Numbered from the stretch's first letter, positions 1 through 64,000 are shown. The stretch: DNA of 64,000 nucleotides from Phaeocystidibacter luteus (GCF_008933115.1 NZ_WBVO01000001.1:310001-374000), one strand, 5' to 3'. The notes: generated by a model not told the origin, from the letters alone. Made by a program: numbers and translations.

Positions 1-270
1 GAACTGTGCTCGGCCATTCCAAATGGCCTTGCGAACATTGGCGCCGATAAAGAGGCAATACACATCGAAAATACCTGCAAACTCCGGTTCGGCATAAGGA
101 GCGTCGCCATCCGTGTGAAGGTGATAGATCTTATTACCGTAAAGCTGACTACCCCGTTCGGCTAATGCATGAACCAGAGCCTGAGGGGCAGCGGCTGCAG
201 TGTGGATGTATATGTTTTGTTCTGGCTTAACGTGTTGCAACGCATCGGTTGCAGAAACAAAGAGTGCCAT
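1..270 (-). CDS. Acetyl-CoA hydrolase/CoA-transferase family protein, N-terminal part
   Basis: This is the first 90 codons of a gene that runs off the left edge of the window. My translation begins MALFVSATDALQHVKPEQ, followed by IYIHTAAAAPQALVHAL and later a G-I-F-D-V strand. This matches the start of the acetyl-CoA hydrolase / 4-hydroxybutyrate CoA-transferase family, whose members move CoA between short acyl groups in the cytoplasm. The catalytic glutamate lies in the missing C-terminal half, so substrate and activity cannot be judged here. The ATG overlaps the stop codon of the upstream small membrane-protein gene as TAATG, which suggests translational coupling. Confidence 0.7.
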   Translation of the reverse strand, partial: MALFVSATDALQHVKPEQNIYIHTAAAAPQALVHALAERGSQLYGNKIYHLHTDGDAPYAEPEFAGIFDVYCLFIGANVRKAIWNGRAQF

Positions 271-461
271 TAGAAGAAGACCCTTTTAAATATGAAGATT
301 AGGATGAGCACCATGAGGATTCCTAGAAGTACGCGACTTCCCCCGATCCCGAACTTGTCGTGCGTTTTCGAGTCCTTGCGGTACGACCAAATCAAAAAGA
401 AAACAAAAGCAACCGCGAAAATGGCTGCAAAAATCCAATGTCCTGTAGTGATATTTTCCAT
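270..461 (-). CDS. Small two-helix membrane protein, unknown function
   Basis: This 63-residue protein has two hydrophobic segments, at about residues 8-25 and 43-60, separated by a basic loop rich in Lys, Asp and Arg. It is probably an inner-membrane protein. I do not recognise a named family. Its stop codon overlaps the start of the CoA-transferase gene by one base (TAATG), so the two probably form one transcript. The upstream gene on the other strand begins 78 bp away, leaving room for divergent promoters. Confidence 0.55.
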   Translation of the reverse strand: MENITTGHWIFAAIFAVAFVFFLIWSYRKDSKTHDKFGIGGSRVLLGILMVLILIFIFKRVFF

Positions 462-539
462 CTCTTATTACCTTGGGTTCAAAGGTACATTGCCAAGAAC
501 ATCCAATTGCTGATAAAGATCAGCCTATTTCAAACTTTT

Positions 540-932
540 ATGAAAAAACAGCTTTCTGCAGTCCACCATTTTCACGAAACCTACAAGATTCCTCAAAACG
601 AAGCGCCTGTGGGTGAAATCCCTACTGATCAGTATTTGCTGCGCTATAAATTGATGAGAGAAGAGAATGAAGAATACTTAGAAGCCGCTCAGAACAACGA
701 TATCGTGGAAATCGCAGATGCTTTAGGCGACATGCTCTACATCCTGTGTGGTACCATTCTCAGTCATGGTATGCAAAACGTAATCGAAGAAGTTTTCGAC
801 GAAATCCAAAGAAGCAATATGTCCAAGCTTGGTGAAGATGGACAGCCGATCTACCGCGAGGATGGTAAGGTGATGAAGGGGCCAAACTATTTCAAGCCTA
901 ATCTCAAAGAGATACTAGACAAGCACGTTTAG
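540..932 (+). CDS. MazG-like / PRA-PH-type nucleoside triphosphate pyrophosphohydrolase
   Basis: This 130-residue protein of the all-alpha NTP pyrophosphatase superfamily would hydrolyse a nucleoside triphosphate, or a similar phosphoribosyl compound, to the monophosphate plus pyrophosphate. Visible family marks are the acidic helix EENEEYLEA at about residues 38-46 and the second metal-binding helix EIADALGDMLYIL at about 55-67, together giving the ExxE...ExxD pattern of Mg2+ ligands. The ATG at 540 starts the conserved domain directly; upstream in-frame codons add an unrelated leader and were rejected. Its TAG overlaps the TAA of the convergent gene by 4 bp. House-cleaning of damaged nucleotides is the likely role, but the substrate is not determinable. 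Confidence 0.75.
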   Translation: MKKQLSAVHHFHETYKIPQNEAPVGEIPTDQYLLRYKLMREENEEYLEAAQNNDIVEIADALGDMLYILCGTILSHGMQNVIEEVFDEIQRSNMSKLGEDGQPIYREDGKVMKGPNYFKPNLKEILDKHV

Positions 933-2128
933 TAGGTCGAATGAATCACATACAAGAGCAAGTCGATGAGTTCTTGCTCTTCTTCCGTCGGACTCATCTC
1001 CTGTGCATCACCTAGGGTTTGCAGTGCCTCAGTCCTTTTATTTCGAACGATGAGCACATCGGCTTTCATGATGTACAACTGAACGCTCGGCTTCATCTTG
1101 ATGCACGCATTTAACCACTCCGTTGCCTTGTCTAAGGAGTAATCAGATCTGGAAAGTGAAGTGTGCGTTCGGATGATTTCAACCATTTGCTCGTCCGTTG
1201 GCTCCAATTTGATGATCTGCTCATCGGTGACCCGAATGTAGTTCTCAAAATCGTTGAGGCCCAGGTAATAGTCTTGCCAAAGCAAGAGTTTATTGTAGGC
1301 GAGCAAGTTCTCCGGATCAGCAGAATCGCGAACAACGGTTGGCAGAAGTTGTAGCTCCATGTTTTCAACCATGCTACTATCCATCGTGCTTACGGCGATC
1401 TCTAAATTGAAATTGTAAAGTCTATCATAGTACGCTTGCCATGGGAACTCTTCGCCAAGCGTTTGTTCCCAATCAATTTTGATGTATTGATAGAGGGGAG
1501 AGGTGAGGTCGCTCACGTACGTCATGATGTACGGCCAGTATCGATCCGATTTCAAGGAATCAAGGTTCAAAGAGTTGCGAAATGCACTCACTAATCTCGT
1601 TTCATATTGAGGTTGGTTCGCACCAGCGATATAAAAGAGATCGAACCATTCTTCCACGGAAAGGGTGTCACCACCGCGCATGGCATACGGCATGATAGAT
1701 CCGTAGTTCTGCGTAAGAAACCCAACTTTGTCACATGCACGCATAAATTTCTCATGCTCCATGACGCCAGCTTCCATTTTCCAAACGAATTCAGATCCCG
1801 TCATCCAAAGGGAAGAAGGCACACTCCCAATATCAAAGCCAGCCGCAAAGCTCCTGGCAAATGAAGTTCCCTCTCGGATGTAAATGCTCAAGTAATTCTC
1901 ATTCAAGTAGTCTTCAACTACGTCTCTCCCCAAGGTTGAACTCTCCATAAAGTCGCAAGGCTCACAGTCGTCGGAACTAGTGTAATAGACATAAATCATC
2001 TTGCGGTTAGCCTCGGCGAGTGCTAAAACTTCTTCCCACTGTGTTAGAGAGGTAACATAGATGAAGTCTGGCTTAGCCGTGCCAGCAAATGAAAAGAGGA
2101 TGGCGAGAGTTAGGAGTAGTTTTTTCAT
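929..2128 (-). CDS. Secreted thioredoxin-fold protein with C-terminal helical repeat region
   Basis: This 399-residue protein starts with a signal peptide (MKKLLLTLAILFSFAGTAK). A thioredoxin-like domain follows at about residues 25-130 with a CxxC redox motif (C55-E-P-C58), so a periplasmic thiol-disulfide role is plausible. Residues from about 150 to the end have no cysteine pair and look like TPR-type helices, with a recognisable TPR-like pair near 340-395. The gene overlaps the upstream OstA-like gene by 4 bp and is the last of a purA / OstA / thioredoxin run. It may help fold or monitor envelope proteins, but that is inference. Its stop overlaps the convergent pyrophosphohydrolase gene by 4 bp. 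Confidence 0.7.
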   Translation of the reverse strand: MKKLLLTLAILFSFAGTAKPDFIYVTSLTQWEEVLALAEANRKMIYVYYTSSDDCEPCDFMESSTLGRDVVEDYLNENYLSIYIREGTSFARSFAAGFDIGSVPSSLWMTGSEFVWKMEAGVMEHEKFMRACDKVGFLTQNYGSIMPYAMRGGDTLSVEEWFDLFYIAGANQPQYETRLVSAFRNSLNLDSLKSDRYWPYIMTYVSDLTSPLYQYIKIDWEQTLGEEFPWQAYYDRLYNFNLEIAVSTMDSSMVENMELQLLPTVVRDSADPENLLAYNKLLLWQDYYLGLNDFENYIRVTDEQIIKLEPTDEQMVEIIRTHTSLSRSDYSLDKATEWLNACIKMKPSVQLYIMKADVLIVRNKRTEALQTLGDAQEMSPTEEEQELIDLLLYVIHSTY

Positions 2129-3612
2129 TGGAAGATGTCGCTTCGAGTTGGTCGCTCATCATACCTTGGTCTAAAACCTTTAAGTCGCTTTTCTCCTTCA
2201 GGAATATCTTCCACCGGATAGAGCGTAGCATCAGGCTTTACAAGGAAAATGATGCGGTCAATCTTGTTATCTTGAACGCGAATTTCCAAATCACTGCAAT
2301 CTGCTCGGTTGATTCCTAGCAGTACTTCATTTTCGTCGTAGGCATTGTACACGGTCTGACCATTTCCGGAAACAAATATGCGCTGTAGCTCATTCTCAAC
2401 GAACTTCCCATACATGTTCTTTCCCTTGATCTGATCGTATAGAACTTCTTCGGTTTCAGACATCAAGAAAGCGTTTCCGGTCATGAATAAGCTATCCATG
2501 TTGCCATTGCGCAACTTCAGATCCATATTGTCTGAGGTCATCTGGTTGGTGCCAGTCCATAGAATAGGGGACTCATACAAATGGAATGTCGAGTCTATCT
2601 CTGAATAGAATAGAGAGTCACATCGGCCTTGGAAGTCTGATTTGAAAATTTTCACGTTGTAGTAAACTTTCAAAAACCGTTCCGCTGTGTCATTGTTCCG
2701 ATAGGTGAGAAGGGTGTCACCGTTCAAGTGCAACGTATCGCCATCAACATTCAGACTGTAGATAGGATTTCCAGTAACGAATGCATAGCTACTAGATTCC
2801 TTGTAATGCGCGAAGGCGCCGGTAACTTCGTAACCTTCCGCAGTATCCCTGAGAAGTACGTTGTCGTATACTTTTCCAAATTCTCTCTTTTGATCATAGA
2901 AAATGGAATCCCCTCGAATGAGTTGCGATTCGTTGTAGATGAAAACGCTATCCACAAACCAACTCGTTTCTCTCAGGGCATTGAAATAGCCTTTCTTACA
3001 GTAGATGTCGCCGTTCTTTCCTGAGATTACAGTTCGACCGTAAAACCAGGTTTGTTCAGATTCAGAATGATACAACATAGTATCCGAGCGAACCGTGTAG
3101 TTGTCGGTTACTAAAACGACACTATCCTTGAATTGAAGCATGTCGTTGTTACTATTATAAAGGCCACGCTGGCTCCAGAGCTTTTGAGACGGACCAATAA
3201 TGTTCGCCCCATTTGTGTAATAGCCCAGATTCGTGTTTCTGTCAAATTGCAGCGAAGGAGCTGTCAGTTCTAAATCTGGGTCTCTGAGGCGTACATTTCC
3301 TCGAATGTCGATTTGCTTCGTGTTGCCGTTGTAATTCAGCTTATCTCCATACAAATGAAGTGTGTCACCCTGGTTGATGTGTACGTTCTGATACGCTATG
3401 ATGGAATTCGACTTCGGGAAGAAATGCGCGGAATCGCAGAACATCAACGCCCCTTCATGCGACATTCGAACATCACCAATCAAACGGACAAACTCTTTGG
3501 TTTGGCCACGTGACTTCTTTAAAGTTCGGGTATTGAGAATCTCAATCTGTTTTGCCTGCCCAAAAATGAAGGTCGACAAAAACAGAAAGAAGAATGTGTA
3601 CGTGAGTTTCAC
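2125..3612 (-). CDS. OstA/LptA-like envelope protein (LPS transport family)
   Basis: This 495-residue secreted protein resembles the Bacteroidota OstA-like family, which is related to the LptA / LptD N-terminal domain that carries lipopolysaccharide across the periplasm. The body is made of short repeated beta-strand units such as GDTLHLYGDKLNYNG and GNVRLRDPDLELTAPSLQF, typical of a beta-jellyroll/OstA fold. I chose the GTG at 3612 rather than the ATG at 3663. GTG gives an immediate signal peptide (KLTYTFFFLFLSTFIFGQ) and leaves 7 bp after purA, whereas the ATG would overlap purA by 44 bp and bury the signal. It is co-directional with purA and the thioredoxin-fold gene. Confidence 0.75.
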   Translation of the reverse strand: MKLTYTFFFLFLSTFIFGQAKQIEILNTRTLKKSRGQTKEFVRLIGDVRMSHEGALMFCDSAHFFPKSNSIIAYQNVHINQGDTLHLYGDKLNYNGNTKQIDIRGNVRLRDPDLELTAPSLQFDRNTNLGYYTNGANIIGPSQKLWSQRGLYNSNNDMLQFKDSVVLVTDNYTVRSDTMLYHSESEQTWFYGRTVISGKNGDIYCKKGYFNALRETSWFVDSVFIYNESQLIRGDSIFYDQKREFGKVYDNVLLRDTAEGYEVTGAFAHYKESSSYAFVTGNPIYSLNVDGDTLHLNGDTLLTYRNNDTAERFLKVYYNVKIFKSDFQGRCDSLFYSEIDSTFHLYESPILWTGTNQMTSDNMDLKLRNGNMDSLFMTGNAFLMSETEEVLYDQIKGKNMYGKFVENELQRIFVSGNGQTVYNAYDENEVLLGINRADCSDLEIRVQDNKIDRIIFLVKPDATLYPVEDIPEGEKRLKGFRPRYDERPTRSDIFQ

Positions 3613-3619
3613 GAAAGAT

Positions 3620-4885
3620 TTATCGATGAATAGTCTGCGTTCTATCTGGTCCAACCGAAACAACTTTAACAGGAACTCCTGTTTTTTCCTCGATGTAACG
3701 GATGTATGAACGCAAGTTCTCCGGCATTTCGTCTTCTGTGCGTACAGAAGTCAAATCTTCACTCCAGCCAGGAAGTTCTTCGTAAATCGCTTCAACAAGA
3801 TGATCTTCGATTTTGTAAGGCAAATGCTCAACCTCTTCGCCGCGGTATTTGTACTTCGTACATACTTTGATGGTCTCGAATCCGCTGAGCACGTCAGCCT
3901 TCATCATAAAGAGTTGAGTGACACCGTTGATGTCAATCGCGTACTTCAATGCTGGGAGGTCGAGCCATCCACAACGACGTGGACGACCAGTGGTAGCGCC
4001 AAACTCGTGGCCCTTTGCACGAAGCTCTTCGCCAGTGGCATCTTCAAGTTCGGTAGGGAATGGGCCGCTACCAACACGTGTGCAGTATGCCTTGAAAATC
4101 CCGAATACTTCGCCAATTTGGTTAGGTGCAACACCAAGACCGGTACATGCACCTGCGGCAGTTGTATTTGAAGAGGTTACAAACGGATACGTTCCAAAGT
4201 CGATGTCTAGTAACGTTCCTTGCGCTCCTTCGGCCAAGATCTTCTTGTTGGCACGCATGGCATCGTGCACGTATGGCTCGCTGTCTACAAGCTTGAGTGA
4301 ACGGAGGAAATCAACCGCTTCAAACCACTCAGCTTCCATGCTATCAAGATCACACTCGTAATCATAGAGTGCGATTAAGTCCTTGTGCTTCGCAACTAGG
4401 TTGTCATAGCGCTCTTTGAAGTCTGGCAGCTCGATATCGCCTACGCGCAAACCGTTTCTACCTGTTTTATCCATGTACGTCGGCCCGATACCCTTGAGTG
4501 TACTTCCGATTTTCTTCTTGCCCTTTGCAGCTTCAGAGGCAGCATCGAGCATGCGATGAGAGGGAAGGATAAGGTGTGCTTTTCTTGAAATGAGCAGCTT
4601 CTGAGTGAAGTCGCCTTCGAACTTCTTGAGATCGTCCATTTCTCTCTTGAAAATCACAGGGTCGATAACAACGCCGTTACCTACGATATTCATCGCTTCT
4701 GGGTGGAAAATCCCGGAAGGGATGGTGTGAAGAACGTGTTTGATACCGTCGAACTCAAGTGTGTGGCCAGCATTTGGGCCGCCTTGGAAACGAGCGATGA
4801 TGTCGTACTGACGAGTGAGAACGTCAACAATTTTTCCTTTTCCCTCATCTCCCCATTGGAGACCTAAGAGGATATCTACTGCCAT
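3620..4885 (-). CDS. purA: Adenylosuccinate synthetase
   Basis: PurA makes adenylosuccinate from IMP, aspartate and GTP, the first committed step to AMP, in the cytoplasm. The protein is 421 residues, the usual length. The N-terminal GTP-binding loop GDEGKGK is at residues 12-18, GGPNAGHT follows at about 35-42, and the family motif IGSTLKGIGPTYMDK is near 125. The Asp and Lys of the first loop and the His of GHT are the expected catalytic groups. It sits 12 bp downstream of a Fur-family gene and 7 bp upstream of the OstA-like gene. Nothing is missing or unusual. Confidence 0.97.
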   Translation of the reverse strand: MAVDILLGLQWGDEGKGKIVDVLTRQYDIIARFQGGPNAGHTLEFDGIKHVLHTIPSGIFHPEAMNIVGNGVVIDPVIFKREMDDLKKFEGDFTQKLLISRKAHLILPSHRMLDAASEAAKGKKKIGSTLKGIGPTYMDKTGRNGLRVGDIELPDFKERYDNLVAKHKDLIALYDYECDLDSMEAEWFEAVDFLRSLKLVDSEPYVHDAMRANKKILAEGAQGTLLDIDFGTYPFVTSSNTTAAGACTGLGVAPNQIGEVFGIFKAYCTRVGSGPFPTELEDATGEELRAKGHEFGATTGRPRRCGWLDLPALKYAIDINGVTQLFMMKADVLSGFETIKVCTKYKYRGEEVEHLPYKIEDHLVEAIYEELPGWSEDLTSVRTEDEMPENLRSYIRYIEEKTGVPVKVVSVGPDRTQTIHR

Positions 4886-4897
4886 AAAGCGTGGAAC

Positions 4898-5368
4898 TTA
4901 TTCGGTGGGGTTTGAATTGACATCTTCGGGTTTCGACGCGTTTTTGCGCGCAAAGAAATAGAGGGAATGCCCATCTACCTCAACTCCGAAAACCTCTTCA
5001 ATAGTTGCCTTGATTTGTTGAATGCGTGGATCGCAGAACTCGATTACTTCTCCTGTGTCGGTGCAGATAACGTGATCATGCTGACGGTTGAAATACGACT
5101 TCTCGTAGTGTGCCTGGTTTTGCCCAAACTGATGCTTACGCACCAAACCACACTGAAGAAGGAGTTCAATAGTATTGTAAAGCGTAGCTCTACTCACACG
5201 GTAATTCTTGTTCTTCATTGAAATGTACAGCGATTCAATATCAAAGTGATCATCGCTCGCGTAGATCTCCTTTAATATGGCGTAACGCTCAGGCGTTTTA
5301 CGTTGACCGTTCGCCTCTAGATAGTCGGTGAAAACCTGTTTTACCTGCTCGAAAGCTGTATCGTCCAT
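4898..5368 (-). CDS. Fur-family metal-responsive transcriptional regulator
   Basis: This 156-residue winged-helix repressor belongs to the ferric uptake regulator family. The DNA-binding region spans about residues 10-85 ([14 protein letters not shown], then [15 protein letters not shown]). The dimerisation domain carries the metal-site motif HDHVIC followed by [11 protein letters not shown]. The structural CxxC pair found in many Fur proteins is absent (C-T-D-T instead), as I recall for flavobacterial homologues. I placed the start at 5368 because a perfect -7 element lies at 5390-5397, downstream of the alternative ATG at 5401. Whether it senses iron, zinc or peroxide cannot be told. It lies 12 bp upstream of purA. 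Confidence 0.85.
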
Positions 5369-5389
5369 ATACTTATGAGAACAAAGGCA

Positions 5390-5397
5390 CAAAAATA
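5390..5397 (-). promoter_or_regulatory. -7 promoter element of the Fur-family gene
   Basis: Read on the minus strand this is TATTTTTG, a perfect match to the Bacteroidota -7 consensus TAnnTTTG, 21 bp upstream of the chosen ATG. I see no clear -33 TTG at the normal spacing. Its position rules out the upstream ATG at 5401 as the translation start. Confidence 0.5.
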
Positions 5398-5502
5398 GCA
5401 ATTCATATCGAAGGAAACCGTTTTACAAGCGTTCATTATCAACAATCAGAAATAATGAGCCTATCTTCGGTGTCCGCTTTAATTTGAATCAGCAATTTTC
5501 AG

Positions 5503-7389
5503 ATGCGCATACTCTTATCTCTATCCCTTCTTATTCTTTGCCAGTGCACGGTTCAGGCGCAGTCGCGACGTGCAAGAAACTATTTTACGGATGCTCAGCA
5601 GAGTATCAGAAACAGAGATTACCAAGAAGCGATGGATGATCTAGAAAGTGCCCTCAGATCTTCTCCCGAATATGCCGAAGCTTGGTTATTAAAGGCTGAT
5701 TTACATATGATGCTTCGGGAGGGCGATAAAGCGATTCAATCCTATAAAAAGGCCTACGCCAACAGTGGCAATGCTGCTGTTCTATTTAGATGGGGTAGTG
5801 CAACCCTAGAATACGGTCAGTATGCTGTGGCCGACAGCGTTCTAACCGCATATATCAATTCACCTCAAGCAAACCCCCGCTACGTTTCACAAGCTAATGG
5901 TCTACGCGATAGAGCTGCATGGGCAGCAGAAAGGGTGAGAAATCCGGTTGAGTTCGACCCGCAATACATGGGTGAACATGTGAATAAGCTGCATATGCAG
6001 TATTTCCCTGCGATTACAGCAGATGGAAATACGCTCATGTTTACGGCACGGAACCTCAATGAAATGCCGTCTGACGAAGACTTTTACTTCACTCAGAGGG
6101 ATAGTTTGGGAAATTGGTCGGAAGCCCAACCGCTTCCAGGAAGACTAAACACACGCGGAAACGAAGGCGCCATGTGCTTGTCAGCGGATGGAGAATACAT
6201 CTTCTACACGGGCTGTGACCGCGAAGGTGGCTTTGGATCATGCGATATCTACATAAGTTTTAGAGAAGAAGACGGTACATATAGCGAAGGAAGAAACCTC
6301 GGCGAAGCTATTAATACCAGGTACTGGGAATCGCAACCGGCACTTTCACCTGACGGAAAAACGCTCTTCTTCGTCCGCGGTAGCAATAGCCGTGGAGGGA
6401 CGATGGATATTTACTATTCAAATTTCACGGAAGAGGGCTGGACAGAGGCTAAGAAGGTTGAAGGCGAGGTCAATACTCCAGCGAAGGAAGAGTCTCCTTT
6501 CATTCACTTCGATGGGAGAACCATGTACTTTGCGAGCGAGGGGCACCTAGGCATGGGACAAAGCGATTTGTTCATGGCAACCCTCCAACCAGATGGAACC
6601 TGGGGAGATGTGAAGAATCTCGGATATCCCATCAATACATACAAAGGAGAGATAGCATTAGTTGTTGCGCCAGACGGTAAAACGGCGTTCTATTCGTCCG
6701 ATAGAGGGAGAATGGAAGATCGACAACACCTCTATATGTTCGAACTTCCAGAGGAGGTTAGAGCCACCCCGGTAGCTTGGATTAGTGGAGTAGTGGTAGA
6801 CGATGAAACGAATCGCCCCGTGCAAGCTAAGCTTGAATTCGTGGATTTATCGACCGGCGAAGTCATACTTTCCGATGTTTCGAACCGACGAGGACAGTTT
6901 CAAGTAAGTCTTCCAAGCCATTCTTCTTATGCCTTGAATGTGAATGGAAAGGGATACATGTTTTATTCTGAAAACTTCTCTCTCGAAGATCAAACCGAAG
7001 CAACAGCCGAGTCATTATTGGTTCAATTGAGAAAGTTGAAGGTGGGCGACGCTGCGGTGTTGAGCAATATCTTCTACGAATACGACTCATACGAGCTCAC
7101 GGATAATTCCACCACAGAACTAGAGAAACTCGTTCAGTTCTTGAATGAGAATCCAAGTGTTAAATTGTCGATTGACGGACACACCGATAACATCGGAGGA
7201 GCAGCATATAATAAAGAATTGAGCAAGCAACGCGCACAATCTATAGTTGACTACCTGATAGCTAATGGTATAGACGAGGGGCGTTTGGAGTCCCGTGGAT
7301 ACGGCGATTCGCGTCCAATTGCCGACAACTCTACCGAGGAGGGGCGTGCTAAAAACCGCAGAACGGAACTGACAATCTTGAATTTGTAA
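5503..7389 (+). CDS. PorE-like TPR / PD40 beta-propeller / CRD / OmpA envelope protein
   Basis: This 628-residue secreted protein reads, in order: signal peptide (1-19); TPR helices (about 27-105); a PD40/WD40-like propeller (about 155-415) with repeats such as LSPDGKTLFFVRG and VAPDGKTAFYSSD; a carboxypeptidase-regulatory-like beta domain (about 424-500); and an OmpA peptidoglycan-binding domain (about 515-628) with DGHTDN and AKNRRTEL. This order matches PorE, a T9SS component that ties the secretion machine to peptidoglycan. Close paralogues with other jobs are common in Bacteroidota, so PorE identity is likely but unproven. A weak -7 element (TATCTTCG, 5462-5469) precedes it. It heads an envelope gene run. 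Confidence 0.8.
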   Translation: MRILLSLSLLILCQCTVQAQSRRARNYFTDAQQSIRNRDYQEAMDDLESALRSSPEYAEAWLLKADLHMMLREGDKAIQSYKKAYANSGNAAVLFRWGSATLEYGQYAVADSVLTAYINSPQANPRYVSQANGLRDRAAWAAERVRNPVEFDPQYMGEHVNKLHMQYFPAITADGNTLMFTARNLNEMPSDEDFYFTQRDSLGNWSEAQPLPGRLNTRGNEGAMCLSADGEYIFYTGCDREGGFGSCDIYISFREEDGTYSEGRNLGEAINTRYWESQPALSPDGKTLFFVRGSNSRGGTMDIYYSNFTEEGWTEAKKVEGEVNTPAKEESPFIHFDGRTMYFASEGHLGMGQSDLFMATLQPDGTWGDVKNLGYPINTYKGEIALVVAPDGKTAFYSSDRGRMEDRQHLYMFELPEEVRATPVAWISGVVVDDETNRPVQAKLEFVDLSTGEVILSDVSNRRGQFQVSLPSHSSYALNVNGKGYMFYSENFSLEDQTEATAESLLVQLRKLKVGDAAVLSNIFYEYDSYELTDNSTTELEKLVQFLNENPSVKLSIDGHTDNIGGAAYNKELSKQRAQSIVDYLIANGIDEGRLESRGYGDSRPIADNSTEEGRAKNRRTELTILNL

Positions 7390-7441
7390 GTATTTTCTTT
7401 CAGTTTTTACTTATTTTCGTGGACACCACTAACCATGTCTC

Positions 7442-8962
7442 ATGAAAGTAACGACCTACCTAACTACCTTACTTTCCGCGGCGGTGCTCTTATCGTGTAT
7501 GCCTGAAATTGATACCGATAAGTTTACAAATTACACCTACCGTGGGGAATGGGGGATTCCGCTGGTTAACTCTCGCGTTAGCCTTCAGGATGTCTTAGCA
7601 GAAGACACCTTATTCACAATCGACCCTGATGGCGGGTTGCGACTCATTTATGAAAGCGACAGTGTTTTCGGGTTCGCGATTGACGATTTCGCCGCCATTC
7701 CTGGTCAGGACCCATTAGAAACAACCGTTCCTCTAGACGTTCCTTCTCTTAATGTCAGCACTTCACTAGGCACCATTGGCGGTGCGAAGTTCAAGCAGTT
7801 GAGAATTCGAGAAGGATCCCTAAAGCTTGAGGTTGATAACCCAACAGCCAATTCAGTTGATCTATCTGTAACGATCAACAACGCGGATATTTCGGGACAA
7901 ACGTTTTCCATAAACCTGACTGCAACGCCAGGTATTTCCTCGCAAACCGTTGACGTAGCTGGGTTGGATATCGACCTTTCCAACAATGGGTTAACCGAGA
8001 ATTACCTCTCATTTGAGATTGATATTCTCAGCAACGGTGGCGCTACGGCGGGTCAAACTGTTGACCTAGCACTCACGTACGAAGAGTTACTTGTAGGTAG
8101 AGCAGTTGGATATTTTGGTCAACGTACAGTAGCCGTTCCTTCTGGCAACTTCCAACTTGGAGTTGAGGCCTTCGAAAACTTCCTGAATGGACTCTACCTG
8201 GCAGATCCGACCATTGAGCTGGTTGTTTCTTCAAATGTTGGACTTCCTCTTCAACTCGATTTAGATTTGGATGGCGTAAGTACCGCAGGCCAACTTGAAT
8301 CTCTTGGTCTCGCAGCCATCAATATTACAGGGCCATCTGTCATTGGTAATTACGACACAACCAATATTCTGATCGACCGTACCACGAGTAACATTGTTGA
8401 TTTTATTGCAAACGTTCCCAATACCATTCTATATAGTGGTGCAGGAATTATGAATCCGCAAGGTGAAACCGGAACGGACAACTTTATCACTGCCGACGGT
8501 GAAATGCAGGTTGGTCTTCGAATCGACCTTCCTCTTGCCTTGAGAACGCAAAACCTCATTTTCCAACAAGAGATTGGGAACCTAGACTTCGGCGGTCTTA
8601 CCGAGCAAACGGATGCAGTTGAGGAATTGACCTTGAAGTTCCACGTTGAAAACGAGTTTCCTTTCGATGCAGATATGAAACTGCAGTTCTACCAGAACGA
8701 TGTACTTACTGACAGCGTGCTTCTCGATTTATTCGATGCCGCCCCAGTTGATGGAAACGGAAGAAGCACAGGATATCAGATTACAGATGAGGACGAAGTG
8801 CTCTCTGGCGATAAGATCAATAGACTTCTCCAAGCAGATCGCTTGGTGATGACCATTACGTTGAATACCACCAACAATGGCAATACAACAGTAAAACTAT
8901 ACGAGGACTACGACATCCTGGTTCAGTTAGGAGTAGATGCTAAACTCAATTACGATCTGTAA
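7442..8962 (+). CDS. Large surface or periplasmic lipoprotein, unknown function
   Basis: This 506-residue lipoprotein has a signal ending in the lipobox L-L-S-C (Cys19). The rest is mostly beta-strand with many short Thr/Asn/Val/Leu-rich repeats and no cysteine clusters or recognisable catalytic motif. The composition suggests stacked beta-sandwich domains. The stop codon overlaps the ATG of the DUF5723-like barrel gene as TAATG, so the two are translated together and may act together at the outer membrane. A one-mismatch -7 element (TATTTTCG, 7412-7419) lies upstream, so it may have its own promoter as well as read-through from the PorE-like gene. Confidence 0.7.
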   Translation: MKVTTYLTTLLSAAVLLSCMPEIDTDKFTNYTYRGEWGIPLVNSRVSLQDVLAEDTLFTIDPDGGLRLIYESDSVFGFAIDDFAAIPGQDPLETTVPLDVPSLNVSTSLGTIGGAKFKQLRIREGSLKLEVDNPTANSVDLSVTINNADISGQTFSINLTATPGISSQTVDVAGLDIDLSNNGLTENYLSFEIDILSNGGATAGQTVDLALTYEELLVGRAVGYFGQRTVAVPSGNFQLGVEAFENFLNGLYLADPTIELVVSSNVGLPLQLDLDLDGVSTAGQLESLGLAAINITGPSVIGNYDTTNILIDRTTSNIVDFIANVPNTILYSGAGIMNPQGETGTDNFITADGEMQVGLRIDLPLALRTQNLIFQQEIGNLDFGGLTEQTDAVEELTLKFHVENEFPFDADMKLQFYQNDVLTDSVLLDLFDAAPVDGNGRSTGYQITDEDEVLSGDKINRLLQADRLVMTITLNTTNNGNTTVKLYEDYDILVQLGVDAKLNYDL

Positions 8963-10374
8963 TGAAGAAGTTAGTATACACCTCCGCATTGTCGATTATC
9001 GTTGCAGCAGGAGCTGTGGCTCAATCGAATATCACACAGTACAACTTTGATCGTGTTGGAAACTTCATGCTCGCAAACCCAGCAGCATACCAACCGTACA
9101 GAGCAGTAGTTGGAGTTCCAGGAATATCCGCTCTTGCTACAACCGTACACAATCCATCTTTCGATTTAAATGTTGCTCTAGGGCCAGACCTTGACGGTCA
9201 AGAATCGGTGGATTACATCCTAGACAACATACAACAAGGTGACAGACTCCTTATTGGTCAAAGTATTGATTTGATGTATGTGGGATTCAGAACCGGCAAC
9301 GGATTCTGGTCACTCGGCGTACAATCAAAGACCTATGTGAATTTTGAGTACCCCATTGATTTCATCGAATTAGCCGTTTACGGATCTGCTTCAGATCAAG
9401 TAGGAGGCACCCTGAATATGAAAGACAACTTCACAGAGGTAAATTCTTATATCAATTACCATCTCGGCTATCAGCACGAATTGATGGATGGGAGGCTTCG
9501 CGTAGGTGGTCGTTTTAAGTGGCTGCAGGGGGTTGGGCATGCATCCTTGGCTAAATCTGATCTTGATGCGACGTTAAACTCTGACGAGTGGACTTTCAAT
9601 ACTGATATTGAAGCGAATATAGGTGCGGCCATTGACTACCAGAACACGGGTGCTGGCTTAGATCCAATGGGGGTACTCTTTGGCGATAATAGAGGCTGGG
9701 CATTCGACCTAGGGGTGAGTTATGAAATCCTACCTCGCCTGGAAATTAGTGCTGCAGCAACCGATATCGGCTCGATTACTTGGAAGTCGAACACCACTAC
9801 ATATCGCAGTAAAGGCGAGTTTACCTGGGACGGTGCCGATTATAACTACGGCTCAGAAGGTGGCGGTATCAATGGCGATTCATTGCTGAATGATATCATT
9901 GAAGCTCTGGAATTTCAAGAAACTACAGGCGAAACGTTTACCACTTCATTGCCTAGCAACTACACCATTGGGGTTCGATATGATATTACCCGTAAGCACG
10001 GTTTCGCGGGCACCTACCAAATGAACCAATGGAGAGGAAGAACGTATCAAAACTTCGGTGTTTCCTACATAGGTAACTGGAGCAAGTGGTTTAGCTTCTA
10101 TGCTAGCTATGCGCTAATTGAAGGGGATAATACGAACATTGGAGTAGGGTTCTCGGCAAACCTTGGACCTATCCAATTGTACATTATGACGGACGATATC
10201 TATCTCGCAACTGGCGAGAATTTGAACCATGCGAACTTCCGTTTTGGAATGAATATCGCACTGTATCGTAAAGATTTACGCGGATATGACCTTGAAATTG
10301 AAGAAGTTGAAGTAGCTTCGCCACCGGTGCAAGAAAATTCCGACAATTCAGAAAGCCAAGAAAACAACGATTAA
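8962..10374 (+). CDS. DUF5723-like outer-membrane beta-barrel protein
   Basis: This 470-residue protein has a signal peptide (MKKLVYTSALSIIVAAGAVAQ) and then a run of amphipathic strands with aromatic girdles typical of an outer-membrane barrel. Examples are LLIGQSIDLMYVGFRTG, WAFDLGVSYEILPRLEI and FGVSYIGNWSKWFSFYASY. The opening (YNFDRVGNFMLANPAAY) is like DUF5723 / PorV-PorQ-type barrels of Bacteroidota. The C-terminal 25 residues are acidic and polar (about VEVASPPVQENSDNSE), probably periplasmic or extracellular. It is coupled to the lipoprotein upstream by TAATG and followed 28 bp later by another lipoprotein, suggesting a barrel-plus-lipoprotein complex. Confidence 0.7.
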   Translation: MKKLVYTSALSIIVAAGAVAQSNITQYNFDRVGNFMLANPAAYQPYRAVVGVPGISALATTVHNPSFDLNVALGPDLDGQESVDYILDNIQQGDRLLIGQSIDLMYVGFRTGNGFWSLGVQSKTYVNFEYPIDFIELAVYGSASDQVGGTLNMKDNFTEVNSYINYHLGYQHELMDGRLRVGGRFKWLQGVGHASLAKSDLDATLNSDEWTFNTDIEANIGAAIDYQNTGAGLDPMGVLFGDNRGWAFDLGVSYEILPRLEISAAATDIGSITWKSNTTTYRSKGEFTWDGADYNYGSEGGGINGDSLLNDIIEALEFQETTGETFTTSLPSNYTIGVRYDITRKHGFAGTYQMNQWRGRTYQNFGVSYIGNWSKWFSFYASYALIEGDNTNIGVGFSANLGPIQLYIMTDDIYLATGENLNHANFRFGMNIALYRKDLRGYDLEIEEVEVASPPVQENSDNSESQENND

Positions 10375-10402
10375 CCGACCAAAGACCATTAAAAACGTGA
10401 CT

Positions 10403-11251
10403 ATGAATTACACGAAAAGTTTCCTAATCCGATCAATGGTAGCCGTAGCTGCACTAGGATCATTTACAGCTTGTGAGGACCTATCCCTCTGTGGACTCAC
10501 TGAAGAAGACCTAAGTATGGGTGATGCGTTCGTAGAAACCACCTCTTACTTCATGAACGTCGTTGGACGTACTGACGAAGCAATGCGTAATGAGAACCTT
10601 CAAGTAAACGGTTCTACTACAATTGACGGCGCAACTGTAACGCGCACTAACGATTCAATCACAATCGATTTCGGATCAAACAACGTGGTAACGAACGACG
10701 GCAAAACTCGTCGTGGTGTTATCCGCGGATATATCTCAGGTGATTACTTCCAAGCTAACGGTTCTATCAACCTCTCTTTGGAAAACTATCACGTGAACGA
10801 CTCATTGATTGCAGGTAGTATTTCACTTGTAAACAATGGTAACAACGGTGGCCAAGATCCTTGGGACATCAATCTATCCAGTACAAACTTCTCTATCGGC
10901 AACCAGTACGATTACAGCGCAAACCTCACTATGCAGTGGGAGGCGGGCTACGAAACAATCGACAGCACTGCCGATGACCGTTTCAAAATTTTCGGAACGG
11001 CGAACGGAGATGACAATATCCAGCTCATCAGCTTTGCAACATCTTTCCCATCACCAATGGTATTTGACCGTTCTTGTACTTATTTGGTAACCGAAGGTAG
11101 TGTAGATGTAAGCCTTACATCTGGTGAGGCTGAAGTAGCTTCAGTAAACGTAGACTTCCTCGATAGCGATGGCTGCAACAACGTGTTGATGCTCAACGCT
11201 AGCTGTGACGGAACAAACATTAGTTTCCCGCAGAACTTCGACGGATTCTAA
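10403..11251 (+). CDS. Lipoprotein, unknown function
   Basis: This 282-residue lipoprotein has a signal peptide ending in the lipobox F-T-A-C followed by EDLSLCGL. The mature protein is Asn/Ser/Thr-rich and beta-strand-rich, with strand repeats such as YFQANGSINLSLENY. I see no enzymatic motif. I used the ATG at 10403 rather than the in-frame GTG at 10397 because it gives the cleaner signal peptide. It is the last gene of the envelope run and is followed by a strong stem-loop terminator. A structural partner of the preceding barrel is possible but unproven. Confidence 0.65.
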   Translation: MNYTKSFLIRSMVAVAALGSFTACEDLSLCGLTEEDLSMGDAFVETTSYFMNVVGRTDEAMRNENLQVNGSTTIDGATVTRTNDSITIDFGSNNVVTNDGKTRRGVIRGYISGDYFQANGSINLSLENYHVNDSLIAGSISLVNNGNNGGQDPWDINLSSTNFSIGNQYDYSANLTMQWEAGYETIDSTADDRFKIFGTANGDDNIQLISFATSFPSPMVFDRSCTYLVTEGSVDVSLTSGEAEVASVNVDFLDSDGCNNVLMLNASCDGTNISFPQNFDGF

Positions 11252-11276
11252 CCGACACACATATACACAAATCGAA

Positions 11277-11311
11277 GAAACCCTTCAAGCCTCAAAAGCT
11301 TGGAGGGTTTC
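11277..11311. terminator. Bidirectional intrinsic terminator
   Basis: Arms of 14 nt (11277-11290 and 11298-11311) pair throughout with a single G-U wobble around a 7-nt loop, and are flanked by an A-rich run on the left and a T-rich run on the right. It sits between the stop codons of the lipoprotein (+) and rarA (-), so it can end both transcripts. Confidence 0.85.
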
Positions 11312-11317
11312 TCATTT

Positions 11318-12598
11318 TCAATAGTCGTACCGCTTCTTCCAGCGGTTCTCCAAGAATGATTTCAACGATTTCTCACGCTCACTATTTCCTGGCTGAAAGA
11401 ATGCGGTACCATCCAAGTCATCAGGCAAATAGGCCTGGTCTACAAAGTTGTTCGCATAATCGTGAGAGTACTGATAATTGGCACCGTACCCCATGTCTTT
11501 CATCATCTTTGTCGGCGCGTTTCTGAGATGAAGTGGAACAGGGAGGTCACCAGACTTGCGCACCTCGCTCATGGCTTTGTTTATCGCCATGTAAGAAGCG
11601 TTGCTTTTCGGACTAGTCGCCAAGTATATCGCGCATTGTGAGAGCGGTATGCGTCCCTCCGGCATGCCGATACGCTCTACTGCCATGAAGGTGTTTGTGG
11701 CAATCACCAAAGCTGTAGGGTTAGCTAAACCAATATCTTCCGAAGCGCTTATAAGTAGCCTTCTGGCAATAAACTTAGGATCCTCGCCGCCTTCTATCAT
11801 TCTGGCCAACCAGTACACAGCGCCATTAGGGTCACTACCTCTAATTGACTTTATAAAAGCTGAAATGATGTCATAGTGCTGTTCACCGGCCTTGTCGTAG
11901 CGCGCGCCGCGTTGCTGAAGTGTTTGCTCAACATACTCATCAGTGATGTGCAATTCAGTCTCGGAAGAGCGCTGAACAAGCCATTCCAATTGATTCAGAA
12001 GTTTACGAGCATCACCTCCAGAGTACCTTAGAAGCGCCTTTGTGCTATCCAAGTGAACGTTGTACTTCTTCAATTCCGGGTCAACGTCTAACGCTTGCTG
12101 AATAATCTCTACTAGCTCTTCTTCTGACAATGAGTTGAGTACGTATAGCTGTGTTCGAGAGAGAAGCGCGGGTATCACCTCAAAACTTGGGTTTTCGGTA
12201 GTCGCGCCAATCAGCGTGATGATTCCCCTTTCGACAGCTCCCAGAAGCGCATCTTGTTGCGATTTGCTGAAGCGATGGATTTCATCGATAAACAGAACAG
12301 GTGGTGTTGTGCGGAACATACCGCCACTCTCAGCTTTGGCAATCACTTCGCGTACTTCCTTTACGCCCGAACTCACAGCGCTAAGCGTGTGAAAGCCTAC
12401 ATCTGCCGCACTTGCAAGCAGAAAGGCCAGTGTAGTCTTGCCAACCCCTGGAGGTCCCCACAGAATCATACTAGGAAGAACCTTTCGTTCCAAAGCAGGA
12501 ACTAATGCTCCTCCGTTTCCAACTAAGTGTTTCTGACCTATGTACGATTCAATCGTTTTAGGTCGCATGCGTTCCGCTAGTGGGGTGTGGGTTGACAT
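11318..12598 (-). CDS. rarA: Replication-associated recombination protein A (AAA+ ATPase)
   Basis: RarA (MgsA) is a clamp-loader-like AAA+ ATPase that acts at stalled replication forks and with SSB. The protein is 426 residues, a normal length. The family start is present ([20 protein letters not shown]), with Walker [10 protein letters not shown] at about residues 48-56, Walker [10 protein letters not shown] near 101-109, and sensor 1 GATTENPSF. The C-terminal domain contains [20 protein letters not shown] and [10 protein letters not shown], diagnostic of RarA. It is transcribed alone, away from the rhomboid gene, with a perfect -7 element 17 bp upstream. Confidence 0.95.
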
Positions 12599-12615
12599 AC
12601 CTTCGAAATTTGAAT

Positions 12616-12623
12616 CAAAAGTA
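12616..12623 (-). promoter_or_regulatory. -7 promoter element of rarA
   Basis: The minus strand reads TACTTTTG, a perfect TAnnTTTG, 17 bp upstream of the rarA ATG. No clear -33 element is seen at the expected distance. Confidence 0.45.
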
Positions 12624-12710
12624 GCAGAAATGATGCAGGAGAGTGGAAGAAAATCGCAATTGTGTGTCAGGAATCACACGCACTTCACGTCGAATTATTA
12701 GCTTTCCACA

Positions 12711-13496
12711 ATGAACACCATGAGCCCTAGAAAACCTCTTTGGACATATACCATAATCCCTGCTTTCGTTGTCCTAATACTCTTTCTGATTTTCGCTATC
12801 AACGAGGGGTTTGAATTAGAATGGTCACGTTTTGGGCTTCATCCTCAAGAACCGAAATACTGGTACGGCATTTTTACTTTTTTCTTTCTGCATGGCTCAT
12901 TTGAGCACTTTTTCAATAACGCCGTTGCCCTGTTCGTGCTTCTTTCGCTTCTCCGATATTTCTTCCCAACGCACTTCATAAAGGTGATGCTTATCAGCAT
13001 CATTGTCCCGGCTATTCTCACTTTCTTTATTGGTAGAGCTGGATCAACACATATTGGGGCGAGTGGTGCAGTTTATGCGCTCGCTGTTTTCTTATTCATC
13101 AGCGGAATCTTGAGATTAAACCGCTACTTGCTCGGCTTGAGTTTATTGATTGCCTTTCTCTATGGAGGTCTATGGTGGGGGGTGTTTCCAATCGAAGAGC
13201 GTATCTCCTATGAAGGTCACTTCGCTGGGGCAATTACAGGTTTCGTTTCAGCACTAATTTTCATCTATGCACCTATAAATCCGGAGGTTCAAGAGCCGAC
13301 ACCGGAATTTGAGATGGAAGAGGACGAAATCGTAGATAGAATTGGTGATTTGTGGAAAACCAATTATCAAGTAGATGTTCGCTACATTTATAAGGATGAT
13401 ACAGAAAGCAACACTGATAGCCCTTCTGGCACTTCTCCCAATGACGATTCAGGCCCAGCAATACCTGATGATGAGCAACCAAAAGGGAGAAGTTGA
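12711..13496 (+). CDS. Rhomboid-family intramembrane serine protease
   Basis: This polytopic membrane protein of 261 residues is predicted to cleave transmembrane substrates within the inner membrane. Rhomboid marks are HGSFEHFFNN at about 61-70 (the HxxxN loop region), the serine motif GASGAVYAL with catalytic Ser118, and the partner His170 in EGHFAGAITG. About six membrane helices fill residues 10-195. The last 65 residues form a polar Asp/Glu/Pro/Ser tail; its final 33 codons are also read in another frame as the signal peptide of the next gene (from 13396). A one-mismatch -7 element (TAGCTTTC, 12699-12706) lies 4 nt before the ATG. Confidence 0.88.
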   Translation: MNTMSPRKPLWTYTIIPAFVVLILFLIFAINEGFELEWSRFGLHPQEPKYWYGIFTFFFLHGSFEHFFNNAVALFVLLSLLRYFFPTHFIKVMLISIIVPAILTFFIGRAGSTHIGASGAVYALAVFLFISGILRLNRYLLGLSLLIAFLYGGLWWGVFPIEERISYEGHFAGAITGFVSALIFIYAPINPEVQEPTPEFEMEEDEIVDRIGDLWKTNYQVDVRYIYKDDTESNTDSPSGTSPNDDSGPAIPDDEQPKGRS

Positions 13497-13884
13497 CAAG
13501 ATTCAGACCCAGCGCGAAATAGGAGTCCTCATTTATGGCGAAGATGAAGTATATCGCGGTTACCTGACTAGCGTAGGCGATTCTTCTATTTATGTCGACG
13601 GTAATCTCATCTACCTCAGTGAAATTGAGGCAATCCGCATCTACAAGCCGTTCTTCAGAACCTTTGGCGTAGCTCAGAGAATTGCTGCCGCTGGGGTAAT
13701 TGGCTTGAATGTCACCAATAACCTACTGAGCGGATATCGTCCCGATTTAGAAGAACATAACATCTGGTGGGCTGTTGGTCTCTTTGCTACCAGTTATATC
13801 TGGGACTACTTTAGCAGAGAAACACACTACTCCAAAGATGGATGGGAGTGGGAAACGATAGATTTTCAAAGACTTGGAGAGTAA
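13396..13884 (+). CDS. Secreted or envelope protein of unknown function, overlapping the rhomboid gene
   Basis: This 162-residue protein has a convincing signal peptide from the ATG at 13396 (MIQKATLIALLALLPMTIQA, cleaved before Q). The mature part has a short beta-rich region (YRGYLTSVGDSSIYVDG) and then two weakly hydrophobic stretches near 95-110 and 123-140. I do not recognise a family. Its first 101 bp lie inside the rhomboid gene in the +1 frame, and its 3' end overlaps the following NAD(P)-binding gene by 11 bp. Overlap on both sides and the same strand imply one transcript. The earlier in-frame ATG at 13375 was rejected because it would precede the signal peptide. Confidence 0.65.
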   Translation: MIQKATLIALLALLPMTIQAQQYLMMSNQKGEVDKIQTQREIGVLIYGEDEVYRGYLTSVGDSSIYVDGNLIYLSEIEAIRIYKPFFRTFGVAQRIAAAGVIGLNVTNNLLSGYRPDLEEHNIWWAVGLFATSYIWDYFSRETHYSKDGWEWETIDFQRLGE

Positions 13885-14503
13885 GTACATCATTTTTGGA
13901 GCCACAGGAGTAATAGGGACCGAACTGCAGGAGCTCTTACGAGAGGCGAACACCTTGGCCGTGGTTCGCAGAAAAGGTTCTGCAATTGACGGCGTTCGGG
14001 AGATCGTTCACACGGATTTATTGGACATCTCTCCATTGTCGACGGAACTTGAGGATGCCAATGTGCTTATTGCACTGGGAACAACGAAGGCAAAAACACC
14101 TGACAAAGAAAAGTACTATCAGATTGATCATGATATGCCAGTGCACATCGCTGCTCAAGCAAAGGACTCAGGCGCGAGAACGGTACATGTGATTTCAGCC
14201 ATGGGAGCTGATCCCGAGAGTAGAATCTTTTACAATGCCACCAAAGGCAAGATGGAAAGAGACGTCAAAGAAGTATTTCCAGAGGCCTATTTCTATCGTC
14301 CATCCTTAATTATGGGCGACAGGGATGAGATGCGAATAGGGGAGTCGATCGCAAAAGGATTCTTCAGCTTGATAAACACCATATTACCACGTAAATACCG
14401 CGGAATTTACCCAAGGAAAATCGCACGTACTATCATTGACAATTGCCGTCAGGTTCCCAACAAGAAGATTTGGGAGAATGATGATATGCTGAACAAGTTC
14501 TAA
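13874..14503 (+). CDS. NAD(P)-binding Rossmann-fold protein (atypical SDR, HTATIP2-like)
   Basis: This 209-residue cytoplasmic protein starts directly with a Rossmann strand and glycine loop, KYIIFGATGVIGTEL, at about residues 4-18. The pattern SAMGADPESRIFYNATKGKME resembles the atypical short-chain dehydrogenases related to HTATIP2, and the Y...K pair (Tyr near 125, Lys near 129) is present. The substrate is unknown. The start is TTG at 13874, overlapping the previous gene by 11 bp. No ATG or GTG lies close enough to keep the first Rossmann strand, so TTG is the best choice. The stop codon shares 4 bp with the convergent DUF308-like gene. Confidence 0.75.
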   Translation: MESKYIIFGATGVIGTELQELLREANTLAVVRRKGSAIDGVREIVHTDLLDISPLSTELEDANVLIALGTTKAKTPDKEKYYQIDHDMPVHIAAQAKDSGARTVHVISAMGADPESRIFYNATKGKMERDVKEVFPEAYFYRPSLIMGDRDEMRIGESIAKGFFSLINTILPRKYRGIYPRKIARTIIDNCRQVPNKKIWENDDMLNKF

Positions 14504-15099
14504 GCGTCTTTCTCAGTGCTTACTTGTGCATTATCGCTTTGTTCAGCGGGCTTTGATGGTGCTTCAGCTTGCACTTTTTGATTATATCCGCGGATTTTCA
14601 AGCTTCCGTTACCTAGGTATACACCCAACAGAATGGCGTAAAGACCTACTAACAAGTGCAGTTGGCTGTCATCCACTGAGTCAAAAAGAATAAGGCCTGC
14701 AAATATTACGGATACCACGCCAGAGAGTAATACCACAACGGATCTCGAGCTTTCTTTCAATCCAACGTAAAGTAGGTAAAGCCCCATGATCAGTGACCAA
14801 ATGGCAATCATCATGATGAATTTTGCCTCGGCCCATTCACCATTCATAAGGATAACAATACCCATAATCAATTCAGCCGCAGCTACTGCATACCACCTCC
14901 AGTCAGAAGAGTTTGTTTTCGCCAAAGCCACATTCACCAAGGCGGTGAAGACTCCCATGCCAACTAAGACAAATGCCAAATAACGAAGAAGTTCAGCCAA
15001 GCCGAATTCATCGTTTACGAGCATCATTCCTCCTAATCCAATAAGTAGCGCTCCGAATACGGTCAAGAGCCACCAATAGCGTGCAAATTGCTTGAACAT
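14500..15099 (-). CDS. HdeD / DUF308-like membrane protein
   Basis: This 199-residue inner-membrane protein has six hydrophobic segments between about residues 8 and 170, many with the small-residue pattern typical of HdeD/DUF308 (for example LTVFGALLIGLGGMML and AAAELIMGIVILMNG). The C-terminal tail is hydrophilic. HdeD is linked to acid resistance in enterobacteria, but the role in Bacteroidota is unknown. It starts 17 bp after the TIGR02757 gene. A perfect -7 element (TAAATTTG on the minus strand, 15122-15129) lies inside the end of that gene, so it may have its own promoter. Confidence 0.7.
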   Translation of the reverse strand: MFKQFARYWWLLTVFGALLIGLGGMMLVNDEFGLAELLRYLAFVLVGMGVFTALVNVALAKTNSSDWRWYAVAAAELIMGIVILMNGEWAEAKFIMMIAIWSLIMGLYLLYVGLKESSRSVVVLLSGVVSVIFAGLILFDSVDDSQLHLLVGLYAILLGVYLGNGSLKIRGYNQKVQAEAPSKPAEQSDNAQVSTEKDA

Positions 15100-15116
15100 G
15101 GGTAAGTTGTTTGATT

Positions 15117-15887
15117 CTACTCAAATTTAACCAAAGGATCTACACCAACCCCAAAAAGTGCAAAATCATATTTCACGGGATCTGCAGCATCGAATTTTCT
15201 GAGTTGAGCATCCAATTCCTCAACTGCGCGCCTGTCATTCTGCTTACGTCGAAGCAATTTCAATGAACGAGCAGTATTTCCGGTGTGAACATCTAGCGGA
15301 CAAGAGAGTAGAGAAGGAGACAAATTTGTCCAAATGCCAAAATCAACCCCGCGTTGATCATTTCTGACCATCCATCTCAAAAACATGTGAATTCGCTTAG
15401 AGGCTGCGCCCTTTTCAGGGTTTGCAATGTGTTTGCCGCTTCTTCCTACCTCACGCTTGCCAATTAATTCACTTCTAAATCGACTTATCGCAGGGAAGAG
15501 GTTATACTCGTTGCTCTTCGGCAAAAAAGACGTTTCTAAAGTCTTGTCATTCAAGTAGATTCCCCTTAATCCTTCAATTAGAAAGCGAAGGTCTTCTGAG
15601 TTGAATGTTCGATGGATAAAAGACAGTTCCTCAAGCTCAGCCGCAGTGGCATTCATCACAAAACTGTAGGGTTCATGTCCCATTATATCCATCAATCGAT
15701 GTCCATTGTTGAGAATTGTTTTCCGCTGCCCCCAAGCAATAGTAGCCACTAGATACCCCGCTACTTCAATATCTCTCGGGTTTGTGAATAAATGAGGAAT
15801 CTGAATCGGATCATCCTGAATGAATTCAGGTCTGTTGTACCGATCAACGCAATCGTCGAGATAATCTTTGAGTTCAGCCCGAGTCAC
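15117..15887 (-). CDS. TIGR02757 family protein (DUF2400)
   Basis: This 256-residue cytoplasmic protein matches the TIGR02757 family. Diagnostic stretches are REPEATED here as short motifs: YLVATIAWGQRKTILNN at about 46-62, KGAASKRIHMFLRWMVR near 157-173, and PLDVHTGNTARSL near 196-208. The last two resemble the HhH / DNA-glycosylase-like C-terminal half of the family, with the Asp of PLDVHTG at the position of a glycosylase catalytic Asp. No biochemical function has been established to my knowledge. Start and stop share one base with the upstream lolD gene, so the two are probably cotranscribed, though a functional link is not obvious. Confidence 0.85.
   Translation of the reverse strand: MTRAELKDYLDDCVDRYNRPEFIQDDPIQIPHLFTNPRDIEVAGYLVATIAWGQRKTILNNGHRLMDIMGHEPYSFVMNATAAELEELSFIHRTFNSEDLRFLIEGLRGIYLNDKTLETSFLPKSNEYNLFPAISRFRSELIGKREVGRSGKHIANPEKGAASKRIHMFLRWMVRNDQRGVDFGIWTNLSPSLLSCPLDVHTGNTARSLKLLRRKQNDRRAVEELDAQLRKFDAADPVKYDFALFGVGVDPLVKFE
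15122..15129 (-). promoter_or_regulatory. Candidate -7 element for the DUF308-like gene
   Basis: The minus strand reads TAAATTTG, 22 bp before the ATG at 15099, within the last codons of the upstream gene. It is a perfect consensus match without a clear -33 box. Confidence 0.35.
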
Positions 15888-16549
15888 TACAACATCTTTC
15901 CATCCTTCATCTCAAGCTTCCTGTCTGCAAGCTGTGCGAGTTCAAGATTATGCGTTACGATAACAAAGCTCTGATTGAACTCATCTCTAAGTCTTAAGAA
16001 GAGTTGATGCATTTCCGCGGCGTGAACACTATCCAGGTTTCCGGTTGGTTCATCGGCAAAAACCAAATCGGGATTGTTGATCAAAGCTCGGGCAACGGCC
16101 ACCCGCTGCTGCTCACCACCCGACATCTGGCTGGGTTTATGGTCCGCACGATGTTGAATATTTAGGATTTCTAGAAGTTCAGCCGCTCTTTTTCGAACCT
16201 CGGCATCTGGTCTACCGGCAATGAAACCGGGCATACACACATTCTCGAGCGCCGTGAACTCTGGTAAGAGATGATGAAACTGGAATACAAAGCCGATGTG
16301 AAGGTTTCTAAACTGACTGAGCTCTTTGTCCTTCATGGCGTCCAAACGCGTTTCTCCATAGCGCAATTCGCCTTTGTCCATGCGGTCTAACGTGCCCAAA
16401 ACCTGAAGAAGGGTAGTCTTGCCCGCTCCCGAAGTACCACGAATACTCACGATTTCACCGGCATGAACTTCTAGGTCAACGCCCTTGAGGACTTCAACAT
16501 CTCCAAAGCTCTTGTGGATGTTGGTGGCAGAAACGATGGCTTTACTCAT
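15887..16549 (-). CDS. lolD: ABC transporter ATP-binding protein, LolD-like
   Basis: This 220-residue ATPase is of the LolD/MacB/FtsE class. In the lipoprotein-sorting LolCDE complex, LolD drives release of lipoproteins from the inner membrane. It has Walker [10 protein letters not shown] (about 37-45), the Q-loop [16 protein letters not shown] typical of LolD, signature MSGGEQQRV, Walker [10 protein letters not shown] and switch His in IVTHN. No permease gene is adjacent, so its partner lies elsewhere, which is common for lolD in Bacteroidota. It overlaps the DUF5916 gene by 4 bp upstream and TIGR02757 by 1 bp downstream. Confidence 0.85.
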
Positions 16550-18933
16550 CTGGCTAAGGTAGCGTAGTCCAAGAAATAGGTCAACCTAATTGAAAAGATA
16601 TGCGTGCTAGGAGTTTCGAGTGACTCTCGGAAGTTCTCCAAATACCTTCCATCTATTTCTTCGTTAGAAATCAAGCTGTTGCGATAAAGTAAAACGACCT
16701 CACTTCCTGGGGCAAACCACCATGAAAACTTGAGGTCAACATTCAAAGTGTTGAAGTTCAAGTCTCTGCCATAATCATCTGTAAGCGGATCCAGCGTTCC
16801 GTCAGGGTTCAAATTGTAATACTCCTTGTATTCCAGAGCTCTCCAGTAATGGCGGAAGTTTAACGACAGCGACATGGTAGGAGTGAAGGTAAATGTAGAT
16901 CCAAAGGTTTGCTCTACAGTGGTTATGTCACGTCGACCAAAGATTACAGAATCCGTTGTACTCGTGGCCCAGCCTACGTTGTTAAATCCAACGCGAGGAA
17001 CGAAGTCGTAGAAAAACGTCCATCGATCACTAGCTCGAACAATTGGCTTTATTCCAATCAAATAGAACCTATAGCCATATTCATCCCAAGCCTCATAGCT
17101 GATTCTCGAGTCAATAGCGAAGGGCTTTCTGTAATCTGAAGAAATCCATCCCGTAAAGAATGCGCTCCTAGGGGAGGTGAAACGATAGCCCTCTCTCCTT
17201 GGTTCAAAGTAGTCTTGCGACTCCACAGGTCTGATTGAAAAACCACCTCCAAACGCAAAGAAGTTCCGTGTAACGGCGAAGAAATCACTTTCAAAGACGA
17301 AATTTTCAAAGGCCCCGTTCGACGCTAACATACGGTGTCCCATTCCCAACGTAATACGATATCTATTGAAGTGGCCCACCGGTTGGAACACCTGATAGCT
17401 ACCCTCTAAATAGTGCTGAACTAGATTATTTCTCGCTTGAAAACCCAAGTCGTTCTTGTCAAACTCGTCACCTACATACTCTTGACTTAGTCCCCAACGC
17501 CAATTGCCATCAATCTTTGAAATTTGAATAGCTGTAGAAAAGTCGGTAATGTTTGAATCGCCTTGAAAAATGGCGCTCATGTTTCCCTGAGCGTAAAAAT
17601 TGTAGGAGTTGGCGTCGTTGTTCAAGTTTGCGATGAGAGCCGTAACGTTGGCATCTCGTGCGTTTCCTTCTCGAAGCACATTCGTATTCACCACGCTAAT
17701 CGATCTATTTCGATTGATTCGTTGGTCGAGCACGAACACGTTGTAATTCGTAAGAGGTTCAGTGAGAATTCGAACTTCATTTCCGAGTGAATCCTGTCCT
17801 TCCAAATAGTTATTGTCGGTGATGGCATTCAATACACCAATGCCAAGGTTTCCACTTGTTCTGCCGCTGACCTTGGTGGCGTTGAGCAATCGCGTATAAT
17901 CCTGTGTTAGATTGTCGAGCGATGAAGCATCCGCATTGGTTAAGTTCTTTGGGTTTCCACCAATTCTGCGAGAATAAAACATGTCACCCTTGGAAAACAA
18001 CTCGGTTCCCTCAACAAAGAATTGTCGGTTTTCTTGAAACTGATTCTCAAATGGACCGATGTTTAGAAATTGCTGATCGAAAGCCACTTGTCCAAAGTCG
18101 GGGATGAGCGTAGCGTCCAAAGTAAAACTCTCACTAATGCCATACTTTAGGTCCATTCCAACGTTGGCCGACTGACTCTGTCCATCTGGGTACATATTCT
18201 GATAACCAGATAAATACGGCATGAAGCTGAGCCTTACTGGAGGGTCGATATCCACCATCCCTCTTAACAACCCCGCTTGCAATTCATAGGTAGAAGTAGA
18301 CCTGTCGATAAAGTTCCAGGTATACATTTGGCGGGTTCTGCGGACGTATCGAACTACATTTAGACCCCAGTCATTCCCTTGCTTCTCAGGAAACCTCAAA
18401 CACTGATAGGGGATGCGAAGCTCTACCGTCCATCCGTATTCGTCAATATTTACCTCAGACTCCCAAACTGTATTCCAGCTCCGGTCATTTCCGTCATCCG
18501 TATTTCGTCCATCGGTTTGGACGCCTGCGGCAGTGATGTGGAAACTGAAATCGTTCAAACCATCATTAAAGGGGTTGATGAACAGCGCGAACCAATCGGT
18601 ATTCACGTTGTAATTGTCCCGTGCAGAAAGTTGCCTGAGAATGGAATCCGGCTGCGGGTCATGCATCCGGGCGAATACGTAAATCGCCTCATCGTCATAC
18701 GCCAGCTTTACTTCGGTTTTTCTGTCGAGCGGTTCTAGAGGTCCATTTTCGGGCTCAAGCATTCGGAAATCCGTTCCGATTTCGGCATCATTCCATACCG
18801 CGTCATCACCGAGTCCATCGATAATAGGAGGGGTAGAAGTCTTTTGTATGGTATATACTTTGGGGTCCGTTTGACCAGCAAGAAGGTGAGTGCCTATCAA
18901 ACCAATCCCCAAAAGGATAGCTCTTGTTGTCAT
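16546..18933 (-). CDS. DUF5916 protein: CBM9-like domain plus outer-membrane barrel
   Basis: This 795-residue protein has a signal peptide. Residues about 25-230 form a carbohydrate-binding-module-9-like domain (PPIIDGLGDDAVWNDAE, AIYVFARMHDP, WTVELRIPYQCLRF). The remainder is a long set of alternating strands ending in an aromatic-rich barrel (LKFSWWFAPGSEVVLLY, IRLTYFLDYATLA). This is the DUF5916 architecture. The ligand is unknown; uptake or surface binding of a glycan or protein is a guess. I used ATG 18933; an upstream in-frame TTG at 18942 overlaps the -7 element (18940-18947) and cannot be the start of a transcript from that promoter. It heads a run with lolD and TIGR02757. Confidence 0.8.
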   Translation of the reverse strand: MTTRAILLGIGLIGTHLLAGQTDPKVYTIQKTSTPPIIDGLGDDAVWNDAEIGTDFRMLEPENGPLEPLDRKTEVKLAYDDEAIYVFARMHDPQPDSILRQLSARDNYNVNTDWFALFINPFNDGLNDFSFHITAAGVQTDGRNTDDGNDRSWNTVWESEVNIDEYGWTVELRIPYQCLRFPEKQGNDWGLNVVRYVRRTRQMYTWNFIDRSTSTYELQAGLLRGMVDIDPPVRLSFMPYLSGYQNMYPDGQSQSANVGMDLKYGISESFTLDATLIPDFGQVAFDQQFLNIGPFENQFQENRQFFVEGTELFSKGDMFYSRRIGGNPKNLTNADASSLDNLTQDYTRLLNATKVSGRTSGNLGIGVLNAITDNNYLEGQDSLGNEVRILTEPLTNYNVFVLDQRINRNRSISVVNTNVLREGNARDANVTALIANLNNDANSYNFYAQGNMSAIFQGDSNITDFSTAIQISKIDGNWRWGLSQEYVGDEFDKNDLGFQARNNLVQHYLEGSYQVFQPVGHFNRYRITLGMGHRMLASNGAFENFVFESDFFAVTRNFFAFGGGFSIRPVESQDYFEPRREGYRFTSPRSAFFTGWISSDYRKPFAIDSRISYEAWDEYGYRFYLIGIKPIVRASDRWTFFYDFVPRVGFNNVGWATSTTDSVIFGRRDITTVEQTFGSTFTFTPTMSLSLNFRHYWRALEYKEYYNLNPDGTLDPLTDDYGRDLNFNTLNVDLKFSWWFAPGSEVVLLYRNSLISNEEIDGRYLENFRESLETPSTHIFSIRLTYFLDYATLAR

Positions 18934-18939
18934 TGCCTG

Positions 18940-18947
18940 CAAATATA
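18940..18947 (-). promoter_or_regulatory. -7 promoter element of the DUF5916 gene
   Basis: The minus strand reads TATATTTG, a perfect TAnnTTTG, followed by 6 nt and then the ATG at 18933. At the usual -7 distance the transcript would begin at or next to the start codon (leaderless). Confidence 0.5.
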
Positions 18948-19028
18948 GGACGTACGGCTATTCTGTCGGATTATTTAACACTACATTGATTAAGGTCAAT
19001 TCGGTTAGGATATTGAGTGGGTGTGGCC

Positions 19029-19036
19029 TATTTTTG
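19029..19036 (+). promoter_or_regulatory. -7 promoter element of sucC
   Basis: TATTTTTG is a perfect -7 match 25 bp before the sucC ATG. The nearest TTG upstream (19013-19015) is only 13 bp away, shorter than the usual spacing, so the -33 element is unclear. Confidence 0.45.
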
Positions 19037-19061
19037 CGCCAACCTAAAGCGAAATCTCAAT

Positions 19062-20252
19062 ATGAATCTTCACGAATATCAAGGGAAAGAAATTCTAGCT
19101 GGTTACGGTGTACGCGTTCAGCGTGGATTGGTAGCTACAACGTCAGAAGAGGCTGTTGCTCAAGCACAGAAGCTATCTGAAGATACCGGAACATCTTGGT
19201 GGGTTGTTAAAGCTCAGGTACACGCAGGTGGCCGCGGTAAAGGCGGTGGTGTAAAGCTTGCCAAGTCATTGGATGAAGTTCGTGACAGAGCTAATGATAT
19301 TATTGGAATGAACCTCGTTACTCCGCAGACTTCTGCAGAGGGTAAGAAGGTTCACCAAGTGCTAATCGCAGAGGACGTTTATTATCCTGGCGATAGCGAA
19401 CCTGAAGAGTATTACATGTCTGTTTTGCTCGACCGTCAAAAAGGTCGCAACATGATTATGTATTCTACCGAGGGTGGTATGGACATCGAGGAAGTTGCTG
19501 AAAAGACACCTCACTTGATCTTTACCGAAGAAGTTGATCCATCTGTAGGTCTTCAAGATTTCCAAGCACGTCGTATCGCCTTCAACCTAGGTACAAGCGG
19601 CATGGCCTTCAAGGAAATGGTGAAGTTCGTAAAGTCTCTTTACACGGCCTACGAAGGAATCGACGCTTCACTTTTCGAAATCAACCCTGTTCTTAAGACG
19701 TCTGACGATAAGATCTTGGCAGTTGACTCAAAGGTGACTATCGACGATAACTCACTTTTCCGTCACAAGGACATCGCAGAGATGCGTGACCTTCGCGAAG
19801 AAGACCCTACTGAAGTTGAAGCGGGTGAAGTTGGTTTGAACTTCGTAAAGCTCGACGGTAACGTAGGTTGTATGGTTAACGGTGCAGGTCTTGCTATGGC
19901 AACCATGGACATCATTAAGATGGCAGGGGGTAACCCGGCTAACTTCTTGGACGTAGGTGGTACTGCCGATGCTGCTCGTGTTGAGAAAGCATTCCGTATC
20001 ATTCTTCGTGACCAAGGTGTGAAAGCTATCTTGGTAAACATCTTTGGTGGTATCGTTCGTTGTGACCGTGTAGCTCAAGGTATTGTAGATGCTTACAAGA
20101 ACATCGGCGATATTCCTGTGCCTATCATCGTTCGTCTTCAAGGAACAAATGCTGAAGAAGCGAAGAAGTTGATCGACGAAAGCGGACTTAAAGTTCACTC
20201 GGCGATCCAGCTCAAAGAGGCTGCAGCATTGGTGCAAGAGCTTGTAGGGTAA
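19062..20252 (+). CDS. sucC: Succinyl-CoA synthetase, ADP-forming, beta subunit
   Basis: SucC pairs with SucD to interconvert succinyl-CoA and succinate with ATP formation in the TCA cycle. The protein is 396 residues, close to the usual 388. It begins with the diagnostic MNLHEYQGKEIL. The ATP-grasp part contains VKAQVHAGGRGKGGGVKL (about 44-61) and FEINPV near 206, and the CoA-ligase half has the nucleotide/ligand motif VNIFGGIVRCD near 325. I used ATG 19062 since upstream in-frame residues are not family-like. sucD is not next to it. A strong terminator follows in the downstream spacer, so sucC is monocistronic. Confidence 0.97.
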   Translation: MNLHEYQGKEILAGYGVRVQRGLVATTSEEAVAQAQKLSEDTGTSWWVVKAQVHAGGRGKGGGVKLAKSLDEVRDRANDIIGMNLVTPQTSAEGKKVHQVLIAEDVYYPGDSEPEEYYMSVLLDRQKGRNMIMYSTEGGMDIEEVAEKTPHLIFTEEVDPSVGLQDFQARRIAFNLGTSGMAFKEMVKFVKSLYTAYEGIDASLFEINPVLKTSDDKILAVDSKVTIDDNSLFRHKDIAEMRDLREEDPTEVEAGEVGLNFVKLDGNVGCMVNGAGLAMATMDIIKMAGGNPANFLDVGGTADAARVEKAFRIILRDQGVKAILVNIFGGIVRCDRVAQGIVDAYKNIGDIPVPIIVRLQGTNAEEAKKLIDESGLKVHSAIQLKEAAALVQELVG

Positions 20253-20434
20253 TCCTTTAGAACTGTAAGGAAGTCAGAGGATTTCCGTTATCATAAATAA
20301 CAGGTAGGTGTTTTAACACATTTTTCACCTGTAGAAGAAAACCAATTGCCCCTCAATTGCGTTAGTTAGGTATCCGAAAGGATATCAATCTAGGGTAGTT
20401 TTCATAGGTTGATTGGTTAGGTTAGTTTGGTTGG

Positions 20435-20472
20435 TGAGGCTTCTATCTCTCGATAGGAGCCTCATTTTTTTT
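20435..20472 (+). terminator. Intrinsic terminator after sucC
   Basis: 13-nt arms (20435-20447 and 20452-20464) pair with one G-U wobble around a 4-nt loop, followed by eight consecutive T. It lies about 180 bp after the sucC stop and 45 bp before pnuC. The spacer 20253-20434 holds no gene; it contains GGTTAG/GGTTGG short repeats (20408-20434) but no recognisable riboswitch. Confidence 0.85.
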
Positions 20473-20505
20473 ACCCCTATCCATGTAAAAGCCCATTATT
20501 ACTGC

Positions 20506-20513
20506 TTTCTTTG
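20506..20513 (+). promoter_or_regulatory. Candidate -7 element of pnuC
   Basis: TTTCTTTG differs from TAnnTTTG at one base and is followed by 4 nt and then the pnuC ATG, the same close geometry seen at several genes in this window. The single mismatch makes it tentative. Confidence 0.3.
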
Positions 20514-20517
20514 CCGC

Positions 20518-21126
20518 ATGGAATGGTTGGGAATAAGCATTTGGGAATGGGCCGGAGTAGTGCTAAACGTACTGTACCTGGTTCTACTCATCCGCAGGTC
20601 AATTTGGTGCTGGCCGTTTGGAATCCTAGGTTCCGGCCTAAGCATTTATCTCTTTATTGAAAGTAAACTGTATTCCGAAGCCATACTTTACGGATTCTAC
20701 GTCCTCATTGGTGTCTATGGCTGGATAAAATGGAGTAGGAATGCCGATGAGAATGATTTAGTTCAACCTATCCTTTGGCCCCTACAGAAGCACCTCGTTG
20801 CCATTGCTATTGGCATTGCTGCAACCTTTGGACTTGGACATTTTTTTCAAACGTACACAGACGCTGAGCGCCCAATGCTCGATGCGTTCTCTACGGGTTT
20901 CGCCTTTGTAGCATCCTTCCTGGAAGCACAACAAGTTCTCTCCGGATGGATTTATTGGATTATCCTGAATGGATTCAGCGTGTGGTTGTACTACGACCGA
21001 GGGCTCGAGCTATATGGACTCCTTTCAGTCGTATACACGGTAATGAGCTTTGTCGGCTACTACCAATGGCAGAAAATCTATCAGAAGGGGAAATCACTCA
21101 GCGCCGATCCCAACATTCTCGACTAA
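20518..21126 (+). CDS. pnuC: PnuC-family vitamin precursor transporter
   Basis: This 202-residue inner-membrane protein has about seven helices. PnuC-type transporters carry nicotinamide riboside by facilitated diffusion; related PnuT proteins carry thiamine. Family marks are the N-terminal WEWAGVVLNVLYLVLL, the motif CWPFGILGSGLSIYLF at about 31-46, and WIYWIILNGFSVWLYYDRG near 144-162. The substrate cannot be decided: no NAD or thiamine salvage gene is adjacent and I found no TPP riboswitch upstream. ATG 20518 begins the first helix directly. Its last 33 bp overlap the 3' end of the convergent esterase gene. Confidence 0.85.
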   Translation: MEWLGISIWEWAGVVLNVLYLVLLIRRSIWCWPFGILGSGLSIYLFIESKLYSEAILYGFYVLIGVYGWIKWSRNADENDLVQPILWPLQKHLVAIAIGIAATFGLGHFFQTYTDAERPMLDAFSTGFAFVASFLEAQQVLSGWIYWIILNGFSVWLYYDRGLELYGLLSVVYTVMSFVGYYQWQKIYQKGKSLSADPNILD

Positions 21127-21771
21127 CCAAGCTTTGACATCCGCGTAGGCCTGTGGATTGATTCCATGGGCCATAGCGTATGTTCTGAAGGTGTGTGGTA
21201 TCTGTAGCTTCTCAAGGTAATCTGCACCTTGTTGAGCCCAACTCACCGGTATCACCCCGTCTTGAGTACCATGCGTGATGAAGTAGGGTAGCTTTTGCAC
21301 CATTCCCAACGGAGCTTTTGCAGGCATTAATTCGCTCACAATGTAACCACTCATTGCCACTACAGCCTTGAGTTTTTCAGGGTGCCGAAACGAATAAGCG
21401 TAACTCATAATTGCCCCTTGAGAGAACCCCATTAGTGTTATGTCGCTGGCGTCAACATCGAAGTTCTCTTCCAAACTATCGATGAACGAGGTTAAGGTTT
21501 CAATGCTCTTCAAACCAGCATCTACGTCCGTCCACTTATCACCACTCGCATTCCAATTGATTTCATACCAAGCAAATCCGCCAAAGCCCAACCGAAGCGG
21601 AGCGCGAAGAGAAATTACATGATGTCTATCGTTTAAATCCTGGGCAAAGGCGAACAAATCATTTTCATGACTTCCATACCCGTGCAGCATTAATATAACA
21701 GGCGCTTTGCCGGACTCTGGAAGGTTCTTGGGCTTGAGGTCTACGTAATGGAGTGGAAGCGAATCGCTCAT
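21094..21771 (-). CDS. Phospholipase/carboxylesterase-type alpha/beta hydrolase
   Basis: This 225-residue cytoplasmic hydrolase belongs to the carboxylesterase/acyl-protein-thioesterase-like group. The oxyanion region VILMLHGYGSHENDLF is near 24-39, the nucleophile elbow is GFSQGA (Ser near 117), the acid is Asp in THGTQDGVIP and the base is His in AMAHGI. All triad residues are present. It is the last gene of a TetR / ABC1-kinase / Nudix / esterase run in which each pair overlaps by 4 bp (21768-21771 here). It may act on a lipid or ester under the same regulator, but the substrate is unknown. Confidence 0.8.
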   Translation of the reverse strand: MSDSLPLHYVDLKPKNLPESGKAPVILMLHGYGSHENDLFAFAQDLNDRHHVISLRAPLRLGFGGFAWYEINWNASGDKWTDVDAGLKSIETLTSFIDSLEENFDVDASDITLMGFSQGAIMSYAYSFRHPEKLKAVVAMSGYIVSELMPAKAPLGMVQKLPYFITHGTQDGVIPVSWAQQGADYLEKLQIPHTFRTYAMAHGINPQAYADVKAWLVENVGIGAE

Positions 21772-22301
21772 ATATTTCGGATGTAAGACCCCAAATGTAC
21801 GGTGGATGAAGTGGGCGAGTCAAGGTAACTTCTCAATGCGTGTTCATTACTCGAAAATGCAATCTCTCCCCATGGAATCTCGTCTGGCTCAAAGAATTCA
21901 ATTTCAGTACTTTCTGGCGTCAGGGTGAAATCATCACCCGCAGCTTCTGCCTTGAAAATTAAGTAAACCTGATTCGCATGAACTACGCTAAAAACTGAAT
22001 GGAGACGCTCAATAGTGACGAATAATCCCGTTTCCTCTTCAACCTCCCGCAAAGCGCCTACCTCAGCAGTTTCCTTGTTCTCCATAAAACCACAAGGCAG
22101 GTTCCAATATCCCTTACGCGGCTCTATGCCTCTCTTTGCCAACAGGACCTTGCCGTCAAGAGTTACAAGGCAACCTACTACCATCAGGGGATTGGAGTAG
22201 TGGATAGTCCCACAATTCTCACACACCTCTCGAAGTCTATGGTCGCCTTCAGGGATGAGCCGCTTTAATCGATCTGAGCCGCAATTTGGGCAGTAATTCA
22301 T
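21768..22301 (-). CDS. Nudix hydrolase with N-terminal zinc ribbon
   Basis: This 177-residue protein has a zinc ribbon of Cys4, Cys7, Cys27 and Cys30 (CPNCG ... CENCG). A Nudix domain follows, with the box G-x5-E-x7-REVEEETG starting at GFMENKE around residue 73. Zinc-ribbon Nudix proteins are often NADH pyrophosphatase (NudC)-like or ADP-ribose/nucleotide-sugar pyrophosphatases, but the NudC-specific SQPWPFPxS motif is absent, so the substrate is open. It overlaps both the ABC1-kinase gene and the esterase gene by 4 bp. Confidence 0.85.
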   Translation of the reverse strand: MNYCPNCGSDRLKRLIPEGDHRLREVCENCGTIHYSNPLMVVGCLVTLDGKVLLAKRGIEPRKGYWNLPCGFMENKETAEVGALREVEEETGLFVTIERLHSVFSVVHANQVYLIFKAEAAGDDFTLTPESTEIEFFEPDEIPWGEIAFSSNEHALRSYLDSPTSSTVHLGSYIRNI

Positions 22302-23596
22302 GCTGTGGTGTTCGTTCGTACTTCAACACCTAATTTATTGAGAAGGGTGTAAAGCCCAAAGTAAGTTCGATTCAAATAGATCGCATCCGCCGGACCACGT
22401 CCAGCACCAAGTTTACGAATCTTGCTGTCCTTTCCATAGCGATTCCCCATTTCGAATACCTCACGGATATAAGAATCATCTCCAAAGTCGAATGTATCTT
22501 CCCTGAACGGTCTCGCCAACAACGTAAGAAACTCGGTCATCGTAGAAGTAATGAACTCCACGATATCTTCCGGGTCATTCTCACTGAAGAATTCCAACTC
22601 AACCAAGACGGCTTTTAGTTGATCCGGATTCTGTAGCACCTCATCAGTAGTCAGCTTAAAGAAACTGTTGTAAAAGTCCTCTGGAAGCACTTTCACGCAC
22701 CCAAAGTCAATCACTCCAACAGTTCCATCTTCTCGTAACAAGAAATTGCCTGGATGTGGATCCGCGTGAAGCTCCTTCAACTCATGAATCTGAAAGTTGT
22801 AGAAGTCCCAGATGGCCTGTCCAATTTTTTGCTTCGTCTCTTTTGAAGGATTGGTCTCCAAAAACTCTTTGAGGTGTTTTCCTCTCATCCAATCCATGGT
22901 AAGTACACGGTCGTTCGACCAATCCGCATAGTACTTGGGAAATTCAATATTCTCCAGATGTGCACATGCTTTTGCGATATCAGAACCTCGCTGCAATTCG
23001 AGCTCGTAGTCGCATTCTTCCTTCATTCTTGTCGCAACCTCGTTCACATAATGCTCGATATCACCTGAGTTTAATTGAAATAGCGTTGCAGCCATCGGCT
23101 TTACCATCTTCAAGTCGCTATCTAAACTGTCCTTAACACCTGGATATTGAATTTTGACAGCGTAAACGTGCTCACCAATGGTTGCCTTGTGAACCTGTCC
23201 CATACTAGCCGCACTAACCGCCTTGTTTGTGAATGTGTCGAACACATCTGTTGGAGATTTTCCAACTGCCTTTCTGAAACTTTGCAGAACTAAAGGGTAG
23301 GAAAGAGGTGGAGCGCTATACTGGGCAAGAGAAAAGCGATTCGCATAGGCATCGGGCAGTATTCCCTTATCCATGCTCATCATTTGGGCAACTTTCAATG
23401 CAGACCCCTTAAGCTCACTCAGTGTGTCATAGATGTCTTCCGCATTCGCCTCGTGTAGTTCTTCTTTGCTCGTGTTAGAATTTACAAGCCTTTTGGCATA
23501 ATGCTTCAGGTAGTTCCCACCTATTTGAGCACCGGTTTTAATAAATCTACCTGTGCGTGCTCCTCTACTGGTAGGTATCTTTTCTTGTTCTTTCAT
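22298..23596 (-). CDS. ABC1/UbiB/AarF-family atypical protein kinase-like protein
   Basis: This 432-residue protein of the UbiB/ADCK family consists of ATPases or kinase-like proteins tied to isoprenoid-quinone and lipid metabolism. The KxGQ-type motif appears as ALKVAQMMSMD (Ala in place of Gly), the Ala-rich nucleotide loop as AASMGQVHKA, the ion-pair Lys in VYAVKIQYPG, the catalytic loop as LHADPHPGNFLL and the DFG equivalent as VIDFGCVK. The N-terminus is basic. It is coupled by 4-bp overlaps to a TetR-type regulator upstream and a Nudix gene downstream, so it is probably under that regulator. Confidence 0.88.
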   Translation of the reverse strand: MKEQEKIPTSRGARTGRFIKTGAQIGGNYLKHYAKRLVNSNTSKEELHEANAEDIYDTLSELKGSALKVAQMMSMDKGILPDAYANRFSLAQYSAPPLSYPLVLQSFRKAVGKSPTDVFDTFTNKAVSAASMGQVHKATIGEHVYAVKIQYPGVKDSLDSDLKMVKPMAATLFQLNSGDIEHYVNEVATRMKEECDYELELQRGSDIAKACAHLENIEFPKYYADWSNDRVLTMDWMRGKHLKEFLETNPSKETKQKIGQAIWDFYNFQIHELKELHADPHPGNFLLREDGTVGVIDFGCVKVLPEDFYNSFFKLTTDEVLQNPDQLKAVLVELEFFSENDPEDIVEFITSTMTEFLTLLARPFREDTFDFGDDSYIREVFEMGNRYGKDSKIRKLGAGRGPADAIYLNRTYFGLYTLLNKLGVEVRTNTTA

Positions 23597-24252
23597 CGGA
23601 AATTTTGAAATAGGAACTTGCCAAGATCGAGTGCAGAATCAAGACTTCCTTTACTCAATAAATCAAAAGCGAGATTGACACTCTTCTCGATGGCTGCATC
23701 GGTCTTTTCAAACCCAGCACTTTCATCCTTGAGCCAGAATCCTGTTATGAAGAGTGTGAGTATCCAAAGGGCTTCATCGTAATGGTCACTCATTTTGAAT
23801 CGACGTTCAATTTCGCCGTTTGAAGTGCCTTCAATAACCCATGTTTTTAGGCTGTGCTTGACATGCGAACGCAGGTTGCGGAGGGTTTCACCTGGTAATG
23901 GTGACCATTGATCTTTAAAGTTTAACTGAAAGAATGAGCGGTTCTCCTTTAGAACTTCAACCCAAGCAAAACTAAAAGTCAAGAAACGGTCTCTTACACT
24001 TAGCTCTTTGAGCGATTCATCATCTGAAACCTGCTCGAAAGCTCTGTCAAATGCATCTTTCCAAATGGAAGATTCAATTTGTTGAAAGGAGGTGAAATGG
24101 TCGTAAAAGTCTTTCTCTGTAATGCCCTGATTATCGCAGAATGCGAATACGGAGTTTGGTCTGGCCCCTTCTAGGCAGTAGTGACGAACGTATGCATCAC
24201 GAAGAGACTCTTGCGTTACTTTTTTCTTTTTGGATTGTGCTGACGTAGCCAT
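23593..24252 (-). CDS. TetR-family transcriptional regulator
   Basis: This 219-residue regulator has an N-terminal basic stretch (QSKKKKVTQ). A TetR-type helix-turn-helix follows at about residues 14-60, with the recognition region FCDNQGITEKDFYDHFTS. The C-terminal ligand or dimer domain runs from about 75 to 215 and is rich in Phe and Trp. It heads and is coupled to the ABC1-kinase / Nudix / esterase genes, so autoregulation and control of that run are likely. The ligand is unknown. The 56-bp spacer upstream (24253-24308) should hold the promoter, but I see no perfect -7 element there. Confidence 0.8.
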   Translation of the reverse strand: MATSAQSKKKKVTQESLRDAYVRHYCLEGARPNSVFAFCDNQGITEKDFYDHFTSFQQIESSIWKDAFDRAFEQVSDDESLKELSVRDRFLTFSFAWVEVLKENRSFFQLNFKDQWSPLPGETLRNLRSHVKHSLKTWVIEGTSNGEIERRFKMSDHYDEALWILTLFITGFWLKDESAGFEKTDAAIEKSVNLAFDLLSKGSLDSALDLGKFLFQNFR

Positions 24253-24308
24253 GGTTATTGAGTTTGAAGAGATAACCGCTGACTAGGGTGCATTGTTGCA
24301 CCTTCACA

Positions 24309-24749
24309 CTAATTTGACGTTTCGACGATATCCCAGGTGTGATCGGCCAAAAGCCTTAGTGTGTATACAAAGGATTCATACTTCATTCCACCCGGCCATT
24401 CATCGGGGCCAATCATCGAGAGTACGTAGGATTGATCCTCTTTTAGATAGAGATGGTAGATGTGATTGATTTCAGGCTTGAAGCCCATTTGCGCAGCGTA
24501 GATAATTTCACTCAACTCCTTGCGCTGTTGGATTTTCTTTGCCTGTTCGGCAAGAAGTTCAATCTGTTCACGAATCTGGTCGAGCTGTTGATCTGTTTGG
24601 TGATCCATCGCTTCGAGCGCGCGACTACGATTTCGGTTTAAGTCGGGTACGGTTATTTTGGCACCGCCAACCGTGTGTGCGTAGGGGAGAGTAGATGGAT
24701 TCTCGGTGATTTTATCTGGGTCGATTGGATTGATATCTTTCTCGCTCAT
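24309..24749 (-). CDS. DUF2452 family protein
   Basis: This 146-residue cytoplasmic protein has N-terminal residues NPIDPDKITENPSTLPYAH and the middle motif GFKPEINHIYHLYL, which match DUF2452 of Bacteroidota. Residues about 48-78 form a Gln/Glu-rich coiled coil (DQQLDQIREQIELLAEQAKK). There is no catalytic motif. The start overlaps the DUF429 gene by 4 bp, and the two lie behind an SRPBCC gene. Function is unknown. Confidence 0.8.
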   Translation of the reverse strand: MSEKDINPIDPDKITENPSTLPYAHTVGGAKITVPDLNRNRSRALEAMDHQTDQQLDQIREQIELLAEQAKKIQQRKELSEIIYAAQMGFKPEINHIYHLYLKEDQSYVLSMIGPDEWPGGMKYESFVYTLRLLADHTWDIVETSN

Positions 24750-25342
24750 ACCACTATGCTTCCTTCGTTTTCATCCCCGTAAGTTACGGAAGAACCCATG
24801 TCATAATTCATAGCTGACATAAGTGCGAGCAATGAATCGAGGTGATGCCAGGTTTTAATATCCTGGCAATCCATAAAAATTCTGGGATTCAAAGCCTCTT
24901 GGAGCTTAGATCGACAAACGTTAATATGATGTGTCTTTCCCTTGTATCCCAAATTGTTGAGATCGTATTTATGGGCAAGAATCTTAGGATACGTCTCGCG
25001 TACTTCAATTTCTTCCGCTTCTAACTCGTCCTTGAGTCGAATCGCGCGAGCTGTCAAACCACCCAGAAACATCGGGCTCATGGCCTTCACTTCGATATCG
25101 GCTTTTCTAAACATGTAATCGTCGCACCCTGGAACAGAATTGTAACGCCCAGGTAGTGAGAGTGGGGCATCAATGAAAACAATATCAGGCTTGAAGTGTC
25201 GCGCAGCATTCATGATGAAACTATCGGCATCGACACCTTCTTCCACTTCCATGAAGTAGATCTTATTCTGCTTGAAAATGGAAACCACAGTGGTCCCAGC
25301 AAGCTTGCTTCCAAAGTCTATCCCAAAGAGAATTTTACCCAT
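24746..25342 (-). CDS. DUF429 predicted RNase H-fold nuclease-like protein
   Basis: This 198-residue protein opens with an actin/RNase H-type strand and acid (ILFGIDFGSKLAGTTVV; Asp9). A second acidic strand follows, DIVFIDAPLSLPGR, near residues 54-67, and a third, WHHLDSLLALMSA, near 165-177. This Asp pattern is that of DUF429, a predicted RNase H-like family. The activity is inferred only. It starts 2 bp after the SRPBCC gene and overlaps DUF2452 by 4 bp. Confidence 0.75.
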   Translation of the reverse strand: MGKILFGIDFGSKLAGTTVVSIFKQNKIYFMEVEEGVDADSFIMNAARHFKPDIVFIDAPLSLPGRYNSVPGCDDYMFRKADIEVKAMSPMFLGGLTARAIRLKDELEAEEIEVRETYPKILAHKYDLNNLGYKGKTHHINVCRSKLQEALNPRIFMDCQDIKTWHHLDSLLALMSAMNYDMGSSVTYGDENEGSIVV

Positions 25343-25344
25343 GC

Positions 25345-25815
25345 CTACTTAGCTTCAGGCTTTACAGTTCCGAACTTCTTTTCAATAATCTCGAATCGGT
25401 AATCAAATATCTGATTCAGTCGATTCTTCACAATTAGTGGGTGCATCATTCTTCCTAAAACACCCATAGGTAGCTGATAGCTAACGATGTCCGTCATCTC
25501 AACGCCACCATCAATTTCCTTAAAATGATGCTCATGGTGCCAAATTTTATACGGCCCCACGCGCTGTTCGTCTACAAAAAATTGACGGTCGCGAATATGC
25601 GTAATTTCTGTTGTCCAATTGAGCTTAATTCCCAACAAGGGTGAAACTTTATAGTGGATAAAGAGGCCTTCATACATCTCCTTTGGAACCTCACTTATGA
25701 TGTCAAACCCCATGTCCTCTGGAGTTATCTCTTGGAGATTCGATGGAGAGGAGAAGAATTTCCATGCCTCGTCAATCGAAATAGGCAAACGCTGTGTCCG
25801 CTTCAATGTGTACAT
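25345..25815 (-). CDS. SRPBCC-superfamily ligand-binding protein
   Basis: This 156-residue START/Bet v1-like cytoplasmic protein begins with RTQRLPISIDEAWKFFSSP, the usual first strand and helix. It continues with alternating strands (WTTEITHIRDRQFFVDEQ, HHEHHFKEIDGGVEMTDIV) and ends in a long C-terminal helix. This fold binds hydrophobic ligands in a cavity. It shares a transcription direction with DUF429 and DUF2452 and is divergent from the M14 peptidase gene, with 33 bp between starts. The ligand is unknown. Confidence 0.8.
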   Translation of the reverse strand: MYTLKRTQRLPISIDEAWKFFSSPSNLQEITPEDMGFDIISEVPKEMYEGLFIHYKVSPLLGIKLNWTTEITHIRDRQFFVDEQRVGPYKIWHHEHHFKEIDGGVEMTDIVSYQLPMGVLGRMMHPLIVKNRLNQIFDYRFEIIEKKFGTVKPEAK

Positions 25816-25848
25816 TCGACTAGTTTTCTTCTAAAAACACCACGGACC

Positions 25849-27576
25849 ATGACAAAGTTCAAAGTATTTGTTTCTAGCGCACTTGTGTTGATGTCTATTT
25901 GTGCTGAATCTCAGATTCTTAACATCCCGCAAAAACACTTAGAAAATGAAACTTTCACATATGAAGAGCTTATTGGGCACTATCAAAATTTGGCCGACTC
26001 CAGTGAAAGATGTGTGCTCATTGAACTAGGAATTTCCGATGCCGGATTCCCAATTCATGCGTTAATTGCAACAAATGCAGCTGTTTCGGAAGAGAATATT
26101 GATCAACTTAGAGCAACCCGATGGGTTTTGGCGATTAACAACGGTATACATCCAGGCGAGAGTTGCGGGGTTGATGCTTCTCTGCATTTCATCAATGACT
26201 ATTTGTCCAAGCCCTTTGATGATCTCTCCAACGAAATGATTGTGATTGTGCCGATGTATAACATTGGAGGATCGTTAAATAGACGTCCGCATACGAGAGC
26301 CAATCAAGATGGCCCGAACTCCCAAGGTTTTCGAGGAAACGCCAGGAATTATGACCTGAACAGGGATTTACTGAAGGCGGATACAAGAAACACACTAGCC
26401 CTCTATGAACTATTCAAGCGTTTCGACCCAGAGGTTTTTGTAGACACCCATTCCACTAATGGAGCCGATTATCCCTACGAGATGACCCTAATCGCTAGTC
26501 CGTGGCAAAAGTATCCCAAGCCAATGCAGAGTGTAGTACAGCGTTTTGAAGATTCACTGTATACGAATGTTACGGATCGCGGTACGTTGATTTCTCCATA
26601 TATAAATGTATTTGGAAGGACTCCTAATGAAGGTTTCCCAATGTTTGTTGAAGGCGCGATGTACACCACAGGCTATGCCGCTTTACATGGGTCGGTAGCC
26701 TTTGTAACAGAGGCCCACATGTTGAAACCTTATGATGTACGAGTGAGGACAACACGCGATTTCCTAGAAGCTACATTAGAATTGGGAGGTCAGTTTCAAT
26801 TTGAAATTGCTGATACAAGAGCGCAAGCCAGAGCGGAGTGGAAAGATCGTCAAGTAATCGATTGGGAAATTGATGAAGAACAAGCCGATACGCTCGACTT
26901 TATGGTGTTTGAAGCTGGTTTTGAAGTAAGTGATGTCACCGGATTTGACCGTCTGAAGTACGAAAATGAGATTGAGGAAGTTCGCGTGCCATATTTCAAC
27001 CGACTCAAGCCGGCATTAACTATCGTGGTTCCTGAATACTACTACATACCGGTAGGGCAGTGGGAAATGCTAGAAAGGTTTGCTGCGGTTGGAATCGAAA
27101 TGGAAGAGTTTACATCAGTTGCAGATCCAAATTTACCGGTTAAGCAATTTCATGTTGACAGCTACACGCTGGCAGAGAGACCGTATGAAGGGCATGTCAG
27201 ATTAGAGAACTTGGATGTAAGCCTGACAAGAAGAGTGCTTCCTGCAGGTAAGTACATGCGCATTTCAACAAAGCAGGAGCAAGGGAGATACTTACAGGAA
27301 GTGTTACATCCACTGGCGCCATCGAGTTTCGCGCATTGGAATATGTTCAGTGCCTATCTGCAACAAAAAGAACACTATAGCGAGTATGTCTTTGAAGACA
27401 CAGCCAAAAAACTGCTAGAAGAAAACGAAGATCTCAAGGAAGCATTCGAAGAGAAACTCGAATCAGATCAAGCTTTTGCAAATAATCCACATGCTCAGCT
27501 GTACTTCATTTACACGAACAGTGAGTACTATGAACCTGAGCACATGCACTTGCCGTATTACCTCTCTTGGGATTAA
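25849..27576 (+). CDS. Secreted M14-family zinc carboxypeptidase-like protein
   Basis: This 575-residue secreted protein has a signal peptide (about 1-20). The M14 zinc site is visible as His101 and Glu104 in the NGIHPGES motif and His201 in VDTHSTNG, with RRPHTRANQDG and NARNYDLNRDL between them. The catalytic glutamate is probably that of FVTEAHML near 290. The family removes C-terminal residues from peptides, or amidated peptides. The C-terminal 250 residues are an extra domain of unknown role. ATG 25849 gives the signal peptide; longer upstream readings overlap the SRPBCC gene and were rejected. The stop shares 4 bp with the convergent XRE gene. Confidence 0.82.
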   Translation: MTKFKVFVSSALVLMSICAESQILNIPQKHLENETFTYEELIGHYQNLADSSERCVLIELGISDAGFPIHALIATNAAVSEENIDQLRATRWVLAINNGIHPGESCGVDASLHFINDYLSKPFDDLSNEMIVIVPMYNIGGSLNRRPHTRANQDGPNSQGFRGNARNYDLNRDLLKADTRNTLALYELFKRFDPEVFVDTHSTNGADYPYEMTLIASPWQKYPKPMQSVVQRFEDSLYTNVTDRGTLISPYINVFGRTPNEGFPMFVEGAMYTTGYAALHGSVAFVTEAHMLKPYDVRVRTTRDFLEATLELGGQFQFEIADTRAQARAEWKDRQVIDWEIDEEQADTLDFMVFEAGFEVSDVTGFDRLKYENEIEEVRVPYFNRLKPALTIVVPEYYYIPVGQWEMLERFAAVGIEMEEFTSVADPNLPVKQFHVDSYTLAERPYEGHVRLENLDVSLTRRVLPAGKYMRISTKQEQGRYLQEVLHPLAPSSFAHWNMFSAYLQQKEHYSEYVFEDTAKKLLEENEDLKEAFEEKLESDQAFANNPHAQLYFIYTNSEYYEPEHMHLPYYLSWD

Positions 27577-27941
27577 GACTTTTTCTGAATGACTCGAAAC
27601 TCATCTCCTTCGATTAGGAGTAGAGTAGAAGGCATGTGATCCTTCTCCGATTTCAGGCTGGGAATTGATATGATGTCTTCTACGCGATTCTCAGTTGGTT
27701 GAACAGCCTCTTTTCTAGGCACAACCTGAGGCTGAGCCTGCTTTCCGAGCAATAGCCAGGAAGGATCGATGTCTTCGAAGGATTTCAAAATCTGCAAAAC
27801 GACGTGAAGAGAGGGCTTATTTCGGCCAGATAGAATGTGCGAGATGATGGGGCGCTTTATGTCTATAGCATCTGCGAATGCTGCATTTGTCATTCCACGC
27901 TCTTCGATAATCTCACTGATTCGTTTTGTAATTTCTTCCAT
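27573..27941 (-). CDS. Small XRE-family DNA-binding protein
   Basis: This 122-residue protein has a Cro/CI-type helix-turn-helix at about residues 5-60 (MTNAAFADAIDIKRPIISHILSG). A Pro/Gln-rich linker and a short C-terminal tail follow (TLLLIEGDEFRVI). Such proteins regulate themselves or neighbours. A perfect -7 element lies 4 nt from the ATG and a 12-bp palindrome just upstream of it, suggesting autoregulation. It follows the PhoD-like gene in the same direction but seems to have its own promoter inside the end of that gene. Confidence 0.82.
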   Translation of the reverse strand: MEEITKRISEIIEERGMTNAAFADAIDIKRPIISHILSGRNKPSLHVVLQILKSFEDIDPSWLLLGKQAQPQVVPRKEAVQPTENRVEDIISIPSLKSEKDHMPSTLLLIEGDEFRVIQKKS

Positions 27942-27945
27942 GACA

Positions 27946-27967
27946 CAAATGTAAATAACAATTGTTA
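27946..27967 (-). promoter_or_regulatory. Promoter and palindromic operator of the XRE gene
   Basis: On the minus strand TACATTTG (27946-27953) is a perfect -7 element 4 nt before the ATG. The 12-bp palindrome TAACAATTGTTA (27956-27967) lies directly upstream, nested in a wider TGTAA...TTACA pair (27950-27969), in the -10 to -30 region. It overlaps the stop codon of the PhoD-like gene. A repressor bound there would block RNA polymerase. Confidence 0.5.
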
Positions 27968-29290
27968 CATGGATTTAAATTCGTGTGAAGAAATCTCATC
28001 ACCGTTGACATCCTTGTAAGTCACCTTTAAAGTACGCTCCCCACGTCCGCCTGTGATTTCCACCACAGCATAGTTTCGTTGAATAATTGCTTCTCCAACT
28101 CTGTTGTCATTCTGCTCGCCCTCCGCTACGGTTGATATTCCTGAAGTGAGTGGTGATACCGTAAAATCGAGTATTCGAACACTGTCAAGGTCAACACGAC
28201 TTAGTTCCGAATGGTGGCGGTCACCTGTGAAGAATACGAGGTTTGAATACCCCGTTCTCTGTATGCCTTCCATTAGATAGCTCAACTCCTCAGGGTATTG
28301 AGCGTAATTCTCATATACTTGAGCGCTGTTGAGCACTTGACCACCAAATGCTACAATAATGAAGCTTGAGCGCTTGTACATCTCGATTGTATTCAAGAAC
28401 CAGTCGATTTGATCTTTACCGAGGATTTGGGGCTCATTTGAATGCTCGCTAGTACGATACGTACGATTGTCTAGTCCGATTACCACAACATCTCCATATT
28501 GAGAAACCCAGCGGTTGTCAACACTATGGGAATGGTCAAAGTGCGCTCCATATCTTCTTCGCGCCCAAAACGATTGGAAGATTCCGATGGTTGATGAAAG
28601 GTCTATGTAAGCCGAGGTGCTGTTATTGGGACCAACATCATGATCGTCCCAAATCGCAAGATTTGGCCTATCGGCCAAAAGTTTAGCCTTTCCGCCATGT
28701 GAAAACGATGTTTTGTAGCGATAGGATAGGCCAGAATCATCGCTTACATCTGAGGGGCGATAATAGAGATTGTCGCCTAACCAGAGATTGAAATCCACAT
28801 CCTCATTGAGCATGGCATCATATATCTCATAACCTCCTCCATAGCCGTTACCCGGACGATCCGTTTCTGGGTCGTTGATATAAGCGCAACTACCAGTTAC
28901 AAATGAAATCTGCGGATACGCACCATCATGAACCCAGTCCTGTAATGTTGTTACCGGGTATTTGCTAATCCTCTGCTCACCGTTCAAATCAAATGCGGTT
29001 ACAACGATCACGTACTCTGTATTCACCTTCAATCCACTAAATACATAGTTGAACACGTCACGATCATACGGCGAATTGCCTGGTTCAGCGTATTCAAAGT
29101 ACAGGGTATCGTTGGTAGCCGCTTCAACCACAAGAGCCTCTATCGTTTCAATATTGCGATTCACAGGCGTAATTGAATAATGTATAGATCTGTGCGTCGC
29201 CTCGCCAATCGTAAAGATGTAGTCATTTGATTGAGCCATTCCTAGGATAGGGAAGAGGCAGAGTACTAATAGTTGGCGTATCTTGGTCAT
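27965..29290 (-). CDS. PhoD-type alkaline phosphatase/phosphodiesterase, secreted
   Basis: This 441-residue protein has a signal peptide (MTKIRQLLVLCLFPILGMA). An Fn3-like PhoD N-domain spans about 25-130 and a metallophosphatase domain follows. Metal and catalytic motifs are FVTGSC, WLGDNLYYR, WDDHDVGPNNS and FFTGDRHHSE, matching PhoD enzymes, which hydrolyse phosphomonoesters or phosphodiesters outside the cell using Fe/Ca. ATG 29290 starts the signal peptide; a longer in-frame start at 29350 would lie upstream of the one-mismatch -7 element at 29310-29317 (TACTTTCG). A role in phosphate scavenging is likely. Confidence 0.85.
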   Translation of the reverse strand: MTKIRQLLVLCLFPILGMAQSNDYIFTIGEATHRSIHYSITPVNRNIETIEALVVEAATNDTLYFEYAEPGNSPYDRDVFNYVFSGLKVNTEYVIVVTAFDLNGEQRISKYPVTTLQDWVHDGAYPQISFVTGSCAYINDPETDRPGNGYGGGYEIYDAMLNEDVDFNLWLGDNLYYRPSDVSDDSGLSYRYKTSFSHGGKAKLLADRPNLAIWDDHDVGPNNSTSAYIDLSSTIGIFQSFWARRRYGAHFDHSHSVDNRWVSQYGDVVVIGLDNRTYRTSEHSNEPQILGKDQIDWFLNTIEMYKRSSFIIVAFGGQVLNSAQVYENYAQYPEELSYLMEGIQRTGYSNLVFFTGDRHHSELSRVDLDSVRILDFTVSPLTSGISTVAEGEQNDNRVGEAIIQRNYAVVEITGGRGERTLKVTYKDVNGDEISSHEFKSM

Positions 29291-29338
29291 CTGTAGAGGT
29301 ATTTGCTTTCGAAAGTAATCGGATAGTGTAAACCTAAA

Positions 29339-30544
29339 GTGAATAATCAAACTATTTCTCTCGTGTCTTCTAAAGAAGTACTACAACATGCCTTTAATTG
29401 GTGGGAAAATCAGTCATTTAACGATGACAGATGGCTTACCCATAAGAGTAAACAAATGTTATTTACAAATGTGAATTACAATTGTAAAGACATAGGTGCG
29501 TCACTCGAAGGTCGCAGTATAGAGGAGTATACCTGGGGCAAAGGCAGCAGGGGTCTCATAGCTTGGTCACAGATGCACGGCAACGAAGCCACTGCAACAT
29601 TTGCAATTCACGATTTGCTTTTGTATTTACAAATGTATACAGAAGAAGCATGGGTCAAGGAACTCGAATCTCGCATACATTTTCGGATGATACCCATGGT
29701 TAACCCTGACGGAGCTGAGAGATGGTCGAGACGAACCGCTCTAAACATAGACCCTAATCGAGATGCTGTAGCATTGCAAGCTGTCGAGACACAAATCTTA
29801 ATGGACCGCATCAAGCGTTCTGGCGCCGAGGTGGCGTTCAATCTGCATGATCAGCGCAATATCTTCCACCTCGAAAAGACTTCCGATTCAGCCGTGATAA
29901 GCTTTCTAGCGCCCTCCGCAGATTACGAAAGGTCCATCAATCCAACCCGTCGCAAAGCGATGAACTGGATAGCACACCTACAGAAATCCCTAAAAGAGGT
30001 TCATGCACCTGGAGCAGGTAGATACACTGATGAATTCTATCCAACTGCATTCGGTGAGAACGTTCAGAAACTCGGAATACCTACTATCCTTATAGAATCT
30101 GGCGCGTTCCCTAACGATCCAAACAGGAACAAAGCGCGAAAGCTAAACTTCTACTTGCTTCTTCAAGCATTGCTCGCACTTGCCTATGATGGCCTTGAGA
30201 TTGACCAATACGCAAAGTCTGATTACACGTCAATTCCGCTCAACGACGACAAGCAGTGGGATGTACTCGTCAAAGACGTAAAGATTGGCTCAGACGCCCA
30301 AACCAAAGTTGATATCGGCATCAAGTACAACTACTTCCCCGATGTAAGCACCGGCAAACTCACGTTTAGTGGAGTTATTGGAGACATCGGCGACTTGTCG
30401 AATCATTGCGCATTAGAATCTATTGATGCACAAGGAGCCTGGTTTGAGCAAGGTGAGCGACCACCGCGCCTCGACGAGGTGGCCACTTTCACGCTCACCA
30501 GAGGAGTGAAGGAAATCGAGTTTGAAAATGGAGTGAGGCTTTAG
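29339..30544 (+). CDS. M14-family carboxypeptidase-like protein, cytoplasmic
   Basis: This 401-residue protein lacks a signal peptide. The M14 zinc ligands are His80 and Glu83 in WSQMHGNEAT and His170 in AFNLHDQR. VNPDGAERWSRRTALNIDPN at about 121-140 is a typical M14 segment, and the catalytic glutamate is probably that of ILIESGAFPN. The C-terminal 100 residues are a separate domain. It starts with GTG at 29339, as no nearby ATG keeps the full N-terminus. It is divergent from the PhoD-like gene and its stop shares 4 bp with the convergent ssb paralogue. The substrate (peptide or amino-acid conjugate) is unknown. Confidence 0.78.
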   Translation: MNNQTISLVSSKEVLQHAFNWWENQSFNDDRWLTHKSKQMLFTNVNYNCKDIGASLEGRSIEEYTWGKGSRGLIAWSQMHGNEATATFAIHDLLLYLQMYTEEAWVKELESRIHFRMIPMVNPDGAERWSRRTALNIDPNRDAVALQAVETQILMDRIKRSGAEVAFNLHDQRNIFHLEKTSDSAVISFLAPSADYERSINPTRRKAMNWIAHLQKSLKEVHAPGAGRYTDEFYPTAFGENVQKLGIPTILIESGAFPNDPNRNKARKLNFYLLLQALLALAYDGLEIDQYAKSDYTSIPLNDDKQWDVLVKDVKIGSDAQTKVDIGIKYNYFPDVSTGKLTFSGVIGDIGDLSNHCALESIDAQGAWFEQGERPPRLDEVATFTLTRGVKEIEFENGVRL

Positions 30545-30894
30545 TCTTCAGACATTTCTTTCTTATGTGAAAGCAGAACTACCTCATGCGCCACAACTTC
30601 AGTGAAATAGCGCACTACTCCGTCCTTATCCGTATAGGACCTTGATGTAAGCTTTCCTTCTATGGCTATTTTCTGCCCGGTCTTGATGTAATTCTCTGCA
30701 AATTCTGCTTGCGCTCCCCGGAATGACACTTGGTGCCATTCGGTTTTCTCAACGCGTTCACCATCCTTGTTTTTGTAGTATTCGTGAGTTGCAAGCCTGA
30801 TGCTGACCTTCTTTTGGCCATTGTCGAAGATTTTGACTTCCGGATCCTTACCGGTTGCTCCAATGAGACTTACTCTGTTTGTCAATGAATTCAT
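30541..30894 (-). CDS. ssb: Single-stranded DNA-binding protein, short paralogue
   Basis: This 117-residue OB-fold protein begins MNSLTNRVSLIGATGKDPEV and has the conserved strand TEWHQVSFRG and the loop YIKTGQKIAIEGKLTSRSY. It ends ...HKKEMSED with no Gly/Pro-rich linker and no acidic tip ending in Phe (the DDDIPF type), so it probably cannot recruit repair partners as housekeeping SSB does. The main SSB is likely elsewhere in the genome. Its upstream spacer contains two operator-like dyads shared with the SRAP/DnaE2 promoter, implying damage-regulated expression. Its stop codon overlaps the M14 gene by 4 bp. Confidence 0.88.
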   Translation of the reverse strand: MNSLTNRVSLIGATGKDPEVKIFDNGQKKVSIRLATHEYYKNKDGERVEKTEWHQVSFRGAQAEFAENYIKTGQKIAIEGKLTSRSYTDKDGVVRYFTEVVAHEVVLLSHKKEMSED

Positions 30895-30944
30895 TTGTTA
30901 TTGATTTTGGTTTAGGCAAACATCCTCAATCCAAAACCATCAAG

Positions 30945-30977
30945 CCGTTGATAAACGGATACAAACGTTTGTAAACG
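30945..30977. promoter_or_regulatory. Two operator-like dyads between ssb and the zinc-ribbon gene
   Basis: Site A (30945-30961) is CCGTTGATAAACGGATA, and site C (30966-30977) is CGTTTGTAAACG. Their centres are exactly 20 bp apart, two helical turns. Site A differs at 2 of 17 bases from a site upstream of the SRAP gene (36356-36372), and site C is identical to the core of that site. The rest of the spacer (30978-31087) has two copies of TACGACCAA and GC-rich short dyads without a clear -7 box. Confidence 0.6.
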
Positions 30978-31087
30978 TTTAAGTACGATTGTACGACCAA
31001 GGCGGTCGCATTTTACGACCAAAATCGCTTCTCCGCCTGCGATTTGCGCAGTACTATTGATGTAACCAAACAACCAAATCAATCGAC

Positions 31088-31441
31088 ATGAGCAGCATTT
31101 GCAAGAATTGTGGAACCGTCATACGCGGGAGAGTGGATAAGAAGTACTGCGACGATTCGTGCAGAAGTTCGTATCACAACAATAAGTATGGAGACGTGAC
31201 AAGGACCATGAGGTCTACGCATCGTCTATTGCGCCGAAATTGGAAGATTCTATCACATTACTACAACAACGGAGCAACCGAAGTGTCCTATGGATTACTT
31301 CACAGTGAAGGATTCATTCCAGAATACGTCACCGGAGTTATTGTCAACGAATCAACCGTAAAGTATAGGTGCTACGAGTATACCTTCGAAATTGATAACG
31401 AAGGCTGTATTCACATCGATGCAGGATACGAAGGGTACTAA
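31088..31441 (+). CDS. Small zinc-ribbon protein of unknown function
   Basis: This 117-residue protein has an N-terminal four-cysteine metal site: Cys5 and Cys8 (CKNCG) and Cys21 and Cys25 (KKYCDDSCRSSYHN). A basic patch follows (RSTHRLLRRNWK), and then a beta-rich acidic domain from about residue 60. The C-terminal part has no recognisable family. The basic patch after a zinc ribbon would suit nucleic-acid or protein binding, but that is inference. It is divergent from ssb and shares the operator-like spacer with it. Its stop overlaps the convergent ACT-domain gene by 4 bp. Confidence 0.7.
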   Translation: MSSICKNCGTVIRGRVDKKYCDDSCRSSYHNNKYGDVTRTMRSTHRLLRRNWKILSHYYNNGATEVSYGLLHSEGFIPEYVTGVIVNESTVKYRCYEYTFEIDNEGCIHIDAGYEGY

Positions 31442-32097
31442 TCTCTCTTCAAACCGTGAATCACCTGGAAGGCGCGGTTCAAGTCGTTCTCGGTCACAAT
31501 CACAGTGAACTCGTTTGTGGTAGAAATAACCTCAATCACGTTGATGCCATTTTGCGCCAACTGCTTGAAGAGGTAGTAATACAAGCCAAGTACATCTGTG
31601 TTTGTTTGCGGCAGCTTCACCGTAATAGAAGATAGCGGTGAGCGGCTTTGAACCATGCGCTCCTTCTTGAAGGAATTCTTCACAACGGAGTCCAATTTCG
31701 CTGAAACAACCACCGTAGTTTCTTCTACACCACGAGAGAAGGTGTGGAACACATCACCCATTTGAGTGAGCTCTTGCAGAAAGACCGCCTGAGCTTCAAC
31801 GAGTGAAGGAGAGTTTATAAATGTGTAGTCCACAAGACCTGAGCGCACTACGATGTCGCCTAAGCTCTTAATGTACTGCGTTAATTTGTGCTTCGCTCGA
31901 TACGATCCGGGAGGGTCCAATCGACGAATAGCCATGATTACCGCTCCCTCTTTAAGAGCCTTTCCAAGGTGCTCCTCTAAATCAGGCATAAGCTGACGCG
32001 CAAGGGCAGAAACATTCAACAAATTCTCGTGAAGGGCTTCTTCTAGGAATGGATGCTCATCGAAATACTTGAGCAAGTAGTCTCTTAACGTAGTCAT
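31438..32097 (-). CDS. ACT-like domain protein (aspartokinase-ACT type), unknown function
   Basis: This 219-residue protein has an N-terminal half that is helical with a winged-helix look (ALHENLLNVSALARQLMPDLEEHLG, shown here only as a region at about 20-44). The C-terminal half contains an ACT-like unit at about 150-215 (SSITVKLPQTNTDVLG, NGINVIEVISTTNEFTVIV), similar to the regulatory domain of aspartokinases. There is no kinase domain. A stand-alone amino-acid-sensing regulator is a reasonable guess. It is divergent from the NADP-binding gene and convergent with the zinc-ribbon gene. Confidence 0.6.
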   Translation of the reverse strand: MTTLRDYLLKYFDEHPFLEEALHENLLNVSALARQLMPDLEEHLGKALKEGAVIMAIRRLDPPGSYRAKHKLTQYIKSLGDIVVRSGLVDYTFINSPSLVEAQAVFLQELTQMGDVFHTFSRGVEETTVVVSAKLDSVVKNSFKKERMVQSRSPLSSITVKLPQTNTDVLGLYYYLFKQLAQNGINVIEVISTTNEFTVIVTENDLNRAFQVIHGLKRD

Positions 32098-32187
32098 TTG
32101 GAGAGATATAAGTGGTTGGTTGGGCAGTTCAAATTTAAACTCGGCGTCAAAAATAAGTGTTCTATTCGAATTTATTGTTACAAAACG

Positions 32188-32195
32188 TACCTTCG
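32188..32195 (+). promoter_or_regulatory. Candidate -7 element of the NADP-binding gene
   Basis: TACCTTCG has one mismatch to TAnnTTTG, with 4 nt to the ATG at 32200. An ATTCG (32164-32168) lies 19 bp upstream as a weak -33 candidate. Confidence 0.35.
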
Positions 32196-32199
32196 ACCC

Positions 32200-32832
32200 A
32201 TGCGAGTGAAAAAACCTAACAGTATTGCGATTCTAGGTACTGGAAATGTGGGCAAAGCATTAGCCGCAGCATTCTCATCTTTTGGATACAAAGTCACTTT
32301 TGGAGTGCGAGATCTCGAGAATTACTCTGCTAAAGAGTGGATTGCAGATCATCCTCAAATTTCCGTGGAGCGCGTTGCCGACGCGGTTGACGATTCAGAT
32401 GTTGTAATCGCTTGCTTTAAGCCCGAAGGTTTGAATGAAATGGTGAAACACATGGGTGACCTCGAAAACAAGGTCCTCATAGACGCCATGAACTCCATCA
32501 TGAATAAGCGAACTCCGTTTGAAACAACCACTCATGCATTGGAAGAACTGACCAATTGCAAAAATGTGGTGAAATGTTTTAACACTACCGGTGCGAATAA
32601 CATGGCGAGACCAACTTATGGTCGCCAATCGCTCGACATGTTTATGGCGGGGAATGATTCGTACTCGAAAGAGGTTGCACGTCAGCTTGCTAAGGACATT
32701 GGCTTTACCGATTGCTACGACCTCGGCGGGAGCGAAGTGTACGTTTTAATGGAGCAACTCGCTATGGTTTGGATTCGACTTTCAAGATCGGAGCTCGGAA
32801 GAGACTTCGGATTCAAACTTCTACGCAGATAG
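32200..32832 (+). CDS. NADPH-dependent F420 reductase-like NAD(P)-binding protein
   Basis: This 210-residue protein opens with a Rossmann fold and glycine loop, IAILGTGNVGKALAAAF, at about residues 9-25. It continues with ALEELTNCKNVVKCFNTTGANNM, the region (about 116-138) that places it near the F420H2:NADP oxidoreductase / ProC-like family. Bacteroidota generally lack F420, so the enzyme probably uses another acceptor or is regulatory. ATG 32200 starts the Rossmann domain; the longer reading from 32098 runs through the intergenic region and was rejected. It is followed 28 bp later by the HI0933-like flavoprotein. Confidence 0.78.
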   Translation: MRVKKPNSIAILGTGNVGKALAAAFSSFGYKVTFGVRDLENYSAKEWIADHPQISVERVADAVDDSDVVIACFKPEGLNEMVKHMGDLENKVLIDAMNSIMNKRTPFETTTHALEELTNCKNVVKCFNTTGANNMARPTYGRQSLDMFMAGNDSYSKEVARQLAKDIGFTDCYDLGGSEVYVLMEQLAMVWIRLSRSELGRDFGFKLLRR

Positions 32833-32848
32833 TACGTTCTCTCTGCAT

Positions 32849-32856
32849 TACCTTTG
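32849..32856 (+). promoter_or_regulatory. -7 promoter element of the HI0933-like gene
   Basis: TACCTTTG is a perfect -7 match with only 4 nt to the ATG at 32861, predicting a leaderless transcript. No -33 TTG is seen at the normal distance. Confidence 0.45.
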
Positions 32857-32860
32857 CGGA

Positions 32861-34093
32861 ATGCGTGAAAAAACATCCATTGTAGTTGGTGGCGGTGCTG
32901 CCGGATTCTTTGCGGCCATAGCGTGCGCAGAGGCTGATCCGTTTAGCAAAGTGATCATCCTCGAGAAAACACCAAATGTCTTGGGCAAGGTGAAGATTTC
33001 TGGCGGAGGTCGCTGTAACGTCACACACGCTTGCTTTAGCCCCGATGACCTCGTAGAATTCTACCCTCGCGGTAGAGTAGAGCTCCTTGGACCATTCAAC
33101 CGTTTTTCTACCGGCGATACAATGGAGTGGTTTAGCGACCACGGCGTTGAACTCAAAGTAGAAGATGACAACCGCGTTTTTCCGGTAACAGATGATTCTC
33201 AAACGATTATCGATTGCCTAACCGAGTTTGCAGAACGCGCAGGCGTATCTGTTCGCACCAAGTCAGGGGTTGAATCTATCGAACGCGAAGGCGATTCATG
33301 GCTCGTGAAATTGGAGTCTAAGGACGTGGTTAAAGCAGATAAAGTGCTGATTGCCACCGGAGGAAGTAAGAAGATGTGGGACAGCCTTAAGAAACTCGGA
33401 CACAAGATCGTGGAGCCCGTTCCTTCGCTGTTTACATTCAACATTAAAGACCCTAGAATAAACGGCCTAGCTGGAGTAAGCGTTCCGAATGTGGAGCTTT
33501 CTCTTCCGGCTTTTGACATGACCGCTGAAGGGCCGCTTTTGGTCACGCATTGGGGACTTAGCGGACCAGCTATTCTGCGTTTGAGCGCTTGGGGAGCTCG
33601 AGAGCTTCACGACACCTCGTACCGATTCATTCTGCGCGTAAACTTCGTGCCTCAGTTAGATGAGGAAACATTGCTAGACGTGATGAATGATTTCCGCAAA
33701 GACCCAGATCAACAACGCAAGCGAATCCATAGCAATGCCTTATTCAGCCTGCCGTTGCGACTTTGGAAGAACATTTGTGTCGCAGCAAAGATCCCAGAGC
33801 GCGCTACTTGGTCAGACGTTTCAAAACCGCTTCTTCGGAAGTTCGTCACGCATTTGAGTCAAGCTGAATTCGTGGTTTCTGGCAAAAGCACTTTTAAGGA
33901 TGAGTTCGTCACTGCAGGAGGGGTAGACCTCTCTCAGATTGATTTCAAAACGTTCTCAAGCAAGCTGCACGACAATCTATTCCTGGCTGGAGAGGTACTC
34001 GATATCGACGCTATTACGGGTGGGTTTAACTTTCAAGCGGCCTGGACAGGTGGTTGGATAGCCGGACACGCAATGGCAGATCAGCCGGTCTGA
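32861..34093 (+). CDS. HI0933/BaiN-family FAD-dependent oxidoreductase
   Basis: This 410-residue flavoprotein has the N-terminal FAD-binding motif IVVGGGAAGFFAA at about residues 7-19, the family motif KVKISGGGRCNVTHA near 44-58, LIATGG near 167, and the C-terminal FAD contact AITGGFNFQAAWTGGW near 385-400. These are characteristic of the HI0933 (TIGR00275) family, whose physiological reaction is not established. Length is typical. It stands between the NADP-binding protein and the S24 repressor; the 116-bp spacer after it carries a separate promoter, so it is not part of the repair operon. Confidence 0.88.
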   Translation: MREKTSIVVGGGAAGFFAAIACAEADPFSKVIILEKTPNVLGKVKISGGGRCNVTHACFSPDDLVEFYPRGRVELLGPFNRFSTGDTMEWFSDHGVELKVEDDNRVFPVTDDSQTIIDCLTEFAERAGVSVRTKSGVESIEREGDSWLVKLESKDVVKADKVLIATGGSKKMWDSLKKLGHKIVEPVPSLFTFNIKDPRINGLAGVSVPNVELSLPAFDMTAEGPLLVTHWGLSGPAILRLSAWGARELHDTSYRFILRVNFVPQLDEETLLDVMNDFRKDPDQQRKRIHSNALFSLPLRLWKNICVAAKIPERATWSDVSKPLLRKFVTHLSQAEFVVSGKSTFKDEFVTAGGVDLSQIDFKTFSSKLHDNLFLAGEVLDIDAITGGFNFQAAWTGGWIAGHAMADQPV

Positions 34094-34154
34094 TAAAATT
34101 TATCTTACTGATTTACTGAGGATTAAAAGAAAGGTTTGTTTTCTTCTTTTGACT

Positions 34155-34192
34155 TTTGCTAAAAATATTGTCATTCTTATTATTTTAGCAAA
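34155..34192 (+). promoter_or_regulatory. Promoter with inverted-repeat operator of the S24 repressor operon
   Basis: TTTGCTAAAA (34155-34164) and its exact inverse TTTTAGCAAA (34183-34192) flank an 18-bp spacer. The left arm contains TTTG as a -33 element and the right arm overlaps TATTTTAG (34181-34188), a one-mismatch -7 element, with 22 bp between the two boxes. The ATG follows at 34210. Repressor bound to both arms would cover both promoter elements. Confidence 0.6.
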
Positions 34193-34209
34193 GTGATAAA
34201 GATAGATAT

Positions 34210-35007
34210 ATGCATTACCTCGCATCAAACCTAAAACACCTCCGCAAGTTGAAGTCGCTTACACAGGCTCAGCTTGCGGAGAAAGTCGGACTAAAGCGCT
34301 CGTTGATTGGCGCATACGAAGAAGGCAGGAGTGAGCCTAAACTCGCTACCATTCTTCACTTCTCTCAATTCTTTGAGGTTGATGTGGATACTCTAGTACG
34401 GGTAGACATCTCGACTGAAGGAGGTGCAAAGTCGGGTAAGCCTGACTCTACGGGGTCTTCACTTCGCATTCTACCTATTGCTATCGATCGTGAAACGGAT
34501 CGAGAAATGAGCACACTCGTGCCGGTTAAGGCCTCAGCTGGATATTTAAACGGATACGGCGATGTGGATTACATCGAGCAATTGCCGCGCTTCGATCTTC
34601 CATTCCCCGAATTGTCGAATGACAGAAGCTACCGCGTTTTCCAAATTAAAGGAGATAGCATGCTTCCAGTTCCTCCAGGTTCATACATCATCTGTACGTA
34701 TGTCCAAGACTGGAGCGATGTGCGGAACGACGAATGTTATGTGCTGGTGACTAGGAGCGAAGGCGTCGTGTATAAGCGTATAATCAACGAGTTGAGCAAG
34801 GGCGTGTTCAAGTTGAAGTCGGACAACCCTGAGTACGACACTTATGAGGTGCCTGTTTACGACGTGGTTGAAGTTTGGAAGGCCGTAGGGTTTACGTCGT
34901 TCGAAATTCCGGAAGGAGGGCTGGTCAATGCAGACCTCTCGGTGTTAGCAGAGTCGTTAAAGCGCATTCAGTCTGATGTTACAGACATTAAAAGGAAGAT
35001 GAATTAA
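34210..35007 (+). CDS. XRE-S24 self-cleaving repressor (LexA/UmuD-like)
   Basis: This 265-residue protein has an N-terminal Cro/CI-type helix-turn-helix (residues about 5-60; TQAQLAEKVGLKRSLIGAYE). The C-terminal S24 peptidase domain has the Ser-Lys dyad Ser150 (KGDSMLP) and Lys189 (VVYKRI). The likely self-cleavage bond is Ala110-Gly111 (KASAGYLNG). It should act as a DNA-damage-responsive repressor, cleaved with RecA filament help, or after cleavage as a UmuD-like polymerase partner. Its stop overlaps the start of the Y-family polymerase gene as TAATG, exactly a umuDC-like pair. It is probably autoregulated through the inverted repeat at 34155-34192. Confidence 0.9.
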   Translation: MHYLASNLKHLRKLKSLTQAQLAEKVGLKRSLIGAYEEGRSEPKLATILHFSQFFEVDVDTLVRVDISTEGGAKSGKPDSTGSSLRILPIAIDRETDREMSTLVPVKASAGYLNGYGDVDYIEQLPRFDLPFPELSNDRSYRVFQIKGDSMLPVPPGSYIICTYVQDWSDVRNDECYVLVTRSEGVVYKRIINELSKGVFKLKSDNPEYDTYEVPVYDVVEVWKAVGFTSFEIPEGGLVNADLSVLAESLKRIQSDVTDIKRKMN

Positions 35008-36281
35008 TGGAGGAGATTCCACATAGAGCTCAATTACCGCGCAAGCGATTTTCTCTCCGATCATCCGGAGAGCGATCGATTGCGCACATGGACCTCGACA
35101 CGTTCTTTGTGTCGGTTGAGCGCTTAATGGATAGTCGATTGAACAACCGTCCCATTCTGATAGGTGGCACAAGTGACAGAGGGGTTGTAGCTTCATGTAG
35201 CTATGAGGCTCGAAAGTTTGGCGTTCATTCTGCCATGCCTATGAAAATGGCGTTAGAAATGTGTCCTGAAGCTGTTGTAATACGCGGTAATTCAGCGAAC
35301 TATACAAAATACTCGAACCTTGTTACAGATGTTATCAAGGAGAATGTGCCGGCATACGAGAAGTCATCAATCGATGAGTTTTACCTTGATCTAACTGGGA
35401 TGGACCGTTTCTTTGGGTGCTATCAGTTTGCTTCGGAGCTCCGACGGCAGATCATGACGGAGACGGGACTGCCAATTTCATTCGGATTGTCGGGAAACAA
35501 AACCGTTTCAAAGGTTGCTACAGGAGAAGCGAAGCCTAACAATCAAATGAAAATCGACTTTGGAAGTGAACGTCCGTTTCTAGCTCCATTGTCTGTTCGC
35601 AAAATCCCAATGGTGGGAGAGAAAACTTACCAAACCCTGCGTCATCTGGGCGTTAAGCGCATTCACACTGTGCAAGACATGCCTGTAGAAATGATGGAGA
35701 GAGTGCTTGGAAAACACGGCAGGTCCATTTGGGAGAAGGCTAGGGGAGTGGATACAACGCCTATTATCCAGTATTCAGAGAGGAAGTCAATCTCTACTGA
35801 ACGAACCTTCGACAAGGATACTATCGATGTGGTTAAGCTTGAGAGCATCCTCATGGCTATGGTAGAGAATCTAGCGTTTCAGTTGCGTAGAGGAGTGAAG
35901 CTAACGGCCTGTATTACAGTGAAAGTGCGGTATTCTGACTTCAACACGCATACGCTTCAAGCGCGAATCCCGTACACTGCGGCAGATCACGTGCTCATCC
36001 CAAAAGCAAAGGAGTTGTTTAAACGACTGTATGACCGCAGACTCCTTGTTCGACTAATCGGGGTGCGGATGAGTCACCTCGTAAGTGGAGGACATCAGAT
36101 GAACCTGTTTGAAGACAATGTGGAGATACAACAGCTGTATCAAGCAATGGATAAAATGAGAGATAAGTACGGCGACCGATCCGTTATTCGAGCAGCCGGA
36201 ATGCAGGCGCGAACCATTGGAAGAATGACGAACCCGTTCAACGGCGATCCACCGAACCTATTGGCGAACCGCAGGGCGTAA
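35007..36281 (+). CDS. Y-family translesion DNA polymerase (DinB/UmuC type)
   Basis: This 424-residue translesion polymerase has the catalytic acids in MDLDTFFVSVER (about 28-39) and SSIDEFYLDLTG (about 118-129), with the steric and finger region YEARKFGVHSAMPM between. HhH motifs follow near 195-235 and the little finger from about 245. A clamp-binding peptide, QMNLF, sits at residues 364-368. The polymerase copies past damaged bases at low fidelity. It is translationally coupled to the S24 repressor (TAATG). Whether it is Pol IV-like or UmuC-like is not settled by eye; pairing with an S24 protein favours a UmuC-like role. Confidence 0.93.
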   Translation: MEEIPHRAQLPRKRFSLRSSGERSIAHMDLDTFFVSVERLMDSRLNNRPILIGGTSDRGVVASCSYEARKFGVHSAMPMKMALEMCPEAVVIRGNSANYTKYSNLVTDVIKENVPAYEKSSIDEFYLDLTGMDRFFGCYQFASELRRQIMTETGLPISFGLSGNKTVSKVATGEAKPNNQMKIDFGSERPFLAPLSVRKIPMVGEKTYQTLRHLGVKRIHTVQDMPVEMMERVLGKHGRSIWEKARGVDTTPIIQYSERKSISTERTFDKDTIDVVKLESILMAMVENLAFQLRRGVKLTACITVKVRYSDFNTHTLQARIPYTAADHVLIPKAKELFKRLYDRRLLVRLIGVRMSHLVSGGHQMNLFEDNVEIQQLYQAMDKMRDKYGDRSVIRAAGMQARTIGRMTNPFNGDPPNLLANRRA

Positions 36282-36355
36282 AACGCTGATAGATATTCTT
36301 TATGTGTAAAATGTAAATTTCTGTATTTCAGGACTTAAAAACAACTCAGTTAAAC

Positions 36356-36372
36356 CCGTTTGTAAACGGATA
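36356..36372 (+). promoter_or_regulatory. Operator-like dyad upstream of the SRAP gene
   Basis: CCGTTTGTAAACGGATA has 6-bp arms CCGTTT/AAACGG around GT. It differs at two bases from site A between ssb and the zinc-ribbon gene, and its 12-bp core is identical to site C there. It lies 12-28 bp upstream of the ATG at 36384. The 102-bp spacer otherwise is AT-rich and shows no terminator for the polymerase gene. Confidence 0.6.
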
Positions 36373-36383
36373 AATCGGTAGAT

Positions 36384-37211
36384 ATGTGTGGTAGATACGT
36401 TACAGTTAGCAAGGTGAAAGCCGTTGAAAAGCGCTTCAATGCAGAAGTTGCTACACCTGATTTGTGGCGCGTAAATGCCAATGTCGGGCCTGGCTCAAAA
36501 GCCCCGGTGATTGCCGATGAATCCCCAAACAGTATTCAGCACTTTCAGTTTGGCTTTACCCCACAGTGGGCAAAGAAACCGATGTATGTTTTCAATGCCA
36601 GGTCTGAGGGAGACCACAACAAGGAGAACGACCCTAGCTATACCGGGGCAAAAGGAATCCTTCAGAAGCCAATGTTTCGCAAATCTATTCGCGACCGACG
36701 TTGCCTAGTGCTCGCCGATGCATTCATCGAAGGCCCAGAGAAGGAAAAGCTCAGCAAGCCCTACGTAGTCTACCTCAGAGAGAGGCGTCCTTTTGCCTTT
36801 GCGGGAGTGTGGGACGAATGGGTTAACACAGATACGGGGGAAATACTTCGTTCATTCGCCATCCTCACCACTGTCGCCAACCCTCTGATGCAAAAGATTG
36901 GTCACCATCGATCACCTGTTATCCTGGAGCCCGACCAGGAAAGCGATTGGATATCGAACGACTTGCCGATTCAAGACGTCACGGCCATGCTCGAACCGTA
37001 CGACGCCAAACGAATGAACGCCTACCCGATTGACCCGGCAATAAAGAACCCTCGAGCACAAGGCGTTGAACTCCTAAAACCCACAGGGGAACGAGTGTTC
37101 AAGGAGTACGATTATGAAATCTACGAAGAGCTCAGGCTAGAAGGAATGGGCGAAACACGCGCCCGACAGCGCGGGAGAGACGAGAAGGGCAGACAACAAT
37201 CCCTGTTTTAA
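36384..37211 (+). CDS. SRAP-domain protein (HMCES/YedK-like DNA-protein crosslink factor)
   Basis: HMCES/YedK proteins bond covalently through Cys2 to abasic sites in single-stranded DNA and so shield them. This 275-residue protein keeps Cys2 (MCGRYV), Asn71 (NARSE), Glu116 (FIEG, where YedK has FYEW) and His174 (GHHRSPVIL). The last residues are RQQSLF, with QQSLF fitting the sliding-clamp-binding consensus QxxLF at the very C-terminus. It starts its own unit behind an operator-like dyad and is followed 37 bp later by the DnaE2-like gene. Older annotations call this family an SOS-response peptidase; the crosslink role is better supported. Confidence 0.92.
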   Translation: MCGRYVTVSKVKAVEKRFNAEVATPDLWRVNANVGPGSKAPVIADESPNSIQHFQFGFTPQWAKKPMYVFNARSEGDHNKENDPSYTGAKGILQKPMFRKSIRDRRCLVLADAFIEGPEKEKLSKPYVVYLRERRPFAFAGVWDEWVNTDTGEILRSFAILTTVANPLMQKIGHHRSPVILEPDQESDWISNDLPIQDVTAMLEPYDAKRMNAYPIDPAIKNPRAQGVELLKPTGERVFKEYDYEIYEELRLEGMGETRARQRGRDEKGRQQSLF

Positions 37212-37248
37212 TTAACGAGAGAATTCAAGAGACACAAAAGTCATAGGT

Positions 37249-40200
37249 GTGCTTTTAAATAGTCATACATATTACAGTTTTCGATACGGTGCGATGTCGC
37301 CCGACGAGCTCCTGCAGTCCGCGGTAGACTTAGGACACGACCGTATTGCGGTGACTGATATCAACAGCACATCAGCCTCGCTACAGGTTCTTCGATTAGC
37401 CTCGAAGTACAACATCCACGTAGTTGTTGGTATCGACTTCAGGAAGGGAGTAGAGCAGCAGTTCATTGCTCTAGCTGTTACAAATACAGGCTTCCAGAAG
37501 ATCAACGAACTCCTAACCGCCGTGCTTCACGGTCAGATTGAAATGCCTTCGGAAGCACCGCATTGGGATGATTCCGAAGTTGTGGTGATTTACCCTTTGA
37601 GAAATGCACCGAGGAGGGCGCTTAGATCAAATGAGTACATCGGAATCGCTCCCCACGAAATGTTCCGAAGCACTTGGCGTAAATCCGACTGGGAAGAGAG
37701 CCGTTTCGTTGCGCTTGCAACGGCTACATTCCGCCACAAGCGTGACTTCAACGCGCACAGACTTCTTCGAGCGGTAGATCAAAACACGCTATTGAGTAAA
37801 CTGGCTTCGAAGCAGGTAGCTGAGGCGTCTGACATTATTTCAGACGTCACATTCCTCAAGGATGCATACGCTAACAGGCCCGCATGGCTCATCCGCAGTT
37901 CGAACATCCTAGAGCGATGCAACGTGTACTTTGGCTTCGGAGAAGAACAACAGTCACAAAACCAAACGTCATACACCGGCTCATCAGTAAAGGATTACGC
38001 TCTACTTGTAAAGCTCTGCAAAGACGGACTAGAGTATCGTTACCCAAAGGCGGGCAAAGACGTGGAGGAGCGCCTAAAAAAGGAGCTTGACATCATCCGC
38101 GAAAAGGGCTTTGTATCGTACTTCCTCATCAACTGGGACATTGTGCACCACGCTCGGCGTAAAGGCTATTTCTACGTAGGTAGAGGCAGTGGCGCCAACA
38201 GCGTCGTTGCATACCTGTTGAGAATCACGGACGTTGACCCAATGGAGCTCGACTTGTACTTCGAGCGCTTTATCAACCTTTACAGAGTTAATCCGCCAGA
38301 CTTCGACATAGACTTCTCTTGGAAGGACCGTGACGACATGACGGATTACATCTTCAAGAGATTCCCAAACACCTCACTCTTGGCAACCTACAACACCTTC
38401 CAATTTAAGGCGGTTGTGCGAGAGCTCGGAAAGGTGTTCGGATTGCCAAAACATGAAATTGACCACCTGTCCCAAGGCCACTTCAGTAGAGGGCGAACCG
38501 ACGATCAGGTTGTGCGTGCAGTTCTAAAGTATAGCCAGTATATACAAGGCTTCCCAAGTCACCTGAGCATTCACGCTGGAGGAATTCTCATTACCGAAAA
38601 GCCTGTGCAGGCATACTCTGCGACCTTCATGCCTCCTAAGGGATTTCCTACCACGCAGTTCGACATGGTCGTTGCGGAAGATGTTGGGATTTACAAGTTC
38701 GATATCCTTAGTCAGCGTGGGTTGAGTAAAATTCAAGACACCCTTGCGGTTATTCGAAAAAACCAGCCGGAACGAGCTTCAGAAGTAGATATCCACGATA
38801 TACCGCGCTTCAAGGAGGATGAGAGTGTGAAGGATTTGCTTCGAAACGGCAAGGCCATTGGTTGTTTTTACGTGGAGTCGCCAGCCATGCGCATGCTTTT
38901 GAAAAAGCTAAAAGTCGACAATTACCTAGCACTAGTGGCGGCCAGCTCTATCATTCGTCCAGGTGTAGCAAAGTCTGGAATGATGCGAGAGTACATCTTG
39001 CGCTACCGCTACCCAGAACGCCGTAAGGACGCGAATCCTATACTGTTACAGATTATGCCTGAAACCTTTGGTGTAATGGTGTACCAGGAGGATGTGATTC
39101 GTGTTGCTCACCACTATGCGGGGCTATCTCTTGGTGAAGCAGACGTGCTGCGCCGCGGCATGTCAGGCAAATACCGATCCCGTGAAGAGTTCCAAAAGGT
39201 AAAGGAGCAGTTCTTCATCAATTGTAAGTCAAAGGGATATCCAGAGTCAGAATCGGCCGAAGTTTGGAGACAAATTGAAAGCTTCGCTGGATACGCCTTC
39301 GCGAAAGGACATTCTGCTTCGTATGCAGTGGAAAGCTATCAGAGCTTATTCCTAAAGGCGCACTTCCCGCTGGAATACATGGTGTCGGTAATCAACAACT
39401 TTGGAGGATTCTACCGAACCGAGTTCTACGTCCACGAAGCACGCATGGCCGGAGCAGAAATTTGCCCACCCTGCATCAACGACGGAGACTACCACACAAC
39501 CATCAAGGGAAAGCGCATTTACCTAGGGTTTATGCATCTTCATTCGCTAGAAGACAAGACCGCCTTGAAGATTCTCAAGGAACGCGATAGAGCCGGTGCA
39601 TTCTTGGATTTCGATGATTTCATCGACCGTGTGCCTATCGGTATCGAACAGGTGAGCATCCTCATTCGAATCAACGCCTTCCGATTCACAGGCAAGTCAA
39701 AACGCGCCTTGCTTTGGGAAGCACACTTCAAACTCGAGAAGAAGCCACCCGTAGAGGAGACCCCGAGCATGTTTAGACCGGAAAGCAAGAACTACACGCT
39801 TCCAGCGCTGCATCAATCCAAGCTCGAGGAAGTGTATGATCAAATAGAACTGCTGGGATTCCCGCTGAGCAATCCTTTCCATTTGCTCAAAGAAGACCCA
39901 GACACACTAACTCTGGCATCCGACCTGCCGAGTAATGACGGTCGTAATGTGAGGATTTACGGTTACCTCGTCACTCGCAAGGACACCAAAACTGTAAACG
40001 GAAAGCGAATGCACTTTGGGACTTTCCTAGATCGAACGGGACATGTCTTTGACACCGTGCATTTTCCTCCCGTTGTGGCAAAGTATCCGTTTAGAGGTCG
40101 TGGTGTCTACATCCTGGAAGGCAAAGTGGTAGAGGAATTTGGATTCTACAGTTTAGAAGTAGAAAGCTGTGTCAAAGCCGATTTGATACCAGACCCTAGA

Positions 40201-40251
40201 TTCTCTGAAGAAGACGAGTGGGAAAACAAGCTAGAAAAGAGAGCAGTATGA
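37249..40251 (+). CDS. dnaE2: DnaE2/ImuC-like error-prone DNA polymerase III alpha subunit
   Basis: This 1000-residue C-family polymerase is shorter than replicative DnaE (about 1160). The catalytic acids are in PPDFDIDF (Asp351-Asp353 or Asp355) and Asp485 (IYKFDILSQRGL), with the nucleotide loop GRGSGAN at 311-317. The N-terminal PHP domain looks degenerate: NSH where HxH is expected and TDI where TDH is usual. An OB-like domain ends the protein. Start is GTG at 37249, which gives LLNSHTYYSFRYG. It overlaps the radical SAM gene by 4 bp (ATGA). Placement behind SRAP and a Y-family polymerase indicates a mutagenic, not replicative, role. Confidence 0.92.
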   Translation: MLLNSHTYYSFRYGAMSPDELLQSAVDLGHDRIAVTDINSTSASLQVLRLASKYNIHVVVGIDFRKGVEQQFIALAVTNTGFQKINELLTAVLHGQIEMPSEAPHWDDSEVVVIYPLRNAPRRALRSNEYIGIAPHEMFRSTWRKSDWEESRFVALATATFRHKRDFNAHRLLRAVDQNTLLSKLASKQVAEASDIISDVTFLKDAYANRPAWLIRSSNILERCNVYFGFGEEQQSQNQTSYTGSSVKDYALLVKLCKDGLEYRYPKAGKDVEERLKKELDIIREKGFVSYFLINWDIVHHARRKGYFYVGRGSGANSVVAYLLRITDVDPMELDLYFERFINLYRVNPPDFDIDFSWKDRDDMTDYIFKRFPNTSLLATYNTFQFKAVVRELGKVFGLPKHEIDHLSQGHFSRGRTDDQVVRAVLKYSQYIQGFPSHLSIHAGGILITEKPVQAYSATFMPPKGFPTTQFDMVVAEDVGIYKFDILSQRGLSKIQDTLAVIRKNQPERASEVDIHDIPRFKEDESVKDLLRNGKAIGCFYVESPAMRMLLKKLKVDNYLALVAASSIIRPGVAKSGMMREYILRYRYPERRKDANPILLQIMPETFGVMVYQEDVIRVAHHYAGLSLGEADVLRRGMSGKYRSREEFQKVKEQFFINCKSKGYPESESAEVWRQIESFAGYAFAKGHSASYAVESYQSLFLKAHFPLEYMVSVINNFGGFYRTEFYVHEARMAGAEICPPCINDGDYHTTIKGKRIYLGFMHLHSLEDKTALKILKERDRAGAFLDFDDFIDRVPIGIEQVSILIRINAFRFTGKSKRALLWEAHFKLEKKPPVEETPSMFRPESKNYTLPALHQSKLEEVYDQIELLGFPLSNPFHLLKEDPDTLTLASDLPSNDGRNVRIYGYLVTRKDTKTVNGKRMHFGTFLDRTGHVFDTVHFPPVVAKYPFRGRGVYILEGKVVEEFGFYSLEVESCVKADLIPDPRFSEEDEWENKLEKRAV

Positions 40252-41294
40252 GTAGGAGAGGGACTTCAACAAAACCACATAATCGATTTGAAACAAATCT
40301 ATACGAGAAGATAGACGACTGGATTCTTCCCGAAGAAGCGGAACAGAAAGTGAAAACTATGCTGATTCCAACACATCCAAAATCCATTGTGAATCCGGTA
40401 AGTAGTCCCGACATATCCATGGATTGGTCGATGAATCCATACGCAGGTTGCGAACACGGTTGTCCGTACTGCTACGCTAGAAACAGCCATGAATACTGGG
40501 GGTATAACAGTGGAGAAGACTTTGAAAGCAAGATTCTATACAAAGCGAATGCAGCAGAATTACTGCGCAAAAAACTAAATACTCCCTCGTGGAAAGGCGA
40601 TGCCATCATGCTTTCAGGGAATACAGATTGCTACCAGCCCATTGAGAGGAAACTTGAACTAACAAGACAACTGCTCGAGGTAGCTTGGGAATACAGACAA
40701 CCTATTGGCATCATCACGAAAAACGCATTGATACTCAGAGATCTTGACATACTCAAGAAGATGGCGGAGCACGACCTCGTTCGGGTTGCATTCTCAGTAA
40801 CCACAGAAGACGCCTCCTTACAGAGAAAGCTAGAGCCACGGGCCAGTGCACCTTACAAGAGATTAGCTGCTATAAAGAAACTATCAGAGGAGGGAATACC
40901 CACCATGGCCATGATCGCTCCGATGATTCCAGGATTGAACAGCCATGAACTACTTCCATTGATGAAAGCAGTGTCAGAAGCGGGAGCCCTTCAAGCGCGG
41001 TACATTACAGTTCGACTAAACGGGCATTTGAGAGACATCTTCAGCGAATGGTTGATGGAGCATTATCCGGACAGGCACTCAAAGGTGATGAATACAATAC
41101 GCGACACACATGGTGGAAAAGTAAATGCCTTTAGGTACGGAATCCGGATGTCGGGGACAGGAAGAGTATCCGAAACTATGAGGCAAGCCTATGCGGTGGG
41201 ACAAACGAAGTATTTCAAGCATAAAAAAATGCCCGCCTTGTCAAGCGAGCATTTTACAAAATTGAAGGACCGACAAATGGGTCTATTCGATTAG
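40248..41294 (+). CDS. SplB-like radical SAM protein (PA0069/Rv2578c type)
   Basis: This 348-residue radical SAM enzyme has the 4Fe-4S motif CxxxCxxC at Cys68, Cys72 and Cys75 (YAGCEHGCPYCYAR), distantly related to spore photoproduct lyase. ISGNTDCYQP-like and SVTTEDASLQRKLEPRA segments follow. The C-terminus is DRQMGLFD, with QMGLF fitting a sliding-clamp-binding motif. ATG 40248 overlaps the TGA of dnaE2 (ATGA), so the two are coupled. The substrate has not been established to my knowledge. Coupling to translesion genes and a clamp-binding tail suggest it acts on damaged DNA at replication sites. The stop shares 4 bp with the convergent lipoprotein gene. Confidence 0.87.
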   Translation: MSRRGTSTKPHNRFETNLYEKIDDWILPEEAEQKVKTMLIPTHPKSIVNPVSSPDISMDWSMNPYAGCEHGCPYCYARNSHEYWGYNSGEDFESKILYKANAAELLRKKLNTPSWKGDAIMLSGNTDCYQPIERKLELTRQLLEVAWEYRQPIGIITKNALILRDLDILKKMAEHDLVRVAFSVTTEDASLQRKLEPRASAPYKRLAAIKKLSEEGIPTMAMIAPMIPGLNSHELLPLMKAVSEAGALQARYITVRLNGHLRDIFSEWLMEHYPDRHSKVMNTIRDTHGGKVNAFRYGIRMSGTGRVSETMRQAYAVGQTKYFKHKKMPALSSEHFTKLKDRQMGLFD

Positions 41295-41836
41295 CCGTCG
41301 GACTGTTTTTTAGCTTCTTCTAGAATGTCCTTCATGGCTTCTACGACCGCTTCGTCGCGCTCTGCCTCAAGTTCAATCTGATCTTCGAGCATGTCGAACA
41401 TCGAATTCTTGTGAATCTCGTAAGCCACGAATACAGTGTATTTCTCACCGTTGAAGTACGTCTTCTCATCGAGTTTACGCACATCTGCTAAACGCGTATC
41501 CATTACCTGGCGAGCGAGGGACTGGAATTGCGACATCACTTCGTCACGATCTACCATAGCTGACTCTCTTAGGTAATCGTCTGCAACTTCACGGATAGTC
41601 ACATCCACCATAGCCGCAAGCTGTGTGCGTGCATCCATGTCCGATTTGCGTTTGGCGATTCGCTCGTCTGAGCTCTGAGCCTTACCTACAGCTCGGAAAT
41701 ATCTACGCGAAGATTCGTAATCCGAACCTCTAAATGGAGTCTCTTGTTCTGCACCGTATTGATCAACCGATTTACAGCTCGGCATAACAACAGCTAAGCT
41801 AAGTGCAAGGATTGGGAGTAGTAGAATGCGTTTCAT
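41291..41836 (-). CDS. LPP20-like lipoprotein
   Basis: This 181-residue lipoprotein has a signal peptide ending in the lipobox M-P-S-C (Cys21). The mature part has SSRRYFRAVGKAQSSDE, near the LPP20 family pattern, then DARTQLAAMVDVTIREVADDY, and a C-terminal acidic coiled coil rich in Glu/Ala (from about 140). The function of LPP20-type lipoproteins in Bacteroidota is unknown. It is transcribed toward the radical SAM gene. Confidence 0.7.
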   Translation of the reverse strand: MKRILLLPILALSLAVVMPSCKSVDQYGAEQETPFRGSDYESSRRYFRAVGKAQSSDERIAKRKSDMDARTQLAAMVDVTIREVADDYLRESAMVDRDEVMSQFQSLARQVMDTRLADVRKLDEKTYFNGEKYTVFVAYEIHKNSMFDMLEDQIELEAERDEAVVEAMKDILEEAKKQSDG

Positions 41837-41923
41837 CGTGTAATTGCATTGATTTACACATGCAATTTCAGAAATCGTGCCATTACTTCCTGTAAGAATG
41901 GATGAAAGTTGAACAGAAACTTC

Positions 41924-42105
41924 TTACTGCTCCAATGCCTGAATGTCAAAACTCATCAATTCACCATTCTCAATGGTCAAGTTGATTTCTAAAGGTCGAC
42001 AGCACACTTCACAATCCTCAATGTAATTCTGTTGCGGTACCGAGGGGTCTATCAGCACCGAAATATCAGCATTACAAAACGGACAATTGGTAAAGTGTTC
42101 GAGCA

Positions 42106-42106
<1 letters not shown>
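41924..42106 (-). CDS. CPxCG-motif cysteine-rich small protein
   Basis: This 60-residue protein has Cys8, Cys11, Cys32 and Cys35 (CPFC and CEVCC; Cys36 is a fifth cysteine), a probable zinc-binding pair of knuckles. It matches the small family known as CPxCG-motif cysteine-rich proteins, whose function is unknown. The start shares a base with the stop of the ABC-F gene, so it is probably its cotranscribed partner. Confidence 0.75.
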
Positions 42107-43833
<1,727 letters not shown>

Positions 43834-45213
43834 TTATTCAATCACCAATCGACTGACTTTTAGCTCCTTGCTTGAATTGTAAACCTTTATCAAATAAACG
43901 CCCGAAGAGAGCTCTGAAACATTCAATCGAACCGAAGTTTCCTCCATATCATGAAGAGAATGAACCAATTGGCCCGTCAAGTCTAATATCTCAACTTTGT
44001 TTATAGGATCGGACTCAGATGTTACAGTGACTGAATGCTTTGCGGGGTTCGGATACATATCGATTCCGGTGGCAAAGTCTTCCGCTATGCCAATATCGTT
44101 CACAAACACAGTGTGACAACCCGAGGTGTCCTCACATCCTTTTTTGGTCACAATTACAGAGTACGTACCATTTGCGGAAGGGTAGTAGAATGGCGCGGTT
44201 TGACCAATCAATTCGAAACCTGAATCACAATCGAACCATTGGTAGGTTACTTGCGAACCTGACTCGTTGGCGTAGAGGGTGTCGCCAGAAACGGTAACAC
44301 TTGTATCGGGACGGTTAATGGTGAGATTGATTTCTATGATGCTATCGCAGCCATTCGCCTTTGGGATGGTGTCAAAATAAGTTCCCGTGGAATCATAGAT
44401 CATTCCTGTGGGAGAAGTGTAGCTCTCACAAAGGGTTTCGGAGATATTGGAGTAGGAATAACTTGGGACACCAGTCACAAAATTGGATGTAGCGCCAGAA
44501 AGCGCACCACTGAGGATGTTCGCGTTTGCATTCCCTTTACTATCTATAAATGAAGTAATTGAGCCGTTGTTTCCGCCCGCAGTGCCTTGATTGAACTCAT
44601 AGCACAATTGTAGATTCTGGTCCGTCACATCGTAACCACAACCGTTATATAGGGCGGTAACCTCTGCGGCGGTCAGACTTTTATCCCAAAGTCCAACATC
44701 GTCCATATCGCCTTGAAAATGGAAGCCTCCACCGCCAAATGGTGTGCGTCCGATACCGAATGGAGTAGTGGAGGAGGCGAGTGTGCCGCTGGCAGATACC
44801 GTGCTTACTAAAGATCCGTCGTGATACAGTTTTAGCTGACTACCATTATAGGTAAGTACATAGTGATTCCAGGCATTCACGTTTATCCCGGACGTATATG
44901 TGATGGTGAAATGTGTTCCAGAACTATTGCGAAATCGCGCCTCGATGTTCGTGGTTCCTTGCAATTGCAGAATGAAGAAATCGTCACTGGTTTCGTTTCT
45001 AAATCCGGCCATGCCGCCGTGCTGGGTGGGTGCTGAAGCGGTGGGATAGACCCACATAGAAAGTGAAATAGCAGGAGAACCGGCTACAAAGCCAGAAGCA
45101 TTGGCGGCGGTCGCATAGTCATCGACACCGTCGAAATTAAACGCATTTTGCCCGAATGCCGCGCTAGAAGCGGCAATACACGCTGACATTAGGAGGGTAG
45201 AGAGGTGTTTCAT
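43834..45213 (-). CDS. Secreted LamG-domain protein with T9SS type A sorting domain
   Basis: This 459-residue protein has a signal peptide (about 1-21). A LamG/concanavalin-like domain spans about 25-195 (FDGVDDYATAAN, NHYVLTYNGSQLKLYHDG), followed by a Cys-containing middle region (about 195-370). The C-terminal T9SS type A sorting domain, about 385-459, carries MYPNPAKHSVTV and SSGVYLIKVYNS. T9SS cleaves and secretes such proteins to the surface or medium. It is monocistronic, with a terminator right after the stop. The surface ligand is unknown. Confidence 0.88.
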   Translation of the reverse strand: MKHLSTLLMSACIAASSAAFGQNAFNFDGVDDYATAANASGFVAGSPAISLSMWVYPTASAPTQHGGMAGFRNETSDDFFILQLQGTTNIEARFRNSSGTHFTITYTSGINVNAWNHYVLTYNGSQLKLYHDGSLVSTVSASGTLASSTTPFGIGRTPFGGGGFHFQGDMDDVGLWDKSLTAAEVTALYNGCGYDVTDQNLQLCYEFNQGTAGGNNGSITSFIDSKGNANANILSGALSGATSNFVTGVPSYSYSNISETLCESYTSPTGMIYDSTGTYFDTIPKANGCDSIIEINLTINRPDTSVTVSGDTLYANESGSQVTYQWFDCDSGFELIGQTAPFYYPSANGTYSVIVTKKGCEDTSGCHTVFVNDIGIAEDFATGIDMYPNPAKHSVTVTSESDPINKVEILDLTGQLVHSLHDMEETSVRLNVSELSSGVYLIKVYNSSKELKVSRLVIE

Positions 45214-45251
45214 GGGTTGTGGGGTTTGAGAGAGAAGTTAGGGAATTTTGC

Positions 45252-46241
45252 CTATTGGCCGCATGGGTCGATGTCATCAATGATTTCTGACTCCAGCGTG
45301 GTTGCATCAAATGTTATTTCCACATACTCTGGGTATAGAGCTGAATCTCCATCACAGTCAAACTCACTAGCTGCTTCCTGCGTGATAATGAACCTATAAT
45401 GAATAGAGTTCTGCTCAGCTAATACGATTCTTGGAGGAAAGAAACTCATGTATCCTCCTAGAGGAATTCTACCGGATATATGACGGTTCTTGTTTAGATT
45501 GACAATTGTAATCTTATTCTTTGTCTCTACAATCGCCAACAGACTATCGCCGAACAATTCAGTGTACAAGGCATTTTCAAAAGAGTAGATGATTTTTTCT
45601 TCAGAGTCGAGAATTCGATATTCAATGAGGTTGCTTTCCAGTTTATGATCCGCAGGTAAGAAATGCACCGTGGTGGCTATTACGAATTTTCGAACTGGAA
45701 TATGAAAGCCCTTTTGGTTAAAAGCATCATGGATAGTAGGCTTTGGCAAAATATCGTTGAATTCGAGGTATGAACTTTCAAGAGTACTCCGCTGTGACTC
45801 TAGCTTGGTTTGGTTATTAAGCAAGTACTCAATTTGAGCCAGGATCAAGGAATAATCGAATTCTTCTTGTGCGATGCGAACTAACCAAATCCTTTTTGAG
45901 CCAAGATTCATTTCTGGGAAACTGTACCGACTAGCACTAAGTGAGTCTGTTTGGACTTTATCTAAAAATTTCAACTTTGAAAACGGCTCGCTAAAATTCG
46001 GAATGTATATATGGTCAAATCTGATAATTATGAAGACCGAATCCTGCTGATCATTCTCACGAAGTAGATTTTTTAAATGTGAACTAAAAACTTCCAGTTT
46101 CGTCAAATTAAAATTGTAAAAGCCAGATTTCAACTGAACAACATGGCTCGTATCAGTCAAAGTCCAAATCAAATCTTGATGGGCTTTGATTGTGCCCGAG
46201 AATAGTGTGCTAATAAAAAGAAGAGCGAAAATGTGTTTCAT
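45252..46241 (-). CDS. Secreted protein of unknown function
   Basis: This 329-residue protein has a signal peptide (about 1-19), then a beta-rich mature part with no cysteine pairs except at the very C-terminus (DCDGDSALY, DIDPCGQ). I do not recognise a family. The region looks more AT-rich than its neighbours, judged only by eye. It could be a recently acquired or fast-evolving gene. A one-mismatch -7 element (46262-46269) precedes it. No T9SS sorting domain is visible. Confidence 0.55.
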   Translation of the reverse strand: MKHIFALLFISTLFSGTIKAHQDLIWTLTDTSHVVQLKSGFYNFNLTKLEVFSSHLKNLLRENDQQDSVFIIIRFDHIYIPNFSEPFSKLKFLDKVQTDSLSASRYSFPEMNLGSKRIWLVRIAQEEFDYSLILAQIEYLLNNQTKLESQRSTLESSYLEFNDILPKPTIHDAFNQKGFHIPVRKFVIATTVHFLPADHKLESNLIEYRILDSEEKIIYSFENALYTELFGDSLLAIVETKNKITIVNLNKNRHISGRIPLGGYMSFFPPRIVLAEQNSIHYRFIITQEAASEFDCDGDSALYPEYVEITFDATTLESEIIDDIDPCGQ

Positions 46242-46351
46242 GCGAGCGCTGTATTAGCATTAAAGATAACTGAGAGATCCCATATGACCGATTGTTTGTC
46301 AAACTACACTTTCCTATAATTAATATTATGTTCAATTGATATTCTCAAAAT

Positions 46352-46381
46352 AAAGGGGAATCAAATGAATGACTCCCCTTT
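46352..46381 (-). terminator. Intrinsic terminator after the TPR gene
   Basis: Arms 46352-46363 and 46370-46381 pair except for one mismatch (8 bp outer, 3 bp inner) around a 6-nt loop. On the minus strand they are followed by ATTTTGAG. The surrounding spacer 46242-46404 is AT-rich and holds nothing else I can support. Confidence 0.7.
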
Positions 46382-46404
46382 GAGACATTTACTCAGTGCC
46401 TCGT

Positions 46405-47694
46405 TTATTGTGACTTCTCGTTGTACTCTAGCGCTTTCTCTGCATTACCCAACTGGTAATATACTTTCGCCAAAGATTGAAGTGTCGTCTTATCTTCCGG
46501 ATCTTGAGCTTCTGCAAGCAAGAAATATTCAAGTGCTTTCTTGAGCAAATCCTCTTTTTCCTTTTTCAATGCGTCGTACTCACGCTGCTTGTTGCTCGGT
46601 ACGTCGTTCATTGCGTCAGCCTTAACGTTGCTATACTCTACGTATACCAAACCAGCCTGGTACAACGCGTCCTTGTGCGTTGAATCCGCTTGAATTGCCA
46701 AGTCGTAGAATTCCAACCCTTTGTCACGGTCTTCCTTATAAACGTGGTGAATGAATCCCATGTTGTACAAGTAAAGTGCGTTTCCTGGGTCAGCCTGACG
46801 AAGTGTTTCCAAGTTGGCCAATGCTCCATCGTAGTCTTCGCTGTCCAAGTAGTCTTGAAGCTGGAAGATCACCAAGTCTGAGTTATCTGGGTAAAGCTCC
46901 ATTGCTTTTGCCAAATACTCGTTGAATTCAGCTTTGCGACCAGAAATGTTCATCCAGTAGATAGCTTGAATCCAAAGCTCCTCGTTGATAGATGGGCTTA
47001 GTTCAGGATCAGATACGATTTCACGCTCCAAATAGATGTCGAGCATTTCCTTGCTCTCAATTGGCGTACGCTGACCTTCATACATGGCCGTCCACTGACG
47101 TCCCTTGTACCCCATTTCCAACAATTGCTTGTAATGCTCAATGGTGCGAGCCGTGTCCTTCATTTGTGAAGCAAGCAATGTCATGTAGTACAATGATGTA
47201 GTATCAATTTGACCTACTCCATCCGTTTTCTTGAAATTGTAAAGGTCGTTGTAGATGTTGTACGCATCCGCTCTAGTAGCCTCATCTTGCGAGTAAACTG
47301 CGGCTGTTTGCGACATATCACTAAACATTGTAGGAAGCAATTCCATAATGTCATCTGTGTAGTCATCATCATCAACAGCCTTGTTATAGGCCAACAATGC
47401 AGTTGCATTTTCGATGGCTTCGTTCAAAGAAGTGATATCCTTTGAAGCTGCGTACATCTTATAGTAAATCTCAGAACGGCGATAGTAGTACTTCTGAAGA
47501 GTACTTTCGCTTACAGCTGATGGGCCTTTTTCGTCAACGATAGCCTTCGCTTCGTCGATGTGCTGCTGTGCTGCAGCCAAGTCTCCACGATCAACCGCAA
47601 TTGCTGCGCTGGTTACTTCAGGACGCTGTGCGAAAGACGTCGCACTCAATCCGATGAATCCAACGAGCGCCAATAAACGTGCTTTTGAATACAT
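46405..47694 (-). CDS. Periplasmic TPR-repeat protein
   Basis: This 429-residue protein has a signal peptide (MYSKARLLALVGFIGLSATSFA). The body is helical with TPR units, clear at about 225-290, 290-345 and 375-420 (for example ALANLETLRQADPGNALYLYN and LQSLAKVYYQLGNAEKALEY). An acidic cluster (VDDDDYTDDI) sits near 105. The start at 47694 is ATG; an in-frame TTG at 47718 was rejected, and a perfect -7 element at 47726-47733 gives a short leader to the ATG. It is a protein-interaction scaffold of unknown partner, directly downstream of gyrA. Confidence 0.78.
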   Translation of the reverse strand: MYSKARLLALVGFIGLSATSFAQRPEVTSAAIAVDRGDLAAAQQHIDEAKAIVDEKGPSAVSESTLQKYYYRRSEIYYKMYAASKDITSLNEAIENATALLAYNKAVDDDDYTDDIMELLPTMFSDMSQTAAVYSQDEATRADAYNIYNDLYNFKKTDGVGQIDTTSLYYMTLLASQMKDTARTIEHYKQLLEMGYKGRQWTAMYEGQRTPIESKEMLDIYLEREIVSDPELSPSINEELWIQAIYWMNISGRKAEFNEYLAKAMELYPDNSDLVIFQLQDYLDSEDYDGALANLETLRQADPGNALYLYNMGFIHHVYKEDRDKGLEFYDLAIQADSTHKDALYQAGLVYVEYSNVKADAMNDVPSNKQREYDALKKEKEDLLKKALEYFLLAEAQDPEDKTTLQSLAKVYYQLGNAEKALEYNEKSQ

Positions 47695-47725
47695 ATTCTT
47701 GTTTTCTGTGGTTTTCAAAGTTTTG

Positions 47726-47733
47726 CAAAAATA
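47726..47733 (-). promoter_or_regulatory. -7 promoter element of the TPR gene
   Basis: The minus strand reads TATTTTTG, a perfect -7 match, 31 bp before the ATG at 47694 and 24 bp after the gyrA stop. This gives the TPR gene its own promoter. Confidence 0.45.
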
Positions 47734-47757
47734 AAGAATGTTCTACAGGTCTCGGAA

Positions 47758-50289
47758 TTAATCTTGTGCACTTTCCGTGCCAGCTTCTCCTTCGCCCTCT
47801 ACTCCACCTTCATTTTCTACTCCTTCCACATCTTCTAACGCTTCATCTTCGTCACTCGTTGGCACTTTAGCCACACTTGCGATTTCGTCTTTTCCTTTGA
47901 GGTTGATTAGACGAACGCCTTGCGTTGCTCTACCCATTACGCGTAACTGCTCTACCTCCATGCGAATCATGATTCCGGAGCGGTTGATGATCATCAAATC
48001 ATCTTCATCCGTAACACCCTTAATCGCAATAAGGTTTCCTGTTTTATCCGTGATGCTCATGGTTTTAACACCCTTACCACCGCGGTTTGTAACTCGGTAA
48101 TCTTCTAGCAATGAGCGCTTTCCGTATCCTTTTCCGCTCACAACGAGGATATCGCCTTCACCTTCCTGGATACACACCATTCCAACGAGTTCGTCATCGT
48201 CATTCGCCAAAGTCATACCTCTCACACCCGAAGCAGTACGTCCCATGTTTCTAACAGCAGACTCGTGGAAACGAATTGCCTTACCGGAACGAACGGCCAT
48301 GATGATTTCAGAGTTACCGTCAGTGAGCTTAGCCTCCAACAACTGGTCTCCTTCGCGGATACCGATGGCATTGATACCATTTACACGTGGGCGACTGTAC
48401 TGTTCAAGCGATGTCTTTTTGATCACCCCTTTCTTCGTACACATCACAATGCTGTGGTTGTTGATGTACTCTTCGTCCTTCAGGTTCAAGACGTTGATAA
48501 AGGCCCTTACACTGTCATCCTGAGGAATGTTGATCAAGTTTTGGATAGCTCTACCCTTGCTCGCTCTGGTTCCTTCTGGGATCTCGAACACTCGCAACCA
48601 GAAACACCTTCCTTGCTCTGTGAAGAACAACATGTACTGGTGGTTCGTCGCTGCGAAGACGTATTCAATGAAGTCGGCATCTCGAGTTGAAGCGGCTTTA
48701 GAACCCACTCCACCTCTACTCTGCGTCTTGTACTCTGTAAGCGAAGTACGCTTGATATATCCTGCATTTGAAATGGTAATTACCACTTCCTCATCAGGGA
48801 TCATGTCTTCGATGCTCACATCACCACCGGCATACTCGATGTTGGTGCGACGCTCATCGCCGTACTTTTCTTGGATTTCAAGGAGTTCTTCCTTGATGAT
48901 TGACATACGCAAGTCGTGCTCGTCGAGAATGCGCTTCAAGTAAGCAATCTTCTCCATCAATTCGGCGTACTCCTCTTTGATCTTGTCACGCTCTAGACCT
49001 GTCAACTTCTGTAGACGAAGCTCGAGGATGGCTTTCGCCTGCACTTCTGACAGTCCGAACTCACTCATCAATCCGTCTTTCGCCTCATCAACTGTCGCAC
49101 TTGCGCGGATTAGCTTGATAACCTCGTCGAGATTATCAATTGCAATCAACAAGCCTTCGAGGATGTGAGCACGCTTTTCAGCTTGAGCAAGATCGTACTT
49201 GGTACGGCGAACAACAACTTCGTGACGGTGGTCTACGAAGTGTTTGATGAGATCTTTCAAGTTGAGCATCTCAGGTCGTCCGTTCACCAATGCAATGCTA
49301 TTGATGCTGAACGACGACTGAAGTGACGTGTACTTGAATAGTTTATTGAGAACAACGTTTGGAACAGCGTCACGCTTAAGTACATAAACGATGCGCATAC
49401 CGTTTCTATCCGACTCGTCGCGGATATCGGCGATACCGTCCAATTTCTTATCGTTCACCAAGTCGGCCGTCTTCTTGATCATGTCGGCCTTATTCACTTG
49501 GTACGGAATCTCATTTACGATGATGCACTCGCGGCCATTCACCTCTTCGATATTGGCTTTCGCGCGAAGTACTACTCTACCTCTACCTGTATGGTATGCA
49601 TCGCGTACACCTTCGTATCCGTAGATCGTACCCCCCGTTGGGAAGTCAGGTGCTTTGATGGACTCAATAAGCTCATCGATTTCAACATCGTTGTTATCGA
49701 TATACTTAATGGTAGCAGAGATCGTATCTGTAAGGTTGTGCGGCGCCATGTTGGTCGCCATACCTACCGCAATACCCGATGCTCCATTTACAAGGAGCTG
49801 CGGAATGCGTGTAGGAAGCACGGTTGGTTCCTTGAGGGAATCGTCGAAGTTCAGCTGGAAGTCTACCGTATCCTTCTCGATATCGATAAGCATTTCCTCA
49901 GCAATCTTCTTCAAGCGAACCTCGGTATATCGCATGGCGGCAGGACTGTCGCCATCAACGGAACCAAAGTTACCCTGTCCGTCAACCAACGTGTAGCGGA
50001 GTGACCAGTCTTGGGCCATTCTCACCATGGTATCATAAACAGAGCTATCACCATGCGGGTGGAACTTACCAAGTACCTCACCCACAATACGAGCTGATTT
50101 CTTATACGAGCGGTTAGACAACACGCCCAACTCGTGCATACCGTATAAAACACGGCGGTGCACTGGCTTCAATCCGTCACGCACATCTGGTAGAGCGCGC
50201 GAAACAATCACCGACATTGAATAGTCGATGTAAGAGGACTTCATTTCCTCTTCGATGTTTATCGGTATGATCCTTTCTCCTTCGGCCAT
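47758..50289 (-). CDS. gyrA: DNA gyrase subunit A
   Basis: GyrA is the DNA-cutting and rejoining subunit of gyrase, which puts negative supercoils into DNA. The protein is 843 residues. The catalytic tyrosine is Tyr121 ([10 protein letters not shown]). The quinolone-resistance region ([12 protein letters not shown]) keeps Ser82 and Asp86 (E. coli Ser83 and Asp87), so no classical resistance change. The C-terminal pinwheel has a GyrA box QSRGGVG, a variant of QRRGGKG. An acidic tail closes the protein (about [16 protein letters not shown]). It is transcribed from a promoter with a perfect -7 element 44 bp upstream, back to back with clpC. Confidence 0.97.
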
Positions 50290-50333
50290 AATGTCAGTTT
50301 ACATTGGACACAATACAGTCTTTCGACAAGTTT

Positions 50334-50341
50334 CAAAAATA
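50334..50341 (-). promoter_or_regulatory. -7 promoter element of gyrA
   Basis: The minus strand reads TATTTTTG, a perfect -7 match, 44 bp before the gyrA ATG. No clear -33 TTG is visible at 17-23 bp. The spacer 50290-50529 between gyrA and clpC otherwise shows a weak clpC -33/-7 pair, TTTG (50460-50463) and AACTTTCG (50483-50490), 19 bp apart. Confidence 0.45.
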
Positions 50342-50529
50342 GGGTTTACTGTTCGTTACCCCATGGGTTGAAAGCGCGAAAAAACTACACTTTTTACACA
50401 TTTCCGTGTTTATAACTCCATTCTTTTTTAATTTCCGTTTGAAGGACCGAAACGGTACATTTGATTTAAACCAAGCTGGCACAACTTTCGTTGTATACAT
50501 ACACATCACACACCAGCAGATTATTACAC

Positions 50530-53112
50530 ATGGACGAGAATTTTTCACCGAGAGTAAAGGATGTTATCAGCTACAGCAAAGAGGAAGCTCTTCGCCTAGG
50601 GCATGATTACATCGGCACCGAGCACTTGATGCTCGGCTTGATTCGCGAAGGTGAAGGGACGGCCGTTCAAATTTTAGAAGATTTAGGCGTGGACATCCGC
50701 AATATGCGGACGAAAATTGAAAATATATCAGTGCCTTCCGCGGCTCGACAATTATCTTCCAAAAAGAACCTCCCCCTTACCCGCCAAGCGGAGAAGGCTC
50801 TCAAGACCACATTCCTGGAAGCCAAAATCTTCCAAAGCAATATCATCAGGACACCCCACCTACTCCTCTGTATTTTGAGGAATGAGGACGATCCTGTAAC
50901 TCGACTACTCAAACAGATGGGCATCGACTACGAAAGCTTTAAAGGTGAGTTTCAAGCTCATCATTTAGATAAAGGAGATAACCCTTCTCCGCCGTCTGAC
51001 CCAAAAGCAGAAATGCCGTTTGGTGATGATGACGACGATTTCGAAAACAAACCTGGAGGTGGCGGAAGCTACCAAGGCGGAAGTTCTCGTCAGAAAGGAG
51101 AAGCGAAGACTAAAACTCCCGTACTCGACAATTTCGGTCGCGATTTGACAAAACTCGCCGAAGAGTCGAAACTCGACCCCGTTGTTGGTCGCGAAAAGGA
51201 AATCGAACGCGTTTCGCAAATCCTTTCACGTAGAAAGAAGAACAACCCGCTACTCATCGGCGAACCCGGTGTAGGTAAATCTGCCATTGCAGAAGGCCTC
51301 GCCCTCCGAATCGTCAAAAAGAAGGTAAGCCGAGTGCTGTTCAACAAACGCGTTGTTACACTTGACCTCGCTTCGCTTGTTGCCGGCACAAAGTACCGCG
51401 GACAATTCGAGGAGCGAATGAAGGCCCTGATGAACGAACTCGAAAAGAACGATGACATCATCCTCTTTATCGACGAACTTCACACTATTGTTGGAGCTGG
51501 TGGAGCCACGGGTTCCCTCGACGCATCCAATATGTTCAAGCCTGCCCTTGCACGTGGAGAGATCCAATGTGTGGGCGCAACTACGCTTGATGAGTATCGA
51601 CAGTTCATCGAAAAAGATGGTGCACTCGAGCGTCGTTTCCAGAAAGTAATGGTTGAACCAACATCTCCAGAAGAAACGGTTCAAATCCTCAACAACATTA
51701 AGGATCGTTACGAGGAACACCACAACGTAAACTACACAAACGAAGCTCTTGAAGCTTGTGTGAATCTTACGCAGCGCTACATCAGCGATCGACACCTTCC
51801 GGATAAAGCAATTGACGCTCTAGATGAAGCGGGCTCGCGCGTTCACATTACCAGCATCAAAGTCCCTAAGGATGTTTTAGACCTCGAAAAAGAACTAGAG
51901 AAAATCCGTGAGGATAAGATTTCAGTTGTTAAAAAGCAGCGCTATGAAGAAGCTGCCAAGCTTCGCGATGACGAGAAGCGTGTAGAACAACAACTCGAAG
52001 AGGCGCAACGCCAATGGGAAGCCGACGTAAAAGAAAACCGTGAAGTTGTTAGCGAGGAGAATGTTGCCGAAGTTGTAGCGATGATGACCGGAATCCCGGT
52101 ACAACGCGTTGCTCAACATGAAAGCCAGCGTTTGACTCGAATGAGCGAAGACCTCAAGGGTCGTGTGATTGGTCAAGATAACGCCGTAGCGAAGGTGGTG
52201 AAAGCCATCCAGAGAAACCGCGCCGGACTCAAAGACCCGAATAAACCAATCGGCTCATTCATTTTCTTGGGTCCTACCGGTGTAGGTAAAACACAGCTTG
52301 CTAAAGAGCTGGCTCGCACCTTATTTGATTCAGAAGATGCGCTCATTCGTATTGACATGAGCGAATACATGGAGAAGTTTGCACTCTCCCGACTTGTTGG
52401 AGCGCCTCCGGGATACGTTGGTTACGAAGAAGGTGGACAGCTTACCGAAAAGGTTCGCAGAAAGCCTTACAGCGTTGTATTGCTCGACGAAATCGAAAAA
52501 GCGCACCCAGATATCTTCAACCTATTGCTACAAGCATTGGATGATGGTCAAATGACGGACAGCCTTGGTCGAAAGATCGACTTCAAGAACTGTATCATCA
52601 TTATGACTTCCAATATTGGTAGTAGACAATTGAAGGACTTCGGTCAAGGTGTTGGGTTTGGTACACAAGCTCGCTCATCGTCTGCAGATGACAACGCCAA
52701 GAACATCATTGAGAAGGCACTCAAAAAGGCCTTTGCACCTGAATTCTTGAACCGTATCGACGACGTGGTATTGTTCAACTCATTGAAAGAGGAGGACATC
52801 CACAAGATTATCGATTTGGAATTGGCCAAGTTGTTTGGACGAATTCGCGACTTGGGCTACGAAATGAAAATTTCGAAAGCGGCCAAGACCTTCATTGCGA
52901 ATAAAGGATACGACGAAGCCTACGGTGCTCGTCCACTTGCACGCGCCATTCAGAAATATATTGAGGATAGCCTCGCAGAGGAGATTATCAGCAAGAAAGT
53001 TGAAGAAGGCGATATCGTGAAGATTGATTTCGACAAGAAGAACGACGAAATCACCATCGTTATTGAGAAGCCACAAAGTAAAGAGGCTACGAAAGACGAG
53101 GATTCAGAATAA
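50530..53112 (+). CDS. clpC: ClpC-type ATP-dependent chaperone/protease ATPase
   Basis: ClpC is a Hsp100 unfoldase that feeds proteins to ClpP. The protein is 860 residues. An N-domain with two repeats spans about 1-145 ([25 protein letters not shown]). The first AAA+ domain has Walker [10 protein letters not shown] and Walker [12 protein letters not shown] middle domain with UVR-like residues ([14 protein letters not shown]) follows, and the second AAA+ has GPTGVGKTQ and [11 protein letters not shown] 50530 starts the N-domain at [13 protein letters not shown]. It is divergent from gyrA. No mcsA/mcsB or ctsR gene is adjacent. A strong terminator follows the stop. Confidence 0.96.
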
Positions 53113-53131
53113 TTGTCATTCCCCCAAATAG

Positions 53132-53162
53132 AAAAGCCCCGGCGAATTTCGTCGGGGCTTTT
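53132..53162. terminator. Bidirectional intrinsic terminator after clpC
   Basis: Arms 53132-53144 and 53150-53162 pair with one G-U wobble around a 5-nt loop, GC-rich with an A-run on the left and T-run on the right. It separates the stops of clpC (+) and the TIGR03643 gene (-) and can serve both. Confidence 0.85.
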
Positions 53163-53180
53163 GTTTTGTGTCAGTTTATG

Positions 53181-53420
53181 TCAGAATCGCTGATTGCTTG
53201 ACTTGAATCGTCCTTCTTCAAAGGGACGTTTGTTTCTGTGCTTTGTAGCTCTGCCTTTTACCCGCTCTCGCCACATTTTGAACGACGAGTCCTTCATGTG
53301 TTTCCTCATCAACTCTCGGACTTCATTCTCCTTGAGTCCAAACTGATATTCTATCGCCTCAAAAGGAGTCCTGTCTTCCCAGGCCATCTCAATAATGCGA
53401 TCTATCTCTTGTTCCGTCAT
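53181..53420 (-). CDS. TIGR03643 family protein (DUF2805)
   Basis: This 79-residue small protein begins TEQEIDRIIEMAWEDRTPFE and continues YQFGLKENEVRELMRK, matching TIGR03643, a small helical family with a helix-turn-helix appearance in its first half. The C-terminal third is very basic (RVKGRATKHRNKRPF), suggesting nucleic-acid contact. Its function is unestablished. It is the final gene of the run with dienelactone hydrolase upstream, 30 bp away. Confidence 0.8.
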   Translation of the reverse strand: MTEQEIDRIIEMAWEDRTPFEAIEYQFGLKENEVRELMRKHMKDSSFKMWRERVKGRATKHRNKRPFEEGRFKSSNQRF

Positions 53421-53450
53421 ATTCCTACAACAGAAGGATTGATGATTAGT

Positions 53451-54290
53451 TTAAAGCTTAGAAGTAAAGAAGCTAAACACCTTCTGTCGTGCATCTTGCG
53501 CAGCTTCTTCATCGTAAACGCCAGGGTTGCTCGGGTTCGCAAAGGCATGATCCGCATCATACACCTCTACCGTGAGCTCCTCTCCTGCCTCCTCCATGTT
53601 TTCTTCAAACTCCTCAACAACTTCCGCATTAATCCACCTGTCTTTTGCCGCAAATATTCCAAGTACAGGAGCATTCAATTCCGATAATCGTTCGATGTCC
53701 TTCTCCGGCATACCATAATACATTACGCAGGCCACAACTTGTTCTCCGCCAGAGATGGCCGCTTGAAGGCTCCATCCTCCGCCAAAGCACCATCCAATTG
53801 TGCCAACCATAGCATCATCGCCCACATAGTCAAATGCACCTGCGATGATAGTTTGTATGCGTTCAGCATTGGCAGATTGCATTAATGCGGAAGCTTCCTC
53901 TCGGGTAGCTCCAACTTTCCCATCGTACAAATCGACTGCAAGAACGTTGACGCCTAAACTATTCGCCCAATCTTCCGCTTCGCGTTGGATATTCTCATTC
54001 AATCCCCACCACTCGTGGAAAACGAGGATCCAGCGGTTGTCATCATTCGTGACAACCGCATAACCTCTGGCTTCTTCGCCATCCGTTTCAAAATCTACCC
54101 ATACGCCTGCCACATCGCCGTGTTCTGCATGCTCTACAGTTTTGGCGGGTAGCTCGTGTGATTCCACGAATTCTGGATCCTCAGCCATAGCGACAAAGGA
54201 TGAATTGGCCTCACAACACGACTGACCATACGTCAACTGAGCTGAAAACACAGTTAAAATCGAGGTCGCAAGTAGGATGGTAGATTTCAT
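53451..54290 (-). CDS. Secreted dienelactone hydrolase-family protein
   Basis: This 279-residue alpha/beta hydrolase has a signal peptide (about 1-22). The catalytic nucleophile is Cys in GWCFGG (near 166), the acid is Asp in FAAKDRWI and the base is His in DADHAFANP, the dienelactone-hydrolase triad. VFHEWWGLNENIQ gives the oxyanion region. Many family members hydrolyse other lactones or esters, so the substrate is unclear. It lies 11 bp downstream of the pirin gene and probably shares its transcript. Confidence 0.85.
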   Translation of the reverse strand: MKSTILLATSILTVFSAQLTYGQSCCEANSSFVAMAEDPEFVESHELPAKTVEHAEHGDVAGVWVDFETDGEEARGYAVVTNDDNRWILVFHEWWGLNENIQREAEDWANSLGVNVLAVDLYDGKVGATREEASALMQSANAERIQTIIAGAFDYVGDDAMVGTIGWCFGGGWSLQAAISGGEQVVACVMYYGMPEKDIERLSELNAPVLGIFAAKDRWINAEVVEEFEENMEEAGEELTVEVYDADHAFANPSNPGVYDEEAAQDARQKVFSFFTSKL

Positions 54291-54301
54291 ATCAATTCAA
54301 A

Positions 54302-55027
54302 TTAGAAATTCGGCAATTCCATAGGTACTTCGATAGCGAGGATCTGTGAATCCTTAGATGCTGAAACAGAAATTGAATCGACGTCCCAAATACCAATACC
54401 GTCGCGCCGGTTAAGTTGTTCATCGCCGATGGCAACTTCACCTTCAATTACAAAGAAGTAAACGCCATTTCCGGAGCTGTTCACCGTGTAATCAGAGCTC
54501 TTGCCAGATTCAAGATCAACTAAGTGCATGTAGGCGTTTTGGTTTATCCAAAGTCCATCGCCATCTTCTTCACGTGGACGAACAACCTGCTGCCATCCGT
54601 TTACACGATTCTCTGACTCGAATTTCTTCTGTTCGTAGCGAGGTTCAACGCCTCTCTTTTCAGGGAAAATCCACAATTGAAGAAAGTTCACCTCTTCCTC
54701 CCTACTCTCATTAAACTCGCTGTGCTGCAAGCCTGTACCGGCGGACATCACCTGTACTTCACCCGTCGTAATCGCCTGTGCATTGCCCATGGTGTCGCGG
54801 TGGGTTAATGCTCCTCGCAATGGAATACTCACGATTTCCATATCGGCATGTGGATGTTGCCCAAATCCTTTTTCGGGCGCGACGATATCATCGTTCAAAA
54901 CGCGAAGTACACCGAAATGCATCTGATTTGGATTGTACCAGTTTGCGAAACTGAATGTATGATGGGTGTCGAGCCAGCCATGATTCGCATGGCCTCTATC
55001 TGATGATCTATGAATTACCTTTTCCAT
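54302..55027 (-). CDS. Pirin-family protein (YhhW-like)
   Basis: This 241-residue bicupin has pirin motifs near the N-terminus: GWLDTHHTFSFANWY, then GFGQHPHADMEIVSI, with two His and one later His-Glu pair (GLQHSEFNES) as likely metal ligands. Bacterial pirins of this type can act as quercetin 2,3-dioxygenases; the physiological role is not clear. A good promoter with a TTG -33 and TATCTTTG -7 lies upstream and includes a 10-bp palindrome, suggesting regulated expression. It precedes the dienelactone hydrolase gene. Confidence 0.87.
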   Translation of the reverse strand: MEKVIHRSSDRGHANHGWLDTHHTFSFANWYNPNQMHFGVLRVLNDDIVAPEKGFGQHPHADMEIVSIPLRGALTHRDTMGNAQAITTGEVQVMSAGTGLQHSEFNESREEEVNFLQLWIFPEKRGVEPRYEQKKFESENRVNGWQQVVRPREEDGDGLWINQNAYMHLVDLESGKSSDYTVNSSGNGVYFFVIEGEVAIGDEQLNRRDGIGIWDVDSISVSASKDSQILAIEVPMELPNF

Positions 55028-55058
55028 GATGTTCCTTTCTAGTTATATTGGTAATCAA

Positions 55059-55095
55059 TGTTATAACAAAGATATGACATATTTAGCTATTTCAA
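55059..55095 (-). promoter_or_regulatory. Promoter and palindrome upstream of the pirin gene
   Basis: On the minus strand TTG (55093-55095), 18 bp, then TATCTTTG (55067-55074) form a good -33/-7 pair. The palindrome TGTTATAACA (55059-55068) begins just at the likely transcription start. The ATG is at 55027, giving a leader of about 30 nt. Confidence 0.5.
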
Positions 55096-55134
55096 CGAGC
55101 ACATAGAGCGCGATACATACCACATAGAAAGCGA

Positions 55135-56439
55135 TTATATCGACTGGATATCAACGTCTTCCGACCTCAAAAGTGATCCGAGTATTTGCTGAGCGGTAGG
55201 ACTCTCATGAGCGTGCCACTTCTTCTCCAGCATGTCTTCTGTTGTCGCTCCTTTTAATGCCGTACCGATACCTGCGTACCTTCCTTCTTCAATATGAACA
55301 AATCCAATCTCATTATGAGTGGGCCCCGGATAAATCAGAACCGCGCTTATTGATTCTGATGAAACCTCACTGAGCCATTTGGCTGCATTAGATTGATGAT
55401 CTTCTCTCGAAACATCTCCCTCCCAGCCCAATCCGCTTAATCTGGGGTCGAGTTTGTATTCCTTCACCGCTTCGGCCAAGTATTGTTGAGCCGAAGTATA
55501 GCTGTAGAAATGCGCAAGGACATCCACTCGTTTCTCAGCGCGCTGAACTGCAAAGCGGTAGGTATCCTTTCTATCCTTGTAACTCACAACGCCCCATTTC
55601 GCCACTGGGTGTTTTTGAGCAGCGTTATACGGTGGCCAATAGTGCCGTATTTCGTGATCTTCATGCAACAATGCCAATGCTTCAGAACCAGTTTCGACGG
55701 TTTCAATATTGAAAATCTCACGTATCCAACGTTGTCGACGTTTCGATCCGGAGGTTCCTGTAAAGTGCTGAGAGATGCGTTGCTTGATATTGATCGCCTT
55801 TCCGATGTACAGATTGTTTCCCGCCTCATCTTTCATGTAATACACACCAGGTGTTTCAGGAAGATTATGAAACACTTCCGGATCTAAATTCATGGGAAGT
55901 TGCGACACCCCATTGCGCTGATTGAGAGTTCGATCAATCGCATCTTTATCTATTTCAAAGAGCCTATGTAGAATATCAGCGGCGGTTTCCGCATCCGCTA
56001 GAGCTCTGTGGGGGCTTGGGTTTACGATATCGAAATGTTCGGCAAGGTTGCCCAGGCTGTACCGTTTCAAACCTGGAACAATGGCACGCGTCAGCTTCAC
56101 GGTGCACAGCTTCTTAGCTTGCCAGGTATATCCTGCCTCGTCTAATTCTCGCTTAATAAAGGAATAATCGAAATTGACGTTGTGGGCAACGAACACATTC
56201 CCCTGCAACAAATCATAGATTTGAGATGCCACCTCTTTGAAAGTTGGTGCATCTTGAACGTCTTCAGGACGAATATTTGTGAGTTGAGTAATGTGCCGAG
56301 GTATGCTTCTTTCGGGATTAATAAGCTGATTGTATCGCTCTACAATGCGCTCTCCGTCTGAGATAGCAATCCCAACTTCAATCACGCGGTGCTTATCCGC
56401 GTACCCTCCGGTCGTTTCAACATCTACTACTGCAAACAC
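55135..56439 (-). CDS. DnaQ-type exonuclease fused to GIY-YIG nuclease (UvrC/Cho-like)
   Basis: This 434-residue protein has an N-terminal DEDDh 3'-5' exonuclease domain with acids Asp6 and Glu8 (VVDVETTGG), Asp91 (NFDYSF), His144 and Asp149 (HRALADAET). A GIY-YIG domain follows at about 195-275 (PGVYYMKDEAG, LYIGKAINIKQRI), and then a UvrC-like C-terminal stretch to the end. This fusion occurs in several bacterial groups and probably processes damaged DNA. The start is GTG at 56439, the only candidate keeping the first catalytic strand. It follows the NUMOD/HNH-type gene by 17 bp in the same direction. Confidence 0.88.
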   Translation of the reverse strand: MFAVVDVETTGGYADKHRVIEVGIAISDGERIVERYNQLINPERSIPRHITQLTNIRPEDVQDAPTFKEVASQIYDLLQGNVFVAHNVNFDYSFIKRELDEAGYTWQAKKLCTVKLTRAIVPGLKRYSLGNLAEHFDIVNPSPHRALADAETAADILHRLFEIDKDAIDRTLNQRNGVSQLPMNLDPEVFHNLPETPGVYYMKDEAGNNLYIGKAINIKQRISQHFTGTSGSKRRQRWIREIFNIETVETGSEALALLHEDHEIRHYWPPYNAAQKHPVAKWGVVSYKDRKDTYRFAVQRAEKRVDVLAHFYSYTSAQQYLAEAVKEYKLDPRLSGLGWEGDVSREDHQSNAAKWLSEVSSESISAVLIYPGPTHNEIGFVHIEEGRYAGIGTALKGATTEDMLEKKWHAHESPTAQQILGSLLRSEDVDIQSI

Positions 56440-56456
56440 ACCGAAATGTACGGACT

Positions 56457-57062
56457 CTATCTGTTCTTTCGAAGTGTATGTTCAGGTTCGTTTTCAACAC
56501 GAACGTGACTCCAGTTTTCGCCGGATTTAATTCGATAGAGTTGCATTTCTGAAATACCAAATTGCTTGGCTATCATTCGAAGTCTCGTTTTGCGCGAGGG
56601 ATCCCAAATCTTCTTCTTAATGCGCATGACATCCGTTGAACTCAGCTTGTGCCCTACTTCGGGCAAATATTCAGCCTGTTTCTTTTTAGCTTTGATAACA
56701 GCGGGATTCTTGCGCTGGTGTTCGAGGTAGTCTTCTCGATTCACCCATCTTAAATTGGAGAAATGGTTGTTTCGCTTGTCGTAGTCGAGGTGAATGAGTC
56801 GGTCTTTATCGCCCTCACATCCATCTACAAAATACTCACCCACGAGCTTGTGGATGTAATGCGTTTTGTCTTTTCGGTGAATTCGAATCTTCATCGAAGG
56901 GTAGCCTCCGATTATGCCTCCTTTAAGTAATCGACCATCTTTCAGATCGCTCACAAAAGCAGCAATTCTTCCGTAGTTCGAAACCGCGTACTTCTTCTTG
57001 GGTGCATTGTCCGCTTCGAATACAAGCGTACGCCATTCCTCTCCTTTTCGGTTCTGGAGCAT
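56457..57062 (-). CDS. NUMOD4/HNH-endonuclease-like protein
   Basis: This 201-residue protein has an N-terminal NUMOD4-like segment (about 8-50; EEWR, YAVSNYGRIAAFVSD) and then an HNH-like motif with IHKLVGEYFVDG and HLDYDKRNNHFSNLRWV, in which the His-x-x-Asp and Asn-Asn resemble the HNH core. A C-terminal helix-turn-helix-like region follows (LRMIAKQFGISEMQLYRIKSG). Homing-endonuclease-like genes share this form, but no intron or intein neighbour is visible. It is 17 bp upstream of the DnaQ/GIY-YIG gene and may be in one operon with it. Confidence 0.75.
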   Translation of the reverse strand: MLQNRKGEEWRTLVFEADNAPKKKYAVSNYGRIAAFVSDLKDGRLLKGGIIGGYPSMKIRIHRKDKTHYIHKLVGEYFVDGCEGDKDRLIHLDYDKRNNHFSNLRWVNREDYLEHQRKNPAVIKAKKKQAEYLPEVGHKLSSTDVMRIKKKIWDPSRKTRLRMIAKQFGISEMQLYRIKSGENWSHVRVENEPEHTLRKNR

Positions 57063-57203
57063 AGTTCAATAGGTAGGTAGGTGGTTGATTCCTGAAAATC
57101 AGCTAAATATATTGATTTCTACGGAATTCTCTTACAATCGCCTCTGGAACGAGCTATTTTCCTCACTATCTTCACATCATTACTCCCTGAAAAATACCCC
57201 CAA

Positions 57204-57677
57204 ATGGACATAGTTCTTTTCATCTTAGGGTTCTCACTTCTACTGGCCGGTTTTGCCGGAAGTATTTTGCCTATCCTACCTGGCCCACCCCTCGGATGGG
57301 CAGGATTACTCGTGATTTCCTTCTCTGAAACCGTAGATTTTTCCAATACATTTTTAATCTGGATGGCCATAATAGCGGGCGTCATAACGGCTCTAGACTA
57401 TTACATTCCCGTTTGGGGCACAAAGAAGTTCGGAGGAACGAAAGCTGGGATACGAGGTTCTACCGTCGGATTGATTCTCGGGCTGTTCTTCGCACCAATC
57501 GGAATTATTATCGGCCCTGCCATTGGTGCATTCGTAGGCGAAATGATTCATGAAAGAAATTCCGACCGCGCCATGAAGTCCGCCGTTGGATCATTTATAG
57601 GGTTCCTTGCCGGAACAGGACTCAAAATAATTTATGGAGCCTACGCCTTGTACAAGGCCATTGTCGTGTTCTTTTAA
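57204..57677 (+). CDS. DUF456 family membrane protein
   Basis: This 157-residue inner-membrane protein has about four to five helices. It starts FILGFSLLLAGFAGSILPILPGPPLGWAGLL, shown here as a region of about residues 6-36, and has the later glycine-rich segment FGGTKAGIRGSTVG, matching DUF456. Function is unknown. It is transcribed towards the CoA-binding gene and shares a 4-bp stop overlap with it. I see no strong promoter in the 140-bp spacer 57063-57203. Confidence 0.8.
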   Translation: MDIVLFILGFSLLLAGFAGSILPILPGPPLGWAGLLVISFSETVDFSNTFLIWMAIIAGVITALDYYIPVWGTKKFGGTKAGIRGSTVGLILGLFFAPIGIIIGPAIGAFVGEMIHERNSDRAMKSAVGSFIGFLAGTGLKIIYGAYALYKAIVVFF

Positions 57678-58057
57678 TACTGTCCAGTACTTAAGAGAAC
57701 GAGTGTACAAGCAACATCTGGCTCAATCCCCTTTGCCTTGAGGCTTATCATCCATTCTGGATTCTCTGTTCCTGGATTGAAGATTACACGATTCGGCTGA
57801 AGTGCCTCAACCACAGACTTATAACCCTCTTGAATGGTAGGGTTCACGTAAAGTGTTACGGTGTCGATTTCGCCGGGCGCAAAGGATGGAATTTCGCGTT
57901 GAATCTCACTTCCAGCTACCGATCCATCTCTACGTCCCACTAGAACAATATCATGCCCTGCATCCTTTAACATATGCGCTGCGCGATAGGCATACCGAGA
58001 AGGATCTGGGTGTGCACCTAGTACTAAGACCTTTTCTTGTTTTAGATTTGTTTTCAT
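57674..58057 (-). CDS. CoA-binding domain protein
   Basis: This 127-residue protein matches the small CoA-binding (Rossmann-like) family, with VLVLGAHPDPSRYAYRAAHML (region about 9-30), GSEIQREIPSFAPGEID and VIFNPGTENPEW. These bind CoA or NAD-like nucleotides by analogy; no reaction is known. Its ATG (58055-58057) overlaps the ATG of the divergent ABC ATPase gene by two bases (CATG), and the -7 element of that gene lies inside this coding region. Its stop shares 4 bp with the DUF456 gene. Confidence 0.83.
   Translation of the reverse strand: MKTNLKQEKVLVLGAHPDPSRYAYRAAHMLKDAGHDIVLVGRRDGSVAGSEIQREIPSFAPGEIDTVTLYVNPTIQEGYKSVVEALQPNRVIFNPGTENPEWMISLKAKGIEPDVACTLVLLSTGQY
58043..58050 (+). promoter_or_regulatory. 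-7 promoter element of the ABC ATPase gene, inside the divergent gene
   Basis: TAGATTTG is a perfect -7 match 5 nt before the ATG at 58056, predicting a leaderless transcript. It lies within codons 3-5 of the CoA-binding gene on the other strand. Confidence 0.45.
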
Positions 58058-58697
58058 GATAGATAAACTCGAGTGGAATTCACTTTCCTATTCATATAAC
58101 CAGACGAATACGATTTCGTTTCCTGACGGTCGAATAAATCGCGGTGAAGTACTTGCCGCCATTGGACCTTCCGGCTCTGGCAAAAGTACGTGGCTCCAGC
58201 TCTTATCTGGCATCTTAGCCATTCAAAAAGGCGATGTTCACTACGGAGAAACGAGTTTAAAAGGTACATCCGAAAGAAGAAGAGACAAACTGAGAGCCCA
58301 AAATGTAGGTCTAGTTTTTCAAAACAACCACTTTTTGAATGAGTTGAGCGTTTCCGACAACCTTAGCCTACCTGCCTTTGCACAGAAACACCAGCTCGAT
58401 TCCAATCACATTGCCGAATTAGCCAATAGGCTTCATGTCGACCATTTATTAAATCGGAAGCCCAAAGAGTGCTCCGTAGGCGAATTACAGCGTCTATCTA
58501 TTGTTCGCACGCTCTCTACCCGCCCTTCATTCCTCTTGGCAGACGAACCCACCAGTGCACTCGATGACGTTAACACCGAATCTATACTGTCCATTTTTGA
58601 TGAACTCGTAGCCGATTTAAATATCGGTGTGCTGATCGTAACGCATGACAACAGAGTGAAGTCGCATTTTTCCAACACCATAAACTTTGGAAAATGA
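58056..58697 (+). CDS. ABC transporter ATP-binding protein (FtsE/LolD-like)
   Basis: This 213-residue ATPase has Walker A GPSGSGKST (about 37-45), signature CSVGELQRL (a variant of LSGGQ with VG), Walker B FLLADEPTSALD and switch His in IVTHD. It overlaps the permease gene by 4 bp (ATGA), so the two work together. Its start codon overlaps that of the divergent CoA-binding gene. With the His-rich permease and CFFCG proteins it probably forms a metal-related system, inferred from context. Confidence 0.87.
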   Translation: MIDKLEWNSLSYSYNQTNTISFPDGRINRGEVLAAIGPSGSGKSTWLQLLSGILAIQKGDVHYGETSLKGTSERRRDKLRAQNVGLVFQNNHFLNELSVSDNLSLPAFAQKHQLDSNHIAELANRLHVDHLLNRKPKECSVGELQRLSIVRTLSTRPSFLLADEPTSALDDVNTESILSIFDELVADLNIGVLIVTHDNRVKSHFSNTINFGK

Positions 58698-59869
58698 GAC
58701 AGATGAACACGTTTAAACTAGGCTTTCTACAGGTTTGGACCCGCAGATCAAGACTATTCATTCAATGGGCTATGGTGTGCATCGGCTTGGCCTTAGTAAG
58801 TGGATTTTTCACGTTTGAAAAGAGTACCGACGCCCAGCTTGTAAATGACCTCTCCTCTATCGACCAAATTTGGTGTGCCAAAGGATCGCCGTTACAAGGC
58901 CTACTGGCGAACGTTTACCATATCGATAATCCAACCGGAAACATTTCTCTTTCGGAAGTCAACGAATACGCTCAAAACCCAATGATTGAGCGCGTTACAC
59001 GTATTTCCTACGGCGACGTGTACAAGGGACGAAGAATACTTGGGGCCGACGCAAGCTGGTCGGATCTTTATTCACTCAACCCGACAGAAGGCAAGCTTCC
59101 CGAGAATGAAATGGAGGTTGCTCTCTCTAAAGCACTCTCTGCGGAATTGGGATTGAAAGTCGGAAGCACGTTTCACGGTCAGCACGGCAACGCTGAAAGC
59201 GGACACGAGCACGAAGAGGACTATGTGGTAGTTGGTATTTACGAGAATACAGGCACAGTTGCGGATCGCATCTTACTCACCAGTCTTTCAAGCGTGTGGC
59301 ATGTTCACCATTCTGACGAGGAAAGCAAGGAGATTACTGCGGCGCTTATAGAAACTACATCACCTATGGCACTCTTTCAGTTGCCAAGGTTAATAAACTC
59401 AAAATCAACATTCCAAGCCGTATTGCCGAGTATCGAAGTGAATCGAATCCACGCCCTACTCGGGAATACTCAGTCGGCATTCATCGCCCTAAGCGCACTA
59501 TTTCTGCTTCTTGGCGGCTTGAGTATTGGGATTACTATCCACGAAACGGTGCGTGCTCAACAATTTGATCACACCTTACTTCGTGTATTTGGATTGAGCC
59601 CGTTCCGACTAGCGCTCACCATCTGGACTCAAACCTTGCTCCTCCTTGGAAGCGCATGGGTAGTAGGTATGCTATTCATCAAACTTACGATATACGCTTT
59701 GTCTCCTACGATTGCGGTGGATTATGGCCTCGAGCTTCAATTTGAAGTGATGAATTCTACCGACTTCAAGCTCCTTGCGGTTGCTATTATACTTGGATTG
59801 ATTATTGCCATTCCACCTGTCATTCGTATCTTCAAAACCACCATTCACAAGAACTTAAAGAATGCGTAA
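58694..59869 (+). CDS. FtsX/MacB-like ABC permease with His-rich loop
   Basis: This 391-residue permease has an N-terminal helix (about 22-40), a large periplasmic domain (about 40-255), and three C-terminal helices. The motif AKGSPLQGLLANVYHID followed by PTGNI (about 62-84) marks a MacB-like ABC subgroup. The periplasmic domain has a metal-like His cluster: His161, His164, His171 and His173, then His203, His205 and His206 (HGQHGNAESGHEHEE, WHVHHSDEE). I infer metal binding. It overlaps the ATPase gene by 4 bp and the next gene by 8 bp, so the four genes form one unit. Confidence 0.85.
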   Translation: MRQMNTFKLGFLQVWTRRSRLFIQWAMVCIGLALVSGFFTFEKSTDAQLVNDLSSIDQIWCAKGSPLQGLLANVYHIDNPTGNISLSEVNEYAQNPMIERVTRISYGDVYKGRRILGADASWSDLYSLNPTEGKLPENEMEVALSKALSAELGLKVGSTFHGQHGNAESGHEHEEDYVVVGIYENTGTVADRILLTSLSSVWHVHHSDEESKEITAALIETTSPMALFQLPRLINSKSTFQAVLPSIEVNRIHALLGNTQSAFIALSALFLLLGGLSIGITIHETVRAQQFDHTLLRVFGLSPFRLALTIWTQTLLLLGSAWVVGMLFIKLTIYALSPTIAVDYGLELQFEVMNSTDFKLLAVAIILGLIIAIPPVIRIFKTTIHKNLKNA

Positions 59870-60281
59870 ATACCTCATTTTATTCACTTTACTACTCAGC
59901 CTTTCGAGTAACGCTCAAATGACTTTGGAATGGACCCTCTTTACGGGTACAGGTTACGACATTGATGAAGATGGGGCGTTTGTAAATCCAGAATACCCGG
60001 AAGCGTTGAAGGCTTGGGATGGCAAAGAGGTTTTGATAATTGGCTACATCGTTCCTGTAGACGTTCAATTGAAGACTTATGTGCTTTCTCAGTTTCCCTT
60101 GCAGCAATGCTTCTTTTGCGGCAATGCAGGTCCCGAAACGGTTATTCAGCTTTTCTTCGATAGTTCGCCGCCACATCTGCTGACGGATCAATACGTTATT
60201 TTGAAAGGAAAACTCGTCCTAGGCCAGGCCAAGCCTGGAAGTTTCTTTTTCACGCTCTATAACACTGAACTTGCAGGATGA
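59862..60281 (+). CDS. Secreted CFFCG-motif protein 1 (DUF3299-like)
   Basis: This 139-residue protein has a signal peptide (MRKYLILFTLLLSLSSNA). The core EVLIIGYIVPVDVQLKTYVL leads to QQCFFCGNAGPETVIQLFF, with two Cys in CFFCG. By recall this resembles DUF3299, proteins found beside MacB-like transporters; the match is not certain. It is a clear paralogue of the next gene. The Cys pair could bind a metal such as zinc or copper. Overlapping starts with the permease gene indicate cotranscription. Confidence 0.7.
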   Translation: MRKYLILFTLLLSLSSNAQMTLEWTLFTGTGYDIDEDGAFVNPEYPEALKAWDGKEVLIIGYIVPVDVQLKTYVLSQFPLQQCFFCGNAGPETVIQLFFDSSPPHLLTDQYVILKGKLVLGQAKPGSFFFTLYNTELAG

Positions 60282-60715
60282 GAATTTCAACCCTACTACT
60301 CTGCCTATGCGTCAGCGTTTCATCCGTTGCTCAGACGACTATCAAGTGGGCTGATTTAGAAGATGTTGATTTCGTCGAATTCTATGATAGGGAAAGAAGC
60401 GAATGGAGTTTGAAGGCCGAGTTCTCAGAAGAGATATTGGCGCTTGACAATCAAGAAGTTATAATTACGGGCTACGTAATTCCTCTCGATGTTTCAGGAG
60501 AAGTTTACGTCCTCTCAGCGTTCGCTTTTAGTTCCTGTTTCTTTTGTGGAGGCGCAGGCCCCGAAACCGTGATGGGATTGACCTTCACGGACACACCTCC
60601 CCAGCTAAAAACAGATGATGTAATTTCCGTTCGGGGCACACTGCAAGTCAATGTGAATCCCGGTTTAGAGTTTCACTACATGCTCACTGATGTAGTTATT
60701 ACCAAGCTATTTTAA
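60278..60715 (+). CDS. Secreted CFFCG-motif protein 2 (DUF3299-like)
   Basis: This 145-residue protein has a signal peptide (MRISTLLLCLCVSVSSVA), then EVIITGYVIPLDVSGEVYVL and SSCFFCGGAGPETVMGLTF, aligning with the preceding gene through the whole core. This indicates a tandem duplication followed by divergence. It overlaps the first copy by 4 bp and its stop overlaps the next gene's ATG (TAATG). The likely role is in the same periplasmic metal-related system. Confidence 0.7.
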   Translation: MRISTLLLCLCVSVSSVAQTTIKWADLEDVDFVEFYDRERSEWSLKAEFSEEILALDNQEVIITGYVIPLDVSGEVYVLSAFAFSSCFFCGGAGPETVMGLTFTDTPPQLKTDDVISVRGTLQVNVNPGLEFHYMLTDVVITKLF

Positions 60716-61698
60716 TGAAAGCCAAGCATTATTTCCTTCTCCTTCTCGTCATCCTGGTGGTGGTATATTTATCGGGACCAACACCCGATACTCCGAATTA
60801 TTCGGGGACAGTTGTTCGAAACATCGACGCTGAGAACCTTCTCACGAAGTCCAACTTAGATCCAAAAGGTGTGAAAGAAGGAAATGAGACTTTGCTTCGC
60901 TTCTCAGGTCAAGCCACACCATATTCAATACTCTACCTACACGGATTCAGCGCAAGTCCAGAAGAAGGAAACCCCGTCCACTCCCAATTGTACGAGCATT
61001 TTGGCTACAACCTGGTAGCACCAAGACTGTACGCCCACGGTTTGGTTACAGATAATCCATTAATGGAATTCAGAGCCGATTCTGCCTGGCACAGCGCTGT
61101 TCGAGGTCTCGAAAAGGCCTTGGCCATTGGCGATTCGGTAATTGTAGTGAGCACTTCTACAGGCGGAGCACTCGCCACGCGGTTAGCCCAATTAGATTCA
61201 CGAATCGCGGCGCTGGTGTACTATTCTCCGAACGTGATGCCCAATGATGGCGCAGCATTTTTACTTAACGACCCTTGGGGTGAGCAAATCGCAAGAATGG
61301 TTCTCAATTCCAATTTTAGGGATTTGCAGATATCTGACCCCTACTACGAGAAATTCTGGTACCGCTATTACCGGGTAGAGTCACTTCCAGAAATGCAAGA
61401 ATTAGTAGAAACTGGATTTGATGAAGAGGCTGTGAGGTCAATTCATGTACCGGTGATGGTGGCATGTTGGTACGAAAGTGAAGAAAAGCAAGACGATGCG
61501 GTAAGCGTTCCGCACATGCGAGAATTTTATAGTCAATTGGACGTTCCGAATAAGCAATTCATTGAACTAGCGGCTAACTCACACGTGATTGCCAACGGTC
61601 GCTATAGCTCAGTAGTTCGAGAATTGACGGACACCACTATTCACTTTTTAACGTCCAATGGCTTTATGCCCGTTGCTAAAGACACCACAGCCCCTTAA
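60715..61698 (+). CDS. Membrane-anchored alpha/beta hydrolase
   Basis: This 327-residue protein has an N-terminal hydrophobic helix (about 6-22) that is probably a signal anchor or signal peptide. The oxyanion loop is LYLHGFSASPEEGNPV near 73-88 and the nucleophile elbow is STSTGGA (Ser near 146). The acid is unassigned, possibly an Asp after MVACWYES near 250, and the base is probably His in ANSHVIANG near 293. The substrate is unknown. TAATG overlap with the previous gene ties it to the ABC operon, though it may serve another job. A promoter for the following BatA gene lies at its end. Confidence 0.75.
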   Translation: MKAKHYFLLLLVILVVVYLSGPTPDTPNYSGTVVRNIDAENLLTKSNLDPKGVKEGNETLLRFSGQATPYSILYLHGFSASPEEGNPVHSQLYEHFGYNLVAPRLYAHGLVTDNPLMEFRADSAWHSAVRGLEKALAIGDSVIVVSTSTGGALATRLAQLDSRIAALVYYSPNVMPNDGAAFLLNDPWGEQIARMVLNSNFRDLQISDPYYEKFWYRYYRVESLPEMQELVETGFDEEAVRSIHVPVMVACWYESEEKQDDAVSVPHMREFYSQLDVPNKQFIELAANSHVIANGRYSSVVRELTDTTIHFLTSNGFMPVAKDTTAP

Positions 61699-61703
61699 GT
61701 TTG
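61673..61703 (+). promoter_or_regulatory. Promoter of the BatA/VWA gene
   Basis: TTG (61673-61675), 20 bp, then TAAGTTTG (61696-61703) is an excellent -33/-7 pair. The -7 element includes the stop codon of the upstream hydrolase and ends 4 nt before the ATG at 61708, predicting a leaderless transcript. Confidence 0.6.
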
Positions 61704-61707
61704 TTAC

Positions 61708-63714
61708 ATGGAATTTCTTAATCCTGCTTTGCTCTGGGGCTTGTTGGGGGTGTCAATCCCAATCATCATTCACCTTCTTCAACTGAAGCGTTACAAAACC
61801 GTGTTTTTCAGCGACATTCGGTTTTTGAAGAACGTGCAGAAGTCGGCCCGAAAACAACAGCGAGTACGCCATTGGCTAATTCTGCTACTTCGAATATTAG
61901 CTTGGTCGTTGCTCACTTTGGCGTTTGCTCTGCCTTTCATCCCTTCTGGAGATCAACTTTCGAAGCAAAGAAGCGAAGTTGTAATCTACGTAGACAACTC
62001 TCCTAGCATGACGCGCAAGGCGAGCACAGGTCCGATGTGGGTTGTAGCCCTTGAAGCCGCGGATAACATCATCGATCAGAATCCAAATGCCACCTTCCAC
62101 GTGATTTCTGCAAGTAGTGAGGGTGCTGATGCCATCCCCCTAAACGCGACTGCGGCTCGAAAAGCGGTTCGTGGAATCCAGCCGTCGAAGAATTCACTTA
62201 CTTGGCAGGATGTCATGCGTAGAATTTCTACCTACGGCATCACAGATACAGCGCAGGTTTACATGCTCACGGATGCCCAGGAAGTCACCTTGGATGACCT
62301 CGATGAATCGGACCTCAAAATAGAATTACTGCCGGTCCTCATTCAACCCGTGGGAAGAGCGGCGAATCTGACTATAGATTCAGCTTGGGTGAATTCGCCC
62401 GTAATCCTTCCTAATCAGGCCTTAGAACTTGGCTATTCCCTTGTGAACTATGGTGATGAAGATTCTGATGTTCCGACAGAGCTATGGGTGAACGGCGAAT
62501 TGCGTGGCGCAAAATCACATTTGGTTGAAGCTGAGTCTTCTTTGGAATCTAGCATCACATTCCAAGTAAATTCCAATCATGTTCAGACTATAGAGTTGAG
62601 GATTCAGGACGATGCCATCAATTATGATGACTCGTATTTCCTCACTGCCAACGTGAGATCGGAGTTAAGCATGCTTCACATTTACGATGCTAGTTCTGCC
62701 ACCCTCCCTCTAACTGAGCTTATCAATGATTCGGCCGTTGTGCTTGAGTCTGTGAACTACGCTCAAATTCCATACGGCAGACTTTCTAATTTCGACTTGA
62801 TTGTGCTGGATCGCACCCGAGGAGCTTGGCCAAGTGGATTGGCAAGTGGCTTAAATGAAGCAATTGAAAGTGGCACCTCTGCACTCATCCTACCGTTCGG
62901 GCCTTCAGAACAGGACTTATCAACCTTGAACATAAGTAAATACGGGGAAGCAGATACGGTGAACATCTCGAACATTGAGGTGAATTATGGCGATGCGTTC
63001 TACTATGGAGTCTTTTATGAAGACCCAAAGAGGATTCAATTACCGACGCTCGACACGCACTTCCCGATCGCGGATGACTATAGAATTCAAGGTGGAACAA
63101 ATCTATTGCAGTCTGCCTCTGGTAGCCCAAGCCTCGTGAGGTATCAACGTGGATTTGGACAAATTTATCAGTGGAATGCCCACCCCGTTGCCGATCAGAA
63201 TGGCTGGAGTGAACTGTATGTCCCACTACTCTATCAAATGGCCATTTTCAAAGGTCAGCCTCAATGGTATTCATTTGAGCTCGGGACTGCGACTAGCTTC
63301 TTAATTGAACATGAGGAATCTGGCAGTGATCAGGTAGTTATGTTGAAACAAGATTCGGTAGAAGTCATTCCCCAACAGCGCAGTATGGGTGTCCGAACCG
63401 AAATCAATCTTTACGCAACAGAACTCGACCCTGGTTTTGCAATCCTGTGGAAAGACAATACGGCTATTGAAACAATCGCTTTGAATACCTCTTCTGCAGA
63501 AAGCAACCCTGCTTTACTTACAAGCGATGCACTCTCAGGAAAACTCAGTGAAAAAGGATACGAACACACCATTTCTGAAATTGATAACAAGTCCGACATT
63601 TCCAAGGTACTTGCAAGCTTGCAGGGCGAAGGACAGGATTCAAAATGGTGGATTCTTGCCGTGGTAGGTGTTCTTCTTTTAGAAATGATTCTCTGGCGAC
63701 AACCAAAAAGTTAA
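61708..63714 (+). CDS. BatA-domain / VWA-like membrane protein
   Basis: This 668-residue protein has an N-terminal BatA domain with two helices (about 5-25 and 55-76; LNPALLWGLLGVSIPIIIHL). A VWA-like domain near 90-210 shows the MIDAS pattern DNSPS (VVIYVDNSPSMTRK). A large extracytoplasmic beta-rich region follows, and a C-terminal helix (about 648-662) ends the protein. Bat-type proteins are linked to aerotolerance and stress in Bacteroides, but this one may act in envelope assembly. It has a strong promoter and is followed 10 bp later by the dihydroorotase-like gene. Confidence 0.82.
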   Translation: MEFLNPALLWGLLGVSIPIIIHLLQLKRYKTVFFSDIRFLKNVQKSARKQQRVRHWLILLLRILAWSLLTLAFALPFIPSGDQLSKQRSEVVIYVDNSPSMTRKASTGPMWVVALEAADNIIDQNPNATFHVISASSEGADAIPLNATAARKAVRGIQPSKNSLTWQDVMRRISTYGITDTAQVYMLTDAQEVTLDDLDESDLKIELLPVLIQPVGRAANLTIDSAWVNSPVILPNQALELGYSLVNYGDEDSDVPTELWVNGELRGAKSHLVEAESSLESSITFQVNSNHVQTIELRIQDDAINYDDSYFLTANVRSELSMLHIYDASSATLPLTELINDSAVVLESVNYAQIPYGRLSNFDLIVLDRTRGAWPSGLASGLNEAIESGTSALILPFGPSEQDLSTLNISKYGEADTVNISNIEVNYGDAFYYGVFYEDPKRIQLPTLDTHFPIADDYRIQGGTNLLQSASGSPSLVRYQRGFGQIYQWNAHPVADQNGWSELYVPLLYQMAIFKGQPQWYSFELGTATSFLIEHEESGSDQVVMLKQDSVEVIPQQRSMGVRTEINLYATELDPGFAILWKDNTAIETIALNTSSAESNPALLTSDALSGKLSEKGYEHTISEIDNKSDISKVLASLQGEGQDSKWWILAVVGVLLLEMILWRQPKS

Positions 63715-63719
63715 ATTTG
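63712..63719 (+). promoter_or_regulatory. -7 element of the dihydroorotase-like gene
   Basis: TAAATTTG is a perfect -7 match overlapping the stop codon of the BatA gene and 5 nt before the ATG at 63725. A TTC (63689-63691), 20 bp upstream, is a weak -33. Confidence 0.45.
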
Positions 63720-63724
63720 CGGTC

Positions 63725-64000
63725 ATGACAAGCATTCTTCTTCGCAAAGCGCAGGTAGTAGATCCGCGCTCTCCGTACAACGGCCAGACTGTTGATATTC
63801 GAATTGTGGACGAGCAAATTACCGCCATTGGCGAGGCTTTAGAAGCAGAGAATGATGAAGAAGAAGTCAATTTAGAAGGTCTTTCCATTTCCCCAGGATG
63901 GGTTGAAATGCACTCAGACTTCGCAGATCCGGGACAAGAAGAACGCGAAACCCTGCAATCTGGCTCGATGGCCGCCTTACGCGGTGGTTTCAGCACAGTT
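63725..64000 (+). CDS. Dihydroorotase-like amidohydrolase, N-terminal part
   Basis: This is the first 92 codons of a protein running off the right edge. My translation has the amidohydrolase opening (LLRKAQVVDPRSPYNGQTVD), then SISPGWVEMHSDFADPGQEE, then SGSMAALRGGFSTV. This follows the dihydroorotase pattern D-x-H-x-H...EPG...SG..AA..GGFT, but the first metal-binding HxH is HSD here, so the second His is lost. Dihydroorotase closes the pyrimidine ring; this paralogue may be non-catalytic, a form I recall as common in Bacteroidota, and another active copy may exist. The rest of the protein is outside the window. Confidence 0.75.
   Translation, partial: MTSILLRKAQVVDPRSPYNGQTVDIRIVDEQITAIGEALEAENDEEEVNLEGLSISPGWVEMHSDFADPGQEERETLQSGSMAALRGGFSTV

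Follow-up and report, generated by a model that had tools for sequence, protein, structure and literature searches.

A Zrg-like ABC Gene Cluster without ZrgA in Phaeocystidibacter luteus and Other Bacteroidota

The gene cluster at positions 58056-60715 of a 64,000-nucleotide stretch of the Phaeocystidibacter luteus genome (NZ_WBVO01000001.1:310001-374000, hereafter the window) is probably a variant of the Zrg zinc-scarcity ABC system that lacks ZrgA. This reading draws on homology to zrg loci, zinc-type gene neighborhoods, a recurrent palindrome, metal-like residues, the lack of ABC-3 permeases, and the co-occurrence of permease and DUF3299 genes; it is weakened by the missing local box, the missing ZrgA, the exporter-type fold, and the lack of evident zinc binding by PA4066, and weakened further by E1 and E2 scores below the DUF3299 cut-off, the presence of ZIP proteins, and the export data from Pseudomonas aeruginosa. 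Because ZrgA, the defining feature, is missing, we use the label "Zrg-like" rather than "Zrg system." The Zrg family itself is already known; new, as far as the literature was searched, are the ZrgA-less form, the duplicated CxxC DUF3299-like proteins, the conserved histidine set of the permease, and a phylum-wide candidate Zur box.

Gene Cluster and Permease Histidines

Four overlapping ORFs fill the region on the plus strand, with neighbors overlapping by 4 to 8 bases in the pattern of a translationally coupled operon. They encode an ABC ATPase (ZrgC-like, 213 aa, 58056..58697), a MacB-fold permease (ZrgB-like, 391 aa, 58694..59869), and two exported DUF3299-like proteins, E1 (139 aa, 59862..60281) and E2 (145 aa, 60278..60715). 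A sequence-only reading of the same DNA had described an ATPase, a MacB-like permease, and two secreted CFFCG proteins here, with which the ORFs and the Pfam matches agree. On the minus strand, a divergent CoA-binding gene (57674-58057) has a start codon that shares two bases with the ATG of the ATPase gene. Downstream, an alpha/beta hydrolase gene (60715..61698, plus strand; Pfam Abhydrolase_6, 8.5e-12) starts at the last base of E2, an order kept in most members of the bacterial family and absent in other orders; it is probably the next gene of the same transcript, and its membership of the Zrg-like system is uncertain. ORFs and Pfam revealed no MacA/HlyD-type adaptor gene among the genes at 57204-61698, and ZrgD (DUF2607) was not seen in the cluster.

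The catalytic motifs of the ATPase, which matches ABC_tran at 7.9e-28 (Pfam), are intact: Walker A GPSGSGKST, signature VGELQ, Walker B LLADEP, and H-loop VTHD can all be read from the sequence. Its closest named model is LolD (E 7.4e-44), at a score far below the cut-off of that model. In Pfam, the permease finds MacB_PCD at 1.2e-8 and, with a weak score, FtsX. Of its roughly four long helices, the first two enclose a periplasmic domain. Its structural model (pLDDT 90.6) resembles MacB, LolCDE, HrtBA, and other type VII transporters of this kind in fold, and the permease profile matches LolF/LolC over its C-terminal half; phmmer with the permease against PDB sequences found nothing.

The permease contains 12 histidines (76, 161, 164, 171, 173, 203, 205, 206, 253, 283, 293, and 385), and the seven that the earlier reading had listed for the periplasmic domain (161, 164, 171, 173, 203, 205, and 206) are exactly placed. 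Only part of that list proved to be conserved across an alignment of 131 permease rows, which include some near-copies. His164 (codon 59183..59185, plus strand) and His205 (59306..59308, plus strand) are histidine in 131/131 rows and His173 (59210..59212, plus strand) in 128/131, with a histidine close by in the other three; His206 is partly conserved, and His161, His171, and His203 are not. The same three residues are present in a PA4065-type sequence, in alphaproteobacterial ZrgB, and in Deinococcota permeases, so that the set is near-invariant from Bacteroidota to Deinococcota and makes up three of the 13 permease columns conserved at 97% or more. Non-Zrg MacB-like paralogs align with the permease only outside the periplasmic region, and the claim for the triad is one of conservation inside the permease family, not of absence from ordinary MacB proteins. 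The model places His164 and His173 on either side of a beta-hairpin turn and His205 at the end of a helix. In many relatives, His205 is immediately followed by an inserted segment that can reach about 100 residues, and the pooled stretch following this histidine is composed of 17.6% His and 37% Asp plus Glu, as compared with 2.2% His in all ORFs. The paper on the P. aeruginosa operon makes no mention of histidines (PMC11481552). From this pattern we infer a Zn2+ site made up of the three histidines. The family-wide set makes bare metal the favored ligand of the permease and is silent on inward versus outward movement.

The motifs AKGSPLQ (residues 62-68) and PTGNI (80-84) had been taken as pointers to the vibrio-type zrg permeases. 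On their own they give no such pointer: they mark the Bacteroidota form, and PA4065 and alphaproteobacterial ZrgB read ARSGSV and NATNN at these places.

The LolD match of the ATPase and the LolF/LolC match of the permease profile could also suit a Lol- or FtsEX-like lipoprotein or cell-envelope machine with no metal role, in which the histidines would be incidental. We regard such a machine as very improbable in view of the His triad, the His-rich insert, the DUF3299 partner, and the palindrome and gene-neighbor data presented below.

Plasmids of Thermus and Deinococcus (L157:2940-7047 and L158:2599-7092) carry a related pair of ATPase and permease genes in which the His set is kept, beside genes for an alkaline phosphatase and for a small unknown protein; no DUF3299 is annotated there.

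The CFFCG Proteins and the Absence of ZrgA

As read from the sequence, both E1 and E2 have an N-terminal Sec-type signal peptide, and CFFCG lies within a CFFCGN core in E1 (motif 60108-60122) and a CFFCGG core in E2 (motif 60536-60550). Neither reaches the cut-off of PF11736 (DUF3299), E2 scoring 14.7 bits versus 22 and E1 giving no match, and a PF11736 family search of the window's own genome returned zero matches, with a control that was likewise silent. Within the E family, 15/34 members match DUF3299 (PF11736), at best with 1.6e-5, and the family profile compared with undisputed DUF3299 proteins of Phaeobacter and Pseudooceanicola gives a probability of 93.6 and an E of 2e-7. The AlphaFold model of E2 (pLDDT 91.7) has a predicted OB fold, and its first solved match is 4hsp, which is PA4066 of P. 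aeruginosa, a DUF3299 protein homologous to ZrgE; it is the sole match below 0.001 (Foldseek E 1.5e-4). The comparison of the model with 4hsp (VIA) gave a Z of 9.8 over 111 residues at 21% identity; as the remaining solved matches, which are OB folds, reach Z 7-9, the margin for 4hsp is modest. By profile and model, E1 and E2 are remote DUF3299 (ZrgE) relatives. A profile search with the E proteins produced no credible match, tblastn of ZrgE-type sequences on plasmids found nothing, and the tree of E proteins is poorly resolved. A designed kelch/propeller identity for E2, raised by phmmer against PDB sequences, was rejected; the matches ran mostly via a short stretch.

Where E1 and E2 have C-F-F-C-G, the DUF3299 proteins of Phaeobacter and Pseudooceanicola have C-I-H-x-PPPP. 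The only invariant metal-capable residues in the Bacteroidota E set are the cysteines and D113, besides one serine; hence a full metal site in these proteins would take a second chain or a partner to complete. The CxxC motif could also be accommodated by a copper or thiol-redox system, in which CxxC copper chaperones or oxidoreductases would be powered by the ABC pair, and in Algoriphagus-type loci a SCO1-like gene is indeed just a few genes removed. To this alternative we give almost no weight: the predicted OB fold of E2 is no thioredoxin fold, the proteobacterial relatives have C-x-H instead of CxxC, the neighboring genes point to zinc, and the SCO1 gene occurs mainly in a block kept in a few related genera.

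ZrgA (PF10986, the former DUF2796 of Pfam) had no match in the genome of the window (G000; 3.2 Mb, 99.9% complete) and exceeded the cut-off in 0/247 sampled Bacteroidota, 29 of which have E-type proteins. In Vibrio cholerae, ZrgA is required for the system (PMC9820375). Given its absence, the Bacteroidota form must do without ZrgA or use an unrecognized substitute, for which E1/E2 and the His-rich segment of the permease itself are the obvious candidates. ABC-3 permeases (ZnuB-type, PF00950) were found neither in this genome nor in its genus; ZIP proteins are present in the genus and could carry zinc in.

Zinc-Type Neighborhoods, a Palindrome, and the Probable Local Promoter

In 19/80 Bacteroidota loci (GTDB), genes for FUR-family proteins, COG0523 GTPases (scored as cobW plus CobW_C), MerC, or TonB receptors lie up to seven genes from the permease gene. 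A dyad search upstream of zrgC, conducted with no prior motif, yielded de novo the palindrome TGCAAC-N3-GTTGCA, which occurs with at most one mismatch in 15/81 non-redundant upstream regions, with 0.06 expected. Across 973 kb, 36/39 copies lie upstream of zrgC, FUR, COG0523, MerC, or TonB genes, in zones covering about 5% of positions, an enrichment that is partly expected at zrgC, where the palindrome was derived; 17/39 copies stand upstream of FUR, COG0523, MerC, or TonB genes only and not of zrgC. Six scrambled palindromes gave 0-2 matches each, none of them upstream of zinc-type genes. Paired copies are often 35-40 bases apart. We infer from COG0523 and the other neighboring genes that the regulator senses zinc; a subset of COG0523 is reportedly tied to zinc, according to the title of one paper. 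The palindrome is a candidate Zur operator for much of the phylum, and the literature search, which left most subscription journals outside, found no paper on a Bacteroidota Zur box or on TGCAACN3GTTGCA.

The window's own genome harbors two palindromes 38 bases apart (L142:8486-8500 and 8524-8538; G000:C1:190485 and 190523), one of them with one mismatch, upstream of DUF4625 lipoprotein and FUR-family genes and after a TonB receptor gene. This pair is a candidate Zur operator, and the FUR protein encoded beside it at L142:9352-9762 is a likely Zur, since the pair lies upstream of its gene; the better FUR match in this genome is a separate gene (window 4955), and for COG0523 there are weak cobW matches only.

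The sequence-only reading had proposed a search for a Zur/Fur-type box, and the outcome was divided: the palindrome is found in many relatives (the 15/81 regions above), and at the locus itself no copy with fewer than three mismatches occurs at 56.5-60.9 kb, nor does one occur in any member of its own bacterial family that was retrieved. Instead, TAGATTTG (58043..58050, plus strand) lies 5 nt before the first ATG and is a -7 promoter element of the type known in Bacteroidota. It is exactly conserved at the same place in two same-genus genomes, and the same -7 element precedes the approximate zrgC start by 11-13 nt in many relatives. No -33 element was seen before TAGATTTG, and a sigma-70 scan gave fewer matches than shuffles. 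With TAGATTTG 5 bases before the ATG, the transcript is probably leaderless and not under the palindrome. As far as can be judged from these nucleotides, there is no support for zinc control at this locus; the absent box makes the zinc claim weaker here and leaves it unaffected for the family at large.

In four Bacteroidota loci (L067, L081, L082, and L104), an alkaline phosphatase gene lies a few genes from the operon; its PhoX type was Pfam-tested for L081, and the other three fall in the same cluster. PhoX is, to our knowledge, not a zinc enzyme, and its presence near the operon may therefore reflect zinc sparing.

Known Systems, Transport Direction, and Distribution

The earlier reading's proposal of a zinc-linked ABC system of the DUF3299/zrg type is supported by the E2 fold and profile, the palindrome context, and the matches of the permease to zrg loci. 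On plasmids, tblastn with the permease found the zrg loci of Phaeobacter (pS26_248: Fur-family, DUF2796, ATPase, permease, DUF3299), Pseudooceanicola (p111: ZnuA, two GTPases, DUF2796, ATPase, permease, two tandem DUF3299), and P. aeruginosa (L164, CP109682.1: DUF2796-ATPase-permease-DUF3299-oprG), with PF10986 confirmed by test in the first two. The Rhodobacterales plasmid loci share the ATPase-permease-DUF3299 order with the present cluster, and Pseudooceanicola also the tandem DUF3299 pair; they differ in having ZrgA and, directly upstream, a Fur-family gene (Phaeobacter) or COG0523-type GTPases (Pseudooceanicola). The CP109682.1 block follows what we take to be the PA4063-PA4067 order. This record is a 425-kb P. 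aeruginosa sequence labeled as a plasmid; in PAO1, the block is chromosomal.

ZrgABCDE of V. cholerae and V. parahaemolyticus and PA4063-PA4066 likewise consist of a separate ABC ATPase, a MacB-like permease, and an OB-fold DUF3299 protein, and the PA4065-type permease shares His164, His173, and His205, with a PA4063-PA4066-type locus standing in for the Vibrio sequences in this comparison. The Phaeocystidibacter cluster departs from these systems in having no ZrgA, no visible ZrgD, and no Zur-type box, and in having two CxxC DUF3299-like proteins where Vibrio and P. aeruginosa have one with C-x-H. With MacB, LolCDE, and HrtBA (type VII ABC) it shares the permease fold and the mechanotransmission architecture, whereas the MacA-like adaptor and the fused ATPase are missing and conserved histidines and DUF3299 partners are present. 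The proposed physiological role resembles that of ZnuABC and other cluster A-I zinc importers, from which the cluster differs by an unrelated permease (PF00950 in ZnuABC) and by the lack of a cluster A-I binding protein.

The published roles of Zrg conflict, with zinc uptake proposed in vibrios and metallophore export in P. aeruginosa. In vibrios, zrgABCDE supports zinc-limited growth and is Zur-regulated (PMC9820375, PMC9817125). In a P. aeruginosa strain without zinc uptake genes, deletion of PA4065 raised cell cobalt and pyochelin and left cellular zinc unchanged, PA4066 showed no evident zinc binding, and the data favor export of a pyochelin-cobalt complex (PMC11481552). Common to both lines of work is a role of the operon under zinc shortage. 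What was measured for metal content and pyochelin on PA4063-PA4066 (PMC11481552), together with the match of the permease fold to MacB, LolCDE, and HrtBA, speaks for a MacB-type exporter or recycler that would expel a metallophore, a metal-ligand complex, or surplus metal (cobalt) at zinc shortage. For the present cluster we find this unlikely: no MacA/HlyD-type adaptor gene accompanies it, the ATPase and the permease are separate genes, the near-invariant His set across phyla suits bare metal better than pyochelin, and a V. cholerae zrgA mutant in a znuA background loses zinc-limited growth (PMC9820375). An inward passage of zinc itself through the inner membrane is only the likelier of two readings.

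In a Zrg-like system lacking ZrgA, His164, His173, and His205 would hold Zn2+ in the periplasmic domain of the permease, and E1 and E2 would stand in for ZrgA, carrying zinc in the periplasm or serving as docking partners; if the two paired, their CxxC motifs might together build a single Cys4 site. ATP binding and hydrolysis would shift the periplasmic domain by mechanotransmission, and zinc would be taken from or handed to the partner, improving the zinc supply of the cell in scarcity. The most specific version, in which a type VII permease binds zinc by the His triad and imports it without a ZrgA-type protein, fed by a CxxC OB-fold pair, is possible, if doubtful; if true, it would mean a metal importer with a fold for which only exporters and envelope machines are known. 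The ZrgA-less Bacteroidota form and the three cross-phylum permease residues offer a clean mutational test of the role of Zrg.

By its named relatives, the window's genome falls in Bacteroidota, probably in Flavobacteriales. Relatives of the permease occur across Bacteroidota, with at least 583 confirmed in a GTDB scan. Homologs of E2 were found in 52/99 relatives, for the most part with the tandem arrangement and the neighboring permease seen here; in three relatives, the E pair is away from the ABC genes with the permease elsewhere in the same genome, and four tested family members without the E pair are also without the permease. Permease and E pair thus travel together. The E1-E2 pairs set apart from ABC genes at L041:9396-10362 and L043:9380-10325 are flanked by purL-like and RNA methyltransferase-like genes, named by eye. 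A contig titled Euryarchaeota archaeon (L103) carries a Crocinitomicaceae-like copy of the operon and is probably misbinned. In another genome (G028), a third, solitary CFFCG protein is encoded close to MerC (L039:7929-8420), near a cluster of FUR, DUF4625-like, and TonB genes.
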